From an uncultured Methanomassiliicoccales archaeon (GTDB lineage: Archaea > Thermoplasmatota > Thermoplasmata > Methanomassiliicoccales > Methanomethylophilaceae), in NCBI GenBank assembly GCA_949292635.1, contig CASEZY010000009.1, positions 1-50,224 on the forward strand: DNA of 50,224 nt, written 5' to 3'. The notes under the pieces are model-generated. The model saw nothing but the letters and a program-made list of their open reading frames with translations, ran no database searches and was not told the origin of the DNA. This document shows, piece by piece, positions 1 through 50,224 of the stretch (the first letter of the stretch is position 1; every line of letters starts with the position of its first letter). The translations under genes and the position numbers were made by a program.

Positions 1-1215
1 AGACCAAGGGCACCGACCTCGCCAAGCTGACCGAGGCGATGGTCGCGTACAAGGCCGGGGACAACTTCAGCATCCTCCGCTGCCACGGGTTCATGATGCA
101 GCCTCCGATCAGGGAGACCCTCGGCCTCCCTGAGTTCGACGTGCGCGGCCCGTACCGCGCAGTCGAGACCCTGGGGAGGAACAAGGAACCGATCGTCACC
201 GCATTCAGGAAGAGGTTCCTGGCCGAGTACGGGCCCGAGGTGACGGACACGGTGTTCGACTGGACCTCGCTTGTCTACTTCGGAGACAGGCCGGACAAGG
301 CGATGAGGGGGCATTCCAAGGACGGGCATCCGGAGGAGTGTCAGGTCATGGTAGGGGTCGCCCAGCTGGCGAAGCCGCTGGGCGTCCCCATCGGACTCAC
401 CGTGGAGCCCGGCAACACCCACGACGGCAAGCACATGCTGAGGACCTTCGGACAGGTCAGGAGCGACCTGTCCGAAGGATCGACCATGATCTTCGACGCC
501 GGGGCCAACAACAAGACGGTTTTGGACACGATAGTCGAGGACGGGAAGCACTACCTTACCAGGAAGCGCTTCAACAAGAGCGACGACGCGATCCTGGCGG
601 GAGCTCCGCGACCTGGAGAGGAAGGGTGTCGAGAAGCGCGCCCGGAAGAAGCTGAAGGAGGCCAAGGACCTCCAGAGGGACCTGGAGCAGGGCAGGAAGC
701 TGAGGAAGCGCTACCGGATCGACAATGTCCTGATCAAGGCCACGATCTCACTGCAGACGAAGCTCACCGAGATCACCGAGGAGGAGGCGCTCAGCCTCCT
801 CCTCGAGAAGGGGACCACGGGCAGGGAGGGCTTCTTCTGCCTGGTCTCGGACCGGGACATGGACCCGCGCGAAGCGCGGTCCAAGTACCGGTCCAAGGAC
901 GTGGTGGAGAAGCTGTTCTCGTCGATGAAGTCGGACATCGGTATCAGGCCCATCAGGGCATGGACGGACGACGCCGTGGACGGCGTCCTCCTGATAGGTT
1001 TCCTCGCCCAGGCGATGGTCTCCGTGACACGTTTCCTGTGCGAGCCAGCATCCTCGACGGCTACGAAATTCATCACGGACGCCATGCAGAAGTTGACACT
1101 TACTGTCGTGAACAGGAGGGACGGCAAGAGGAGGTTCGTCCTGTCCAACTTCAACCCTCTGAACGAGGCGGTTCTGGGTTGCTACGGCCTCTTTTCGGGG
1201 GTCCCGACCGTGTGA
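1..1215 (+). pseudogene. DDE transposase of the IS4 superfamily (IS1634-like), 5'-truncated by the window edge and frameshifted
   Basis: The reading frame is open from the first bases of the window (codons begin at base 3), so the N-terminus lies outside. Frame 3 encodes the RNase H-like core (RGHSKDGHPEECQVMVG, then VEPGNTHDGKHM and MIFDAGANNK) up to about base 600. The protein then continues in frame 1 to the TGA at 1213-1215. Deleting one G from the GGG at 599-601 restores one frame reading ...DDAILAELRDLERKG. The C-terminal part carries Y-x2-K-x3-E-x6-K (YRSKDVVEKLFSSMK), the IS4-superfamily YREK signature with R replaced by K, followed by a hydrophobic helix. A one-base insertion at a homopolymer means a dead element or a sequencing error; programmed frameshifting is not usual for this family. 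Family identity comes from motifs read by eye. Confidence 0.85.
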
Positions 1216-1334
1216 TCGGCCTGCCGCGAAGGCATCCGAAGGGCAGCTGCGGGGTCCCGCGCAGCGGGGCCGGGCAACTGTCAAAATATGTCGTTTCAAG
1301 AAGTCTCAGCGGAGGCTTCTGTCAAAGTCAGGTT
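1..1334. mobile_element. Insertion sequence, right-hand part; right end somewhere in 1216-1334
   Basis: The transposase reading frame ends at 1215 and recognisable host coding sequence (Fic C-terminus) begins at 1335, so the right end of the element lies between them. Composition drops from GC-rich to AT-rich at about 1280 (after gggccgggcaactgtc), a plausible boundary. The left end is outside the window, so terminal inverted repeats and target duplication cannot be checked. Confidence 0.6.
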
Positions 1335-1649
1335 TGGATCATTTTTATGCTAGATGCTGTTAGAAAAACATCCGAAGACACTGTCAGATTGGTGCGTAAG
1401 ATCAGAACGCTACTTACTGATGCAAGAAAAATCGGCCTCGCCTCAGGTGTTCCACAAACAGTTATAGATTCGATCTTCTCCAACCCGTTTTGTACGATCT
1501 CCAGACTTCAAAGCGATATTGATTGCAGCAGACCCACTGCGACCAAATATCTAAGGACACTGGAATCTGCCGGCCTACTTTCATCGATTAAAGAAAGCGG
1601 AAAGATCATCTTTTGTAATCTTCGACTATTGGATTTGTTCAGAGCATAA
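1335..1649 (+). pseudogene. C-terminal stub of a Fic/DOC family protein, interrupted by the IS
   Basis: The translated stretch begins WIIFMLDAVRKTSEDTV, which resembles the W-x-x-F-F-L-x-x-V segment that follows the Fic catalytic core in many Fic-wHTH proteins. After about 40 helical residues comes a winged helix (NPFCTISRLQSDIDCSRPTA, then KYLRTLESAGLLSSI) and a terminal LRLLDLF, the usual C-terminal arrangement. The AMP-transferase core with its HPFxxGNGR motif is missing and would lie 5' of the IS insertion, so the product cannot be an active Fic enzyme. The stretch is much more AT-rich than its surroundings, as for transferred genes. ATG 1347 could start a 100-residue DNA-binding remnant, but nothing indicates it is expressed. 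Confidence 0.65.
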
Positions 1650-1671
1650 ACGAATGAAAAAAGATTGTCGT

Positions 1672-1702
1672 TTTTTTACACAATGTTATGATGTGTAAAA
1701 AA
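1672..1702. terminator. 11-bp perfect inverted repeat in AT-rich DNA
   Basis: TTTTTTACACA (1672-1682) and TGTGTAAAAAA (1692-1702) are exact reverse complements with a 9-base loop. A further tttttttaca copy follows at 1711-1720. It lies 23 bases after the Fic-stub stop codon, so it could be a T-rich terminator for that gene or an operator. The rest of 1650-1872 is AT-rich with no supportable gene. Confidence 0.45.
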
Positions 1703-1841
1703 TTTCAAGATTTTTTTACATGTTACGACATTCTGTATTTAAAACAGTGGTTATTGAATTTTTTATCTCTCGGCGACACAACTCGAATCAGAAATAATAC
1801 GAATACGAAACCACTGTTCTCCGTGACTTCGTAATCGAACG

Positions 1842-1849
1842 TTTTATTT
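1842..1849 (+). promoter_or_regulatory. TATA box for the 1873 regulator gene (leaderless)
   Basis: TTTTATTT is centred at about 1846, 27 bases before ATG 1873, the normal archaeal TATA-to-transcription-start distance. No ribosome binding site precedes the ATG. The mRNA would therefore start at or next to the start codon. Confidence 0.5.
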
Positions 1850-1872
1850 CTGCAGATGCCGCTTCCATCCCC

Positions 1873-3414
1873 ATGGACGGAGGTTGCGATTTCGTATTGG
1901 TCATGACCCCCAAAGGGGTCAGAGCGGTGGCGGGAGGTCCGGCGGCAGGCATACTCGAACGCCTCAACGCCAAGGACATGTCCCTGGCGGAGCTCTCCAA
2001 GGCCAACGGTACCGCACCCTCCTCCCTGTTCTTTCAGATAGAGAAGCTTATCGAAGCGGGACTGGTGGTCAAATCCAGGATCGGACAGAGCAAGAAGACC
2101 ACCAAGTACCGCCTGTCCTGCCGCATGATCATGGGTTCGATGCCCAGACTGGACATCAACAAGGATTTCGCACCCGAACTGATGAAGTGCGTTCTTCTGG
2201 GCGATTCCGAATTGGCAGGAAGATCCATGCCATGGATATTCGCCGCATATCTTGCCACCATCGGCATAGACATAGCTCCGCTGCTGATGGATTACGGCGA
2301 GTTCGCCGCGGACAGGTTCGCCTCCCTCAGCGACCCGAAACCCGAGGTGACCCTGGCAAAGGTTGCAGCATTCCTTGACGAGGCAGACGGCACCGTCATC
2401 AGCGTATTCTCGTACTCACCGTTGAGAGTGGACATCCGCCCTCCTCAACTGGTCTACGGCGAAGGGGCCGGTGCCATGTATGCGGGACTCGTTGCCCGTG
2501 CACTGTCCGATGGGACCGGTGAAAGATACACCGCCGTACCTCAGGAGATTCAGTATGGTCCTTCCGGCTTCATCCGCTATCTATTCACCCAATCCGAGGA
2601 CGACTTCGACATGGGTGCGGCGGTAATCTCCGCCGAGCGTTCCGAGGACTACGCCAGGATGTGCATCTGCGAAGGTAAGACCGACACCTTCCTGGTGGAA
2701 TCGGATGCTCAGGTCGTTCTGCTAAACACCCTGGAGGAACGGCCGATGTGCATGCTGGAGCTGCTGGACAGGGTCGACATGCCCCGTTCCACCGTCACCT
2801 CCAATCTGACCAAGCTCATGGATATGGGGGCGGTGGAACAACTGGTGTCAGGATGCGGCACCGCATATTACGGTCTGGCCTGCAACCTGACCCTCAAGCG
2901 GGACCGCCATGTCAACGACGACGTGAACTGGAGGAACGGCATCGAGCTCATGCTCTCCAGGGGGCCGGGCACATTCGGCTACTGCGGGATGATGTATCTG
3001 CTGTATATGCTGTCGAGATTGGGATTCGATGCCGGGTATGCCATGAGGGGCTACGGGAGCAGGATCGGCGATTTCCTGCTGTTAGGGAGAGGTGAGACCC
3101 ACAGGGACGAGAAGGTCCTGGTGGAATGGACCAGGGACGTCACCAGCGTGTCCGTCTCCCTGGCGAACACCATACCGCCCACCATACGGGTTCGCAAATC
3201 CTCCGCCGCCGACGGATACTCCCGGGCGGCGGTGATGTTCTACGCCGGCGCTCTCGCCAAGATCCTCACGGGGAAGGAGTACCGCCAATACGGCAAGAGC
3301 CGCCGCATGAGCGTGGACGGTTCCGGGATCGTGCTGTACGAGACATTGCATACCATATATCCTCCGCTGTCCCAGGTGAACGTCAGCGTTAAATCTTCAC
3401 AACTGCGTAATTGA
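1873..3414 (+). CDS. Tandem winged-helix regulator with an internally duplicated architecture
   Basis: The 513-residue product is built from two similar halves. Each starts with an ArsR/MarR-like winged helix (about residues 20-75: MSLAELSKANGTAPSSLFFQ, IEKLIEAGLV; about 280-345: MCMLELLDRVDMPRSTVTSN, LTKLMDMGAV). Each is followed by an alpha/beta domain of about 160 residues that begins with an acidic/hydrophobic helix and ends in a strand-rich segment (VFSYSPLRVDIRPP and VSLANTIPPTIRVRK). No catalytic motif, membrane segment or metal-binding cysteine cluster stands out. A DNA-binding role in the cytoplasm is inferred from the winged helices; the ligand is unknown. The second halves may be small-molecule-sensing (V4R- or heme-NO-like) domains, but I cannot assign them. 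The gene stands alone behind its own TATA box and next to the IS/Fic debris. Confidence 0.7.
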   Translation: MDGGCDFVLVMTPKGVRAVAGGPAAGILERLNAKDMSLAELSKANGTAPSSLFFQIEKLIEAGLVVKSRIGQSKKTTKYRLSCRMIMGSMPRLDINKDFAPELMKCVLLGDSELAGRSMPWIFAAYLATIGIDIAPLLMDYGEFAADRFASLSDPKPEVTLAKVAAFLDEADGTVISVFSYSPLRVDIRPPQLVYGEGAGAMYAGLVARALSDGTGERYTAVPQEIQYGPSGFIRYLFTQSEDDFDMGAAVISAERSEDYARMCICEGKTDTFLVESDAQVVLLNTLEERPMCMLELLDRVDMPRSTVTSNLTKLMDMGAVEQLVSGCGTAYYGLACNLTLKRDRHVNDDVNWRNGIELMLSRGPGTFGYCGMMYLLYMLSRLGFDAGYAMRGYGSRIGDFLLLGRGETHRDEKVLVEWTRDVTSVSVSLANTIPPTIRVRKSSAADGYSRAAVMFYAGALAKILTGKEYRQYGKSRRMSVDGSGIVLYETLHTIYPPLSQVNVSVKSSQLRN

Positions 3415-3520
3415 TTATGGATGCGGCGGCCGAGAGCGGGTACCGTGGAGGTGCTGGCTCCCGTCACCAGGTCTGCTGACCGGTTGATGCGGACAATCGC
3501 GGCATCCGAGGAGGGTCAAG

Positions 3521-3757
3521 ATGGCAGAGGAAGAGGTCAAGGAGACCGCACAGGAAGCGACCAAGAAGACGAAGAAGCAGTACGTGTCCCCTCACCCGGA
3601 CGGCGGATGGCAGGTGAAGCTGGAGGGCTCCTCCAAGGCCACCAAGAGGTTCAAGACCAAGGCCGAGGCCGAGGAATACGCCAGAGAGCTTGCCAAGAAG
3701 CAGGGCACTCAGGTCGTCCGCAAGAAGAAGGACGGCTCGTTCCAGAAGAAGAAGTGA
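3521..3757 (+). CDS. DUF2188 domain small basic protein
   Basis: The 78-residue protein has an acidic/lysine-rich tail (residues 1-18), then the DUF2188 fold: YVSPHPDGGWQVKLEG, the basic strand KATKRFKTKAEAEEYARELA and GTQVVRKKKDGSFQ. DUF2188 proteins are small, highly charged and found in bacteria and archaea; function is unknown, although a nucleic-acid or stress role is often suggested. The start is set by a strong ribosome binding site, GGAGGGTC, a few bases before ATG 3521. A hairpin follows the stop codon directly, so it is probably a single-gene transcript. The region 3415-3520 between it and the regulator contains no gene I can support. Confidence 0.8.
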   Translation: MAEEEVKETAQEATKKTKKQYVSPHPDGGWQVKLEGSSKATKRFKTKAEAEEYARELAKKQGTQVVRKKKDGSFQKKK

Positions 3758-3759
3758 AG

Positions 3760-3775
3760 GGGTCCGTTCGGACCC
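3760..3775 (+). terminator. Hairpin terminator after the DUF2188 gene
   Basis: GGGTCC (3760-3765) pairs with GGACCC (3770-3775) around a GTTC loop, followed by TTTCC, two bases after the stop codon. The rest of 3776-3959 has a short inverted repeat, TGACGC-atataa-GCGTCA (3906-3923), and no supportable gene. Confidence 0.6.
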
Positions 3776-3959
3776 TTTCCAAACGGTTTCAAGAGGTCAA
3801 AAAAGAAAGGAGGATTTGAGGGACAGGTCGAAAGGATTAGGGATGTGGCATGGAACTCCCTGTCCCCCGGAGCGCTCTTTGCGCCTCTGATTACCTCATT
3901 CTCCCTGACGCATATAAGCGTCACAGGGGGAGGTGACCGAATACCGCCGAATCCCGATT

Positions 3960-5642
3960 TCACTTCAGCTTGTGGCGGACCTTCACCGCTATGCCGCGGT
4001 TCAGCTGCACCATCTCGCGTCCGGACATGGTAGCGACGCCCACGGCCACCGGCACTCCGCCTCTGATTATGACCGCCTCGTCCCCGATGCGGATCTCCGG
4101 GTCGGCGTTCAGCACGCCCACCGCGAACAGGTTGCCCTTGAGTTCAAAATCCATCATCTCCACGGTGTGCGTTCCCAGCTCCGCCAGGACCTTCCCGCCG
4201 TCCATGGTCAGGGAGAACCCTCCCCTCTCCTCGGACATCATGCACATCTGCGTCTTCTTGCGGTTCACCTTCCAGTAGGGGAACTTGCCGATGGCGAAGG
4301 TGTCGTCGTCCATCATGGCGTCGGCCACCGTCCTGCCGAACTGGAACGTCATGGCAGCGCGGACGGTCTCCTTCCTGTCGGTCATGTAATCTCCCACCTC
4401 CATGCCCTTGGCGGCACGGCGGATGGCGTCCTCCAGGTTCCTCAGCGATGCGGGGGAGGTGTTGTCCCCGACGACGGTCTCCTCCATCTCACATATCCCT
4501 CTGACCAGCTCGGTATCCTCGCCGAGATGGGAGATCACGTGGTCGTAGCCTTGTGAGACGATCGCGGTCACCGCCTCGCGGATGAACTGCCCCTCCTCAA
4601 GCTTCCACTCCCCGGTGACGGGGATGTCGTAGGAGTTCGCCGGATAGAAGATGTCGAGCTCCCTGGGCACGGCGCCCAGCGGAGAGGTGACTATCACCTC
4701 GTGCACCACCGTCTCGATGTCAGAGAAATGGATCGCCGAGGAGAAGCGCTTGTGCGTCTTGGATGTGTGATACGGCTTCTTCGCCGAACAGGGGAGCAGC
4801 ACCAGGATCCGCTTGTGGGCGGGCTTGCGATACTCGGTGAGGATGCGGTTGCGGTAGCGCAGCACATCCGGCCTCCTGAGTGATTGGGTGGTGTTGCAGC
4901 AGAACCTCCTTCCGGAGGTGTCGGCCGCCTCCTCCTGATACTCGTATCCGATGCGGTCGAAGACCCTCAATGCCGCCACGGACGAAGGCGATGACGGGGC
5001 ACGCTGATCCACCAGCTCCCTGAGCCTGCCTCCGGAGATGAAGACGCTCACCTTACGGCACTCTGCGGCAAGGTCGGAGAGGTTGTCCTCGGTGGCGTCC
5101 CCCTTCCGGGCTACCATGCCCTCCGGCAGGGCCCTCCATCCGGCAGCGCCGAGCACCCGGCACAATGAGTCGTCGAAGATGTCCACACCCATGTAGCACA
5201 TAAGTGCCAGCGTGGACGGTTCCGCCGATCCGGGGAACATGATCACGCGTCCGGCCCCGGCCGCTTCGCGGAGTCTGATCACGGTGTCGACCAGCAGCCT
5301 GGGGTTAGACCTCAGCTCGAAGGAATCCGCCAGTACGACGCATTCCGCCTCTGCCGGGAACTCCATGACCTCCGGCAGGGGAAGCCTTGCGACGGCCACC
5401 GATCCGTACACGGCGACACCGGCATCGATCCCCGATGTCTGGGTCGTCATGAGTTCGGGATCGAGGGGCGCCGATTCTCCGAAGTAATGGAGGGTGCGTC
5501 CCCCTTTCCCGAGTTCTATGTAGACTGGCTCATCCGATCCGCCGGATGAACACTGTATGACCGCGGGGGTGACGATGCTTTGTTCCCCTCTCGTGATTCT
5601 GCAACTCCTGCCCCTAAAGGACCTTGCAGTCACATCCAACAT
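3960..5642 (-). CDS. arcS: Archaeosine synthase (TgtA2/ArcS type)
   Basis: The enzyme converts preQ0 at position 15 of tRNA to archaeosine, or supplies the lysine adduct in the ArcS-RaSEA pathway. The protein is about 560 residues, as expected for the family. An N-terminal domain related to tRNA-guanine transglycosylase is followed by the diagnostic PCSAKKPYHTSKTHKRF motif near the middle, a DUF5591-like segment (SPLGAVPRELDIFYPANSYD), and a C-terminal PUA RNA-binding domain ending in IAVKVRHKLK. I chose ATG 5642 (MLDVTARS) rather than ATG 5657: family proteins start with a similar M-x-x-V-x-A/R segment, and the TATA-like ttttaataat at about 5664-5674 then gives a leaderless start. It is divergent from pyrB. 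Confidence 0.9.
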   Translation of the reverse strand: MLDVTARSFRGRSCRITRGEQSIVTPAVIQCSSGGSDEPVYIELGKGGRTLHYFGESAPLDPELMTTQTSGIDAGVAVYGSVAVARLPLPEVMEFPAEAECVVLADSFELRSNPRLLVDTVIRLREAAGAGRVIMFPGSAEPSTLALMCYMGVDIFDDSLCRVLGAAGWRALPEGMVARKGDATEDNLSDLAAECRKVSVFISGGRLRELVDQRAPSSPSSVAALRVFDRIGYEYQEEAADTSGRRFCCNTTQSLRRPDVLRYRNRILTEYRKPAHKRILVLLPCSAKKPYHTSKTHKRFSSAIHFSDIETVVHEVIVTSPLGAVPRELDIFYPANSYDIPVTGEWKLEEGQFIREAVTAIVSQGYDHVISHLGEDTELVRGICEMEETVVGDNTSPASLRNLEDAIRRAAKGMEVGDYMTDRKETVRAAMTFQFGRTVADAMMDDDTFAIGKFPYWKVNRKKTQMCMMSEERGGFSLTMDGGKVLAELGTHTVEMMDFELKGNLFAVGVLNADPEIRIGDEAVIIRGGVPVAVGVATMSGREMVQLNRGIAVKVRHKLK

Positions 5643-5747
5643 GATGTGCCCAATCATGTCGCATTATTAAAAACAAAGTATCGCGGATGGGACGCATACG
5701 CGCGGAACAACGCCAAGGTTAAAGCACATCAAGGGGATTGACCTAGC

Positions 5748-6686
5748 ATGGACCACAGGGAGTTCTACGACAGGGACATCGTCTCTATCAGGGACCTCAC
5801 CAGAGAGCAGATCGAGCTCATCCTCGACCTCTCCGAGCAGATGATACCCTATGCAAGGGGAGAGAAGAAGACCCACACCCTCGACGGGAGGATATTGGGC
5901 AACCTATTCTTCGAGCCCTCCACACGCACAAGGCTCTCCTTCGAGAGTGCCGCCCACAGGTTGGGCGCGGACGTGATCGATGTCTCCCAGATGTCCATGA
6001 CCTCCATCGCCAAGGGCGAGACTCTGGCGGATACCATCAGGATGGTGGACACCTACTGCGACGTCATCGTCCTGAGGCACCCCCACGAGGGCGCCGCCCG
6101 TCTGGCAGCCAAGTTCTCCGAGAATCCCGTGATCAATGCAGGCGACGGTGCCGGATCCCACCCTACGCAGACACTGTTGGATCTGTTCACCATGAGGCGC
6201 GAGAAGGGTTCCCTGGACGGACTGAACATCGTGCTGGTGGGCGATCTGAAGTACGGCAGGACCGTGCACTCCCTGGTGGACGCCCTGACCATGTTCGGCG
6301 CGAAGCTCACATTCGTGGCCCCGGAGTCCCTGCAGATGCCCCAGGACATAATGGCCCATCTGAGAGGCAAGGGATGCAACCCCGTGCAGACCGACGACCT
6401 GGAGAGCACCATCGCCGACGCGGATGTGCTCTACGTGACCCGCATCCAGAGGGAGAGGTTCCCGGACCCCGCCGAATACAGCAAGGTGGCCGGCACCTAC
6501 CGCATCGACAACGCCATGCTCAGGGAGGCCAGGAACGACGCCATCGTCATGCACCCCCTGCCCAGGATCAACGAGATCGCCCCCGAGGTGGACGGCACCG
6601 AGCACGCGAAATACTTCGAGCAGGCCTTCAACGGCATCCCCGTGAGGATGGCCCTGCTCTTCTCCATACTTGGAGGTGAGTTCTGA
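5748..6686 (+). CDS. pyrB: Aspartate carbamoyltransferase, catalytic subunit
   Basis: Condenses carbamoyl phosphate and aspartate to N-carbamoyl-aspartate in de novo pyrimidine synthesis. At 312 residues it has the normal length. The carbamoyl-phosphate loop STRTRLSFE starts at residue 58, HPTQTLLDLFTM lies mid-protein, and the C-terminal MHPLPR loop needed for catalysis is present near residue 267. It heads an operon: its TGA shares a base with the ATG of pyrI (tgATG), so the two subunits are translationally coupled. With pyrI next door, the holoenzyme is probably of the allosteric, nucleotide-regulated class. Confidence 0.97.
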   Translation: MDHREFYDRDIVSIRDLTREQIELILDLSEQMIPYARGEKKTHTLDGRILGNLFFEPSTRTRLSFESAAHRLGADVIDVSQMSMTSIAKGETLADTIRMVDTYCDVIVLRHPHEGAARLAAKFSENPVINAGDGAGSHPTQTLLDLFTMRREKGSLDGLNIVLVGDLKYGRTVHSLVDALTMFGAKLTFVAPESLQMPQDIMAHLRGKGCNPVQTDDLESTIADADVLYVTRIQRERFPDPAEYSKVAGTYRIDNAMLREARNDAIVMHPLPRINEIAPEVDGTEHAKYFEQAFNGIPVRMALLFSILGGEF

Positions 6687-7147
6687 TGGATGACTTCAAG
6701 ATCACACCCATCAGGAACGGTACCGTCATCGACCACATCACTGCCGGTCAGGCGATCAACGTCCTGAAGATACTCAACGTCAACGAGAACACCATAAGCT
6801 CCACCATAAGCGTGGCCATGCACGTGAAGTCCCAGAAGGGCTACATGTGGAAGGACATAATCAAGATCGAGGATCGTGAGCTCGACCCCAAGACCCTGGA
6901 TCAGATCGCGCTGCTGGCCCCCAATGCCACCATCGCCATCATCCGCGACTTCTACGTGGCGGAGAAGTACAAGGTCAAGCTGGAGGACAGGGTGTTCGGA
7001 CTCGCACGCTGCAGCAACCCGGACTGCATAACCAACAAGGGCGAACCGGTGGAGACAGAGTTCATCGTCACCTCCAGAGACCCGCCCGCACTGAGATGCG
7101 CGTACTGCGACAGGATGCTCATCAACATCTCCGACAACCTGATATGA
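6686..7147 (+). CDS. pyrI: Aspartate carbamoyltransferase, regulatory subunit
   Basis: A 153-residue regulatory chain that binds nucleotide effectors and joins catalytic trimers. The N-terminal allosteric domain (IRNGTVIDHITAGQAINVL) is followed by the zinc domain with four cysteines at 109, 114, 138 and 141 (C-x4-C then C-x2-C). Zinc coordination is thus intact. Its stop overlaps the start of the next gene as ATGA, so the transcript continues into the kinase-like gene. Confidence 0.97.
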   Translation: MDDFKITPIRNGTVIDHITAGQAINVLKILNVNENTISSTISVAMHVKSQKGYMWKDIIKIEDRELDPKTLDQIALLAPNATIAIIRDFYVAEKYKVKLEDRVFGLARCSNPDCITNKGEPVETEFIVTSRDPPALRCAYCDRMLINISDNLI

Positions 7148-7674
7148 GGCTGATAGTGGTCACCGGAATGCCCGGTTCCGGCAAAGAGGAGTTCCTCCAG
7201 GTGGCGTCCGCCGCCGGCATCCCGTTCATCCGCATGGGGGACGTGGTGAGAGAGACCTACGCCGCGAGAGCGAAGGAGGACGAATCCCTGAGCGTGGGAC
7301 AGTTCGCCGCCCTGGAGAGGGAGCGCTTCGGCCCGGACATATGGGCACGCAGGATCCTCGACAGGGTGGATGACAGGCTCTGGCTCATCGACGGCTGCAG
7401 GAGCATGGATGAGGTTAGATCATTCCGCGCCCTGGCGGATCCCGTGGAGATCGTGGCGATACACGCGCCGCCTTCGCAGAGATTCAAGAGACTCATCATC
7501 AGGAACAGGGAGGACGCCCCCGCCGACATCAGGGAGTTCGAGGAACGCGACCTGAGGGAGATGGGCTGGGGCATCGCCGGTGTGATATCACTCGCGGAGC
7601 ACATGCTGGTCAACGACGGCACCCTCGAGGAATTCAAGAGCAGGGCCGCCGAACTGCTGGAGATGCTCTCATGA
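7144..7674 (+). CDS. UPF0200 family P-loop kinase-like protein
   Basis: A 176-residue P-loop protein with Walker A GMPGSGKEE at residues 8-16, an adenylate/dephospho-CoA-kinase-like lid and the conserved segments GIPFIRMGDVVRE, LIDGCRSMDEV and DLREMGWGI typical of archaeal UPF0200. The family resembles dephospho-CoA kinase and nucleoside monophosphate kinases; the substrate is not established. The start at ATG 7144 overlaps the pyrI stop (ATGA) and puts the P-loop at the usual distance from the N-terminus. Position in the pyrimidine operon is compatible with a nucleotide substrate, but that is inference. Confidence 0.85.
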   Translation: MRLIVVTGMPGSGKEEFLQVASAAGIPFIRMGDVVRETYAARAKEDESLSVGQFAALERERFGPDIWARRILDRVDDRLWLIDGCRSMDEVRSFRALADPVEIVAIHAPPSQRFKRLIIRNREDAPADIREFEERDLREMGWGIAGVISLAEHMLVNDGTLEEFKSRAAELLEMLS

Positions 7675-7934
7675 GGTTCGTGGTCACCACCCTCTGCGGC
7701 GGCAAGGCCCAGATGGCCGCCTCCAAGGAGCGCATGGACCTGGACATGACGAAGGCGGAAGAGGTCTTGTCGTCCATGGGCCCGATTAAGACCAAGGATG
7801 AGATGATGATCGTCTCGGAATGGAACGGGATGGAAGTGACGCTCTATCCTCAGGGCAAGATCATGTTCCATCCGCTCACCGACAAGAACAAGGCCGTGGA
7901 GTACGCCACAGACATCCTATCCAAGGTGATATGA
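7671..7934 (+). CDS. Small conserved-looking protein of unknown function
   Basis: An 87-residue protein coupled to the preceding gene through ATGA. It has an alpha/beta pattern: an initial strand (MRFVVTTLCGG), a helix with DMTKAEEVLSSM, two strands (MMIVSEWNGMEVTLYP, GKIMFHPL) and a final helix (KNKAVEYATDIL). No catalytic motif or membrane segment is visible. I do not recognise the family. The tight coupling argues that it is real and works with its operon partners. Confidence 0.8.
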   Translation: MRFVVTTLCGGKAQMAASKERMDLDMTKAEEVLSSMGPIKTKDEMMIVSEWNGMEVTLYPQGKIMFHPLTDKNKAVEYATDILSKVI

Positions 7935-7935
7935 C

Positions 7936-8658
7936 TTGGATCTGCTGACGCAGGTCGCGGTCTCGGCCGCGTTGGCCGTGATCCTATCCATCGCCTGCTA
8001 CGGTCTTAAACTCCTGACCGTGAACGGATGCCTGGGCGCCGCCGCCGTGGGATTCGTCATCGGCGCCCTGGGAGGGGTGGATTGGCTTGCTTTGCTGATC
8101 CTCTTCGCGCTTGCAGGATTCGCTGCCACCAAGGCCGGCTTCACCAAGAAGCGGGAGATGGGCGTGCAGGAGGGCAAGCACGGGGAACGGGGGATGAAGA
8201 ACATCCTCGGCGTCGCCATACCTGCACTTATCATGGCGGTACTGAACGGCCTGCTGCCCCAATACACCACAGAGTTCACCATCGGATACATAACGACCAT
8301 AGCCGTGGCGGCGGCGGATACGGCGGGAAGCGAGCTTGGTGTGAGGGACCCGAACGTTTGGTTGATCACCACCTTCAAACGCACCGAACCCGGGACCAAC
8401 GGAGGCATATCCGTCAAAGGAACCCTGATCTCTTTGGCGGCGTCTGTGTTCGTGTCCCTCATAGGGTATGCGATACTCACCCTCGGCATGGACATGCTCG
8501 TGGTCATACCGATGATATGCGGGTTCATCGGATGCATGCTCGACAGTCTCGTCGGAGCCACCCTGGAGGACGGGGGCTACATATCCAAATACGGCAACAA
8601 CTGCATCACCGGCATCGCCGGCGGTCTGCTGGCCTCACTGATGGTCTTCCTTCTCTGA
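7936..8658 (+). CDS. DUF92 (TIGR00297) integral membrane protein
   Basis: A 240-residue protein with about six or seven hydrophobic segments. It has the DUF92 signatures AAADTAGSELG (around residues 130-140), RTEPGTNGGISVKGT and a late DSLVGATLEDGG. Plant VTE6 in this family acts as a CTP-dependent phytyl-phosphate kinase; archaeal members are suspected prenyl- or phytyl-phosphate kinases, possibly for lipid salvage, but this is unproven. The best start is TTG 7936, one base after the preceding TGA. It ends the operon; the 5S promoter follows directly. Confidence 0.85.
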   Translation: MDLLTQVAVSAALAVILSIACYGLKLLTVNGCLGAAAVGFVIGALGGVDWLALLILFALAGFAATKAGFTKKREMGVQEGKHGERGMKNILGVAIPALIMAVLNGLLPQYTTEFTIGYITTIAVAAADTAGSELGVRDPNVWLITTFKRTEPGTNGGISVKGTLISLAASVFVSLIGYAILTLGMDMLVVIPMICGFIGCMLDSLVGATLEDGGYISKYGNNCITGIAGGLLASLMVFLL

Positions 8659-8680
8659 TGCTGCCGTCAGCTTAGAAAGT

Positions 8681-8690
8681 GATATATATT
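8681..8690 (+). promoter_or_regulatory. TATA box of the 5S rRNA gene
   Basis: GATATATATT, preceded by the purine-rich gaaagt (BRE-like), is centred at about 8685. That places transcription start near 8711, which agrees with the predicted 5' end of the rRNA. Confidence 0.65.
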
Positions 8691-8710
8691 ACCCCGCTAT
8701 CCCATCCCTT

Positions 8711-8832
8711 GGCATGACGGCCATAGCGGCGGGGTCACACCCGGTCCCATTCCGAACCCGGCAGTAAAGTCCGCCCGCGTACCCGTCTGTACTGTATTGC
8801 GCAAGCGTATGATTCTTCGGTCGACACCGCAG
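8711..8832 (+). rRNA. 5S ribosomal RNA, solitary and divergent (3' end approximate)
   Basis: Bases 8718-8780 carry the 5S hallmarks: ggccatagcggcgggg, cacccggtcccattccga, acccggcag and tccgcccgcg (helices II and III), then a helix IV/V region around gtactgtattgcgcaagc. No 16S, 23S or tRNA is adjacent; unlinked rRNA genes are typical of Thermoplasmata. Two oddities are visible. The usual AGTTAAG reads AGTAAAG. I also cannot pair the first ten bases with any 3' segment near 8825-8850 to close helix I. It may be a degenerate copy or a lineage-specific variant, and the 3' end is uncertain by about 10 bases. Confidence 0.75.
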
Positions 8833-8910
8833 GATCCGTGTTCTAACGCCGTTTCATTTTTAGTTCAAACTCAAATAATAAAGCATTTTGACCGATTTTG
8901 ACGGGAAAGG

Positions 8911-8918
8911 CTATTAAA
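8911..8918 (+). promoter_or_regulatory. Probable TATA box of ppsA
   Basis: CTATTAAA, preceded by gaaagg (BRE-like), predicts transcription start near 8940 and a leader of about 50 bases. A GAGTGAG-type ribosome binding site then precedes ATG 8992. Confidence 0.45.
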
Positions 8919-8991
8919 CGCGACGGCAATCGACTCCACATAACGCCGAGGGGCGTACCAAACCCGTTCGCATCCCGAGTGAGTGACCATC

Positions 8992-11304
8992 ATGAAGAAA
9001 ATCGTAGATGTAAACGAACTGCGTGTGACCGACATCCCCATCGTGGGAGGAAAGGGGGCCAATCTCGGCGAACTCACCATGGCCGGATTCCCCGTGCCCA
9101 ACGCGTTCGTCCTCACCACCGCCGCCTACGACTATTTCGTGGACAAGGGCGGAGTGATGGAACTTGTCAACAAGGAGCTTGCCGGCATCGACAGGTCCTC
9201 CGACCAGTCCCTGGCCGACGCATCCAAGCGCATCAGGGAGGCCTTCGAGTCCAAGGACATCCCCAAGGACCTGATGGACGACATCCGCAAGAGCTACTCC
9301 AAGCTGTTCGCCAAGGGCAAGGAAGGCTTCGTGGCCGTCCGTTCCTCAGCCACGGCCGAGGACCTGCCCGACGCCAGCTTCGCCGGCCAGCAGGAGACCT
9401 ACCTCAACGTGCACGGAGAGGAGGACCTCTTCGACAAGATCCGCAAGTGCTGGTCATCCCTCTTCACCGCCAGGGCCATCGCCTACAGGGAGAAGCAGGG
9501 CTTCGCCCACGACGATGTGAAGCTGGCCGTCGTGGTCCAGAAGATGGTGAACTCCGAGGTATCGGGAATCATGTTCACCGTGGACCCCAACAGCGGTGCC
9601 AAGGAGATCGTCATCGAGGGCGGATACGGCCTGGGAGAGGCGATCGTGGGCGGAGAGGTCACCCCCGACACCTACAAGATCGACAAGGACAACATGAGCA
9701 TCAAGGCCCGCAGGATCTCCACCCAGAAGTGGAAGTACACCAAGGGCCCCGACGGGAACACCGTGAAGGAGGACATCCCCGAGGAGAAGCAGAACTCCCA
9801 GAAGATCGAGGACCGCAGAGTCGTGGAGATCGCCGAGATCGGACGCCAGATAGAGATCCACTACGAGAAGCCCATGGACATGGAGTGGTGCATCGAGGAC
9901 GGCAAGGTGTACATCGTCCAGGCCAGGCCCATCACCGCCGTTGGTAACTCAGCGGTGAACGAGACCGTGCAGACCGAGGCCGCCAGCGAGGCGGTGCTCA
10001 CCACAGGACTGGGAGCCAGTCCCGGACTCGCCTCCGGTAAGGTGGTGATCTACGACGAGAGCATGAGCCTCGACGTGGTCAAGGACGGCGACGTCCTTGT
10101 CACCAGCATGACCATGCCCGATATGGTCCCCGCCATGAGCAGGGCCGCAGCCATCGTCACCGACGAGGGCGGTATGACCTGCCACGCCGCCATCATCTCC
10201 AGGGAGCTCGGTACTCCTTGCGTGGTCGGAACCGGCAACGCCACCTCCATCCTCTCCGACGGCATGCTGATCACCGTTGACGGCACCACCGGTACCGTCT
10301 ACAAAGGTGAGATAAAAGCGAAGTCCGAGGGCGCACAGGCATCCGCCGCCACCGTCGTCGCAGCCGAGCCCGTGCCCATCACCGGCACCGGCGTCATGGT
10401 CAACATGAGCATGCCCAACAAGGCGGAGGAGATCGCCACCCTGCCCGTGGACGGAGTCGGCCTCATGAGGTCCGAGTTCCTGTTCACCAACTACATCGGT
10501 GAGCACCCCATGGCGGTCATCGCCGAGGGAAGGCAGGACGAGCTTGTGGACAAGCTGGCCGAGGGAATCTCGAAGGTGTGCCGCGCATTCTACCCCAGGA
10601 AGATCGTGCTGAGGACCTCCGATTTCAAGAGCAACGAGTACAGGGACATGAAGGGAGGCATCGACTACGAGCCTCTGGAGTCCAACCCCATGATCGGATG
10701 GAGGGGATGTTCCAGGTACGTGTCCCCGGACTACCGCGAGGCCTTCCTCTGCGAGCTCAGGGCCATCAAGAAGGTCAGGCAGGAGATGGGCATGAAGAAC
10801 CTGAACGTCATGCTGCCCTTCGTCAGGACAGTGGAGGAAGCGAAGGAGATCGTGGGCATGATGGAGGACATGGGCCTCGTCAGGAACAGGGACTTCCACC
10901 TGTACTTCATGGCCGAGATCCCCGCCAACATCATCATGGCGGACGAGTTCTCCAGGTACTGCGACGGATTCTCCATCGGCTCCAACGACCTGACCCAGCT
11001 GACCATGGGCGCCGACCGCGACTCGGACATCCTGGGACGCATGGGATACTTCGACGAGAGGAACGACGCGGTCAAGAGGAGCATCAAGCACCTGATCAAG
11101 GTGGCCCACGCCAACGGCAAGACCGTGGGCATCTGCGGACAGGGGCCCAGCGTGTACCCGGAGTTCACCGAGTTCCTGGTGCGCGAGGGTATCGACTACG
11201 TGTCCCTGAACCCCGACACCGTGATCAAGACCAAGAAGATGATCGCCGCCACCGAGCAGAAGATCATCCTCGAGGGTCTGCGCGAGCTCAGGGCTCGCCA
11301 GTGA
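8992..11304 (+). CDS. ppsA: Phosphoenolpyruvate synthase (pyruvate, water dikinase)
   Basis: Makes PEP from pyruvate and ATP, releasing AMP and phosphate; this is the gluconeogenic entry in methanogens that build pyruvate from acetyl-CoA. The product is 770 residues. It has an N-terminal ATP-grasp domain (GGKGANLGEL near residue 15; VRSSATAEDLPDASFAGQQE), the central phosphohistidine domain GGMTCHAAIISRELG with the catalytic His near residue 398, and a C-terminal PEP/pyruvate barrel (GSNDLTQLTMGADRD, GICGQGPS). I prefer ATG 8992 (MKKIVDVNEL) to GTG 8983 because a GAGTGAG-like site precedes it. A strong hairpin follows the stop codon. Confidence 0.97.
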   Translation: MKKIVDVNELRVTDIPIVGGKGANLGELTMAGFPVPNAFVLTTAAYDYFVDKGGVMELVNKELAGIDRSSDQSLADASKRIREAFESKDIPKDLMDDIRKSYSKLFAKGKEGFVAVRSSATAEDLPDASFAGQQETYLNVHGEEDLFDKIRKCWSSLFTARAIAYREKQGFAHDDVKLAVVVQKMVNSEVSGIMFTVDPNSGAKEIVIEGGYGLGEAIVGGEVTPDTYKIDKDNMSIKARRISTQKWKYTKGPDGNTVKEDIPEEKQNSQKIEDRRVVEIAEIGRQIEIHYEKPMDMEWCIEDGKVYIVQARPITAVGNSAVNETVQTEAASEAVLTTGLGASPGLASGKVVIYDESMSLDVVKDGDVLVTSMTMPDMVPAMSRAAAIVTDEGGMTCHAAIISRELGTPCVVGTGNATSILSDGMLITVDGTTGTVYKGEIKAKSEGAQASAATVVAAEPVPITGTGVMVNMSMPNKAEEIATLPVDGVGLMRSEFLFTNYIGEHPMAVIAEGRQDELVDKLAEGISKVCRAFYPRKIVLRTSDFKSNEYRDMKGGIDYEPLESNPMIGWRGCSRYVSPDYREAFLCELRAIKKVRQEMGMKNLNVMLPFVRTVEEAKEIVGMMEDMGLVRNRDFHLYFMAEIPANIIMADEFSRYCDGFSIGSNDLTQLTMGADRDSDILGRMGYFDERNDAVKRSIKHLIKVAHANGKTVGICGQGPSVYPEFTEFLVREGIDYVSLNPDTVIKTKKMIAATEQKIILEGLRELRARQ

Positions 11305-11310
11305 TTTTAA

Positions 11311-11328
11311 AGGGGGCGCAAGCCCCCT
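11311..11328 (+). terminator. Terminator between ppsA and the convergent ATPase gene
   Basis: AGGGGGC (11311-11317) pairs with GCCCCCT (11322-11328) around a GCAA loop, followed by CTTCTTCTC. It may serve both converging genes. Confidence 0.7.
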
Positions 11329-11335
11329 CTTCTTC

Positions 11336-12712
11336 TCAATACCAGCAGATGTCCCGCAGGGACACCAGGGTGACGTCGTTCTCCTCCGCATAGGATTCCA
11401 ATTCCTGGGTGAATCCCACCTTGGAGAACAGGGCGTAGCGCTTCCTTCCCGGCGATCTGACCTTCGTTGATTTCTCGATCAGCTCGTCGAGAACGCTCAT
11501 GCCCACCGGGGAGTCCCGGTAGCGGCAGTCGCAGAACATCGTTTGGGAACGGTCGTCGGATTCCGCCACTATGTCTATGCGGCCCATGCTGCGGCGGCCG
11601 TCGGACCCCCACCACATCCCTGTGATCCCGGGGACCATGTCGAAGAACGCGTGGTTGGACTGCATGAACTGCAGGCAGACGTCCCTGAACGCCTTCCTGA
11701 CGTAATCCTCCAGACCGGAGGACACCAGCGGTTTGAAGAGGTCGGGTTCGGAACGGTAGTCGATGATGGACTGGTTCCCTTCCACGAAGGTGTACCAGAA
11801 TCTGGCAGCGGGATCGGATATGCGGTACATGCTCCTCCTGGACCCGGATTCCCCGTAGGGTACAATCCTCTCCGCAATGCCCTCTCTGATCAAAGAGGAC
11901 AGGTAGGTGGAGCATGCCGCCGGGCTTCCGCATCCCGATTCCTCAACGATGTCCCCCATGCGGCGTATACCGTCACCCAGCGCACACAATATGCGGGCGT
12001 ACATTCCTGCGCTCCTGATGGATGTGCGTGCGAGAGGGTCGCGGTATAACCCTCCGTCGGGCGAGAGGAACAGACGGTCGATGTCCTCCGGTACCGAGGT
12101 GCCGGGATCGAACATCGACAGCATGGCGGGATCCCCGCCCGTCACCGCGTAAAGGTCCATGACCTCGGTGCCTGACAGCCCCGGGAAGGCCTGAACGACC
12201 TCGGAGAACCGCAGCCTGCCCACCTCTATCACAGCAGGACGGGAAGGATAGCGACGACCGGAGACGCCCCCGGGATCACCGACAAGGACGAGCATCACAT
12301 CCGCCCTGTTGAACGCCCCGGAACGGATGGTCTCCGCTATGGGATCGTCATCCTCTGGGAACACGTCGCAGCGGTCCACCACCACGACGATGCGCCCGTT
12401 CTCGGACAGTTTGGCGATGAAGCCCGCCGCATCGGCGAAGGATGAGAAGTGGACGAGACTGCGCAGCCCCTTGTACAGGGACTTGGACACCGCCACGGAA
12501 AGGGCATCGAGATTGCGTTCCCGGCCCCCTTCCACCGCCGTGAACGGTATGGCCTTCTTCCCCTTGCAGAACTCCCGCATCAGTGCGGTGCGACCGGATC
12601 CCGCGGGACCTTCCACCACCGCAAGGGCGAAGCCGCGGGTGGCATAGAGGGACTCCAAACGCCCCAACTCCCTTTCCCTGCCGAAGAACCGTCCGTTCAA
12701 GTAAATCTCCAT
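11336..12712 (-). CDS. Archaeal ATPase with C-terminal DUF234-like domain
   Basis: A 458-residue STAND/AAA-type ATPase. The N-terminus FFGRERELGRLESLY is the archaeal ATPase (PF01637) entry motif, followed by Walker A GPAGSGRT (residues 35-42) and a Walker B strand VVVVDRCD in which the usual DE is replaced. A winged helix (about 245-300: MGDIVEESGCGSPAACSTYL) leads to a DUF234-like nuclease fold (FWYTFVEGN to the end). The expected D...E-x-K signature is only partly present (RIDIVAES then MFCDCRYRD, no Lys), so nuclease activity is doubtful. These proteins form large paralogous sets in archaea with unclear roles. The gene is alone and convergent with ppsA. Confidence 0.85.
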   Translation of the reverse strand: MEIYLNGRFFGRERELGRLESLYATRGFALAVVEGPAGSGRTALMREFCKGKKAIPFTAVEGGRERNLDALSVAVSKSLYKGLRSLVHFSSFADAAGFIAKLSENGRIVVVVDRCDVFPEDDDPIAETIRSGAFNRADVMLVLVGDPGGVSGRRYPSRPAVIEVGRLRFSEVVQAFPGLSGTEVMDLYAVTGGDPAMLSMFDPGTSVPEDIDRLFLSPDGGLYRDPLARTSIRSAGMYARILCALGDGIRRMGDIVEESGCGSPAACSTYLSSLIREGIAERIVPYGESGSRRSMYRISDPAARFWYTFVEGNQSIIDYRSEPDLFKPLVSSGLEDYVRKAFRDVCLQFMQSNHAFFDMVPGITGMWWGSDGRRSMGRIDIVAESDDRSQTMFCDCRYRDSPVGMSVLDELIEKSTKVRSPGRKRYALFSKVGFTQELESYAEENDVTLVSLRDICWY

Positions 12713-12818
12713 TTAGTAAAACATGATTAGCTTATTAATGCATTTCGAACGGCAGAATCCCCCTTTTCAAAGAACACTGTCAAAAGTTAGGGAAGGAAGG
12801 GATTTGGAAGGCTGAAGG

Positions 12819-13655
12819 TCACTGTATGGCTTCCTTCAGCCTCTTGTTGATGGCCTCGGTCTCCTCCTCCGGGAGGAGCACGGTGGTCATCTCGATGAAC
12901 GGATGCTTGGACCCCTCGATGATCTTCACGTCGTCAAGGCTGTGCAGCCCCCACTTGTCCGCGGTGCGCTCCAGCCCCAGGGACACGCTGAGGATGTTCG
13001 GTTCCAGAACTATCGCGCGGAAGGTCTTGGCCCCCATCTCCTTGGCGGCCATGGCGCGGTGGTGCCCGTCCACGAGAAGGTATCCGTACTCGCGCTTGAC
13101 CACGATAAGCGGCTCGTTCAGGCCGCGCTTCAACTCGTACTGGCGACCGATGAGCTCGTCCCGGTAGACCTCCTTCTGCGTCGGTCTCGCCAACTCCACG
13201 GGAACGTCCATGGTGACCACCTTCATCCTGATACCGTTCTGCTGCTCCAGGAAGGACTTCACGCTCATGACCTTGGATGGCCGTGATTTATCGATCTGCG
13301 ACCTGACGATGTCGATGTTGGAGATGATGCCCACGAGCTTCTTGTTCTCGTCCACCACCGGCAGGTTCCTCAGACCGTATCTGAACAAGACGCGGATGGC
13401 ATCGTCGATGGTCATGCTGGGCTGGCAGCAGATGGTGCCGCGCTTCATCACCTCGCGGATGCGAACGTCCTGACGGTCGCAGAACCTGAGGAGCTCCTTG
13501 GCAGTGACGAACCCCAGGAGGTATCCGCGCTCGGCGATGGGGAAGCCGTGGAAGTTGGAGTTGATCATCTTCTCCGAGACCTCCCTGACGGTCATGTCGG
13601 GGGTGACGGAGACCACGTCCTTGACCATGTATTCCTGAACTGTAGGCGATGGCAT
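12819..13655 (-). CDS. CBS-domain pair fused to a ParB/sulfiredoxin-like domain
   Basis: The 278-residue protein starts with two CBS motifs (about 5-60: YMVKDVVSVTPDMTVREVSE; about 70-125: VMKRGTICCQPSMTIDDAIR), which usually bind adenosyl ligands. After a linker comes a ParB-like domain with the signature LLVDGHHRAMAAKEMG near residue 200, a nucleotide-binding/transferase fold also seen in free serine kinases (SerK). A nucleotide-controlled enzyme or regulator is a fair inference; the substrate is unknown. I placed the start at ATG 13655 (MPSPTVQEYM). An upstream in-frame extension to 13772 would cross the TATA element cttattataatc at about 13685-13695. The 13656-13874 gap otherwise holds only the tRNA-Asp promoter. 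Confidence 0.85.
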   Translation of the reverse strand: MPSPTVQEYMVKDVVSVTPDMTVREVSEKMINSNFHGFPIAERGYLLGFVTAKELLRFCDRQDVRIREVMKRGTICCQPSMTIDDAIRVLFRYGLRNLPVVDENKKLVGIISNIDIVRSQIDKSRPSKVMSVKSFLEQQNGIRMKVVTMDVPVELARPTQKEVYRDELIGRQYELKRGLNEPLIVVKREYGYLLVDGHHRAMAAKEMGAKTFRAIVLEPNILSVSLGLERTADKWGLHSLDDVKIIEGSKHPFIEMTTVLLPEEETEAINKRLKEAIQ

Positions 13656-13840
13656 TGGATCTTCCGGACCGCGAATGGGTTTCTGATTATAATAAGACAA
13701 TCTGAGAGATCTGTCAGGGGAGACCGAACGTGGTCGATGATAAGGCCCATAACCACAAGATCTTATGACCATGATGATTCGATAAAACCATTTCAGATGC
13801 TGCGGGCAGTAATCTGGGTGGTCTGAGAAACTTAATAATC

Positions 13841-13849
13841 ATTAAATAG
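13841..13849 (+). promoter_or_regulatory. TATA box of tRNA-Asp
   Basis: ATTAAATAG lies 26-34 bases before the tRNA 5' end, consistent with a short 5' leader removed by RNase P. Confidence 0.5.
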
Positions 13850-13874
13850 TACATGTCCATACACTGCTTCACAC

Positions 13875-13947
13875 GCCCTGGTAGTGTAGCGGCCTATCAT
13901 GAAGCCCTGTCGAGGCTTCGACTCGGATTCGAATTCCGACCAGGGCG
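13875..13947 (+). tRNA. tRNA-Asp (anticodon GTC)
   Basis: The acceptor stem is GCCCTGG/CCAGGGC with discriminator G. The D arm uses GTG/CAT and the anticodon stem is AAGCC/GGCTT with loop CTGTCGA (anticodon GTC). The T stem is TCGGA/TCCGA with loop TTCGAAT. No intron; CCA is not encoded. The region from the D arm to the T stem is almost identical to the tRNA-Glu at 34924, differing in one D-loop base and the wobble base. Confidence 0.97.
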
Positions 13948-13962
13948 CTCATTCTCAATTCT

Positions 13963-14772
13963 TCACTTGTTTGTGACTGATGCGTCGGCTTTACAAGATC
14001 CGTAGAGCCGTACGACGGGCTTTCCTGAGCGGGGATCCTTCTCAAGTTCCGCTTCGATGTCAAAGACCGTACGCATGTTCTCAGGAGTCAGGATCTCCTC
14101 GGGTGCACCCATTGCAAAAATGCGTCTGTCGTGCATCATGACGATCCTGTCGCAATAGCGTACGACCATTGGAAGATCGTGAGAGACGATGACCACTGTG
14201 ATATCCTTCTCCTTCGCCAGCCTGTGAACTAGGTCCAACACCTCGAATTGCATGCTGATATCCAGATGCAAAGTGGGCTCGTCCATCAGAAGGATCTTTG
14301 GGGTCTGGGCGATGGCACGCGCGATTATCACGCGCTGACGCTCACCGCCGGACATGGTGTTGATGTGCCTGTCGGCGAACTTGAGTACATCGGTACGCAC
14401 CATGGCATCTTCGATGATCTTCAGATCCTCGGAGGATTCTCCTCTGAACGACTCTTGGAACGGAAGACGTCCCATGGTCACCACCTCGCGGGCGGTGAAT
14501 GCGAAGCGTATCTCATTGGTCTGAGGGACCACTGCCACCTTCTTCGCAATGGCCTTCTTGGTCATGTCCGCGATGTCTTCGGACTCTACCATCACACATC
14601 CGCCGTGAGGCGTCAGGTTGCGATTGAGATTCTTCAAAAGGGTCGTCTTGCCGCAGCCGTTGGGCCCCAGGATCCCGATGACTTCCCCCCTACCCACGCT
14701 CAGGGTTATATCCTCGAATACGGGGTGACCGACGTAGCTGTACTCCAAGGAATCGATATCGAGTACGCTCAC
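13963..14772 (-). CDS. ABC transporter ATP-binding protein (iron-chelate/cobalamin, FecE/BtuD type)
   Basis: A 269-residue ATPase that powers an importer in the cytoplasmic membrane. Walker A GPNGCGKTT is near residue 35, a Q-loop lies in VVPQTNEIRFAF, the signature is MSGGERQR, Walker B is ILLMDEPTLHLD, and the switch His is in IVSHDLPM. Members of this subfamily serve iron-siderophore, heme or cobalamin uptake and cannot be told apart by sequence alone. The GTG start at 14772 overlaps the permease stop (GTGA), so it is the last gene of a binding protein-permease-ATPase operon. Confidence 0.93.
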   Translation of the reverse strand: MSVLDIDSLEYSYVGHPVFEDITLSVGRGEVIGILGPNGCGKTTLLKNLNRNLTPHGGCVMVESEDIADMTKKAIAKKVAVVPQTNEIRFAFTAREVVTMGRLPFQESFRGESSEDLKIIEDAMVRTDVLKFADRHINTMSGGERQRVIIARAIAQTPKILLMDEPTLHLDISMQFEVLDLVHRLAKEKDITVVIVSHDLPMVVRYCDRIVMMHDRRIFAMGAPEEILTPENMRTVFDIEAELEKDPRSGKPVVRLYGSCKADASVTNK

Positions 14773-15788
14773 CAGCCCACCTCCGTCTTCTTGCGACAGA
14801 GCAGATAGACGAAGAACGGAGCTCCTATTATGGATGTGACCACACCTATCGGCAATACTCCCGCATATGATGCGAAGGACCTTGACAGGAAGTCACAGAG
14901 CAGTATGAACGCCCCTCCGCCTATGGCACTGATCGGCAGGATGTATCTGTTATCCGGACCCAGGAGCAGTCTGAAGATGTGTGGTATCACAAGACCCACG
15001 AAACCAATTGCGCCTACGAAGGCCACTGCCGCGGCGACCACCAGTGATGACACGATCAGTAGGAACAGCCTCACTTTCCTGACATCCACGCCCAGGTCCA
15101 TTGCGTGTGCATCTCCGAGCATCATGGCATTGAGATTCTTCATCTGGGTCATCATCAGAAGTATGCCGGCTACAATGATCGGTATGACGAAGGCCATCTC
15201 GTCCCATTCGATTCTTGAAAGACTGCCCATGGTCCAGAAGACTATGTCTCCCATCTTGTCGCTGGGAGCCACATATGTCAGGAAGGACACCACCGCAGAG
15301 AACAGCGATGATATGGCCACACCGGCCAATATCAGGGTCTCTGTACGTACGTCCCCGCCGATCTTCGATATCGTATACACGATGAACATGGTCATCAGAC
15401 AGAATACGAACGCTAACAGAGGCTGCGTTAGACCCAGAGGTATGAAAGGAACCGAAAACAGGATCGCTATCGCTGCTCCCAAGGATGCTCCCGAAGAAAG
15501 ACCCAGAAGGTACGGTGAAGCTAATGGATTCCTGAAGACGGCCTGCATGACCGCACCGCAGACAGCGAGTGCGGCACCTATGAACAGCCCGATGATCACT
15601 CTCTTGAGACTCTGATTGACGATGGTATGAACGCCACCGGTACCGCCATCAAAGAGTGCATTCCACACCTCTGCCGGCGATAGCCTTGCGGTACCATAGA
15701 TAGAAAGGTCGAGATATATGGCCACCACTATGATTATGGCCAGAATGGCCAGCGCCCAAAACACCTTCGACCTCTTGGACATCGCCAT
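14769..15788 (-). CDS. ABC transporter permease (FecCD/BtuC family)
   Basis: A permease of about 339 residues with nine or ten hydrophobic segments. It has the family segments LAVCGAVMQAVFRNPLASPY and GLSSGASLGAA, and near the end GFVGLVIPHIFRLLLGPDNR, the coupling region for the ATPase. It forms the dimeric channel for chelated metal or corrinoid uptake. I chose ATG 15788 (MAMSKRSK), which is preceded by GGTGAG at good spacing; TTG 15830 or ATG 15815 are alternatives that only lengthen the cytoplasmic N-terminus. Confidence 0.92.
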   Translation of the reverse strand: MAMSKRSKVFWALAILAIIIVVAIYLDLSIYGTARLSPAEVWNALFDGGTGGVHTIVNQSLKRVIIGLFIGAALAVCGAVMQAVFRNPLASPYLLGLSSGASLGAAIAILFSVPFIPLGLTQPLLAFVFCLMTMFIVYTISKIGGDVRTETLILAGVAISSLFSAVVSFLTYVAPSDKMGDIVFWTMGSLSRIEWDEMAFVIPIIVAGILLMMTQMKNLNAMMLGDAHAMDLGVDVRKVRLFLLIVSSLVVAAAVAFVGAIGFVGLVIPHIFRLLLGPDNRYILPISAIGGGAFILLCDFLSRSFASYAGVLPIGVVTSIIGAPFFVYLLCRKKTEVGW

Positions 15789-15836
15789 TTTCTCACCGAA
15801 GATGAGAGGGGCCATGCAGCCCCAACTCAAAAGGTT

Positions 15837-16964
15837 TCACCTGCGCATCAGCACGAAATAGACACCGGCCAGGACAATGATGCCCACGCATGCTGCACCG
15901 ACGTACAAAACGAGATTATTATCTCCTGTAGGCTCCCCCTCATCGAAGGAGTTCTCACCGAATACCGAGGGATACAAGCTCTGTGCTACCACCTTCAGGC
16001 CCTCCTTGGCATCAGGTCCGTAGTTATTCCACTCGGATTCCAACTGAACAACGGTCCTTGTGGTATCGCCTCCAAGGAACTTTTCACGATAATCCGCAAC
16101 AGTATAGCCGGCATCCTTCCATGTAACATCTAAGAAGACGACAGCATTAGGATGATCGGCCAAAAGCTGCAGCATCATGCTGTTGTCCCCGTAACGGCGC
16201 TGGTCGGTCGTGTCAGTCTTACCGACATTCACTCCGCCGGCAGCCTCTATCAAGGAAACTGCGATAGATCCAGTGTTCCCTATGGTGAACTCGGCGTCAC
16301 TCGTCGTGTAGCGCACATACACACCTTCTGCCTTCGTGGTGATGCCAGAAACACCGTTGTCTATGGTGGCCTTGATGGAATTCATCTCGTTCACCAGATC
16401 GGTGTTCAGGGTACCGGTAGCTATGAGGGAAACGGCTCTGACAAAGTCCACGATGGAATCGTAGTCCTCGATGGTCGTCCATACCAAGACCTTGGTGAAC
16501 CCTGTTTTCTCTAACAAATCACGAAGTACCAGAGTGTTGGTGTATGCGGTAAGGATGATGGCATCGTCACAGGACAGACGTCCCTGATCCACGAGTTGGC
16601 TCAGTACACCTGCGGCATAACCGTTATTGTCGGAATAAAAGAGACTTCCAATACTGACAGGATTATACTCAGGAACGGTGAGACGTTCGTCGTTTGCATT
16701 TTCGGGCATGGACCAATTGTCAACGGCGACGACTTTGTTCAAACAACCGAGTTCAGCAACAGTAAGTGTTGTACCCTTTCCGGGAGTGACCAGCCTCTCA
16801 GAGGCTCCGTCAAAGCTGAAGGTCCTTCCGGTCCCGTCGGTTATCGTGAATGAGGAAACGTTCGTATCCGCAGCATCCGCCGCATCCGAAGAATCGACGA
16901 AGCAAACCGGGATGACCATTATCGCCGTGATAAGAACGGCGACTGCTTTCCAATTGACAGTCAT
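15837..16964 (-). CDS. ABC transporter substrate-binding protein, membrane-anchored
   Basis: A 375-residue extracytoplasmic binding protein. A signal peptide (residues 1 to about 29, KAVAVLITAIMVIPVCFV) is followed by the TroA/FecB-type start FTITDGTGRTFSFDGASERLV and two lobes. An acidic linker (SFDEGEPTGDNN) then leads to a C-terminal transmembrane helix, LVLYVGAACVGIIVLAGVYF, ending in MRR, which would tether it outside the membrane. Ligand class: metal chelate or cobalamin. The start at ATG 16964 has AGGTG upstream. The promoter TATA (catattaaat, 16996-17005) lies next to a palindrome at 17011-17030, suggesting control by a metal- or ligand-responsive repressor. Confidence 0.88.
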   Translation of the reverse strand: MTVNWKAVAVLITAIMVIPVCFVDSSDAADAADTNVSSFTITDGTGRTFSFDGASERLVTPGKGTTLTVAELGCLNKVVAVDNWSMPENANDERLTVPEYNPVSIGSLFYSDNNGYAAGVLSQLVDQGRLSCDDAIILTAYTNTLVLRDLLEKTGFTKVLVWTTIEDYDSIVDFVRAVSLIATGTLNTDLVNEMNSIKATIDNGVSGITTKAEGVYVRYTTSDAEFTIGNTGSIAVSLIEAAGGVNVGKTDTTDQRRYGDNSMMLQLLADHPNAVVFLDVTWKDAGYTVADYREKFLGGDTTRTVVQLESEWNNYGPDAKEGLKVVAQSLYPSVFGENSFDEGEPTGDNNLVLYVGAACVGIIVLAGVYFVLMRR

Positions 16965-17010
16965 GTTTGCACCTGGACACAACAATACCTAATACCATAT
17001 TAAATCTTGT

Positions 17011-17030
17011 TACTAATTTTATAATTAGTA
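17011..17030. promoter_or_regulatory. Perfect 20-bp palindromic element upstream of the ABC-importer promoter
   Basis: TACTAATT-TTAT-AATTAGTA has perfect 8-bp arms (17011-17018 and 17023-17030). It sits just upstream of the importer TATA box (16996-17005, minus strand) and about 57 bp upstream of the panD TATA box. Its position fits an operator or activator site for the importer. It does not match a named metalloregulator site that I know with confidence. Confidence 0.55.
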
Positions 17031-17086
17031 TTACCACACCTATCGGTAGGAAATTACCAACACATAAGTCGAAATTCCGCCTCGGA

Positions 17087-17097
17087 TACATATTTAA
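17087..17097 (+). promoter_or_regulatory. TATA box of panD
   Basis: ACATATTTAAA, centred at about 17093, predicts transcription start near 17119-17121, on the ATG at 17121 and downstream of the ATG at 17109. It therefore decides the panD start. Confidence 0.55.
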
Positions 17098-17120
17098 ACA
17101 GACCGTCCATGGCCGTAATC

Positions 17121-17465
17121 ATGCGCTCGCTCCTTCGCAGCAAGATACACCGGGCCACCGTCACCGAGGCCAGGTTGGACTATGAGGGCAGCATATCCAT
17201 CGACGTGGACCTGCTGGAGAAGAGTGGCATCTGGATCGGGGAGAAGGTGCTGGTGGCCAACGTGGACACCGGCAGCCGCTTCGAGACCTATGTGCTCCCC
17301 GCCGACCGCGGCAGCGGCACAATCGCCATAAACGGCGCCGCCGCCCACCTGGCCAAGCCCGGCCACAAGGTCATCATCATGGCCTTCGAACTTTCTGACG
17401 AGCCCATCACCGCCAAGGTCATCCTGGTGGACAGGGACAACAGGGTCAAGAGGGAGATAAACTGA
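17121..17465 (+). CDS. panD: Aspartate 1-decarboxylase, pyruvoyl type (bacterial-like PanD)
   Basis: Makes beta-alanine from aspartate for pantothenate/CoA synthesis. The 114-residue proenzyme has the self-cleavage site YEGS with Gly23-Ser24, where Ser becomes the pyruvoyl group. It also has [20 protein letters not shown] and the signature [18 protein letters not shown]. Length and motif spacing match bacterial PanD when translation starts at ATG 17121. The upstream ATG 17109 (MAVIM) would add four residues and lies before the predicted transcript start. Most archaea use a PLP-dependent decarboxylase (MfnA type), so this version is probably a transferred gene. It is coupled to rnhA. Confidence 0.93.
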
Positions 17466-17872
17466 AGCTCCGCATCTACTCCGACGGCGGCTCCAGGGGG
17501 AATCCCGGACCATCCGCCTACGCCGTGGTGGTCACCGAGGACGGAGAGGTCATACGCACCGGCACCGAGTACCTGGACATCGGCACCAACAACAATGCGG
17601 AATACCGGGGACTGATCGCCGGGATATCCCTGGCGTTGGAACTGGGTGCGGACGAGGTGGAGTTCGTGATGGATTCCGAGCTTGTGATCAAGCAGATGCG
17701 GGGGGAGTACAAGGTGAAATCCGAGGCTCTGAAGGAGCTGCACGACGATGCGCTGGCACTCTCCTCTCTGATACCCAAGGTCACCTTCACCCACGTGCGC
17801 AGGAGCGACCCCATGGTGTCCAAGGCGGACGCCATGCTCAACCGTACCATGGACGAAGCGACGGTCAGATGA
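17462..17872 (+). CDS. rnhA: Ribonuclease HI, probable CTG start
   Basis: Cleaves RNA in RNA-DNA hybrids. The 136-residue protein has the complete active site: Asp8 ([12 protein letters not shown]), Glu47 (NNNAEYRGL), Asp71 (FVMDSELV) and Asp123 (SKADAMLN). It lacks the basic protrusion of the E. coli enzyme, as other archaeal type 1 enzymes do. The family N-terminus ([10 protein letters not shown]) begins at CTG 17462, which overlaps the panD stop as CTGA; I find no ATG, GTG or TTG in frame that would retain Asp8 and fit the family length. The next in-frame GTG/ATG would remove Asp8. Its end overlaps the convergent hisS by 8 bp. Confidence 0.88.
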
Positions 17873-19109
17873 ACTGTTCCGCGATGTCCTTCACCGGCAC
17901 CTCGCGCTGATCGCCGGTGGACATGTCCCTGAGGATCACGTTGCCGGCCTCGAGCTCCTTGGCACCGACGATCACGCAGTGTCTGGCACCTGCGCCGGAC
18001 GCATACTTCAAAGCCTTCTGCATCTTGCGGCCCATGATGTCGATGTCCGCGGACACGCCAGCCGCACGCAGCGCGGAGACGATCTCCGCCGCCTTGACGC
18101 GAACGTCGTCGCTCACAGGTATGACGTAAGCGTCGATGCCTTCCGGCTGGTATCCGATGCCCTCCTTCTCCATCGCCAGCAGGATCCTGTCGAATCCGAT
18201 GGCGAAGCCGGTGGAGAACACCTTCTCGCCGCCGAACAGCTCTGACAGCGTGTACGAACCTCCGCCGCAGATCTGCTTCTCCGCACCCAATGCGGGGGCC
18301 TCTGCCTCGAAGACCATGCCGGTGTAGTAATCCAATCCGCGTACGACGCCCAGGTCGATCTCCACGTCCCTGACGCCCATCGCTTCCAGAAGGGAGACCA
18401 GTTCCCTCAGGTAGTCGCCGGCCTCACCGGGGACCTTGGACAGCACCGAGACGTCTCCCACCGTTTCCGTCAAGGCGAAGATGTCGTCGATGTCCGCCGC
18501 GGACACGCCCATCTCCTCCATGAGGGGACGACCTTCATCGTAGAGCTTCTTGTCCAGCTTCTGCAGCACCTCGGCGGTGCGCTCCTTGGGGACGCCGGCG
18601 TCGGCGATCCTCTGCCTGAGCACGCCAATGTGACCGATACGTATGCGATAGTCCTTCAGACCCAGCGCCTTGATCATGGCGGCGGCGAGAGCGATGGCCT
18701 CCGCGTCGGTTGCTGCACCCGCATTGCCGATGATCTCCGAACCGAACTGGAAGAACTCCCTGTACCTGCCGCTCTGGGGGCGCTCGTATCTGAAGCACTG
18801 GCCGAAGTAGAACACCTTGATCGGTTTCGGCTCGTTGCTCATGCCGTTGACGAACATCCTCACCACGGGGGCGGTCATCTCCGGCCTGAGGGCGATCTCC
18901 CTGTCGCCCTTGTCCTTGAACGCGTACAGCTCCTTCAGCACGTTGGGACCGGACCTGAGTATGAACAGCTCGGACTCCTCGAACATGGGGGTTGCCACCT
19001 CCCTGAAGCCGAAGTTCTTGGCGGTGTCCCTGAGAATCCCTTCGAAGTGCCTCCTCCTCTCCATCTCGTCGGGGAGGAAGTCCCTGGTGCCGCGGGGGCG
19101 TTGGATCAT
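17865..19109 (-). CDS. hisS: Histidyl-tRNA synthetase
   Basis: A class II aminoacyl-tRNA synthetase of 414 residues. Motif 1 region RGTRDFLPDEMERR is followed by TPMFEESELF, motif 2 FRYERPQSGRYREFFQFGSE, the histidine-A loop VVRGLDYYTGMVFE, and motif 3 GFAIGFDRILLAME. The C-terminal anticodon-binding domain is complete (YVIPVSDDVRVKAAEI to the end). Start ATG 19109 lies 26 bases after a TATA box (ttatttatac, minus strand, 19131-19140), implying a leaderless mRNA. Confidence 0.97.
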   Translation of the reverse strand: MIQRPRGTRDFLPDEMERRRHFEGILRDTAKNFGFREVATPMFEESELFILRSGPNVLKELYAFKDKGDREIALRPEMTAPVVRMFVNGMSNEPKPIKVFYFGQCFRYERPQSGRYREFFQFGSEIIGNAGAATDAEAIALAAAMIKALGLKDYRIRIGHIGVLRQRIADAGVPKERTAEVLQKLDKKLYDEGRPLMEEMGVSAADIDDIFALTETVGDVSVLSKVPGEAGDYLRELVSLLEAMGVRDVEIDLGVVRGLDYYTGMVFEAEAPALGAEKQICGGGSYTLSELFGGEKVFSTGFAIGFDRILLAMEKEGIGYQPEGIDAYVIPVSDDVRVKAAEIVSALRAAGVSADIDIMGRKMQKALKYASGAGARHCVIVGAKELEAGNVILRDMSTGDQREVPVKDIAEQFI

Positions 19110-19154
19110 ACCTGCGCGTATCCCTAGTCCGTATAAATAATTTGGATACGCGGG

Positions 19155-20258
19155 TCAGCGCTTGACGATGATCGAGACGATGTCCTGATCCTGCACAACG
19201 TGGTCCATGCCCACGGTCTGACCGGGGAACTTGGCGCTCTTGCCCCACACCATGGCGTACCTGAAGTTGGAGCGGAAGCTGCGGTGGATGAGCTCGCAGA
19301 CGTCGCCGACAGTGTTGCCCCTCTTGACGATCAGGGGGACATCCAGATCGGCCTCCTGCCCCTGGGGCTTGAGGTAGATGCGGATCATGTCGATGGTGTC
19401 GTACATCCCTTGTTTCAATTCGTCCATGCCGATGCCGGTGGCGGCGGACACGGGGAAGCAGCGGTACTCGGAGTTCTTCTCCAAGGCCGCTTCCAACTGT
19501 CCCTCGTTGGCGATATCGACCTTGTTGATGGCCATGATCGCCTTGATGTAGACACGGTTGCCTGCCAGGACGTCCAGCATCTGCTCCACGTCGATATCCT
19601 CGCGCACCACCACGGTGGCGTTCACGTGGCCGTAGGCGGCGGTCATGTCCTTGATGATCTCCGGGGTGATCTTCGTCAGTTTCAGAGTGGGCTTGACGAT
19701 GATGCCGCCGGAGTCCGCGCCGGTGATGGTCACGTCGGGGCGCTTCTGGTTGAGACGGATGGCGGCGTTCCACAGCTCCTTGAACAGGACGGAGATGTCC
19801 GGGTTGAAGACATCAACAACCAATAGGATCACATCGGCGGACCTGGCGGCGGCGATGACCTCCCTCCCCCTTCCCTTGCCGCGGGAGGCGTCCTTGATCA
19901 GACCGGGCATATCCAGGATCTGGATCTTGGCGTGGTTGTACTCCATCACTCCCGGGACCACGTCCAATGTGGTGAAGTGGTACGCACCCACCTCGGACTT
20001 GGCGCCGGTGAGACTGTTGAGCAGGGTGGACTTACCCACACTGGGGAATCCCACCAGGGCCACGGTGGCGTTGCCCGCCTTCTTGACGTAGAAACCCTTG
20101 GTGTTGCCGCCCTTGGAGGCCTTGCGCTTCTCCTCCTCCTGGGTCAGCTTGGCGATCTTCGCTTTGAGCTTGCCGATATGGCCTTCGGTGGCCTTGTTGT
20201 ACTTGGTCTTGGAGATCTGCTCCTCCAGTTCCTTGATTTGCTCTTCGATGGTCGCCAT
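19155..20258 (-). CDS. DRG-family GTP-binding protein
   Basis: A 367-residue archaeal homologue of eukaryotic developmentally regulated GTPases, which associate with ribosomes. A coiled-coil N-terminus (IEEQIKELEEQISKTKYNKA) precedes the G domain with G1 GFPSVGKST, G3 DMPGLI and G4 NKVD. A C-terminal TGS domain (IRIYLKPQGQEADLD to VQDQDIVSIIVKR) follows. The start ATG 20258 is preceded by GAAGGAG and, further up, by the TATA-like atttaatatag. Confidence 0.94.
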   Translation of the reverse strand: MATIEEQIKELEEQISKTKYNKATEGHIGKLKAKIAKLTQEEEKRKASKGGNTKGFYVKKAGNATVALVGFPSVGKSTLLNSLTGAKSEVGAYHFTTLDVVPGVMEYNHAKIQILDMPGLIKDASRGKGRGREVIAAARSADVILLVVDVFNPDISVLFKELWNAAIRLNQKRPDVTITGADSGGIIVKPTLKLTKITPEIIKDMTAAYGHVNATVVVREDIDVEQMLDVLAGNRVYIKAIMAINKVDIANEGQLEAALEKNSEYRCFPVSAATGIGMDELKQGMYDTIDMIRIYLKPQGQEADLDVPLIVKRGNTVGDVCELIHRSFRSNFRYAMVWGKSAKFPGQTVGMDHVVQDQDIVSIIVKR

Positions 20259-20329
20259 CGGCCCGCTCCTTCCCGTATGATTGGGTCGTCCTATATTAAA
20301 TTACCAGGGATTCGGTCCCCGGGAAGGGG

Positions 20330-20566
20330 TCACAGCCTCAGATCCCTGGGGCCCATCAGCTCCGGGAGTTCGGTCTCGAAGAGGGAGTCGAAGAATGCCG
20401 TGGCGAACAGCGGATAGTGTTCCAAGCCGCTGTCGTCGATGCCGACGTTCGAAGGTGCCAGACGTATGAATCTCTCGATCCCCTAGCCCTTGGTGCGGGG
20501 GTCGTTCATCAGTTTCGTCATGGACCTCGACCTGCGGGTGTTCCCCGATTTCACCTCTATCGCCGC
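20330..20566 (-). pseudogene. Relic C-terminus of a DUF4143-type AAA ATPase with an in-frame TAG
   Basis: Reading the minus strand gives 78 codons with one internal TAG. It starts AAIEVKSGNTRRSRSM, has a mid part RLAPSNVGIDDSGLEHYPLF and ends in LMGPRDLRL. The EVKSG-x-x-R-R-S-R-S motif is the catalytic segment of the C-terminal PD-(D/E)xK domain and matches EVKSGRSRRSRSL in the intact ATPase gene at 48287. About 380 N-terminal codons are gone, and a stop (TAG) also lies directly upstream at 20567-20569. Pyrrolysine decoding of the internal TAG is conceivable in this order but unlikely in a fragment. Promoter-like palindromes remain upstream at 20669-20762. Confidence 0.75.
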
Positions 20567-20642
20567 CTATCGATCATAACACTGGTAGGCATTTTCAGAC
20601 CGGGCAAAGGTCATCATTCATAACGCGTGTGCGGAGCCATAA

Positions 20643-20653
20643 AGTATTTAAAT
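20643..20653 (-). promoter_or_regulatory. Relic TATA box of the broken ATPase gene
   Basis: On the minus strand this reads GTATTTAAATA, the same core (gtatttaaat) as the promoter of the intact DUF4143 ATPase at 48.26 kb. It lies 24 bp from the first operator-like palindrome (20677). Confidence 0.45.
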
Positions 20654-20668
20654 ACAATTTCAAAAGCA

Positions 20669-20762
20669 GTGAAAAGTAGTGTAAAAACTACTTTTTACTG
20701 GTGAAAAGTAGTGTAAAAACTACTTTTTACTGGTGAAAAGTAGTGAATTTACTACATTTCAC
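20669..20762. repeat. Three palindromic units in tandem at a 32-bp period
   Basis: Two identical 32-bp units (20669-20700, 20701-20732) are followed by a diverged third (20733-20762). Each contains a TAGT-x6-ACTA palindrome: TAGTGTAAAAACTA at 20677 and 20709, and TAGTGAATTTACTA at 20741. The centres are exactly 32 bp apart, about three helical turns, and aligned with the relic ATPase promoter. The same palindrome type recurs upstream of the ATPase at 48287 with 33- and 32-bp spacing. The rest of 20567-20843 shows no gene. Confidence 0.9.
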
Positions 20763-20843
20763 CATTTACGGAAATTCAGCGACTCACAGATGCGCCCCCG
20801 CGCGCGCACAAGGTTTTTTACTCTTACCATTGTGAGGGGTCTC

Positions 20844-21782
20844 ATGGAAGAAAACGCCCGCAAGCCTTACGACGGGTTCATGAGGACCCCGTACGCCAAG
20901 GTCTTGGGACTTGCCCTCTCGCTGGTGATATGCATCCTGATCCTGGCGGTCTCCGCCGTGGGAAGCATCCTCTACCTGCTGTCGGGCATCATACTGTACA
21001 TCATACCGAGGCTCTTCCACGTGAAGGGATTCAAGCCCATGGCCGTGCTCGGCGTGGTGTTCCTGGTGGCCGCCACGCTGATCGGCGCGTTCGCCTTCAG
21101 CATCCCCAACATGGAATCCCACGACGTTGAGCACATGAGCGCCAACGGATTCTCCGCCGCTTGGGTTGGTGATGAGGCTCAGGGCACCGTGATCTCCGTG
21201 GAATACTCCGGCACCGGCACCCCGCAGATCAGGTACGGTGCGGTCAACTGCGGATTCAGCACCGTCTACGGCGCATCCTCCACCATGGACATGAAAAATA
21301 TGGGGACCGGATACCAGGTGACGCTGCAACTGAACGAAGGCACACCGTACGTGATCCAGTTCATAGGCGATTCCGGCAACTCCAACTACGCCGTGATCAA
21401 CTACGGCCCCGGAGACCTCACCGGCGTTGCCATCTCCGGCAACCTGTACAACGCCGCCCTGCCCACCATCGCGTTCTTCATCATCCTCATCGTGATGACG
21501 GTCATGTGGAAGAAGGCGGAGGAGCTCAGAGTCCAGATGGAGGCCGACGGCCGCCTGTACCCCAAGGGCGAGGGCGTCTGCAAGGAGTGCGGAATGATCA
21601 TCCTCCCCGGCATGACCGTCTGCAGGTGCGGCGCACCCATCATCCCTCCGGAGGGATACAAGCCCCCCGTCAGGGAGACGGCGAAGAGCGAGGATCACTT
21701 CGAATGCTCGGAGTGCGGCAAGCCTGTGCCAGCCGATTCGGATGTGTGCCCCCACTGCGGTGCCAGATTCGACGAGGATTGA
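20844..21782 (+). CDS. Membrane protein with two C-terminal zinc ribbons
   Basis: A 312-residue protein. Two N-terminal transmembrane helices (about 18-50: LGLALSLVICILILAVSAVG; about 65-87: MAVLGVVFLVAATLIGAFAF) are followed by an external beta-rich domain of about 110 residues. A third helix lies at about 205-227 (IAFFIILIVMTVMW). Two cytoplasmic zinc ribbons follow, C-x2-C...C-x-C (CKECG...CRCGAP) and C-x2-C...C-x2-C (CSECGKP...CPHCGARF). Function is unknown; the layout suggests a sensor or scaffold. The start ATG 20844 follows GAGGGGT; longer in-frame starts run into the palindromic repeat and are unlikely. It is separate from top6B. Confidence 0.8.
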   Translation: MEENARKPYDGFMRTPYAKVLGLALSLVICILILAVSAVGSILYLLSGIILYIIPRLFHVKGFKPMAVLGVVFLVAATLIGAFAFSIPNMESHDVEHMSANGFSAAWVGDEAQGTVISVEYSGTGTPQIRYGAVNCGFSTVYGASSTMDMKNMGTGYQVTLQLNEGTPYVIQFIGDSGNSNYAVINYGPGDLTGVAISGNLYNAALPTIAFFIILIVMTVMWKKAEELRVQMEADGRLYPKGEGVCKECGMIILPGMTVCRCGAPIIPPEGYKPPVRETAKSEDHFECSECGKPVPADSDVCPHCGARFDED

Positions 21783-21841
21783 AACCAGAAAAGGCATCCG
21801 GGTACGTCTTTTAATAAGAGATACCCGTATATACGTCCCGG

Positions 21842-23872
21842 ATGCCCTCTAAAATACAGACAACTTTGGATTCCGCAGAGCCAGCAACGGAAAAGAAGAA
21901 GCCGTCCGTGGCTCAGAGGATGGCGGAGAAGCAGCGGGAGATCTCGGTCACCGAGTTCTTCGAGAAGAACAAGCACATCCTGGGATTCGACTCCCGCTCC
22001 AAGTCCCTCATCATGGGCATCAAGGAGGCGGTGGACAACTCGCTGGATGCCTGCGAGGATGCGAACATACTCCCGGACATAGCCGTCTCGATCGAGAGTC
22101 TGGGGGAGGAGGAATACAGGATCGCCGTGGAGGACAACGGTCCCGGGATCGTACATTCCATGATCCCCAACGTCTTCGGGCGTCTGCTGTTCGGATCCAG
22201 GTTCCACGCGCTCAGGCAATCGAGAGGGCAGCAGGGTATCGGAATCTCCGCCACGGTGATGTACGGCAACAACACCACCGGCAAGCCCGCCCACGTGCAG
22301 TCCATGGTGGAGGGCGAGGTGGCCAGGGAGATGGACATCACCATCGACATCAAGACCAACCGCCCGGTGGTCACCAACGACCGCGCATTCATCTGGGAGG
22401 GCAAGGAGCACGGCACCCGCATCGAGTACTGCATCAAGGGGAAGTATCAGACGGGAAAGCAGTCCGTGTTCGAATATCTCAAGGACACGGCGATCGTGAA
22501 CCCCCACAGCAAGATCACCTTCACCGATCCCGCCGGGAAGACGTACGTCTTCGAGAGGGCCACCGACATCATGCCCGTTAGGGCCAAGGAGATCAAGCCC
22601 CACCCCGTCGGGTTGGAGATCGGAGAGTTCCAGAAGCTGGCCTCCAACACCAAGTGGAACAACGTCTACTCGTTCATGATCAACGACTTCTCCAGGATGA
22701 CCCCCAGGATAGCCAGGGAGATCCTCAAGCTGGCACAGGTGGACGAGAAGACCAAGCCGGAGAAGCTCACCAGGGAGCAGTGCAAGAACATCGTGAAAGC
22801 GATCGGAGAGGTGAAGATCATGGCGCCTCCCACGGATTGCCTGTCCCCCATCGGCGAGATGCTGATCAAGAAGGGTCTCATGCACGTCTTGGACGGCATG
22901 CGCCCCGAATACTACGCGCCCCCGGTCACCAGGGCACCCAAGACCGTGAACGGCAACCCCTTCGTTGTGGAGGCGGGGATCGTCTACGGCGGCGACCTGC
23001 CCGCGGACGGCCAGGTGCAGATACTCAGGTTCGCCAACAGGGTCCCGCTGATGTATCAGGCGGGAGCCTGCGCCATCACCAAGGCCGTTGCCAACGTGGA
23101 CTGGCGCAGATACGGGCTGGAGCAGAGGGGAGGCAAGGGCATCCCCTACGGACCCGCAATCATCCTGGTGCATGTGGCATCCACCAAGGTTCCGTTCACC
23201 TCCGAGGGCAAGGAGGCGGTGGCCGATTTCGAGGAGATAACCAATGAGATAGTCCTCGCCCTGAAGCTGTGTGCCAGGAGCCTGAAGAGCCACCTCAACA
23301 AGAACGAGCGCAGGAAGAAGACCCGCGCCAAGTTCGAGATCGTCCAGGAGATATTGCCGGAGATCGCCAAGAAATCCGCGGAGATGCTGGAGAGGCCGGT
23401 GCCGGACCTGGACATGACCATATCCAAGATCATGAACGTGGTCTGGGTGGAGCCCATCGCCGAGAAGAACAAGGGCACCAGGAAGATCACGTACACCGTC
23501 TACAACTACACCCGGGATACCAGGACGCTGCGGCTCCATGCCCAGCTCCCCAAGGAGTGCACCAACCTGTCGCTGTACAACAGCGAGCGGTTCGTGGAGA
23601 TGAACGACGAGGGCAAGGCCACATGGGAGATAAAGGACATCCCGCCGTCCAAGAACGTGTCGGTGACCTTCGAACTCTCAGGCGACACCGCGGACACCTT
23701 CTCCGTAGAGGACATCTACGTATCCGGGATCAACCCGGTGATAGTGATGGGCGCCGACTCCCTGCCGGGAGACTGGGGAATTAAGGGAATGGACATCGTG
23801 GAATACGAGTCCGACAACCTCGTCGACGATGACGACGAGAACGAGGAGGTTGAGATCCTTGACGACGAATGA
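21842..23872 (+). CDS. top6B: DNA topoisomerase VI, subunit B
   Basis: The ATPase subunit of the type IIB topoisomerase that relaxes and decatenates DNA. The 676-residue protein has a GHKL Bergerat fold (EAVDNSLDACEDANI near residue 63; EDNGPGIVHSMIPNVFGRLL; GQQGIGISATVMYG), a helix-2-turn-helix, a transducer domain with the switch lysine region, and a C-terminal Ig-like domain with an acidic tail (DDDDENEEVEILDDE). The start ATG 21842 is 26-28 bases after ttttaataag, suggesting a leaderless mRNA. Its 3' end overlaps top6A. Confidence 0.97.
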   Translation: MPSKIQTTLDSAEPATEKKKPSVAQRMAEKQREISVTEFFEKNKHILGFDSRSKSLIMGIKEAVDNSLDACEDANILPDIAVSIESLGEEEYRIAVEDNGPGIVHSMIPNVFGRLLFGSRFHALRQSRGQQGIGISATVMYGNNTTGKPAHVQSMVEGEVAREMDITIDIKTNRPVVTNDRAFIWEGKEHGTRIEYCIKGKYQTGKQSVFEYLKDTAIVNPHSKITFTDPAGKTYVFERATDIMPVRAKEIKPHPVGLEIGEFQKLASNTKWNNVYSFMINDFSRMTPRIAREILKLAQVDEKTKPEKLTREQCKNIVKAIGEVKIMAPPTDCLSPIGEMLIKKGLMHVLDGMRPEYYAPPVTRAPKTVNGNPFVVEAGIVYGGDLPADGQVQILRFANRVPLMYQAGACAITKAVANVDWRRYGLEQRGGKGIPYGPAIILVHVASTKVPFTSEGKEAVADFEEITNEIVLALKLCARSLKSHLNKNERRKKTRAKFEIVQEILPEIAKKSAEMLERPVPDLDMTISKIMNVVWVEPIAEKNKGTRKITYTVYNYTRDTRTLRLHAQLPKECTNLSLYNSERFVEMNDEGKATWEIKDIPPSKNVSVTFELSGDTADTFSVEDIYVSGINPVIVMGADSLPGDWGIKGMDIVEYESDNLVDDDDENEEVEILDDE

Positions 23873-24953
23873 AAGGGACGCCAAGACAATCGGGAGCCTC
23901 ACCTCCATCGTGGACTCCCTCTACAATCAGATGGACGCCGGGGAGATTCCCGAGATGACCCTGCCGCTGAGGTCGAAGAAGAACATCGAGTTCGACCCGG
24001 CCCACAACGTATGGAAGTACGGGAGCCTGGAGACCCTCCGCTCCCTGAAGAACATGAACGCGGCCATGATGATGCTCCGCACCGTCTACACGGTGGACTT
24101 CATCAAGAGCCAGATCGACGATCACAAGTCCTCCACGCTAAGGGAGATGTACTACATCTCCGAGGGCTGGGGGAAGGCCAAGTTCCACAGCCAGGACGAG
24201 AGCAACCTGCTGGCGGAGGACCTTGAGGTCATATCCAAGTGCATGAGGGAGGACTTCAAGCTCCGCCCGGAGGAGAGCGGCGCCCACGTCTACGGGAACG
24301 TGACGTTCCGCACCGCCACCAAGAAGGGCCCCAAGGACATCCACTGCATGGACGACGTGTCCGAGGCAGGATTCGCGGTGCCCTACAACGTGGAGAAGGA
24401 AACCTTCGAGATCAAGGACACCGATGCCAAGTTCATCATCGCCATCGAGACAGGAGGTATGTTCGCCAGGCTGATCGAGAACGGCTTCGCCGACCAGAAC
24501 GACTGCATCCTCGTGCACCTGTCCGGTCAGCCCGCCAGGAGCACCAGGCGTCTGATCAAGCGTCTCAACGAGGAGAACGGCATCCCGGTGTGCGTGTTCA
24601 CCGATGGCGATCCCTGGTCCTTCAGGATCTTCGCCTCCGTGGCGTACGGAGCGATCAAGACCGCCCACATCTCCGATTATCTTGCCACGCCTACAGCGCA
24701 GTTCATCGGCATCACCGCATCGGACATCCTGAACTACGACCTGCCCACGGACAAGCTGTCCGACAAGGACATCGGCGCCCTCAACGCGGAACTCTCCGAC
24801 CCCAGGTTCAAGGACGAGTTCTGGGTCTCCGAGATCCAGGCGATGCTTGATATGAAGAAGAAGTCGGAACAGCAGGCCCTGGCCAGATACGGCCTGGACT
24901 ATGTGACGGACAAATATCTTCCCGACAAGCTCGGGGACATGGGTCTGCTGTGA
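23859..24953 (+). CDS. top6A: DNA topoisomerase VI, subunit A (Spo11-like)
   Basis: The DNA-cleaving subunit. The 5Y-CAP domain carries the catalytic tyrosine in STLREMYYISEGWG (Tyr98/99 counted from TTG 23859). The Toprim domain has the acidic cluster region FIIAIETGGMFARL and FTDGDPWSFRIFASVAYG. The most likely start is TTG 23859: an almost perfect ribosome binding site GGAGGTTGAGATC (from 23845) lies about 8 bases upstream. The only ATG (23829) lies before that site and would add ten residues with no homology. The overlap with top6B (14 bases) implies coupled synthesis of the A2B2 enzyme. Confidence 0.96.
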   Translation: MTTNERDAKTIGSLTSIVDSLYNQMDAGEIPEMTLPLRSKKNIEFDPAHNVWKYGSLETLRSLKNMNAAMMMLRTVYTVDFIKSQIDDHKSSTLREMYYISEGWGKAKFHSQDESNLLAEDLEVISKCMREDFKLRPEESGAHVYGNVTFRTATKKGPKDIHCMDDVSEAGFAVPYNVEKETFEIKDTDAKFIIAIETGGMFARLIENGFADQNDCILVHLSGQPARSTRRLIKRLNEENGIPVCVFTDGDPWSFRIFASVAYGAIKTAHISDYLATPTAQFIGITASDILNYDLPTDKLSDKDIGALNAELSDPRFKDEFWVSEIQAMLDMKKKSEQQALARYGLDYVTDKYLPDKLGDMGLL

Positions 24954-25008
24954 GCGGACCCTTAACCCCCTTTTGCTTTACGTAAAACGAGACGGATGCG
25001 TGGACGGT

Positions 25009-26568
25009 TCAGAGCGAACCGTCCAGCACCCTCTTGGTCACGAATTCCCTGTCCATACTGGCCAGGAAGTTGCCCAGCCTGGGTCCCCTGTCCTGGGAGA
25101 TCAGGATGGTATACATGACCTTGAACGCACCCTTGGTCCCGATGGGGGACGCCTTTCCCGCGTCGGAGATCGCCTGGGAGATGGCAGGACCGTCCCAACC
25201 CTCCAAAGCGGTCAGCCTTCCGTGCAGGTCCTTGAGGAACGCCTTCTCGTCCGCGCTCAACTGAACATCAGGCAGGTCCTTCTCCACGACGAACCTATAG
25301 CGGGCGTCGGCGAACCCTCCGTCCAGCCAGTACTTGGCGGTCTGCGCCCTTATGGTGATGCGACGGATGTCGTCGTCGGTGGCGCCGTCCAGGAAGCCGG
25401 TGCGCCTGAGGATGTCGAACATGTCCTCCATGCTGTCGGTGAGCTGCACGAGATTGACCAGATGGCCGTAGGGCACCTGCACGGGCTGCTTCTCCGGGAT
25501 CACGTTGTTCCTGGAGATCTCGTAGGCGCGCATGGTGTTGTCCATCTCCCCGCCGGAGGCCTTGAGGGCGTAGTACTCCCTCTCCACCTTGTCGTACTCG
25601 TCGGCGATGATGGGCATGCCGTCCATGTAGTCGTAGTCGATGCTCTTCTGGGGGTTCACACGGAGGAAGATGTACTTCACAACCTCCGGGGGGTTCATCC
25701 TGATGGCGTCCATGCCGGAGACCACCGAGCCCTTGGACTTATGCATCTGCTGCACCTGCCCCTTGCTCTTGAACTGCACGAACTCGTAGGGCACAGGGAT
25801 CGGGGGCTCCCCGTCGAAGATCTCCCTGACGAGCACCTTCCCGGAATCATAGGAACCGCCAGCTGCGGCGTGGTCCTTGCCGAAGGGCTCCACGGAAGTG
25901 CCGAAGATCTTCCACTTGGCGGGCCACTCCAGCCTCCAGGGCAGCTTCCCCTCGCCCTTGGTGATGTCCGCCTTGCCGTGGTGTCCGCACTTGCACTCGT
26001 ACTCCACATAGGGATACTCGTAGGAATCGAGGATGGGGTTGGTGAACCTGCCGCACTTCTCGCACAGGGGATTGAACGGTGCCCAGTCCTCCTTCATCTC
26101 CCTGCCGGTGACGTCGTGGAGGATCTCCATGGCCTTGGCGCGCCTCCTGAACGCCATGTCTATGCACTCGGCGAACTTCCCCTGGCGGTACAGGTCGTGG
26201 ACGAAGATGACCTCGCACCTTACATCCACCTCCTTCATCGCCCTGAGGAAGGGTTCCACGTAGTGGTGGGCGTAGCTGTCATGCTTGCCGCAGGGGCAGG
26301 GTATGTCGCACAGGGGCATGTCCACGTACTTCTCGTACTCCTCGGGAAGGAACTCGTACCTCTTGCGCAGAGGGTCGAAGGAATCCACCAGATAGATCAG
26401 GCGGACATCCTTCCCCATGGACGCCAGGGCGGACCGCACCGATTCGCCGGTGACGGATTCCCTCAGACTTCCCACGTGGATCTCTCCGGAGGGGCTGATG
26501 CCGGTGGCTATCAGGGGTTTGTCGCATCTCTCGGCGATGTCGTTCGCGATCACGTCTGCCCAGTGCAT
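25009..26568 (-). CDS. lysK: Lysyl-tRNA synthetase, class I
   Basis: The archaeal class I enzyme of about 519 residues. The HIGH-type motif is GISPSGEIHVGS (residues 23-34), the KMSKS-type motif is MHKSKGSVVSG, and a zinc-binding Cys cluster lies between them (PLCEKCGRF with ECKCGHHG). An alpha-helical anticodon-binding cage forms the C-terminus. I placed the start at ATG 26568 (MHWADVIAND). A TATA box (minus strand gttatatagg, 26595-26604) puts transcription start at about 26573, so the GTG at 26589 would not be transcribed. Divergent from the Sec61-beta gene. Confidence 0.96.
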   Translation of the reverse strand: MHWADVIANDIAERCDKPLIATGISPSGEIHVGSLRESVTGESVRSALASMGKDVRLIYLVDSFDPLRKRYEFLPEEYEKYVDMPLCDIPCPCGKHDSYAHHYVEPFLRAMKEVDVRCEVIFVHDLYRQGKFAECIDMAFRRRAKAMEILHDVTGREMKEDWAPFNPLCEKCGRFTNPILDSYEYPYVEYECKCGHHGKADITKGEGKLPWRLEWPAKWKIFGTSVEPFGKDHAAAGGSYDSGKVLVREIFDGEPPIPVPYEFVQFKSKGQVQQMHKSKGSVVSGMDAIRMNPPEVVKYIFLRVNPQKSIDYDYMDGMPIIADEYDKVEREYYALKASGGEMDNTMRAYEISRNNVIPEKQPVQVPYGHLVNLVQLTDSMEDMFDILRRTGFLDGATDDDIRRITIRAQTAKYWLDGGFADARYRFVVEKDLPDVQLSADEKAFLKDLHGRLTALEGWDGPAISQAISDAGKASPIGTKGAFKVMYTILISQDRGPRLGNFLASMDREFVTKRVLDGSL

Positions 26569-26644
26569 GATATCGGCGGTGCGATGCACCAGGACCTATA
26601 TAACGGGATAGTATACGCGCGCGACATATCCACCTCCGACAACC

Positions 26645-26652
26645 TTTTTATA
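26645..26652 (+). promoter_or_regulatory. TATA box of the Sec61-beta gene (leaderless)
   Basis: TTTTTATA is centred 25-26 bases before ATG 26674, and no ribosome binding site precedes the ATG. Confidence 0.5.
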
Positions 26653-26673
26653 CAGTATCCAGAATCTCACCTC

Positions 26674-26847
26674 ATGGCCAAGAAGAACGAGGGCGGAGGG
26701 TTCTCCCAGTCTGCCGGACTCATGAGGTACTTCGACTCCGAGGACACCGACAAGGCTATCAAGATCAGCCCCCGCGCGGTCATCGTCGCCGCCGTCGCCC
26801 TCTGTGTCGTCGTGGTGCTTCTCAACGTGTTCTACCCGATGAACTGA
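26674..26847 (+). CDS. secG: Preprotein translocase subunit Sec61-beta (SecG)
   Basis: The 57-residue tail-anchored subunit of the archaeal protein-conducting channel. The N-terminus is flexible and charged (MAKKNEGGGFSQSAGLMRYF), followed by the conserved IKISPRAVI segment and one transmembrane helix (VIVAAVALCVVVVLLNVFY). Length, motif and topology match archaeal Sec61-beta. The promoter places transcription start at the ATG. Confidence 0.93.
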   Translation: MAKKNEGGGFSQSAGLMRYFDSEDTDKAIKISPRAVIVAAVALCVVVVLLNVFYPMN

Positions 26848-26924
26848 TTCGGGTTTGTATATCAACGGGTGCTTTACGCATCCACTTCTTCTCGATTTTA
26901 AAAACGGTAATGCGTTTGAAGGAC

Positions 26925-26940
26925 GGCCCCCGAAGGGGCC
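26925..26940. terminator. Hairpin between Sec61-beta and the antiporter
   Basis: GGCCCC-CGAA-GGGGCC is a perfect 6-bp stem with a stable tetraloop between two convergent genes. On the minus strand it is followed about 20 bases later by a T-rich stretch (accgtttttaaaa). Confidence 0.6.
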
Positions 26941-26947
26941 GCCCGGG

Positions 26948-28258
26948 TCAGAGACGGTCCTCGGGCGTGACCGTGTACTGGGTCTTGTACTTCTTCTGGT
27001 ACAGACGGGATAGTATCGGCGGTGCGATCAGCGTGGTGGCGATGCACATCAGCACGATCACGTTGTACAGGTCGTTGCTGAGAGTCTGGGCCCCGTCGAC
27101 AACGATGCCCAATCCGATCAGGGCGATGATGATGCCCACCTCTCCGCGGGGCATCATGCCCACACCGATGATGTTCACCGAGGACATGGGCATGTCGCGC
27201 TCGGATATCTTGGCGCCGAGACCGCATCCGGCGTACTTGGTGATGCACGCCAGCACGATGACGATGGCGGCGGTACCCAACAGCGCAGGCGTCTCGATGA
27301 ACGCCTGCAGGTCCACCTTCATTCCCACATAAACGAAGAAGAAAGAGACGAACAGGGTGGTGATGGACTCGAACTTCTCCTCCAGCTTCCACTCCCAGGC
27401 GTGCTCCGCGAAGAGCATACCGGCCAGGAAGGCTCCGATGATGCCCGCCAGTCCTATCAGCTCCGCCAGGTACGCGAATCCGAGACAGGCGATGATGGCG
27501 GCGATCAGCATGTTGGGCCTGGGGCGCAGGTAGTTGGGATCGGCGGCCAGCTTTGCCTGGTTGCGCTCCTCCACCTTGTTGTACAGAGCGGGGACGAACT
27601 TCGCCGCTATCAATATGATCGCGACGACGAACACCACCGCGATGACGGCGATGGTGACGATGTTCATCAGGTCCAGCTCGCCGGTCCTCGCCATGCCGCT
27701 GACGATGGCCAGGACGATCATGCCGAGAACATCATCTATCACGGCAGCGCCGATGATGATCCTGGACTCTCTGGCGTCAAGGAGGTTGAGGTCCTTGATC
27801 ACACGGGCGGTGATGCCCACGCTGGTGGCCACCATGGCCGCACCCATGAACATGGCGTGGTAGAGGTTGTTCTCCACCAGCATGATGTAAGCGTAGCCGA
27901 CCAAGAACGGCACGATCACTCCCAGGAGGGCGACCAGCATGGCGGTGCGGCCCACCGAGGTGAGGTCCTTGACCTTGGTCTCCAGACCCACCGTGAACAG
28001 CAGGAATATCACACCGAGTTCGGAGAATATCTCCAGGATCATGTGCGTGGGTGTATTGTCGCCAACGACGGCGTCATGAAGACCCAGCGCCTCCATCACG
28101 TTGAAATCGCCGATGACGAGATTAGCCAATATGATACCCAGGATGATCTCGCCGATCAGCCCGGGCATGCCGAACCTGGCGAAGACGTAGGAGGCGCCTT
28201 TTGCCAGGGCGAATACAATCACAAGTGTCAGGATGACCTGCGCGACATCCAATTCCAT
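26948..28258 (-). CDS. Na+/H+ (or K+/H+) antiporter, CPA2 family
   Basis: A 436-residue transporter with about 12 hydrophobic segments and no C-terminal RCK domain. It has the CPA2 pattern: FGMPGLIGEIILGIILANLV near the start, TVGLETKVKDL in TM3-4, AAVIDDVLGMIVLAI with the paired acidic residues of the ion-binding site, and GAFLAGMLFAEHAWEWKLEEK. It exchanges protons for Na+ or K+, helping pH and sodium homeostasis. Ion selectivity cannot be read from the sequence. Single gene, convergent with Sec61-beta. Confidence 0.9.
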   Translation of the reverse strand: MELDVAQVILTLVIVFALAKGASYVFARFGMPGLIGEIILGIILANLVIGDFNVMEALGLHDAVVGDNTPTHMILEIFSELGVIFLLFTVGLETKVKDLTSVGRTAMLVALLGVIVPFLVGYAYIMLVENNLYHAMFMGAAMVATSVGITARVIKDLNLLDARESRIIIGAAVIDDVLGMIVLAIVSGMARTGELDLMNIVTIAVIAVVFVVAIILIAAKFVPALYNKVEERNQAKLAADPNYLRPRPNMLIAAIIACLGFAYLAELIGLAGIIGAFLAGMLFAEHAWEWKLEEKFESITTLFVSFFFVYVGMKVDLQAFIETPALLGTAAIVIVLACITKYAGCGLGAKISERDMPMSSVNIIGVGMMPRGEVGIIIALIGLGIVVDGAQTLSNDLYNVIVLMCIATTLIAPPILSRLYQKKYKTQYTVTPEDRL

Positions 28259-28319
28259 GGGACCACATCAAGATAGGTGATAAAAAGGTAGGCCGGCGGA
28301 CCTGCCGCCGGCTTGATTC

Positions 28320-30074
28320 TCAAAGCCTTCCGAAGCTGAACCTCACGGTGCTGGAGCGGGACATGGGTGAGGAGGGCAGACCGAAGAACCCGAAGGACAC
28401 CCCGACACGTCCGAAGGAGGACTGGGGTGTGTCCACGGGCATCTGAATGCCTTCATCCATGAGAGCATCGTCATCGACGGATGTCTGCATCTGGGTCTCT
28501 GCTTCGGGGACGTCCACGGCCACGGGAGCGGCGACGGACTCCTGGATCTCGGAGACGACCTCTGCCTCGACGGGAGCCTCTGCGACCTCGGGCATGGGGA
28601 TCGCTTCTACGGCCTCGGGGGCGGCGATGGCCTCTGCCTCGACGGGAGCCTCGATGGACTCGACGGTCTCGGGCGATGTCACCATCTGGATCTCTGCAGG
28701 AGCTTCAACGGCCTCGACGGTCTCGGGCAGGGGGATCGCTTCTACGGCCTCGGGGGCGGCGACCGCTCCGACCTCGACGGATGCTTCCAGGGCCTCGACG
28801 GTTTCGGGTGCGGTGATGGCCTCCGTCTCGACAGGCGCCTCGATGGCCTCGACCGCTACGGGTTCTGCGATGGCCTCGACCTCTGCCGGTGCCTCCACAG
28901 CTTCTACCGCCTCGGGCATGGCAATTACGTCCACAGCCTCGGGAGCGGTGATGGCCTCGACCTCTGCCGGTGCCTCCACCGCCTCGACGGTCTCGGGAGC
29001 GACGATCACGGGGATCTCGGCGGGGGCCTCCACGGCCTCGGACTCAGCGGGTGCCACGATGGCCTCGACAGCCTCAGAGGGGGGCTCTATGGCGGCTACG
29101 CTCTCCGGCGCACCCAGGGGGATGGCCTCGGCGGGGACTGCCAGGACCTCAAGGGTCTCCGGCGCGGCAACGGCCTTCGCGGCCTCCGGCATGGGGACGG
29201 CCGCCTGCTCCTCGGCGGGGGCGATCATGGGCGCCTCCTCAGCAGGAGCTACGTACTCCACGGCACCCGCATCGAGCACGGGGGTCTCCGCAGGAGCCTC
29301 CACCGCCTCGACGACGTCCGCGGGACCGATCTGCGCCACGGTCTCCGGCGCAACGATGAAAGTCATGTCTTCGGACACCGACGCTTCCGCATCGGCATCC
29401 ATGTGCACGGGCTCCTCGGCCACGACATCGGGGACCGCCTCGACGGAGGCCAGTTGCCTCTCCTCCGAGACCACGTCCTCCATCTCCAGGCTGTCCGCGC
29501 TCAGTTCGGGGGCGGCGATGATCATGGTGTCCGCCACCTCGTCGTCCAGGACGATGCAGGTGGTCTCCCTGACCTTGGGCGCCTCTTCCGCACCCTCGTC
29601 ATCCTCGAGCCCCAGACGGGAATGCTCCCCTCCGATGTTACTGACGACGGCTGCGCCTGAGGTGGACGTGGCGGCCACCTCGGCCCTCTCGATAACGGGG
29701 AAGGCGAAATCGTCTGTGAACGACCCTCCGCCGGGTCCGAGCACGTCGAGCTTCTCCTCCCGGACCTGCTCCTCGGGCCCCGCCGGGGATACGACCTCGA
29801 TCACGTTCTCTTCGACGCCCTCCGCACGTGCATCCTCGACGGCGGGCATCTCATCGGTATCGAGGACCTTTATGCCGGACTCCGTGCCGAGTATCCCCTT
29901 GGTCTCCCTCACAAGGTCGTCCACCGCGTCGTAATCCGGGTTGACGATCCTCGAAAGTGTCTCTCTGGCTCTCCTTCCTATGCCGAGCACCGAACCGAGT
30001 GCTGACCTCAAGCGAGACGCCAAGGTGCCCTCATCCCGTATGCCCGGAGTCGTGTCGTTAGACTCTGAGCTCAT
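28320..30074 (-). CDS. Large Ala/Glu/Val/Pro repeat protein of unknown function
   Basis: A 584-residue acidic protein. The N-terminal 50-70 residues (GTLASRLRSALGSVLGIGRR, ARETLSRIVNPDYD) can form basic helices. From about residue 210 to 530 it is a run of degenerate repeats of the type V-E-A-(V/I)-E-A-P-(A/V)-E-(V/A)-(E/x)-A-(I/V)-x-x-P-E, with more than twenty copies. The last 35 residues switch to a glycine/phenylalanine/serine-rich tail (FGRVGVSFGFFGLP then STVRFSFGRL). There is no signal peptide, membrane segment or catalytic motif. It may be an extended scaffold or surface-associated protein. I chose ATG 30074 (MSSESNDTT); ATG 30092 is upstream. I do not recognise a family. Confidence 0.75.
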   Translation of the reverse strand: MSSESNDTTPGIRDEGTLASRLRSALGSVLGIGRRARETLSRIVNPDYDAVDDLVRETKGILGTESGIKVLDTDEMPAVEDARAEGVEENVIEVVSPAGPEEQVREEKLDVLGPGGGSFTDDFAFPVIERAEVAATSTSGAAVVSNIGGEHSRLGLEDDEGAEEAPKVRETTCIVLDDEVADTMIIAAPELSADSLEMEDVVSEERQLASVEAVPDVVAEEPVHMDADAEASVSEDMTFIVAPETVAQIGPADVVEAVEAPAETPVLDAGAVEYVAPAEEAPMIAPAEEQAAVPMPEAAKAVAAPETLEVLAVPAEAIPLGAPESVAAIEPPSEAVEAIVAPAESEAVEAPAEIPVIVAPETVEAVEAPAEVEAITAPEAVDVIAMPEAVEAVEAPAEVEAIAEPVAVEAIEAPVETEAITAPETVEALEASVEVGAVAAPEAVEAIPLPETVEAVEAPAEIQMVTSPETVESIEAPVEAEAIAAPEAVEAIPMPEVAEAPVEAEVVSEIQESVAAPVAVDVPEAETQMQTSVDDDALMDEGIQMPVDTPQSSFGRVGVSFGFFGLPSSPMSRSSTVRFSFGRL

Positions 30075-30201
30075 GCAATCCCATCCTACCACGCATAAGT
30101 TTCATCGGGATAAATAACTGACGCACGCGCGAAAGGACGTGAAATCGCCCCGTTCATCAAGAAATGCTAGTCTGGCTCATGAGGACGATGGTGCATAAGG
30201 G

Positions 30202-30253
30202 TGCATCGATGCATTCACATCGTTAATATACTTACACCGTGTGCATCGATGCA
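30202..30253. promoter_or_regulatory. Two identical palindromes flanking a TATA box
   Basis: TGCATCGATGCA, a perfect 12-bp palindrome, occurs at 30202-30213 and again at 30242-30253. Both copies sit inside gtgcatcgatgcat and are 40 bp apart. Between them lies the TATA element gttaatatac (30222-30231). The second copy covers the predicted transcription start and ends at the ATG at 30253. A looping repressor pair is an attractive reading. A half copy (gtgcat) precedes the first at 30191. Confidence 0.7.
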
Positions 30254-30810
30254 TGTCAGGGATCAACTTCTGCACCAGATGCGGAGAGAACGTCTCGCCC
30301 GAGGCGCTGTACTGTCCCGCCTGCGGCGCTCCCATCGAAGGTAGGGCGGCCGCCGACGGCCGCACGCCGGAGCAGGTCCTGGATGCCAGGATAGCGGAGT
30401 CCCGCATGTATTGGATCCTCATGCTCCTGATCGTCTACGCGATCCCGGCCATCTGCGTCGGGATCTACCTGATCGTGGACAAGGGCGCCATCGCCAACAT
30501 CCTGATGGCGGACCAGAGCTTCAGTCAAGCCATGGCCGAGTACGGCATCACCGCCGACGCCCTGCTGAACTACCTCAACGTCGTGGGCATCATCGCCCTG
30601 ATCAGCGGTATCAGCGCCGCCGTGTCCACCGCCCTGGTCTACAAACGCAGATACTGGCTCGTCGCCGTCTCCGCCTGCGCACTGGCGTCCTTCCTGTGCA
30701 TCGGATCCATCTTCGGATTCATCATCGGACTGATCGTCACCTGGATGATCTTCGTGTCCAAGGACTGCTTCGACGTGCAGGCCCCGCCGAGCGAGGAGAC
30801 GTCCGAATGA
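30253..30810 (+). CDS. Zinc-ribbon membrane protein
   Basis: A 185-residue protein with an N-terminal zinc ribbon (Cys7, Cys10, Cys21, Cys24: CTRCGENVSPEALYCPACG), a short linker, then about three or four transmembrane segments (WILMLLIVYAIPAICVGIYL; VVGIIALISGISAAVSTALV; ALASFLCIGSIFGFIIGLIV) and an acidic tail. Such zinc_ribbon_2 membrane proteins are common in this order, with unknown roles. The start is ATG 30253, 25 bases after the TATA centre (leaderless); GTG 30241 would precede the transcript start. Expression is probably controlled through the duplicated TGCATCGATGCA palindromes. Confidence 0.82.
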   Translation: MSGINFCTRCGENVSPEALYCPACGAPIEGRAAADGRTPEQVLDARIAESRMYWILMLLIVYAIPAICVGIYLIVDKGAIANILMADQSFSQAMAEYGITADALLNYLNVVGIIALISGISAAVSTALVYKRRYWLVAVSACALASFLCIGSIFGFIIGLIVTWMIFVSKDCFDVQAPPSEETSE

Positions 30811-30817
30811 TGTTCCC

Positions 30818-30836
30818 GTCCCGGCTCGGCCGGGAC
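30818..30836 (+). terminator. Hairpin after the zinc-ribbon membrane gene
   Basis: GTCCCGGC and GCCGGGAC form a perfect 8-bp stem with a 3-base loop, 7 bases after the TGA. No T-run follows directly. Confidence 0.55.
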
Positions 30837-30889
30837 CCAAACCCTTCCATCGCTTGTTTTATAATCGTTGCAGGACGTGAGGGGTAGTC

Positions 30890-31507
30890 ATGCCTACGGA
30901 TCAGCGGGCCCATTGGAACAGCGTATACTCCGGCAACTCGGACTACTTCGGCCAGGACCCCAGCTGGTTCGGGAAGAAGTGCGGCGACGAGATGGAGCTT
31001 GCCGGCGACGAGAGGATCCTGGAACTGGGTCCGGGACAGGGAAGGGACACCAGATACTTCCTGGACAAGGGGATGTTCGTGGTGGCCGCCGACTACAGCG
31101 AGCGTTCATGCCGGGATCTGAAGGAGAGATTCGGCGACGGGGTCAGCGTGCTGCACACCGACCTGAAGGACGGCCTGAACCTCAAGAAGGACGATTTCGA
31201 CGCCTGCTACTCCCATATGCTCTTCACCATGGACTTCACCGACCCCCAGGCGCTGAACCTGATGGACGACGTGTCCAACTGCGTCAAGCCCGGCGGGATG
31301 ATCTACTTCTCGGTACGCAACAAGCACGATGCGGCCTTCGGCAAAGGTGAGCGCATCGACGACGACACCTGGGAGGAGGACGGCTTCGCCGTGCGCTTCT
31401 GGTCCGAGGAGGACATAAGGAGACTCTTCGGAAGATACGGGATAGTCGCCATAGAGGAGTTCACCGAGAACGGGAACACCCTCTACGGCGTTTCGATCAG
31501 AAACTGA
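30890..31507 (+). CDS. SAM-dependent methyltransferase, class I
   Basis: A 205-residue Rossmann-fold methyltransferase. Motif I is ILELGPGQGRDTRYFLDKG, the acidic residue of strand 2 is in VVAADYSE, and motif IV is in DACYSHMLFTMDFT. The sequence resembles small-molecule (tellurite-resistance/UbiE-like) methyltransferases; the acceptor is unknown. The start ATG 30890 has GTGAGGGG upstream and a TATA element (ttttataatc) before it. Its stop codon abuts that of the convergent DUF1638 gene (tgatca). Confidence 0.85.
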   Translation: MPTDQRAHWNSVYSGNSDYFGQDPSWFGKKCGDEMELAGDERILELGPGQGRDTRYFLDKGMFVVAADYSERSCRDLKERFGDGVSVLHTDLKDGLNLKKDDFDACYSHMLFTMDFTDPQALNLMDDVSNCVKPGGMIYFSVRNKHDAAFGKGERIDDDTWEEDGFAVRFWSEEDIRRLFGRYGIVAIEEFTENGNTLYGVSIRN

Positions 31508-32317
31508 TCAGGCGTCCGGCAGGGCCGCCTTGGCATCCCTGTACATCTTCTTGGCGGGACGCAGGTCCGCCCAGTCGGGACCGCCGTCCAGGAGCTCCAG
31601 GCCCATGGAGTCGCAGACATCCTGACAGTCGTGCCTGAACTTCTCCGGGTCCGCCAGCGGCGACTGTAGCATCACGCCGTACTGATATCCGCAGAGCTCG
31701 AAGATCTCCCGCATGCCGGCCACGTCGTTATAGCCGAGACCGCGCATCATGTCCGAGGCGCTAATGAACGGCACGAAATTGCCCGCCACCGCAGGTGTGA
31801 GGAGCAACTGTCCGGTATGCGCCTTCAACAGCTGAAAGTAGCGGTCGGTACCGCCCACGGCCACGCCTACGCAGTCGTCGCATACCTTGCCATCGCAATC
31901 GGTGAACACGAACACCGGCGCGGAGACCTTGGACTCCGCCCAGGACTTCAGGTCCCACAGGGCGTTGCCGCAGAGGCCGTAGTAGAACGCCAGCACATCG
32001 GCGCGGTTGCCCATGAAGATGGTCTCCTCCTCCAGCTTGGCCTTGAGCACCTTGGGCTCTGCGTGAAGACCCAGATCGTTGGAGTAGATGACAACGTTGT
32101 ACGCATCCTGGTCATGTTCGAAAGTCCAGTTGAGGAACTCAGATTCGTCGATGAGCTTGAAATCGAATCCCTTCGCCTCCAGCTTAGGTATGATCGTCTC
32201 GGCAGGCTGCACATCCACCAGGTAGATGTCCTTGGGGTCCGGATCGTTGGAGAGGCTGTACAGCAGCTCATCCTCCAGCATCGGACACAGTATCACACAG
32301 AGTGTTCCCTTCTTCAT
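31508..32317 (-). CDS. DUF1638 family protein
   Basis: A 269-residue protein. The diagnostic part is FTDCDGKVCDDCVGVAVGGT followed by DRYFQLLKAHTGQLLLTPAV. The start MKKGTLCVILCPMLEDELLY also fits the family, whose first strand ends near conserved Cys residues. DUF1638 genes are common in methanogens and corrinoid-using anaerobes, often near methyltransferase and corrinoid protein genes; their function is unknown. ATG 32317 is preceded by GGAGGAGAATGAG and overlaps the tail region of the TetR gene, so both are in one operon. The TetR operators upstream should control it. Confidence 0.8.
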   Translation of the reverse strand: MKKGTLCVILCPMLEDELLYSLSNDPDPKDIYLVDVQPAETIIPKLEAKGFDFKLIDESEFLNWTFEHDQDAYNVVIYSNDLGLHAEPKVLKAKLEEETIFMGNRADVLAFYYGLCGNALWDLKSWAESKVSAPVFVFTDCDGKVCDDCVGVAVGGTDRYFQLLKAHTGQLLLTPAVAGNFVPFISASDMMRGLGYNDVAGMREIFELCGYQYGVMLQSPLADPEKFRHDCQDVCDSMGLELLDGGPDWADLRPAKKMYRDAKAALPDA

Positions 32318-32318
32318 C

Positions 32319-32954
32319 TCATTCTCCTCCGTACATCTCATCCATATAGTCAACGGGGATCCACATCATCTCCGGCTCCGCTTCGCTCATAAGTGCCAGT
32401 ATCCTCTCGTCCGTTCCATCCGGAAGCGGGCCGGTGATCGCCGTCACATACCTCAGCAGCACGTTGACCGCCTCTTCGCGACTGACGGTGCCTTCGAACA
32501 TCCCTGCAGCCAAGGAGGCCACGCCGGACAGCAGGAACGATGCCATGCCCGGGGTCCAGGGGGCATCCGGGAGGTAACGTATGCCCCACTCCACGGACAT
32601 GGAAGCCGCAAGTGCCAGCACCGACGGTATGCGCAGCGCCTCCGCCAACAGACGGGCCAGAAGCCTGGAGCGAGAACAGCCTTCCAGCATAATCGCCGAG
32701 GGGAGGATCGCGATATCAGGAGAGATACCGGTGGCCCTGACCGACATGGACACCTTGGTGAGCGTGTCGCCCACGAACGCCTCCATGATACGTGCCAGGA
32801 TCCCGTCCTTGCTCTCGAAGGCATAGTAGATGCTGCCTATGTGCAGTCCCGTGGCCTTCGAGATCATACGTATCGTGGTGGCGTTGTAGCCGTTCCTCAG
32901 GAACAGCCCCAGCGAGGCCTTCACGATCTCCACATAGTTGTCCTTAGCTTCCAT
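32319..32954 (-). CDS. TetR/AcrR family transcriptional regulator
   Basis: A 211-residue repressor. The N-terminal helix-turn-helix reads ATTIRMISKATGLHIGSIYY followed by AFESKDGILARIME, the canonical TetR pattern, then a helical ligand-binding domain with no recognisable ligand signature. It heads a two-gene operon with the DUF1638 gene. AAGGAG lies just before the ATG. Two TTGAAC-x2-GTTCAA palindromes lie at 32966 and 32999 around the promoter, which argues for autoregulation. Confidence 0.93.
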   Translation of the reverse strand: MEAKDNYVEIVKASLGLFLRNGYNATTIRMISKATGLHIGSIYYAFESKDGILARIMEAFVGDTLTKVSMSVRATGISPDIAILPSAIMLEGCSRSRLLARLLAEALRIPSVLALAASMSVEWGIRYLPDAPWTPGMASFLLSGVASLAAGMFEGTVSREEAVNVLLRYVTAITGPLPDGTDERILALMSEAEPEMMWIPVDYMDEMYGGE

Positions 32955-32965
32955 GCGCAGTCTCC

Positions 32966-32979
32966 TTGAACTAGTTCAA
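32966..32979. promoter_or_regulatory. TetR operator, proximal
   Basis: TTGAACTAGTTCAA is a perfect 14-bp palindrome 12 bases before the TetR ATG, covering the predicted transcription start. Confidence 0.8.
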
Positions 32980-32998
32980 ATGATTGCAGAAGTAGTAT

Positions 32999-33012
32999 TT
33001 GAACTTGTTCAA
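32999..33012. promoter_or_regulatory. TetR operator, distal
   Basis: TTGAACTTGTTCAA has the same 6-bp arms, centred 33 bp (about three helical turns) from the proximal site. The TATA-like caaatacta of the minus strand lies between the two. Confidence 0.8.
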
Positions 33013-33088
33013 CTCACTCCGAAGAACAAAAAGGACACGAACAGGTGGAAGATCGCAAAGGATCCACGAAGCGATGAGTTGTTAGAAG

Positions 33089-33171
33089 CGCCGAGAGGGA
33101 GATTTGAACTCCCGAGGTGAATCACCACAAACTTTCCAGGCTTGCGCCTTACCGGGCTGGGCCATCTCGGC
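33089..33171 (-). tRNA. tRNA-Ser (anticodon GGA)
   Basis: Minus strand. The acceptor is GCCGAGA/TCTCGGC with discriminator G. The anticodon stem is CAAGC/GTTTG with loop CTGGAAA (anticodon GGA), followed by a long variable arm (GGTGATTCACC) as in class II tRNAs. The T stem is GGGAG/CTCCC with loop TTCAAAT. No intron, no encoded CCA. A TATA-like cttttaaatc on the minus strand at about 33195-33204 precedes it. Confidence 0.96.
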
Positions 33172-33197
33172 TTAGAGGCCCCTTAACTAGTCATGAT

Positions 33198-33959
33198 TTA
33201 AAAGACTATCGTAGAGGTCAGAGCCACGGTATCCTTCAGCACCGGACGACCCAGACGGGCCTTCTCCAGCTCCCCGCGGTCCAGTTCCACGGTCATGACG
33301 CCTTCGCCCTCGACGATCGACATCACATCACCGAGGGGGGTGAGCGCCCTGGATCCCCCGAAGAACTCCGTACCGTCCTGAAGCCCCACGTTATTGGCGA
33401 ACAGCAGGTAAGAGGTGCACTCGATGGCCCTGGCCGGCAGCACCTTCTCGAAGGCCGTGCGGGAGGTGATAGGAGAGGCGGAGATGCATATGTTGGCGTC
33501 CGCACCGGCCATGGAACAGGACTTGGTCATCTCCGGGAAGAAGATGTCGTAGCAGATCGACAATCCGAAGGTGAAGCCCTTGAAGGTGAAGGTGAATGGC
33601 GAATCTCCCGGGATGAAGATCCCGTCCTCGGAGAAGGGTCCGAAACCCGGAAGGTGGACCTTGCGATAGAACGTCACATCGCCGTCGCAGACGGCCGCGG
33701 TGTTGTACAGCCTGCCGTCCAACGTGACGGGTGCTCCGACCACCGAACACCTGCTCCCGTCCGCGGCGCGGTCCGCGATGTATCCCAACGCGTCGATAAC
33801 CTCACCGGGATCGGCGTCGTGATGATGGTATCCGGTGAGGAACATCTCCGGGAACACGAAGAGGTCGGCGTCGATGCTCTCCATGGTATCGATGACCATG
33901 CGCATGTTCGCCCGGACATCCCCTGGGACCGGTTTGAGCTGACAGACCGCCGCCCGCAT
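33198..33959 (-). CDS. Carbon-nitrogen hydrolase (nitrilase superfamily)
   Basis: A 253-residue amidase with the full catalytic triad: Glu38 (LFVFPEMFLTGY), Lys100 (FYRKVHLPG) and Cys136 (GLSICYDIFFPE). It most resembles the amidase branches (omega-amidase, carbamoylase, NAD-synthetase glutaminase-like) rather than true nitrilases. The substrate is not determined. It is divergent from nadE, which lacks a glutaminase domain. A role as a separate ammonia supplier for NAD synthesis is possible but unproven. Confidence 0.88.
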   Translation of the reverse strand: MRAAVCQLKPVPGDVRANMRMVIDTMESIDADLFVFPEMFLTGYHHHDADPGEVIDALGYIADRAADGSRCSVVGAPVTLDGRLYNTAAVCDGDVTFYRKVHLPGFGPFSEDGIFIPGDSPFTFTFKGFTFGLSICYDIFFPEMTKSCSMAGADANICISASPITSRTAFEKVLPARAIECTSYLLFANNVGLQDGTEFFGGSRALTPLGDVMSIVEGEGVMTVELDRGELEKARLGRPVLKDTVALTSTIVF

Positions 33960-34057
33960 GCGCCACCCATCGTGTTATCCGATATAGAATGCTCCGTGTA
34001 TCACGAAAAACACGTGGAAGGACCACTTTTAAGTTGAGTACGTTAATTCGATGGTCC

Positions 34058-34843
34058 ATGCACCCCGAGAAGCTGCCTCGCGTCACCGAGGACGACGCGG
34101 AAGAGCTCAGGACATTCATCAAGGAATACATACAGCGCAGCGGTCGCGACGGCGTGGTCGTGGGCCTCAGCGGAGGGATAGACTCCGCGGTGGTCACCAA
34201 GCTCGCCGCCGATGCATTGGGTGCGGACAAGGTGCACTGCATCTACCTCCCCGCTGCCACCAGCCCCGCCGCCGACAGGGAGAACACCGAGAACCTGTGC
34301 AGGACCTGGGGCCTCGGATACGAGTGCATCGATATCCAGCCCGCTGTTGATGCCTTCAAGACCATGCTGCACAGCGACCTCTCACCGGTGGATTCGGGCA
34401 ACATCGCCGCCAGGTGCAGGATGACCGTGCTGTACAGCCGGGCCAAGACCATGAACCGCGTGGTGTTGGGCACCAGCAACCAGAGCGAGCTGCTGATGGG
34501 GTATTTCACCAAATTCGGCGACGGGGCCTGCGATCTGGTCCCGTTGGCCAACATGTACAAGACCAACGTCCGCCAGCTGGCGAGACTGCTGGGCCTGCCC
34601 GCCGACATCATCTCCCGTCCTCCCTCCGCAGGATTCTGGGAGGGACAGACCGACGAGGACGAGATGGGGATATCGTACGATCTCCTGGACCAGGTGCTCT
34701 GGGGCATCGAGCAAGAGGATACCGACCCCGAGATCGCCAACCGCACCGGCGTGTCGCTGGAGAAGGTCAAGGCGATCCGCCAGAGGGTGGGCGACATGGT
34801 CCACAAGAGGGTCCTGGCCACACGTCCGGGCAACCTTCTTTGA
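34058..34843 (+). CDS. nadE: NAD+ synthetase, ammonia-type domain
   Basis: Amidates nicotinic acid adenine dinucleotide to NAD+ using ATP. The 261-residue protein is an adenine nucleotide alpha hydrolase with the PP-loop VVGLSGGIDSAVV (SGGIDS at 38-43), GTSNQSELLMGYFTKFGDGA and KTNVRQLARLLGLP. No N-terminal glutaminase domain is fused, so it is the NH3-dependent form or depends on a partner. The start ATG 34058 lies about 28 bases after the TATA-like ttttaagt (leaderless). Earlier in-frame starts at 33989 lie upstream of that promoter. Confidence 0.95.
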   Translation: MHPEKLPRVTEDDAEELRTFIKEYIQRSGRDGVVVGLSGGIDSAVVTKLAADALGADKVHCIYLPAATSPAADRENTENLCRTWGLGYECIDIQPAVDAFKTMLHSDLSPVDSGNIAARCRMTVLYSRAKTMNRVVLGTSNQSELLMGYFTKFGDGACDLVPLANMYKTNVRQLARLLGLPADIISRPPSAGFWEGQTDEDEMGISYDLLDQVLWGIEQEDTDPEIANRTGVSLEKVKAIRQRVGDMVHKRVLATRPGNLL

Positions 34844-34887
34844 TCTTTCTGCCTCCGTCGGCCGTCAAGCGGTCGGACGGAGACATA

Positions 34888-34898
34888 ATCTTTATTAA
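34888..34898 (+). promoter_or_regulatory. TATA box of tRNA-Glu
   Basis: ATCTTTATTAA lies 26-36 bases before the tRNA 5' end. Confidence 0.5.
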
Positions 34899-34923
34899 CA
34901 AGTGGCGGATAAGGGGGATTCAA

Positions 34924-34996
34924 GCTCCTGTAGTGTAGCGGCCAATCATGAAGCCCTCTCGAGGCTTCGACTCGGGTTCAAATCCCGACGGGAGCA
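34924..34996 (+). tRNA. tRNA-Glu (anticodon CTC)
   Basis: The acceptor is GCTCCTG/CGGGAGC (one U-G pair) with discriminator A. The anticodon stem is AAGCC/GGCTT with loop CTCTCGA (anticodon CTC). The T stem is TCGGG/CCCGA with loop TTCAAAT. No intron, no CCA. The central body is nearly identical to tRNA-Asp at 13875. Confidence 0.97.
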
Positions 34997-35074
34997 CTCA
35001 TCCACCTTCTGCAAGATTTTCATCGGATCGGATTCCCATCGACGTTCGATCTTTACGTTGGATCCCGTGAGCGA

Positions 35075-35099
35075 CCGTACATCGAAATCAGATGTACGG
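35075..35099. other. Strong hairpin in the gap after tRNA-Glu
   Basis: CCGTACATC (35075-35083) and GATGTACGG (35091-35099) form a perfect 9-bp stem with a 7-base loop. It is 79 bases downstream of the tRNA and points to neither flanking gene. It may be a transcript-end structure, a small RNA or a regulator site; the rest of 34997-35139 has no gene. Confidence 0.5.
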
Positions 35100-35139
35100 A
35101 CCTTCCGGCCCTGGCGTGGTTCGAAGAGAGAATATATCT

Positions 35140-35184
35140 GCCGGGATGTCCCGGCAAGATGATGATAAGGTGCCCCGAGGGGCG
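35140..35184 (-). terminator. Hairpins after the acetate-transporter gene
   Basis: GCCGGG-ATGT-CCCGGC (35140-35155) and GCCCC-GA-GGGGC (35171-35184 region) lie directly downstream of the transporter stop on the minus strand. Confidence 0.5.
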
Positions 35185-35190
35185 TTTGCA

Positions 35191-35751
35191 TCAGAACGGG
35201 AGGATCTCCCTTCCGTGCTGCTCCGCCAGCACCTCCGCGAAGGCTGTGTACATGGCGGCGAGACCGCAGACCAGACCCACCGCGCCTCCGGCGGTGACGA
35301 TTGCGTCCACTCCGGTGAAGTGGCCCGCAGACAACAGGAAGAAGGTCACCGTCAGGGTGATGAACACTATCTTCAGCGAGACCCTTCCCTTCAGCGTCCC
35401 TATGAACAGGAACAGGGTCAGGATGCCCCACAGCAGCAGGTACGTTGCGATGGAGGGCTCCTCGAAGCCCATACCCGGCATTCCGATATGGGTCGCCACG
35501 AAGGTGAGCCAGAACATCCCGTAGAGGGTGAAGGCCACCGTTCCGAAGGTGTTCCCGTTCTTGTACTCCATCAACCCGGCGATGACCTGGGCGAGTCCAC
35601 CCACGAATATGCCCATCGCCAGGGTGATCCCGTCAAGTGCCAGTATACCCCCGGCGTTATGCAGGGAGAGAAGCACCGTGGTCATGCCGAAACCCAACAG
35701 CCCCAACGGGGCGGGGTTGGCTGTCTTGGTCGGCTGTGATTCGTCGGCCAT
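35191..35751 (-). CDS. GPR1/FUN34/YaaH family acetate-type transporter
   Basis: A 186-residue membrane protein with six hydrophobic segments and the family signature NPAPLGLLGFGMTTVLLSLH near residue 12. Family members (SatP) carry acetate, succinate or other short acids with protons, or act as channels. Acetate uptake for biosynthesis would suit a methylotrophic methanogen, but that is inference. ATG 35751 (MADESQPTKT) is 24 bases from a TATA box (minus strand ttttatataa, 35771-35780), so the longer start at 35790 is upstream of the promoter and rejected. Confidence 0.9.
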   Translation of the reverse strand: MADESQPTKTANPAPLGLLGFGMTTVLLSLHNAGGILALDGITLAMGIFVGGLAQVIAGLMEYKNGNTFGTVAFTLYGMFWLTFVATHIGMPGMGFEEPSIATYLLLWGILTLFLFIGTLKGRVSLKIVFITLTVTFFLLSAGHFTGVDAIVTAGGAVGLVCGLAAMYTAFAEVLAEQHGREILPF

Positions 35752-35852
35752 GGGACGGACATACAGTCCATTATATAAAATGGTGCTCAATCGACGAATA
35801 CCAAGTACGTCATTCGTCGAATAGATTTGGACGTCCCTGCCACATGAGGGAC

Positions 35853-37055
35853 TCAGATCCCTTTCAGCACATCCTCTATGGCCCCGGAAGCCAGGATAAC
35901 CTTGACGCCGGCATCCTCCAGCACCTTGGCCGGTAGCGGTCCGATCTCGGTGACCACGACGGTGGAAGCTCCCTTCAGCGACCTGAGGATCGATTCTATG
36001 TGGCTCCTATGGCTCTCTCCGGTAACGGCGGCGGAGGTGTCCACGTCCACCTTCTCCAGCAGACGGTGATGCTCTCCCGGACCGTAGACATAGAAGGACG
36101 GGGCGTTGCCGAATCCGCTGTCCACATGCACACTGTCCGTGGAGGCCACGGCGATGGAATCGTCCAATCTGTCCACGGTGATCGGCTTCACCGGGGCGCA
36201 GGAACCGCAGGCGAACTCCGCGGAACGGTCCTCGCCCAGTTTGCCGATGGCGTCGGCGCGGCATTGCTTGCAATGCCTCATGATGTTGATGCCCGTGCCC
36301 TCGCATTGATCCATCAGCGCCTTGCGCATGGCGGGGGTGGGGGCCTCCATGCCCTCGAACACCGTACCCTCCACAGGGATCAGCGGAAGGATGTTCACGC
36401 TGTAGGCGCCGCGTGACTTCACCTCGCGGACGATGTCGGGGATGTGGTCGGCGTTGACACCCGGGATCATCACGATGTTGATCTTCACCGCCATCCCCAG
36501 GGCCACGCATTCGTCAAGACCCAGCAGTTGTCTTTCCAACAGGATGGAAGCGCCTTCCTCGCCGTGATATGTCTTGCCTTGAAAGCCCACCTTGCCGTAC
36601 ACCTTGGCACCCACCTTCGGGTCCACGGCGTTCATGGTGATGGTCACGAATCGCACGCCGAGATCGTACAGCCTCTTGGCGTTGCCCGGGAGTGCCAGAC
36701 CGTTGGTGGATATGCAAAGGGTGAGACCGGGATGCTCCTTCGCTATGAGATCGATGGTCTCGAAGGTTGCCTCGTTGGCCAACGGGTCCCCGGGCCCTGC
36801 GATGCCTATGACCTTCAGCTCCGGGACCTTCTCCAGCACCATGCCCACCTTGTCCGAGGCCTGTCTCGGTGTCAAGACCTCGCTGGTGACACCGGGACGG
36901 GACTCGTTGCTGCAGTCGTACTTGCGGTTGCAGTAGTTGCACTGGATGTTGCAGGCAGGGGCTACGGGGAGATGCATCCTGGCGAACCTGCGGTGCGCCT
37001 CGTCGTTGTAGCAGGGATGGGTCTCCACCGCCTTCAGGACATCCTGGGAAGGCAT
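35853..37055 (-). CDS. nifB: NifB-type radical SAM protein with a NifX-like domain
   Basis: Builds the carbide-containing 8Fe core (NifB-co) used for nitrogenase cofactor. The 400-residue protein has the NifB start HPCYNDEAHRRFARMHLPV, the radical SAM cluster C35-x3-C39-x2-C42, CNYCNRKYDCSNESRPGV, and conserved GPGDPLAN and STNGLALP. Further Cys ligands for the K clusters lie in HCKQCRADAIGKLG and FACGSCAP. A C-terminal NifX/NafY-like domain (about 290-400, IAVASTDSVHVDSGFG) is fused. It is 2 bp behind an IscR-like regulator gene. No nifHDK lies in the window, so nitrogen fixation cannot be claimed from this locus alone. Confidence 0.88.
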   Translation of the reverse strand: MPSQDVLKAVETHPCYNDEAHRRFARMHLPVAPACNIQCNYCNRKYDCSNESRPGVTSEVLTPRQASDKVGMVLEKVPELKVIGIAGPGDPLANEATFETIDLIAKEHPGLTLCISTNGLALPGNAKRLYDLGVRFVTITMNAVDPKVGAKVYGKVGFQGKTYHGEEGASILLERQLLGLDECVALGMAVKINIVMIPGVNADHIPDIVREVKSRGAYSVNILPLIPVEGTVFEGMEAPTPAMRKALMDQCEGTGINIMRHCKQCRADAIGKLGEDRSAEFACGSCAPVKPITVDRLDDSIAVASTDSVHVDSGFGNAPSFYVYGPGEHHRLLEKVDVDTSAAVTGESHRSHIESILRSLKGASTVVVTEIGPLPAKVLEDAGVKVILASGAIEDVLKGI

Positions 37056-37057
37056 GC

Positions 37058-37501
37058 CTACAGGACCTCTATCAGCTTATTAGAGTCCTTGCATTCCTTG
37101 CCCCATTCGACAAGGTCCGCCAGGGTCACCTTGTCGATCACGCCGGAGACCGCATCGTCCACCATGGACCAGAGTTTGATTGCCGTGCAGGTGTCGTATC
37201 TGGCACAATGCTGGGACTTCCCCTTCACGCAGGGGATGGAGATCTCCCCCTCCATCTCGCGGATGATGGAACCGACGGTGTACTCCTCCGGAGGCTTTGC
37301 AAGACGGTAGCCTCCCTTGGGGCCGCGGGTGGATTCCACGAAGCCCGCGGATTTGAGGACGATCATGATCTGTTCGAGATATTTTGCGGAGATGTCCTGG
37401 GTCTCCGCCACCTCCTTGATGCGGACGGGGCGGTCGGTACTCTCTGCCAACTGCTGCATCATACGCAGTGCGTAGCGCCCTTTGGTGGATATGAACGTCA
37501 T
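37058..37501 (-). CDS. Rrf2/IscR-type Fe-S transcriptional regulator
   Basis: A 147-residue winged-helix protein: MTFISTKGRYALRMMQQLAE at the start, helix-turn-helix in VRIKEVAETQDISAKYLEQI, wing STRGPKGGYRLAKPPEEY. Three cysteines at 91, 99 and 105 sit where IscR ligates its [2Fe-2S] cluster. It probably senses Fe-S status or redox and controls itself and nifB, with which it forms an operon. GGGGGAG precedes the ATG. Confidence 0.92.
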   Translation of the reverse strand: MTFISTKGRYALRMMQQLAESTDRPVRIKEVAETQDISAKYLEQIMIVLKSAGFVESTRGPKGGYRLAKPPEEYTVGSIIREMEGEISIPCVKGKSQHCARYDTCTAIKLWSMVDDAVSGVIDKVTLADLVEWGKECKDSNKLIEVL

Positions 37502-37612
37502 TGCTCCCCCCGAAGTTTTCTATCCACACCTATTCGGTATGAATATTTAGTATTTACATACTCAACAGAGGTTTACGACCGTAGCCAGACGTCCGGATGT
37601 TGGATGCTTGAT

Positions 37613-38371
37613 TCATCCATCAACGGCCTTGCGGTATCCTGTGCTGAAATGCTTGTCGTACAATTTTGACAGCTGATAGTCGTCACCAAGGAACCATCCC
37701 ACCACCGTCAGCGCGGTGCGGGTGATGCCGGCCTCCTTCACCTTGCCGGCGATGTCCGAGAGGGTGCCTCTGACGATCTTCTGGTCGGGCCATGAAGCCT
37801 TGTAGACCACCGCCACGGGGGTATCCGGCTCGTAGCCGCCGGACATCAGCTTCTGGGTCAGCTCGTCCATGAAGCCCACGGACAGGAAGATGATCATGGT
37901 GGCGTGATGCCTGGCAAGGTCCTCCAGCTTCTCTCCCGGGGGCATGGGGGTCCTGCCCTCCATGCGAGTCAGTATCACGGTCTGGGACACGTCGGGGAGG
38001 GTGTACTCCGCCTTGAGGGCGGCCGCTGTGGCCAAGAACGAGCTCACTCCCGGGATCACGTCGTATTCGATGCCCAGTTCGTCCAAACGGTCCATCTGCT
38101 CCCTGTGCGCTCCGTAGACGGCGGGGTCCCCGGTGTGCACGCGGACCACCTTCTTCCCCTCGCGCTCCGCCTTGGACATGACCTCGATCACCTGGTCCAG
38201 GTCCATGTACGCGCTGTCGTGGATCTCCGCGCCCTCCTTGGCGCCCGCCAGCACCTGGGGGTTCACCAGCGAACCGGCGTACACGATCACGTCCGCCTCG
38301 TCGATGAGGCGCTTGCCCTTGATTGTCAGAAGCTCCGGGTCCCCGGGACCCGCGCCGATGAAGTGTATCAT
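37613..38371 (-). CDS. cbiF: Cobalt-precorrin-4 C11-methyltransferase
   Basis: A SAM-dependent tetrapyrrole methyltransferase of the anaerobic cobalamin pathway, 252 residues. The N-terminus IHFIGAGPGDPELLTIKGKR is the family GAGPGDPELLT signature, followed by DVIVYAGSLVNPQVL (specific to CbiF/CobM), VHTGDPAVYGAHREQMDRL and EYDVIPGVSSFLATAAALKA. It lies 1 bp after the stop codon of cbiL in the same operon. Corrinoids are essential for methylotrophic methanogenesis. Confidence 0.94.
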   Translation of the reverse strand: MIHFIGAGPGDPELLTIKGKRLIDEADVIVYAGSLVNPQVLAGAKEGAEIHDSAYMDLDQVIEVMSKAEREGKKVVRVHTGDPAVYGAHREQMDRLDELGIEYDVIPGVSSFLATAAALKAEYTLPDVSQTVILTRMEGRTPMPPGEKLEDLARHHATMIIFLSVGFMDELTQKLMSGGYEPDTPVAVVYKASWPDQKIVRGTLSDIAGKVKEAGITRTALTVVGWFLGDDYQLSKLYDKHFSTGYRKAVDG

Positions 38372-38372
38372 T

Positions 38373-39083
38373 TCAGAGACCTCCCTTCTTGGCTATCACG
38401 GTGGTGAAGTAGCCGTATTTGCGTTCCGGGTCCATGGGGCCCACGTACTCATCGTCCATCCCCACGTTGCTGATGACCGCCGCGTTCTCCCTGGGGAACC
38501 CATACTTGTCCATGAGACCCGCGATCTCGTGCATGGAGTTGAAGGCCTTCATCACCACCACGTTCTCGAATCCCACGAATGCGCGTTCCACGTCGGGGTT
38601 ATCCTTCGCGTAGGAAACCACCGCCAGGCCTTCCTCGCCTATCATCAGGGGCACGCCGGCCTTGGCAGCCCCGCCGCAGAAGGAAGGTATCCCGGGCACG
38701 ATCTCCGTCTCGTATCCGAGATCGCGCACCATGCGGTCGATGCGCATGTAGGTGCTGTACACGGAGACGTCGCCCAACGTTATCATGGCCACGTCCTCGC
38801 CGGCGTCGAGATGCTCCGCGATCTGCCTGACCGCCTCTTTGCGGAAGCCCTGGCGGACCTCGTCGCTGGGATCCATCCTGAACTCCAGCTCCAGGATGTC
38901 CTTGCCGGAGACGTCCACCCTCTCGCTGATGATGCTCAGGGCGGTGCTCCTCTCACCCTTCACCTTCACCGGGTATCCGATGGTGTGGGCGTTCTTCAGC
39001 GCGTTATAGGCCTTCAGGGTCATCAGGTCCGGGTCCCCCGGTCCTATGCCTATGCCATACAGCTTTCCCTTGGCGGAGGTCAT
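38373..39083 (-). CDS. cbiL: Cobalt-precorrin-2 C20-methyltransferase
   Basis: The 236-residue C20 methyltransferase of corrin synthesis: KLYGIGIGPGDPDLMTLKAY, KNAHTIGYPVKVKG, MITLGDVSVYSTYMRIDRMV and ETEIVPGIPSFCGGAA. The start ATG 39083 (MTSAKGKLYG) lies 26 bases from a TATA element shared with the divergent Cys-rich gene. The in-frame extension up to 39245 crosses that promoter and is not expected to be translated. Confidence 0.93.
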   Translation of the reverse strand: MTSAKGKLYGIGIGPGDPDLMTLKAYNALKNAHTIGYPVKVKGERSTALSIISERVDVSGKDILELEFRMDPSDEVRQGFRKEAVRQIAEHLDAGEDVAMITLGDVSVYSTYMRIDRMVRDLGYETEIVPGIPSFCGGAAKAGVPLMIGEEGLAVVSYAKDNPDVERAFVGFENVVVMKAFNSMHEIAGLMDKYGFPRENAAVISNVGMDDEYVGPMDPERKYGYFTTVIAKKGGL

Positions 39084-39104
39084 CGGAAGTCGGATGCGTA
39101 CCCC

Positions 39105-39114
39105 AGATATATTA
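39105..39114. promoter_or_regulatory. Bidirectional TATA element of cbiL and the Cys-rich gene
   Basis: AGATATATTA reads as taatatatct on the other strand. Its centre (about 39109) is 26 bases from ATG 39083 (minus) and 25 bases from ATG 39134 (plus). No ribosome binding sites are present on either side. One TATA core can thus serve two leaderless genes. Confidence 0.6.
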
Positions 39115-39133
39115 CTTGGTCCATACATCCAGC

Positions 39134-39481
39134 ATGGACGAGGAGTACTCCCGCAAGGTCGGGGAGGAGCTCTCCGCCGATCCCGTCGGCAGCAACGTCT
39201 CCTGCCCCTATTATCCGTGCCATCAGGAGGGACAGGACTGCACATTCTGCTTCTGTCCGTTCTATCCCTGCATGGACACCTCTCTGGGAGAGACGATCAT
39301 CGGCCGCAGGGGCAACCCCGTCTGGTCCTGCAAGTACTGCATGCTCCCCCATCGGGACGATGTGACCGTGCTGCTCCATTCCTCGCTGAGGGGCAGATGG
39401 CCCTGCGATCCGGAGACCCTCGGACCGCTGTTCGAGGAGGCTAAGCGCATGGAGGAGAGGCACCGCCGGGAAGGCCGCTGA
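39134..39481 (+). CDS. Cysteine-rich small-domain protein, probable metal binder
   Basis: A 115-residue protein with about ten cysteines, concentrated in NVSCPYYPCHQEGQDCTFCF and CPFYPCMDT, plus WSCKYCMLPHRD. It belongs to the zf-like 'cysteine-rich small domain' type (PF04071-like), found in methanogens and anaerobes, frequently near corrinoid genes as far as I recall. The shared promoter with cbiL supports a role in metal or corrinoid handling. Function is not established. The start ATG 39134 fits the TATA spacing. Confidence 0.78.
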   Translation: MDEEYSRKVGEELSADPVGSNVSCPYYPCHQEGQDCTFCFCPFYPCMDTSLGETIIGRRGNPVWSCKYCMLPHRDDVTVLLHSSLRGRWPCDPETLGPLFEEAKRMEERHRREGR

Positions 39482-39539
39482 TTCGAGAACAGGATCCTTC
39501 GTGTCGATATCCCCTTCGAAAAAAGGTTGTACACGCAAC

Positions 39540-39549
39540 TTATTTATAT
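39540..39549 (+). promoter_or_regulatory. TATA box of an operator-controlled small transcript
   Basis: TTATTTATAT, centred at about 39545, predicts transcription start near 39570, inside the palindrome at 39557-39576. Confidence 0.5.
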
Positions 39550-39556
39550 CTGCCAA

Positions 39557-39576
39557 TTGGTTGTCCAATCAACCAA
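39557..39576. promoter_or_regulatory. MarR-type operator
   Basis: TTGGTTG-TCCAAT-CAACCAA has perfect 7-bp arms and a 6-base spacer, with an overlapping second dyad ATTGG-ttgt-CCAAT. It sits on the predicted transcription start and about 210 bp upstream of a marR gene, the form and position expected of a MarR site. Confidence 0.65.
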
Positions 39577-39768
39577 AACACGATGCGGGGGCATCGTGAG
39601 GAGAGTGATGCAGAAAAAGAGGCGAAGAAGAAGGGCCGCGGTGCCGAGTGCTCAGACGATATCATGTTTCACCACACTAGTACAGTCCTTTTTTACGGCA
39701 CCGCGGTCAACCTACCACCACATACCCATGCACTGTCTGGCATCTCCGATGCGATAGTATTTATCTAA
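39570..39768 (+). ncRNA. Putative structured small transcript or small-protein gene
   Basis: Downstream of the operator promoter lies no conventional gene before marR. There is a long-range stem, CCGCGGTGCCG (39636-39646) with CGGCACCGCGG (39696-39706), 11 bp perfect, extended by two more pairs and closing a 49-base loop. A weak 61-codon frame from ATG 39583 to 39768 (MRGHREESDAEKEAKKKGRG...) overlaps it; its second half looks non-protein-like and lacks a ribosome binding site. A regulatory RNA is the better guess. No known RNA family is recognised. Confidence 0.35.
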
Positions 39769-39788
39769 AAAAGTTTCATAGGAATCTT

Positions 39789-40226
39789 ATGGAGGAGGAC
39801 TCCAAATCTTTCGGTCTGCTACCCTTCCCGGTGAAGATGAAGCATTTCATCGATTCCGTCTACACCAAGGCTGTGAAGGATACGGACTTCAGACCCTTCG
39901 ACCTACCATTCATCAGCGTGATTGGCAGATTTGACGGCATCTCCCAGAAGGAGATATCCGCCAGACTGGGCTACGACAAGTCCTACACCACCCGCATCAT
40001 CAACCACTTGATCGAGAACGGTTCGGTGGAGAATCGAGCCTCCGGGAAGACCCACTCCCTGCACCTCACCGAAAAGGGGCAGGAGGGACTGGAGATAGCC
40101 ATCGCGGTGGCTGAGGAGATCGAAGAGGTGCTTTTCACCGGATTCACCGACGAAGAGAAGGATGCCTTCATCGGCAGCATCGACCGCCTGGGCGACAACA
40201 TGCAGGCATGGGTCGACAAATTATGA
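39789..40226 (+). CDS. MarR family transcriptional regulator
   Basis: A 145-residue winged-helix protein. The recognition unit is GISQKEISARLGYDKSYTTR followed by IINHLIENGSVENRAS and the wing GKTHSLHLTEKGQEGLE; helical dimerisation ends flank it. It follows a TATA-like tagtatttat at about 39751-39760. It is coupled to the phosphatase gene through ATGA. It may bind the palindrome at 39557. Confidence 0.93.
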   Translation: MEEDSKSFGLLPFPVKMKHFIDSVYTKAVKDTDFRPFDLPFISVIGRFDGISQKEISARLGYDKSYTTRIINHLIENGSVENRASGKTHSLHLTEKGQEGLEIAIAVAEEIEEVLFTGFTDEEKDAFIGSIDRLGDNMQAWVDKL

Positions 40227-41011
40227 ACATGTACGGCGACGAGTTGGAATTCGCCGTTAACGCCGTACGCCGCGCAGCTTCGCTGTACAAGGGACGTTCG
40301 GTCCCCGGGGTGGAGAAGACCAACGGCATGGGCATCTACGATCTCGTCACCGATCTCGATACCGAGGCCGAGCGGCTGCTCAGGAACGCCATAGAGGAAC
40401 GCTATCCCGAGGACAGGTTCGTGGGCGAGGAGACGTCCTCCGCAGAAGAGACCGGTGGGCGCACCTGGATCGTGGACCCCATCGACGGCACCGTGAACTT
40501 CGTCCGCGGGATCCCCATGTACGGTACCCAGCTGGCACTTGCCATCGACGGGGAGCCGGTAATGTCCGTAATCTACCTTCCGGAGTTCGATGAGATGTAC
40601 ACCGCCACCGCTGAGGACGGGGCGAGATTGAACGGCAAGCCGCTTAAGATGAAACCGTGCGACGGAGGCCTTCACGGCTCCATCGTGGCGATGTGCGACT
40701 TCAGCCGCCGGGACCACAGGTACCGGGAGGTGCAGTACGACATCATCGGCTCCATGTACGATAAGGTTGCACGGATGAAGATGTTCGGCGCGGCTTGCTG
40801 CGACTTCGCCTTCCTAGCTTCGGGAAGGGTGGACGTCCACTTCCGCTACATGAACCACATCTGGGACTTCCTCCCCGGCATGTTCGTATGCAGGTGCGCC
40901 GGGGCCTACATACACCCCGAGCTCCTGAAGAAGAACTTCCTGCTGATAACTTCGGACGAGGCAGTCGCTCAGGAATTCTGCTCATCCGTGCTCAAGAACA
41001 TCGAGGTGTGA
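40223..41011 (+). CDS. Inositol monophosphatase / fructose-bisphosphatase family enzyme
   Basis: A 262-residue Mg2+-dependent sugar phosphatase. Metal ligands are visible in VTDLDTEAE, FVGEETSS and WIVDPIDGTVNFVRGIP, and in the C-terminal HIWDFLPG. Archaeal members often hydrolyse both inositol phosphate and fructose-1,6-bisphosphate, and also NADP in some cases. The start ATG 40223 overlaps the marR stop. It overlaps the convergent GNAT gene by 43 bp at its 3' end. Confidence 0.92.
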   Translation: MNMYGDELEFAVNAVRRAASLYKGRSVPGVEKTNGMGIYDLVTDLDTEAERLLRNAIEERYPEDRFVGEETSSAEETGGRTWIVDPIDGTVNFVRGIPMYGTQLALAIDGEPVMSVIYLPEFDEMYTATAEDGARLNGKPLKMKPCDGGLHGSIVAMCDFSRRDHRYREVQYDIIGSMYDKVARMKMFGAACCDFAFLASGRVDVHFRYMNHIWDFLPGMFVCRCAGAYIHPELLKKNFLLITSDEAVAQEFCSSVLKNIEV

Positions 41012-41568
41012 CCCTCGTCGACGAAGAGCATCGCCGAGCAGGAGCACGGGTTCCCGCAGACGGGGCAGTCGTGGCCGTTGGGGAACGCACGGGGGTCGTT
41101 CCAATAGCCCTGCACCTCCCTCACCGCCACCAGGCCCAATCTTTCCAACGGACGGGCGATGTTGACGGTGCCGCGGACGCTCTTCCATGCCATGGCGCAG
41201 ATGACGCCGGCTTTGCGGCGTTCCAATTCTTCCATACAGCGGCGCAGCATGGCGGTGCCCGCCCCGCACCCCTTATGGGAGTCGTCGACCGACACCGACG
41301 CTATGTATCCGACGGGACACAGGGACAGCAGCGCCTCCCGGTCCGCACCGTCCAGATGGAGCTCTGGATCCACGTCGCCGGGGCCCAGCATATCGCAGAT
41401 CGCGAAACCTATCGGCCTGTCGTCGAGAGATGCCACGAAGCAGAACCTGTCCCCGCCCTCGAGGGCCTTCTCGAAATCCCCCCGATCCAGGTAATCGGAG
41501 CCCAACTCCGCCGCCGATATGCGAAGGAGTTTCGAGATCTGGCACTCCTCCAAGGGCCCTACGTTCAT
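40969..41568 (-). CDS. GNAT family N-acetyltransferase with a C-terminal Cys cluster
   Basis: A 199-residue acetyltransferase. The acetyl-CoA loop is YIASVSVDDSHKGCGAGTAM followed by LRRCMEELERRKAG, and the fold continues with GTVNIARPLERLGLVAV. A Cys-rich tail (CPVCGNPCSCSAMLF) could bind a metal, which is unusual for GNATs. The substrate is unknown. ATG 41568 overlaps the stop of the upstream membrane gene (ATGA), so it is the second gene of a minus-strand pair. Confidence 0.85.
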   Translation of the reverse strand: MNVGPLEECQISKLLRISAAELGSDYLDRGDFEKALEGGDRFCFVASLDDRPIGFAICDMLGPGDVDPELHLDGADREALLSLCPVGYIASVSVDDSHKGCGAGTAMLRRCMEELERRKAGVICAMAWKSVRGTVNIARPLERLGLVAVREVQGYWNDPRAFPNGHDCPVCGNPCSCSAMLFVDEGHTSMFLSTDEQNS

Positions 41569-42365
41569 AGGACCTCCAGGAGGTCCATGATGGAATCCTC
41601 GAAGTTCCATTGCTCGTCCATATGGCGGTTCAGGTCCCTGACCGAGAGATAGAGCCAAACACCGAAGAACAGGAATGCGGTGAAGAACGTCAGGATCAGC
41701 ATGACGATGAGGTTCCTGACGCCGATGACTTTCCTGTACCGTTCCATGTTATATCCGGATGCCCTGACGCCGTCAACGAACTCGTCGGCGAACTCCAGGA
41801 ACATCCTCTCGTGTCTCTTGGGGAAGCCCATGTTGAGAACGATGACCGCGAAGCACAGCACCAGGGATACGACGCATGCGATGATGCCGTAGCCCGCGCC
41901 CTCCATCTGATCCGGGATCATGAGTGCCAGCACAGGCGCCGAGATCGTCGGGATTATGGCGATCACGAACAGTGCGACCCATATCTTGCGACTGGTGAGC
42001 GTGGGAATGTGCTCCCTCATCCTCTGTATGCGCTCGACATCGCAGAACCTGCCCTCGGCCTCCATCTGCACCGCCAGGTCGCACATGGCGTTCATCAATT
42101 CGATGTCGCGCTTGGAATGCTGATAGTTCCTGCTGATCGTCAGATACATCATGGAGATCAGCACGCAGGTGCCCACGATGAATATGCCCAGAAGGTTCAG
42201 CCGGCGGTCCGCACCCGAACCAACCAGGCCGAACATGTATGCCAATGCGGTGGCCGTGAAGGCTATCACCACTACAAGGACTATCGAGGGATAGATGCGC
42301 AGGTCGGTCTTGGAACGCCTGCGTATGGCCGAGGCCGTCCTGCGCTTCACCTTCTCGGACACCAT
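41565..42365 (-). CDS. Multi-pass membrane protein of unknown function
   Basis: A 266-residue protein with a basic N-terminus (KVKRRTASAIRRRSKTDLR), two hydrophobic hairpins (IVLVVVIAFTATALAYMFGL with LLGIFIVGTCVLISMMYLTI; IWVALFVIAIIPTISAPVLA with GIIACVVSLVLCFAVIVLN) and a fifth segment near the C-terminus (NLIVMLILTFFTAFLFFGVW). A cytoplasmic acidic stretch separates the hairpins. No family is recognised. Only 19 bp separate its start from the divergent membrane protein. Confidence 0.8.
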   Translation of the reverse strand: MVSEKVKRRTASAIRRRSKTDLRIYPSIVLVVVIAFTATALAYMFGLVGSGADRRLNLLGIFIVGTCVLISMMYLTISRNYQHSKRDIELMNAMCDLAVQMEAEGRFCDVERIQRMREHIPTLTSRKIWVALFVIAIIPTISAPVLALMIPDQMEGAGYGIIACVVSLVLCFAVIVLNMGFPKRHERMFLEFADEFVDGVRASGYNMERYRKVIGVRNLIVMLILTFFTAFLFFGVWLYLSVRDLNRHMDEQWNFEDSIMDLLEVL

Positions 42366-42384
42366 TGACCGTCAAACTATTTAG

Positions 42385-43110
42385 ATGGATAAAAACCTCC
42401 CTGGAAACATGGTCATCAGGCGGATGATCCGCGAATCCATCGACACGACCAAGCGTATCGCCAAGAACGGTCTGGAGAGGGCACACAGCGTTGTGCCGGA
42501 GGACAGTTTAACCGGCAGGACCATCGACCGTGCCGAGAAGACGGTCAGACGCGCAGCGGACTCGTCCACCGCGGAATTCAGGAGGATCGAGAGGAAGAGG
42601 GCACCCAAGACCCTGGCGATCGTGGGTCTCATCGCCGTGGCACTTTCTTCGTTCTACCTGATCAGACTGTTCTCGGCCCTCCCCACACTGCTCCAATCCG
42701 ATGCCTCGGACCTTGGCGAGACCGTGATGTCCGTGATGGTGATCGTGCTGATCTTCTTCCAGTACCTGTACTACGTGACCACCGTCTTCAAACTGGCATC
42801 GGGGATGCGGAACGCGTGGGCCAACATGGTCCGTCTCTCCGGATCGTACATACTGCTACTGATAATCACCGAGACCGGGTTGCTTGACTTCCTCTCCGTG
42901 AACCTGGTGGTCACCAACTCGTGGATCTTGGCCGTGGTCATGGTCTGCGTGATACTCTACATGCTCCTGCCCAGGATCAGGGACTTCTTCCTGCCCTCCT
43001 ACGAGGATGACCCAGGCTTGAGATCCTGGATCCTCATGGTGTTCTGGATGGACCCCTTCAAGGACAGCGACAAGGAGTTCGAGATCCCCTTGCCCGAAGA
43101 CCTGGGCTGA
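42385..43110 (+). CDS. Multi-pass membrane protein of unknown function
   Basis: A 241-residue protein: about 70 residues of charged helices (DTTKRIAKNGLERAHSVVPE, IDRAEKTVRRAADSSTAEFR), then four or five membrane segments (LAIVGLIAVALSSFYLIRLF; VMSVMVIVLIFFQYLYYVTT; SYILLLIITETGLLDFLSV; WILAVVMVCVILYMLLP) and an acidic tail. The layout is similar to, but not clearly homologous with, the divergent neighbour. The two starts share a 19-bp gap, so their promoters must overlap each other's genes. Confidence 0.8.
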   Translation: MDKNLPGNMVIRRMIRESIDTTKRIAKNGLERAHSVVPEDSLTGRTIDRAEKTVRRAADSSTAEFRRIERKRAPKTLAIVGLIAVALSSFYLIRLFSALPTLLQSDASDLGETVMSVMVIVLIFFQYLYYVTTVFKLASGMRNAWANMVRLSGSYILLLIITETGLLDFLSVNLVVTNSWILAVVMVCVILYMLLPRIRDFFLPSYEDDPGLRSWILMVFWMDPFKDSDKEFEIPLPEDLG

Positions 43111-43157
43111 CCATCCTTTAAAATAATAACGCGCGTATGGGGCGTTCAGGTGCAAGC

Positions 43158-43649
43158 ATGCTTGTGAACGCCGACATCTACGTGAAGGACGTGCCCGGAC
43201 AGCTGGTCTCCGCCTTGGAGCCCATGACCATGCTGAACGCGAACATCATCGGAGTGGTCCACAGCCGCGAACAGATGGTCAGCGGCAGGATCGCCGTGAA
43301 CATCACTTTCGACGTGGACCCGGACCTCATCGGCAAACTGAAGGACATCTGGATCTCCAGGGACGTCATCGTCGCCAAGATCGGCTCGGTAATCAAGCTG
43401 CATTATCTCGTGTTCATGGTCATCGGAGGCGTCACCGCAGACTCCATGCAGGAGATCCTGGACAAGGCCGCCGAGGTCACCGAGGTGGAATCCTCGGATA
43501 TCAGGGTGAGCACCAAATCATCCGGCAGGAACACCGCCATGGTCACCGTGGGGCTGAAATCACCCGAGGACCTGGACAAGTTCGACAATTTCATATCGGA
43601 AGCATGCAAGACCGGCGGATACACCTACATCAAGGGGGTGGAGCAGTGA
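43158..43649 (+). CDS. ACT-domain regulatory protein
   Basis: A 163-residue protein with two regions: an N-terminal ACT domain (MLVNADIYVKDVPGQLVSAL, EPMTMLNANIIGVV) and a C-terminal ferredoxin-like half. ACT domains bind amino acids and modulate linked enzymes. It overlaps the homoserine dehydrogenase start (GTGA), so it is probably the separately encoded allosteric subunit for threonine or isoleucine feedback. The start ATG 43158 is preceded by CAGGTGC and a TATA-like tttaaaataat. Confidence 0.85.
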   Translation: MLVNADIYVKDVPGQLVSALEPMTMLNANIIGVVHSREQMVSGRIAVNITFDVDPDLIGKLKDIWISRDVIVAKIGSVIKLHYLVFMVIGGVTADSMQEILDKAAEVTEVESSDIRVSTKSSGRNTAMVTVGLKSPEDLDKFDNFISEACKTGGYTYIKGVEQ

Positions 43650-44653
43650 AGGTATTCCTCTCCGGATTCGGTAACGTGGGTCAGGGCTTCATGGAGACCA
43701 CCGTCATCAAGAAGGACCTGATCACCAAGCTCGTGGGCGAGGAGGTCACCTTCGCCGGGGTGGTGGACTCCACCACCTACTATGCGGACCCCAGGGAGGT
43801 CTGCAGCTTCTGCGCCCTGGGCAACAAGGCGTCCACCGGCAAGGTGGGCCACAGCGCCAGGGGGGGCAAGAGCGTCATCGACATCATGAGCGAGTGCGAG
43901 TTCGACGTGCTCATAGAGACCGGGCCGACCAACGTGGATGACGGCGGCGAGGGGCTGGCCAACATCAGGTGGGCCCTGGAGCACGGCAAGGATGTGATCA
44001 CCGTGAACAAGGGACCTCTGGCACTGGACTTCGCCAACCTGCGCAAGCTGGCAGAGGAGCACGGATGCATCCTGAGATACGAAGGCTCGGTGGGGGGCGC
44101 CATGCCCATCATCAACCTCTGCAACGACAGCCTTGCCGGTGTGAGGATCAAATCCATACAGGGCATATTCAACGGTACCTGCAACTACGTCCTCAGCAGG
44201 ATGGACAGCGGACTGCCGCTTGAGCAGGCCTTGAAGGAGGCGCAGCAGCTGGGATACGCGGAGACTGACCCCACCTACGACATCGAGGGATACGACACCG
44301 CATCCAAAGTGGTGATCCTTGCCAACTCCGTTTTCGGAAGGGACGTCACATTCAAGGACGTGTCCGTCTGCGGCATATCGTCCGTCACCGAGGAAGCGGT
44401 GGCCATGGCAGCCGAGGAGAACATGGTCATCAGGCTGATCGGCGAGGTAAGCAACACCAAGCTGGAGGTGTCCCCCAGGCTGATCCCCAAGGGCCATCCC
44501 CTCAGCCTCTCCGGAACGCTCAACACCGCCCTGATAGAGACGGACTTCTCCGGACCCATCACGGTCACCGGCAGGGGAGCCGGAAGGAAGGAGACCGCTT
44601 CCGCCATACTCAGCGACCTGATCGCGATAGCACGCCAGAGGAAGAGCGCGTGA
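43646..44653 (+). CDS. hom: Homoserine dehydrogenase
   Basis: Reduces aspartate semialdehyde to homoserine, the branch to threonine, isoleucine and methionine. The 335-residue protein has the NAD(P)-binding GFGNVGQGF at the N-terminus, NKGPLALDFANLRKLA, the substrate-binding YEGSVGGAMPIINLCNDSLA and GIFNGTCNYVLSRM. It has no C-terminal ACT domain; that function is probably supplied by the preceding gene. The GTG start overlaps the ACT stop and its own stop overlaps cimA (both GTGA). Confidence 0.95.
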   Translation: MKVFLSGFGNVGQGFMETTVIKKDLITKLVGEEVTFAGVVDSTTYYADPREVCSFCALGNKASTGKVGHSARGGKSVIDIMSECEFDVLIETGPTNVDDGGEGLANIRWALEHGKDVITVNKGPLALDFANLRKLAEEHGCILRYEGSVGGAMPIINLCNDSLAGVRIKSIQGIFNGTCNYVLSRMDSGLPLEQALKEAQQLGYAETDPTYDIEGYDTASKVVILANSVFGRDVTFKDVSVCGISSVTEEAVAMAAEENMVIRLIGEVSNTKLEVSPRLIPKGHPLSLSGTLNTALIETDFSGPITVTGRGAGRKETASAILSDLIAIARQRKSA

Positions 44654-46197
44654 CCCGCAGGATCAGCATCTTCGACACCACCCTCCGGGACGGTTCCCAG
44701 AGGGAAGGCATAACCTTCTCGGTGGAGGACAAGCGGGAGATCATCAAGCTATTGGACGGCCTGGGCTTCGACTTCATGGAAGCTGGCATGCCCCAATCGA
44801 ATCCCAAGGACGAGGAGCTGTTCGGCTCGCTGCCGTCCACCAAAGGATCGGTGGTCGCATTCGGGAGCACCTGCCACCCCAACACACGCCCCCAGGACGA
44901 CCTGTGGATCGAAGCCCTGATATCCAATTCATCGGACTGGGTCTGCATATTCGGCAAGACCTGGAGGATGCAGCTGGAGACCGTGCTGAAGGTGAACGAG
45001 GAGGAGAACCTCCGCATGGTCCGTGAGACCGTCAGCTTCCTGAGGAAGAACGGCAAGAGGGTGATCTTCGACGCAGAGCACTTCTTCGACGGATACAGGG
45101 ACGACAGGGACTTCGCGGTCAATGTGGTCAAGGCGGCATCCGACGCGGGAGCGGAATGGGTCTGCCTCTGCGACACCAACGGCGGTTCCATGCCGTCCTT
45201 CGTCTACGAGGCCGTGAAGGATGTGTGCGCATCCGTGGATGCCAAGGTGGGGATACACGCCCACAACGATTCGGACCTGGCCGTCGCCTGCTCCATCGCT
45301 GCCGTCGAAGCGGGAGCGGACATGGTCCAGGGTACCATGAACGGCATCGGCGAGCGCTGCGGCAACGCCAACCTGTGCTCTGTTGTCCCCGACCTCATGC
45401 TCAAGATGGGTCTGGAGACCGGCGTGGACCTCACCAGACTTACCACGGCGAGCGTGGCGGTGGCGGAGATCGCCAACACCAGGCTCAACCCCTCCATGCC
45501 GTACGTTGGTTCTAGGGCTTTCACCCACAAGGGCGGCATGCACATCGACGCTCTGCTGAAGGATTCGCGCACATACGAGCATGTGCCCCCCGAGGCCGTC
45601 GGGAACCACAGGGTCATGGTGGTCTCCGAGCTCAGCGGCAAGGCCGGGGTGGCCCGCAAGATGGAGGAATTGGACATCCCGCACACCGACGACGATGTCA
45701 GGAAGGTGCTGTTCACCGTCAAGGACATGGAGAGCCGCGGCTACCAGTTCGAGGCCGCGGACGCCAGTTTGGAACTGCTCATGAGGAGGGTGTGCCAGAA
45801 TCTGGAGGCACCGTTCTCCATACCCGCGTTCAGGGTCTACATGGACGAGACCTCCGACGGCATAAAGTCGGAGGCGAGCATCAAGGTGAGGGACAATGAT
45901 GGCAACATCGAGCACACCGCCTCCGACGGGGACGGTCCGGTGGATGCCCTGAGCAACGCCCTGAAGAAGGCGATGTCCAAGTTCTTCCCCGTGATGGACA
46001 GGATAAGACTGATCGATTACAAGGTCAGGGTGCTGGACGAGAAGGCGGCCACCGCCGCCCCGGTACGTGTGATGATAAGATGCACCGACGGGGAGCGGCA
46101 GTGGTCCACCGTTGGCGTCTCTACGAACGTCATCGAAGCGTCCCTGACCGCTCTTACCGACTCTATGGAGTACGGGATATACGTGAACAGGAAGTGA
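44650..46197 (+). CDS. cimA: (R)-citramalate synthase
   Basis: Condenses pyruvate and acetyl-CoA to citramalate, the threonine-independent route to 2-oxobutyrate for isoleucine. The 515-residue protein has a TIM barrel starting with ISIFDTTLRDGSQREGITFS, CDTNGG, the metal-binding HAHND, and GTMNGIGERCGNANLCSVVP. A C-terminal LeuA-type allosteric domain follows (about 390-515). Length, the -REGI- sequence and HKGGMHIDAL match the longer CimA subclass rather than 2-isopropylmalate synthase, but the final assignment rests on sequence type only. GTG start. Confidence 0.92.
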   Translation: MTRRISIFDTTLRDGSQREGITFSVEDKREIIKLLDGLGFDFMEAGMPQSNPKDEELFGSLPSTKGSVVAFGSTCHPNTRPQDDLWIEALISNSSDWVCIFGKTWRMQLETVLKVNEEENLRMVRETVSFLRKNGKRVIFDAEHFFDGYRDDRDFAVNVVKAASDAGAEWVCLCDTNGGSMPSFVYEAVKDVCASVDAKVGIHAHNDSDLAVACSIAAVEAGADMVQGTMNGIGERCGNANLCSVVPDLMLKMGLETGVDLTRLTTASVAVAEIANTRLNPSMPYVGSRAFTHKGGMHIDALLKDSRTYEHVPPEAVGNHRVMVVSELSGKAGVARKMEELDIPHTDDDVRKVLFTVKDMESRGYQFEAADASLELLMRRVCQNLEAPFSIPAFRVYMDETSDGIKSEASIKVRDNDGNIEHTASDGDGPVDALSNALKKAMSKFFPVMDRIRLIDYKVRVLDEKAATAAPVRVMIRCTDGERQWSTVGVSTNVIEASLTALTDSMEYGIYVNRK

Positions 46198-46201
46198 GCC
46201 C

Positions 46202-46471
46202 TTGGAGAGGTTCGTGGTAACGCTGGTGGGAAAGGACACGGTCGGGATCATCGCGAAGGTATGCACATTCTTCGCCGAGAACGGAATGAACATTCTGGAC
46301 ATCTCCCAGACCACCATGAGGGACGTCATCAGCATGACCATGATCGTGGACAGCGGAGGGATGACCGCGGAGCACGCCCGTGAGGGCATCGCGAAGCTGG
46401 CATCCGATGTGAGATGCATCATCCATCTGCAGGAGGACAGTGCCCTCCGTGACCTGGCGGGAGGGATCTGA
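46202..46471 (+). CDS. ACT-domain protein, UPF0237 type (copy 1)
   Basis: An 89-residue single ACT domain: [39 protein letters not shown]. It starts at TTG 46202, just after the cimA stop. It is a tandem paralogue of the next gene, about half of the positions being identical. The last 30 residues diverge (EDSALRDLAGGI). UPF0237 genes usually sit beside or are fused to DUF711, as here. Confidence 0.88.
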   Translation: MERFVVTLVGKDTVGIIAKVCTFFAENGMNILDISQTTMRDVISMTMIVDSGGMTAEHAREGIAKLASDVRCIIHLQEDSALRDLAGGI

Positions 46472-46743
46472 TGGAGAAGACCATCGTCACCCTCTCCGGC
46501 AACGACGCCGTGGGCATCATCGCCAAGGTGTGCACGTTCTTCGCGGAGAACGGAATCAACATCCTGGACATCTCCCAGACCACCGCCGACGGACGCATCG
46601 ACATGATGATGGTCGTCGACACCTCCGGCTTCAAGGGGAAGTTCGGGGAGCTGGTGGAAGGATTGAACAAGGTGGGCGAATCCGTGGGATGCACCATACG
46701 TGCGCAGCATGAGGCCATATTCGACATGATGCACAGGATCTGA
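46471..46743 (+). CDS. ACT-domain protein, UPF0237 type (copy 2)
   Basis: A 90-residue ACT domain ([40 protein letters not shown]). It shares its first base with the last base of the preceding stop (tgATG). This copy has the standard UPF0237 C-terminus ([13 protein letters not shown]), so it is the conventional partner of DUF711. Copy 1 probably arose by duplication and may sense a different amino acid. Confidence 0.92.
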
Positions 46744-46747
46744 TAGC

Positions 46748-48118
46748 ATGACCATGATCACACTCAACGAGGTGCTGGAGACCAACAACATGATCCAGCA
46801 CGAGAACCTGGACGTGAGGACGATCACGCTGGGCATCAACCTACTGGACTGCATGACCGACGACCTGGACGCCCTGAACAGGAACATCTACGACAAGATC
46901 ACCCGTCTGGCGAAGGACCTGGTCTCCGTGGGAGAGGATATCTCCCTGGAGTATGGTGTGCCCATAGTCAACAAGAGGATCTCCGTCACCCCCATCGGCA
47001 TCGTGGGCTCGTCCGCCTGCAAGTCCCCCGAGGACTTCGTCACCATCGCCAAGACCCTGGACAAAGCCGCGGCCAAGGTGGGCGTGAACTTCATAGGAGG
47101 ATACTCCGCGCTGGTTATGAAGGACATGACCTCCGCCGACAGGATGCTGATGGAATCCATCCCGCAAGCTCTCGCGGAGACGGAGAACGTCTGCAGCTCC
47201 ATCAGCGTGGGTTCCACCAGAGCGGGCATCAACATGGATGCCGTGCGCATCATGGGGGACATCATCGTCCGCACCGCCCAGGCCACCAAGGATAGGGACT
47301 CCATCGGGTGCGCCAAGCTGGTGGTGTTCTGCAACCCCGCCGACGACAACCCCTTCATGGCCGGTGCCTTCCACGGAGTGGTGGAGGGTGACGCAGTCAT
47401 CAACGTCGGTGTCAGCGGACCCGGTGTGGTGAAGGTGGCTGTGGAGAAGGTGAAGGGCGAGAACTTCGAGGTGTTATGTGAAACGATCAAGAAGACCGCC
47501 TTCAAGGTCACCAGGATAGGTCAGCTGGTTGGCCACGAGGCCTCCAGGAGACTTGGTATACCGTTCGGTATATTGGACCTCTCGCTGGCCCCCACCCCCG
47601 CCGTCGGCGACAGCATAGCCGACATCCTCCAGGGAATGGGATTGGAGAGGGTGGGCGCACCCGGCACCACCGCGGCGCTGGCCATCCTCAACGACCAGGT
47701 GAAGAAGGGCGGCGTGATGGCCTCATCCTACGTGGGAGGACTCAGCGGTGCCTTCATACCGGTGAGCGAGGACCGCAGCATGGCGGAGGCGGCCGAGATG
47801 GGTGCCCTCTCACTGGAGAAGCTGGAGGCGATGACATGCGTGTGCTCCGTCGGACTCGACATGGTCGCCATCCCCGGCAGCACCTCCGCGGAGACCATCT
47901 CCGGCATCATCGCGGATGAGATGGCCATCGGCATGGTGAACCAGAAGACCACCGCCGTTCGTCTCATACCCGTGATCGGCAAGGAGGCCGGCGAGCATGC
48001 GGAGTTCGGCGGATTGTTGGGGAGCGCTCCCATCATGCCGGTGAACCCCTACGGCTGCGCCGACTTCGTGAACCGCGGCGGTAGGATCCCCGCTCCGATC
48101 CACAGCTTCAAGAACTGA
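46748..48118 (+). CDS. DUF711 (UPF0210, PFL-like) family protein
   Basis: A 456-residue protein spanning the full UPF0210 family: [20 protein letters not shown] near the start, then [77 protein letters not shown], and the C-terminal [20 protein letters not shown] with [11 protein letters not shown]. It has no assigned reaction; the fold is related to pyruvate-formate-lyase-like barrels. It ends a six-gene operon for homoserine and citramalate formation, suggesting a link to branched-chain or aspartate-family metabolism. A hairpin terminator follows. Confidence 0.93.
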
Positions 48119-48128
48119 ATGGGATTCG

Positions 48129-48144
48129 GCGCCCGTCAGGGCGC
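48129..48144 (+). terminator. Terminator of the ACT-hom-cimA-DUF711 operon
   Basis: GCGCCC-GTCA-GGGCGC is a 6-bp GC stem 10 bases after the stop, followed by TTCTCTTTTA. Confidence 0.65.
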
Positions 48145-48184
48145 GGATCCTTCTCTTTTAATTATGATATAAAATGCCGTTCTG

Positions 48185-48263
48185 TAGTAAATTTACTAGA
48201 AAAATACCCCATTTTTGTAGTAAGTTTACTAGAATAAAGTCGGTTTTTGTAGTAAGTATTTAA
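48185..48263 (+). promoter_or_regulatory. Palindromic operator array and TATA box of the DUF4143 ATPase gene
   Basis: TAGTAAATTTACTA (48185-48198, perfect palindrome) and TAGTAAGTTTACTA (48218-48231) are followed by a half-site TAGTAAGTATTTA (48250-48262) that runs into the TATA element gtatttaaa. The spacings are 33 and 32 bp. The TATA centre at about 48260 is 26-27 bases before GTG 48287. The array resembles the three palindromes at 20677-20754, which lie before the broken paralogue. Confidence 0.8.
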
Positions 48264-48286
48264 ATGGAACAAACCATTCACAATCC

Positions 48287-49678
48287 GTGAAGCGCAAGAT
48301 GATGCAGGCGCTCCTCGAATGGAAGGAGCGGAGGAACGGACGGGCTATACTGATCAGGGGTGCCAGGCAGGTCGGCAAGACGTACCTGCTCAAACGTTTC
48401 GGCGAAGAGCATTATTCCAACACGATCTACATCAACTTCGAAGACACGCCCGAACTCAGAATCATATTCGACGAGGACAGATCCGCCGATGTACTCTACA
48501 ATCGCATCTCTTACCGTTTTCCCGAGACCGATCTGCATGACTGCCTGATCATAATCGATGAAATCCAATCCTGTCCCGCAGCATTCTCCGCCTTGAAACC
48601 ACTGGCAGCAGACGGCCGCTGCGATATCGCAGCATCAGGATCCCTCCTTGGCAACGTCATCGAGGACGGTTTCCTGTCCCCCATGGGCTATATCGACACT
48701 GTAACGATGGAGCCAATGGATTTCGAGGAGTTCCTTTGGGCATCCGGACTGACCGAAAGCCAGACCCATGCGGTACAGACGAGCATCAGGGGTCTGAGTG
48801 CAATGGACGGGTTCGTTCGTAACCGCATCACAGATCTGTTCAAGAGATACATCACCGTCGGCGGCATGCCTGCTGCGGTCAAGGCGTACACGGAGACCGG
48901 GCTGTATTCGGAAGCTGTAAAGGTCCACAAAGGGATCTATGACATAATCTGCCGCGATGCCAAGAAATACGCCATTCGGCCTGGGGACAAACTGAGGATA
49001 CAGGAGTGTCTTGACTCCATACCGAGACAGTTGGCCAGAGAGAGCAAGATATTCAATTACACCGACATCGCCATGAAAAAAGGCTATGGCAGAAGAGAAT
49101 ACGGCAGTGCACTTCTGTGGCTGGAGAACGCCGGCATCATAGACATCTGTCGCAACCTAGAGGAACCCGCCGAGCCACTGGGTCAGAAGGCGAGACGCGA
49201 TTCGTTCAAGGTCTACATGAAGGATACGGGACTGCTGACATGCATGCTCGGATCGGACATCGCATCCGGTATCGTGAACGGCGATTTCTATGTGAACAAT
49301 GGGGCCGTCATGGAGAATGCAGTCCTGGAGGCACTGGTGAAGAAGGGATATGATGTCTACTTCTACCATCCCATGGGAAGATCCATTGAGATAGATTTCG
49401 TGCTCAATCTCAATGGCAAGATAGCCGCCTTCGAAGTCAAATCCGGAAGATCGAGGAGATCCAGATCACTGAGCATGCTGATACAGTCATCTGATACTGT
49501 GAACGTGGGAATCAAAGTATCCAATACCGATGTGTCCGTTGATGAGAACGGAGTGATACACATACCACTTTTCGGCCCATGTTTCCTTGAGGACCGCCGC
49601 GAACCGGACATCGGTGCGTTCGAAGGGATCGATGAACTGAAGAAAGCGCTGGATACGATGGACCGTTCAGACAACTGA
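48287..49678 (+). CDS. AAA+ ATPase with DUF4143 nuclease-like domain
   Basis: A 463-residue protein. Walker A GARQVGKT is at residues 25-32, Walker B LIIIDEIQ at 87-94, the sensor region is DIAASGSLLG, and a long helical/winged middle region includes VGGMPAAVKAY. The C-terminal DUF4143 fold carries EIDFVLN...AAFEVKSGRSRRSRS, the D-x(n)-E-x-K pattern of PD-(D/E)xK nucleases. Members are multicopy in many archaea and gut anaerobes; function is unproven, with mobile or defence roles proposed. The leaderless GTG start 48287 fits the promoter; ATG 48299 is an alternative. Base composition is more AT-rich than the flanking operons, as expected for transferred DNA. Confidence 0.88.
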   Translation: MKRKMMQALLEWKERRNGRAILIRGARQVGKTYLLKRFGEEHYSNTIYINFEDTPELRIIFDEDRSADVLYNRISYRFPETDLHDCLIIIDEIQSCPAAFSALKPLAADGRCDIAASGSLLGNVIEDGFLSPMGYIDTVTMEPMDFEEFLWASGLTESQTHAVQTSIRGLSAMDGFVRNRITDLFKRYITVGGMPAAVKAYTETGLYSEAVKVHKGIYDIICRDAKKYAIRPGDKLRIQECLDSIPRQLARESKIFNYTDIAMKKGYGRREYGSALLWLENAGIIDICRNLEEPAEPLGQKARRDSFKVYMKDTGLLTCMLGSDIASGIVNGDFYVNNGAVMENAVLEALVKKGYDVYFYHPMGRSIEIDFVLNLNGKIAAFEVKSGRSRRSRSLSMLIQSSDTVNVGIKVSNTDVSVDENGVIHIPLFGPCFLEDRREPDIGAFEGIDELKKALDTMDRSDN

Positions 49679-49798
49679 TATGAGGAGTATACACTTACGA
49701 ATAATCCGCCTACCCAATCATCTACCTTCGAGTATGTGTCCGCAACACCAAAGATCTGGTCTGGACAGGAGTTGTGCTTTATAAACAGACTTTGAAAA

Positions 49799-49840
49799 TC
49801 TATCAGTCATTGATAGAAAAATCTATCAGTCATTGATAGA
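49799..49840. repeat. Two identical 19-bp palindromic repeats next to a TATA box
   Basis: TCTATCA-gtcat-TGATAGA occurs at 49799-49817 and 49822-49840 (period 23 bp). Each has perfect 7-bp arms. A TATA-like ctttataaac lies just upstream (49777-49786), so the pair would cover a transcription start at about 49807. No credible gene follows on either strand. The surrounding 49679-50091 (413 bp) contains nothing else I can support beyond weak, short frames. Confidence 0.75.
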
Positions 49841-50049
49841 AATTCAAATCGAATGTTTGCTTGGTCCGCAAAATAGGGCCTCATTCTACCAACGGAACGC
49901 TGAATCACAATATGCGGATCTATGCTACTGAATGGATTTGTTCATAGACAGAAGCCCACTGATGCCCCCTTCAGATCTCTGACCTGTGACCAGACATAGA
50001 GCCTCGGACTGCTTATCGTAAACGTATGTACATAAGCAACCGCGTCAAG

Positions 50050-50070
50050 AAAAAAAAGAAAAGGGAAAAA
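50050..50070 (-). terminator. T-rich terminator of the gene entering from the right edge
   Basis: On the minus strand the 20 bases are almost all T and C (cttttcccttttctttttttt type), about 25 bases after the TGA at 50092-50094, the usual archaeal oligo-T terminator. Confidence 0.5.
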
Positions 50071-50091
50071 GGAAGGGGTTTGAGGGTAGGC

Positions 50092-50224
50092 TCATCCAAC
50101 GATCATCATGTCGTTGACGGTAGCGTCCTCCCTGTGGAGGTCGGACACCAGGTCGTCCTTGGACCTGATCTTGGATTCGCGGTACTTGACCGATACCGGC
50201 TTGTACTCCGACGGGTCGCAGGGG
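50092..50224 (-). CDS. C-terminal 43 residues of an unidentified protein (runs off the window)
   Basis: The minus strand is open from the window edge to TGA at 50092-50094: CDPSEYKPVSVKYRESKIRS, then KDDLVSDLHREDATVNDMMI and VG. Codon use resembles native genes (GC-rich third positions), and a T-rich terminator follows. I do not recognise the family from this short tail; the start and the main body are outside. Confidence 0.6.
   Translation of the reverse strand, partial: PCDPSEYKPVSVKYRESKIRSKDDLVSDLHREDATVNDMMIVG

Follow-up and report, generated by a model that had tools for sequence, protein, structure and literature searches.

Genes for DUF4143 ATPases in an uncultured Methanomassiliicoccales archaeon and its relatives carry tandem repeat arrays at their own promoters. 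The array sequences are largely private to each gene and are inherited with it, and the spacing of the repeats is set by the clade of the ATPase. We consider it likely, with a probability of roughly 0.7, that the arrays are private promoter-abutting operators, each ATPase binding its own array and repressing its own promoter.

A live and a decayed ATPase locus

The window analysed here is a contig stretch of 50,224 nucleotides that holds two such loci. At 48 kb, an intact class B ATPase gene (48287–49678, plus strand) is preceded by an array on the same strand (48185–48256) composed of TAGTAAATTTACTA (48185–48198), TAGTAAGTTTACTA (48218–48231) and a half-site, TAGTAAG, at 48250. As the original prediction had described, and as can be read directly in the sequence, the palindromes are spaced 33 and 32 bp apart and the last half-site runs into gtatttaaat, a TATA-like core (48256–48265) about 26 bp ahead of the start codon, the position at which such boxes occur across the family.

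At 20 kb, the minus strand carries what is left of a second class B gene (20331–20576), for which the same prediction had proposed a broken DUF4143 frame. Only the C-terminal ~75 residues persist, with in-frame stops: residues 378–450 of the 48-kb ATPase align at 20342–20572 across two TAG stops (tblastn). The dead promoter, also on the minus strand, retains gtatttaaat at 20644–20653 (the element itself was correctly predicted, its start one position too early at 20643) and an operator array of three ~32-bp units, GTGAAAAGTAGT-N5/6-ACTACTTTTTACTG, at 20668–20760. Its three TAGT-N6-ACTA cores (20677–20690, 20709–20722 and 20741–20754), which had been predicted as palindromes 32 bp apart, are plain in the sequence, their centres being exactly 32 bp apart, and the array has a self-repeat score of 45 at period 32.

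The dead array had been said to match the live one. The two have TAGT..ACTA in common, and their likeness (score 13.5) lies solely there; the arrays of L201 (22.5), L087 (21), L020 (17.5) and L226 (16) match the dead array better. L226 and L087 are also the best protein matches of the remnant (blastx), an overlap expected by chance with a probability of about 0.002 (two draws, both falling among 4 of 77). The dead locus thus serves as an independent check, and the agreement between remnant and array fits a gene and an array that belong together.

The palindrome proved to be rare: the pattern TAGTRNNNNYACTA would be expected 0.01 times in the window but matches three times there, and nowhere in the 1.48-Mb genome does it occur outside the 20-kb and 48-kb arrays. 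The live class B ATPase is followed closely by an orphan array of the class A pitch, CTATCAGTCATTGATAG in two copies on the minus strand (49800–49839), which has a repeat score of 25 at period 23; a TATA-like sequence occupies 49778–49787 on that strand, and blastx found no ATPase remnant beside the array. When all 455 tiles of the window were scored for self-repeats, high values outside the two ATPase arrays were confined to this 49.8-kb array and a coding repeat at 28.5–28.9 kb. The latter (28491–28931) has internal repeats with periods of 54, 72 and 81, overlaps a long minus-strand open reading frame (28320–30092) and is unrelated to the arrays.

Array pitch follows ATPase clade

The genome (1.48 Mb, 99.9% complete) contains about 32 DUF4143 ATPase genes (32 matches), and a relative contains up to 40. 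Most of these promoters in the genome carry different tandem arrays, for example GATTACACAACGAAAACACCCTCA in four copies (L007), CAGCCATCTTGCGGAATTTAGTAC in three (L008) and a 33-bp unit in six (L015), so the TAGT array appears to be one of many private operators.

In a tree of 178 ATPases, drawn from this genome and from its genus and family, clades A, C and D were fully supported and clade B had a support of 0.54 under midpoint rooting. The self-repeat score was calibrated on shuffles, with a threshold of 14 that was reached by none of 178 shuffled promoters and none of 178 coding stretches. Scores above this threshold were found in front of 45 of the 49 class A genes and 57 of the 77 class B genes, the other 20 class B genes giving no periodic array at that level; in class C, 10 of 41 genes passed and 31 did not, and in class D 1 of 11 passed. 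Periods were 22–24 or 46 bp in 44/45 class A arrays, 32–34 or 64–66 bp in all 57 class B arrays and 40–41 bp in all 10 class C arrays, so that the period expected for the clade was found in 111 of 112 detectable arrays of classes A, B and C. The predicted binding of protein every three turns on one face of the helix agrees no more than loosely with class B (32–33 bp) and not with class A (23 bp) or class C (40–41 bp). Classes C and D, with their weaker tandem periodicity, are enriched in inverted repeats near the start, often nested (p = 3.6e-6 and 5e-4, respectively).

Outside the family, most loci of deeply related Thermoplasmatota showed no clear periodic array; two of them, L244 and L253, were weakly positive at 32–33 bp. 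A related-locus search of genome contigs returned a single relative, from Bifidobacterium. In Bifidobacterium oedipodis, a class A gene has period 23 and seven class B arrays have periods of 32–34 or 66 bp. Loci on IMG/VR viral contigs have periods of 32–33 bp, and plasmid loci have 32–33 or 64–66 bp in 8/9 scoring arrays (Segatella, Collinsella, Parabacteroides, Fusobacterium, Glaesserella, Prevotella, Criblamydia and Vibrio), the exception, L298, being weak, distant and of period 42. The bacterial class B loci suggest a narrower diversity of specificity than that of the archaeal family. By eye, many arrays among bacterial class B loci L283–L307 have a loose common GAAAAAnTGT-like core.

A different gene family of the same genomes, PF01637 (ATPase_2; L308–L318 and L333–L359), also has promoter-proximal palindromic repeats, with a distinct period of 27–30 bp, in 11/28 promoters compared with 1/28 shuffled ones.

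Promoter position and the ATPase protein

In classes A and B a TATA-like box lies at −28/−26 from the start codon and the array ends at about −30, which places the array upstream of, or overlapping, the TATA/BRE. The position of the box is consistent with leaderless mRNAs; the arrays probably lie outside the transcript, where they would be well placed for occlusion. Sites that overlap or abut the core promoter are what an autoregulatory operator system has. No non-ATPase neighbour gene recurred in more than two of 31 loci, and neither a linked regulator nor the linked antitoxin gene of a toxin–antitoxin system was found at them.

Compared with close relatives, the loci are insertions: the genes that flank the 20-kb locus lie next to each other, with no ATPase between them, in G005 (where the GTPase is 97% identical), G001, G002 and G004, and behind the DUF711 gene the ATPase is missing in G005, G001 and G003. 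A serine-recombinase-like fragment (ALYARVSTDEQAEEGYSLGAQ) lies near ATPase genes L006 and L035 (contig C11), whose surroundings are possibly a mobile region.

The 48-kb ATPase matches the Pfam families AAA_14 (PF13173; 91.4 bits against a cut-off of 27) and DUF4143 (PF13635; 102 against 28.1), and over residues 1–434 the PADLOC profile PDLC04786 of PDC-S01 (E = 9.7e-121). PDC-S01 profiles match all clades A–D (PDLC04787 for class C, PDLC04790 for class D). The Walker A, DEIQ and E-x-D-F ... E-V-K motifs are invariant or nearly so, and an AlphaFold model (pLDDT 83.7, pTM 0.84, 10 sequences) predicts an AAA+ domain, a helical part and a PD-(D/E)XK domain; motifs and predicted topology together give the fusion of ATPase and PD-(D/E)XK domain that defines PDC-S01. 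A winged helix is probable at about residues 232–291 of the model.

In class A, similarity between arrays was best predicted by the winged-helix region (partial Mantel scan; max-corrected p = 0.017). The class B peak (p = 0.017) fell on a low-confidence AAA+ loop after sensor 1 (residues 121–145) and not on the winged helix. These scans give only hints of where the recognition residues lie, and the hints differ between the two classes.

Foldseek matched the model to Pyrococcus PABY2304, VC1899, Cdn1, Orc/Cdc6 bound to origin DNA (2qby and ORC entries) and RuvB, a likeness at the level of domains since full-length TM-scores were low. Orc1/Cdc6 and DnaA-type initiators bind repeated boxes and, in the Foldseek comparison, have the same AAA+ plus winged helix fold; unlike them, the ATPases here have no origin linkage, carry a C-terminal PD-(D/E)XK domain and occur as dozens of paralogues with private sites. 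The likeness to Orc/Cdc6 and RuvB raises the alternative that the ATPase binds its array as an activator or as an assembly or sensing platform, in the way of Orc1/Cdc6- or DnaA-like loading, with control of the promoter secondary. Head-to-tail arrays of up to ~8 copies, which exceed the needs of simple repression, would suit such a role. Yet an array that ends at −30 beside a TATA box at −26/−28 is positioned as expected for occlusion, and every detected array sits at the promoter of its own gene; we regard this alternative as unlikely.

Arrays are private and travel with the gene

Shuffles scored at most 11, and within the genome only 3 of 231 array pairs (scores 16, 13 and 12.5) were more than 0.5 above that value. 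At 25–40% protein identity about 1% of pairs share arrays, compared with 7/12 (class A) and 4/7 (class B) of the pairs at 60% identity or more. Of the 18 pairs of related ATPases tested, most of them drawn from different genomes, 17 had matching arrays (10–33) alongside flanks that were mostly at noise level (6–8.5 for 118 bp upstream, 6–11 for the 3' flank), and hence the array moves together with the gene rather than staying with the locus. The exception, L089/L090, is near-identical throughout. These two class B ATPases, from two congeneric species, are 98% identical including their flanks, for which recent transfer, close strains or contamination are alternative explanations.

Co-inheritance is accompanied by change. 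The arrays of L173/L176 and of L211/L216 are unrelated despite 63–73% protein identity, so that specificity can change without large divergence, and the global Mantel correlation between protein and array is weak (class A 0.061, p = 0.11; class B 0.091, p = 0.036). L100 and L130 (G005, contig C2), divergent class B ATPases with 26% identity, have one intergenic array in common, and one of the two may do without a private array. For pairs of at least 50% identity, we found no evidence of within-genome insulation, that is, of paralogues avoiding the same specificity (3/19 pairs sharing arrays within genomes, 15/143 between; Fisher p = 0.45). A single core motif for the whole family was rejected; what the arrays share is a weak A-rich theme, barely above shuffles.

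The original prediction had offered two readings, of which the first was that one shared regulator silences all copies. The class-wide pitch and the A-rich theme could mean one regulator per class, and a host regulator, or a few, would then bind all the arrays and silence the ATPases as a group. The TAGT palindrome is, however, absent from the other ATPase promoters, which carry arrays of their own, and its core occurs nowhere else in the genome; an equal pitch is found in other phyla, where the host regulator would differ. Since dozens of private sequences are beyond what a single regulator can account for, we rejected this reading on array privacy and consider it very improbable. Least probable of all is that slippage produced the repeats, as VNTR or phase-variation devices to which no protein binds: in several arrays (those of L015, L173 and L001) the copies stand head to tail and are almost perfect, but slippage alone predicts neither that imperfect, diverged arrays keep their clade-specific pitch nor that cores are kept between relatives whose flanks differ, and it cannot explain a clade-fixed pitch.

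A model for the arrays

The second reading, in which every ATPase is the binder of the array at its own gene, has strong though indirect support, because pitch follows clade, the array travels with the gene, remnant and array agree at the dead locus and no linked regulator was found. The ATPase is the probable binder because it is the only protein that co-varies with the array beside it, and negative autoregulation is the simplest role for binding given the position at the promoter. In our model, each ATPase would recognise the repeat unit of its own gene by the unit's core, and copies of the protein would assemble next to one another along the array. Packing of the protein would set the pitch, at 23 bp in class A, 32–33 bp in class B and 40–41 bp or nested inverted repeats in class C, and the bound protein, lying over DNA that overlaps the TATA box or adjoins it upstream, would repress its own gene. 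Fast-diverging recognition together with fixed packing on DNA would explain both the private sequences and the clade-fixed pitch. Gene and array would together make up a solo cassette able to enter intergenic sites, quick to change its DNA specificity and subject to decay; such a cassette would be decayed at 20 kb and live at 48 kb. Release from the array might then free the nuclease-like domain for antiviral defence, a candidate function taken solely from the PDC-S01 candidacy.

A broader proposal, which we regard as tentative, sees each PDC-S01 ATPase as a selfish or defence element made of a single gene, and the elements as forming immunity-like specificity groups. Self-binding would silence each element, new specificities would allow many copies to coexist in one genome, infection or lost self-binding would free an ATP-driven nuclease, and the pitch would be that of a filament which the ATPase forms on the array private to it. 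Temperate-phage repressor immunity groups and autoregulated toxin–antitoxin operons likewise have a self-binding repressor, a private operator and specificities diversified to avoid cross-talk; unlike in these, the putative effector here is also the putative repressor, in a single gene, and the pitch is fixed by clade.

PDC-S01 itself is a PADLOC phage defence candidate in which an ATPase is fused to PD-(D/E)XK; according to excerpts of its description, among the defence systems and candidates of prokaryotes it ranks fourth in frequency, and its antiviral activity, as for most PDCs, awaits validation (PMC12988326). The genes studied here resemble it in profile matches, solo-gene layout and cross-domain distribution, and differ in their promoter arrays, of which those excerpts make no mention (PMC12988326). 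The nearest described case is RptR, a 9-kDa repressor of a defence island that binds three direct repeats of 9 bp with a conserved TAGCTA site (PMC12255303). Both have multiple short repeats that overlap a defence-gene promoter, and RptR represses itself, as is proposed for the ATPases; RptR, however, is a separate repressor with a conserved site, whereas here no such repressor was found and the units are of 23, 33 or 41 bp with gene-private sequence. Searches of the open-access literature brought up no account of such arrays. Of the proposed undescribed defence-like system, then, the gene family was already listed, as candidate PDC-S01, and it is the private arrays that appear to be undescribed.

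Private arrays with a clade-fixed pitch offer a first concrete biochemical handle on PDC-S01: the sequence alone yields predictions of the ligand of every paralogue, of the stoichiometry and of the regulatory logic. With dozens of naturally varied protein–site pairs in one genome, they may also reveal how an AAA+/winged-helix protein changes its DNA specificity.
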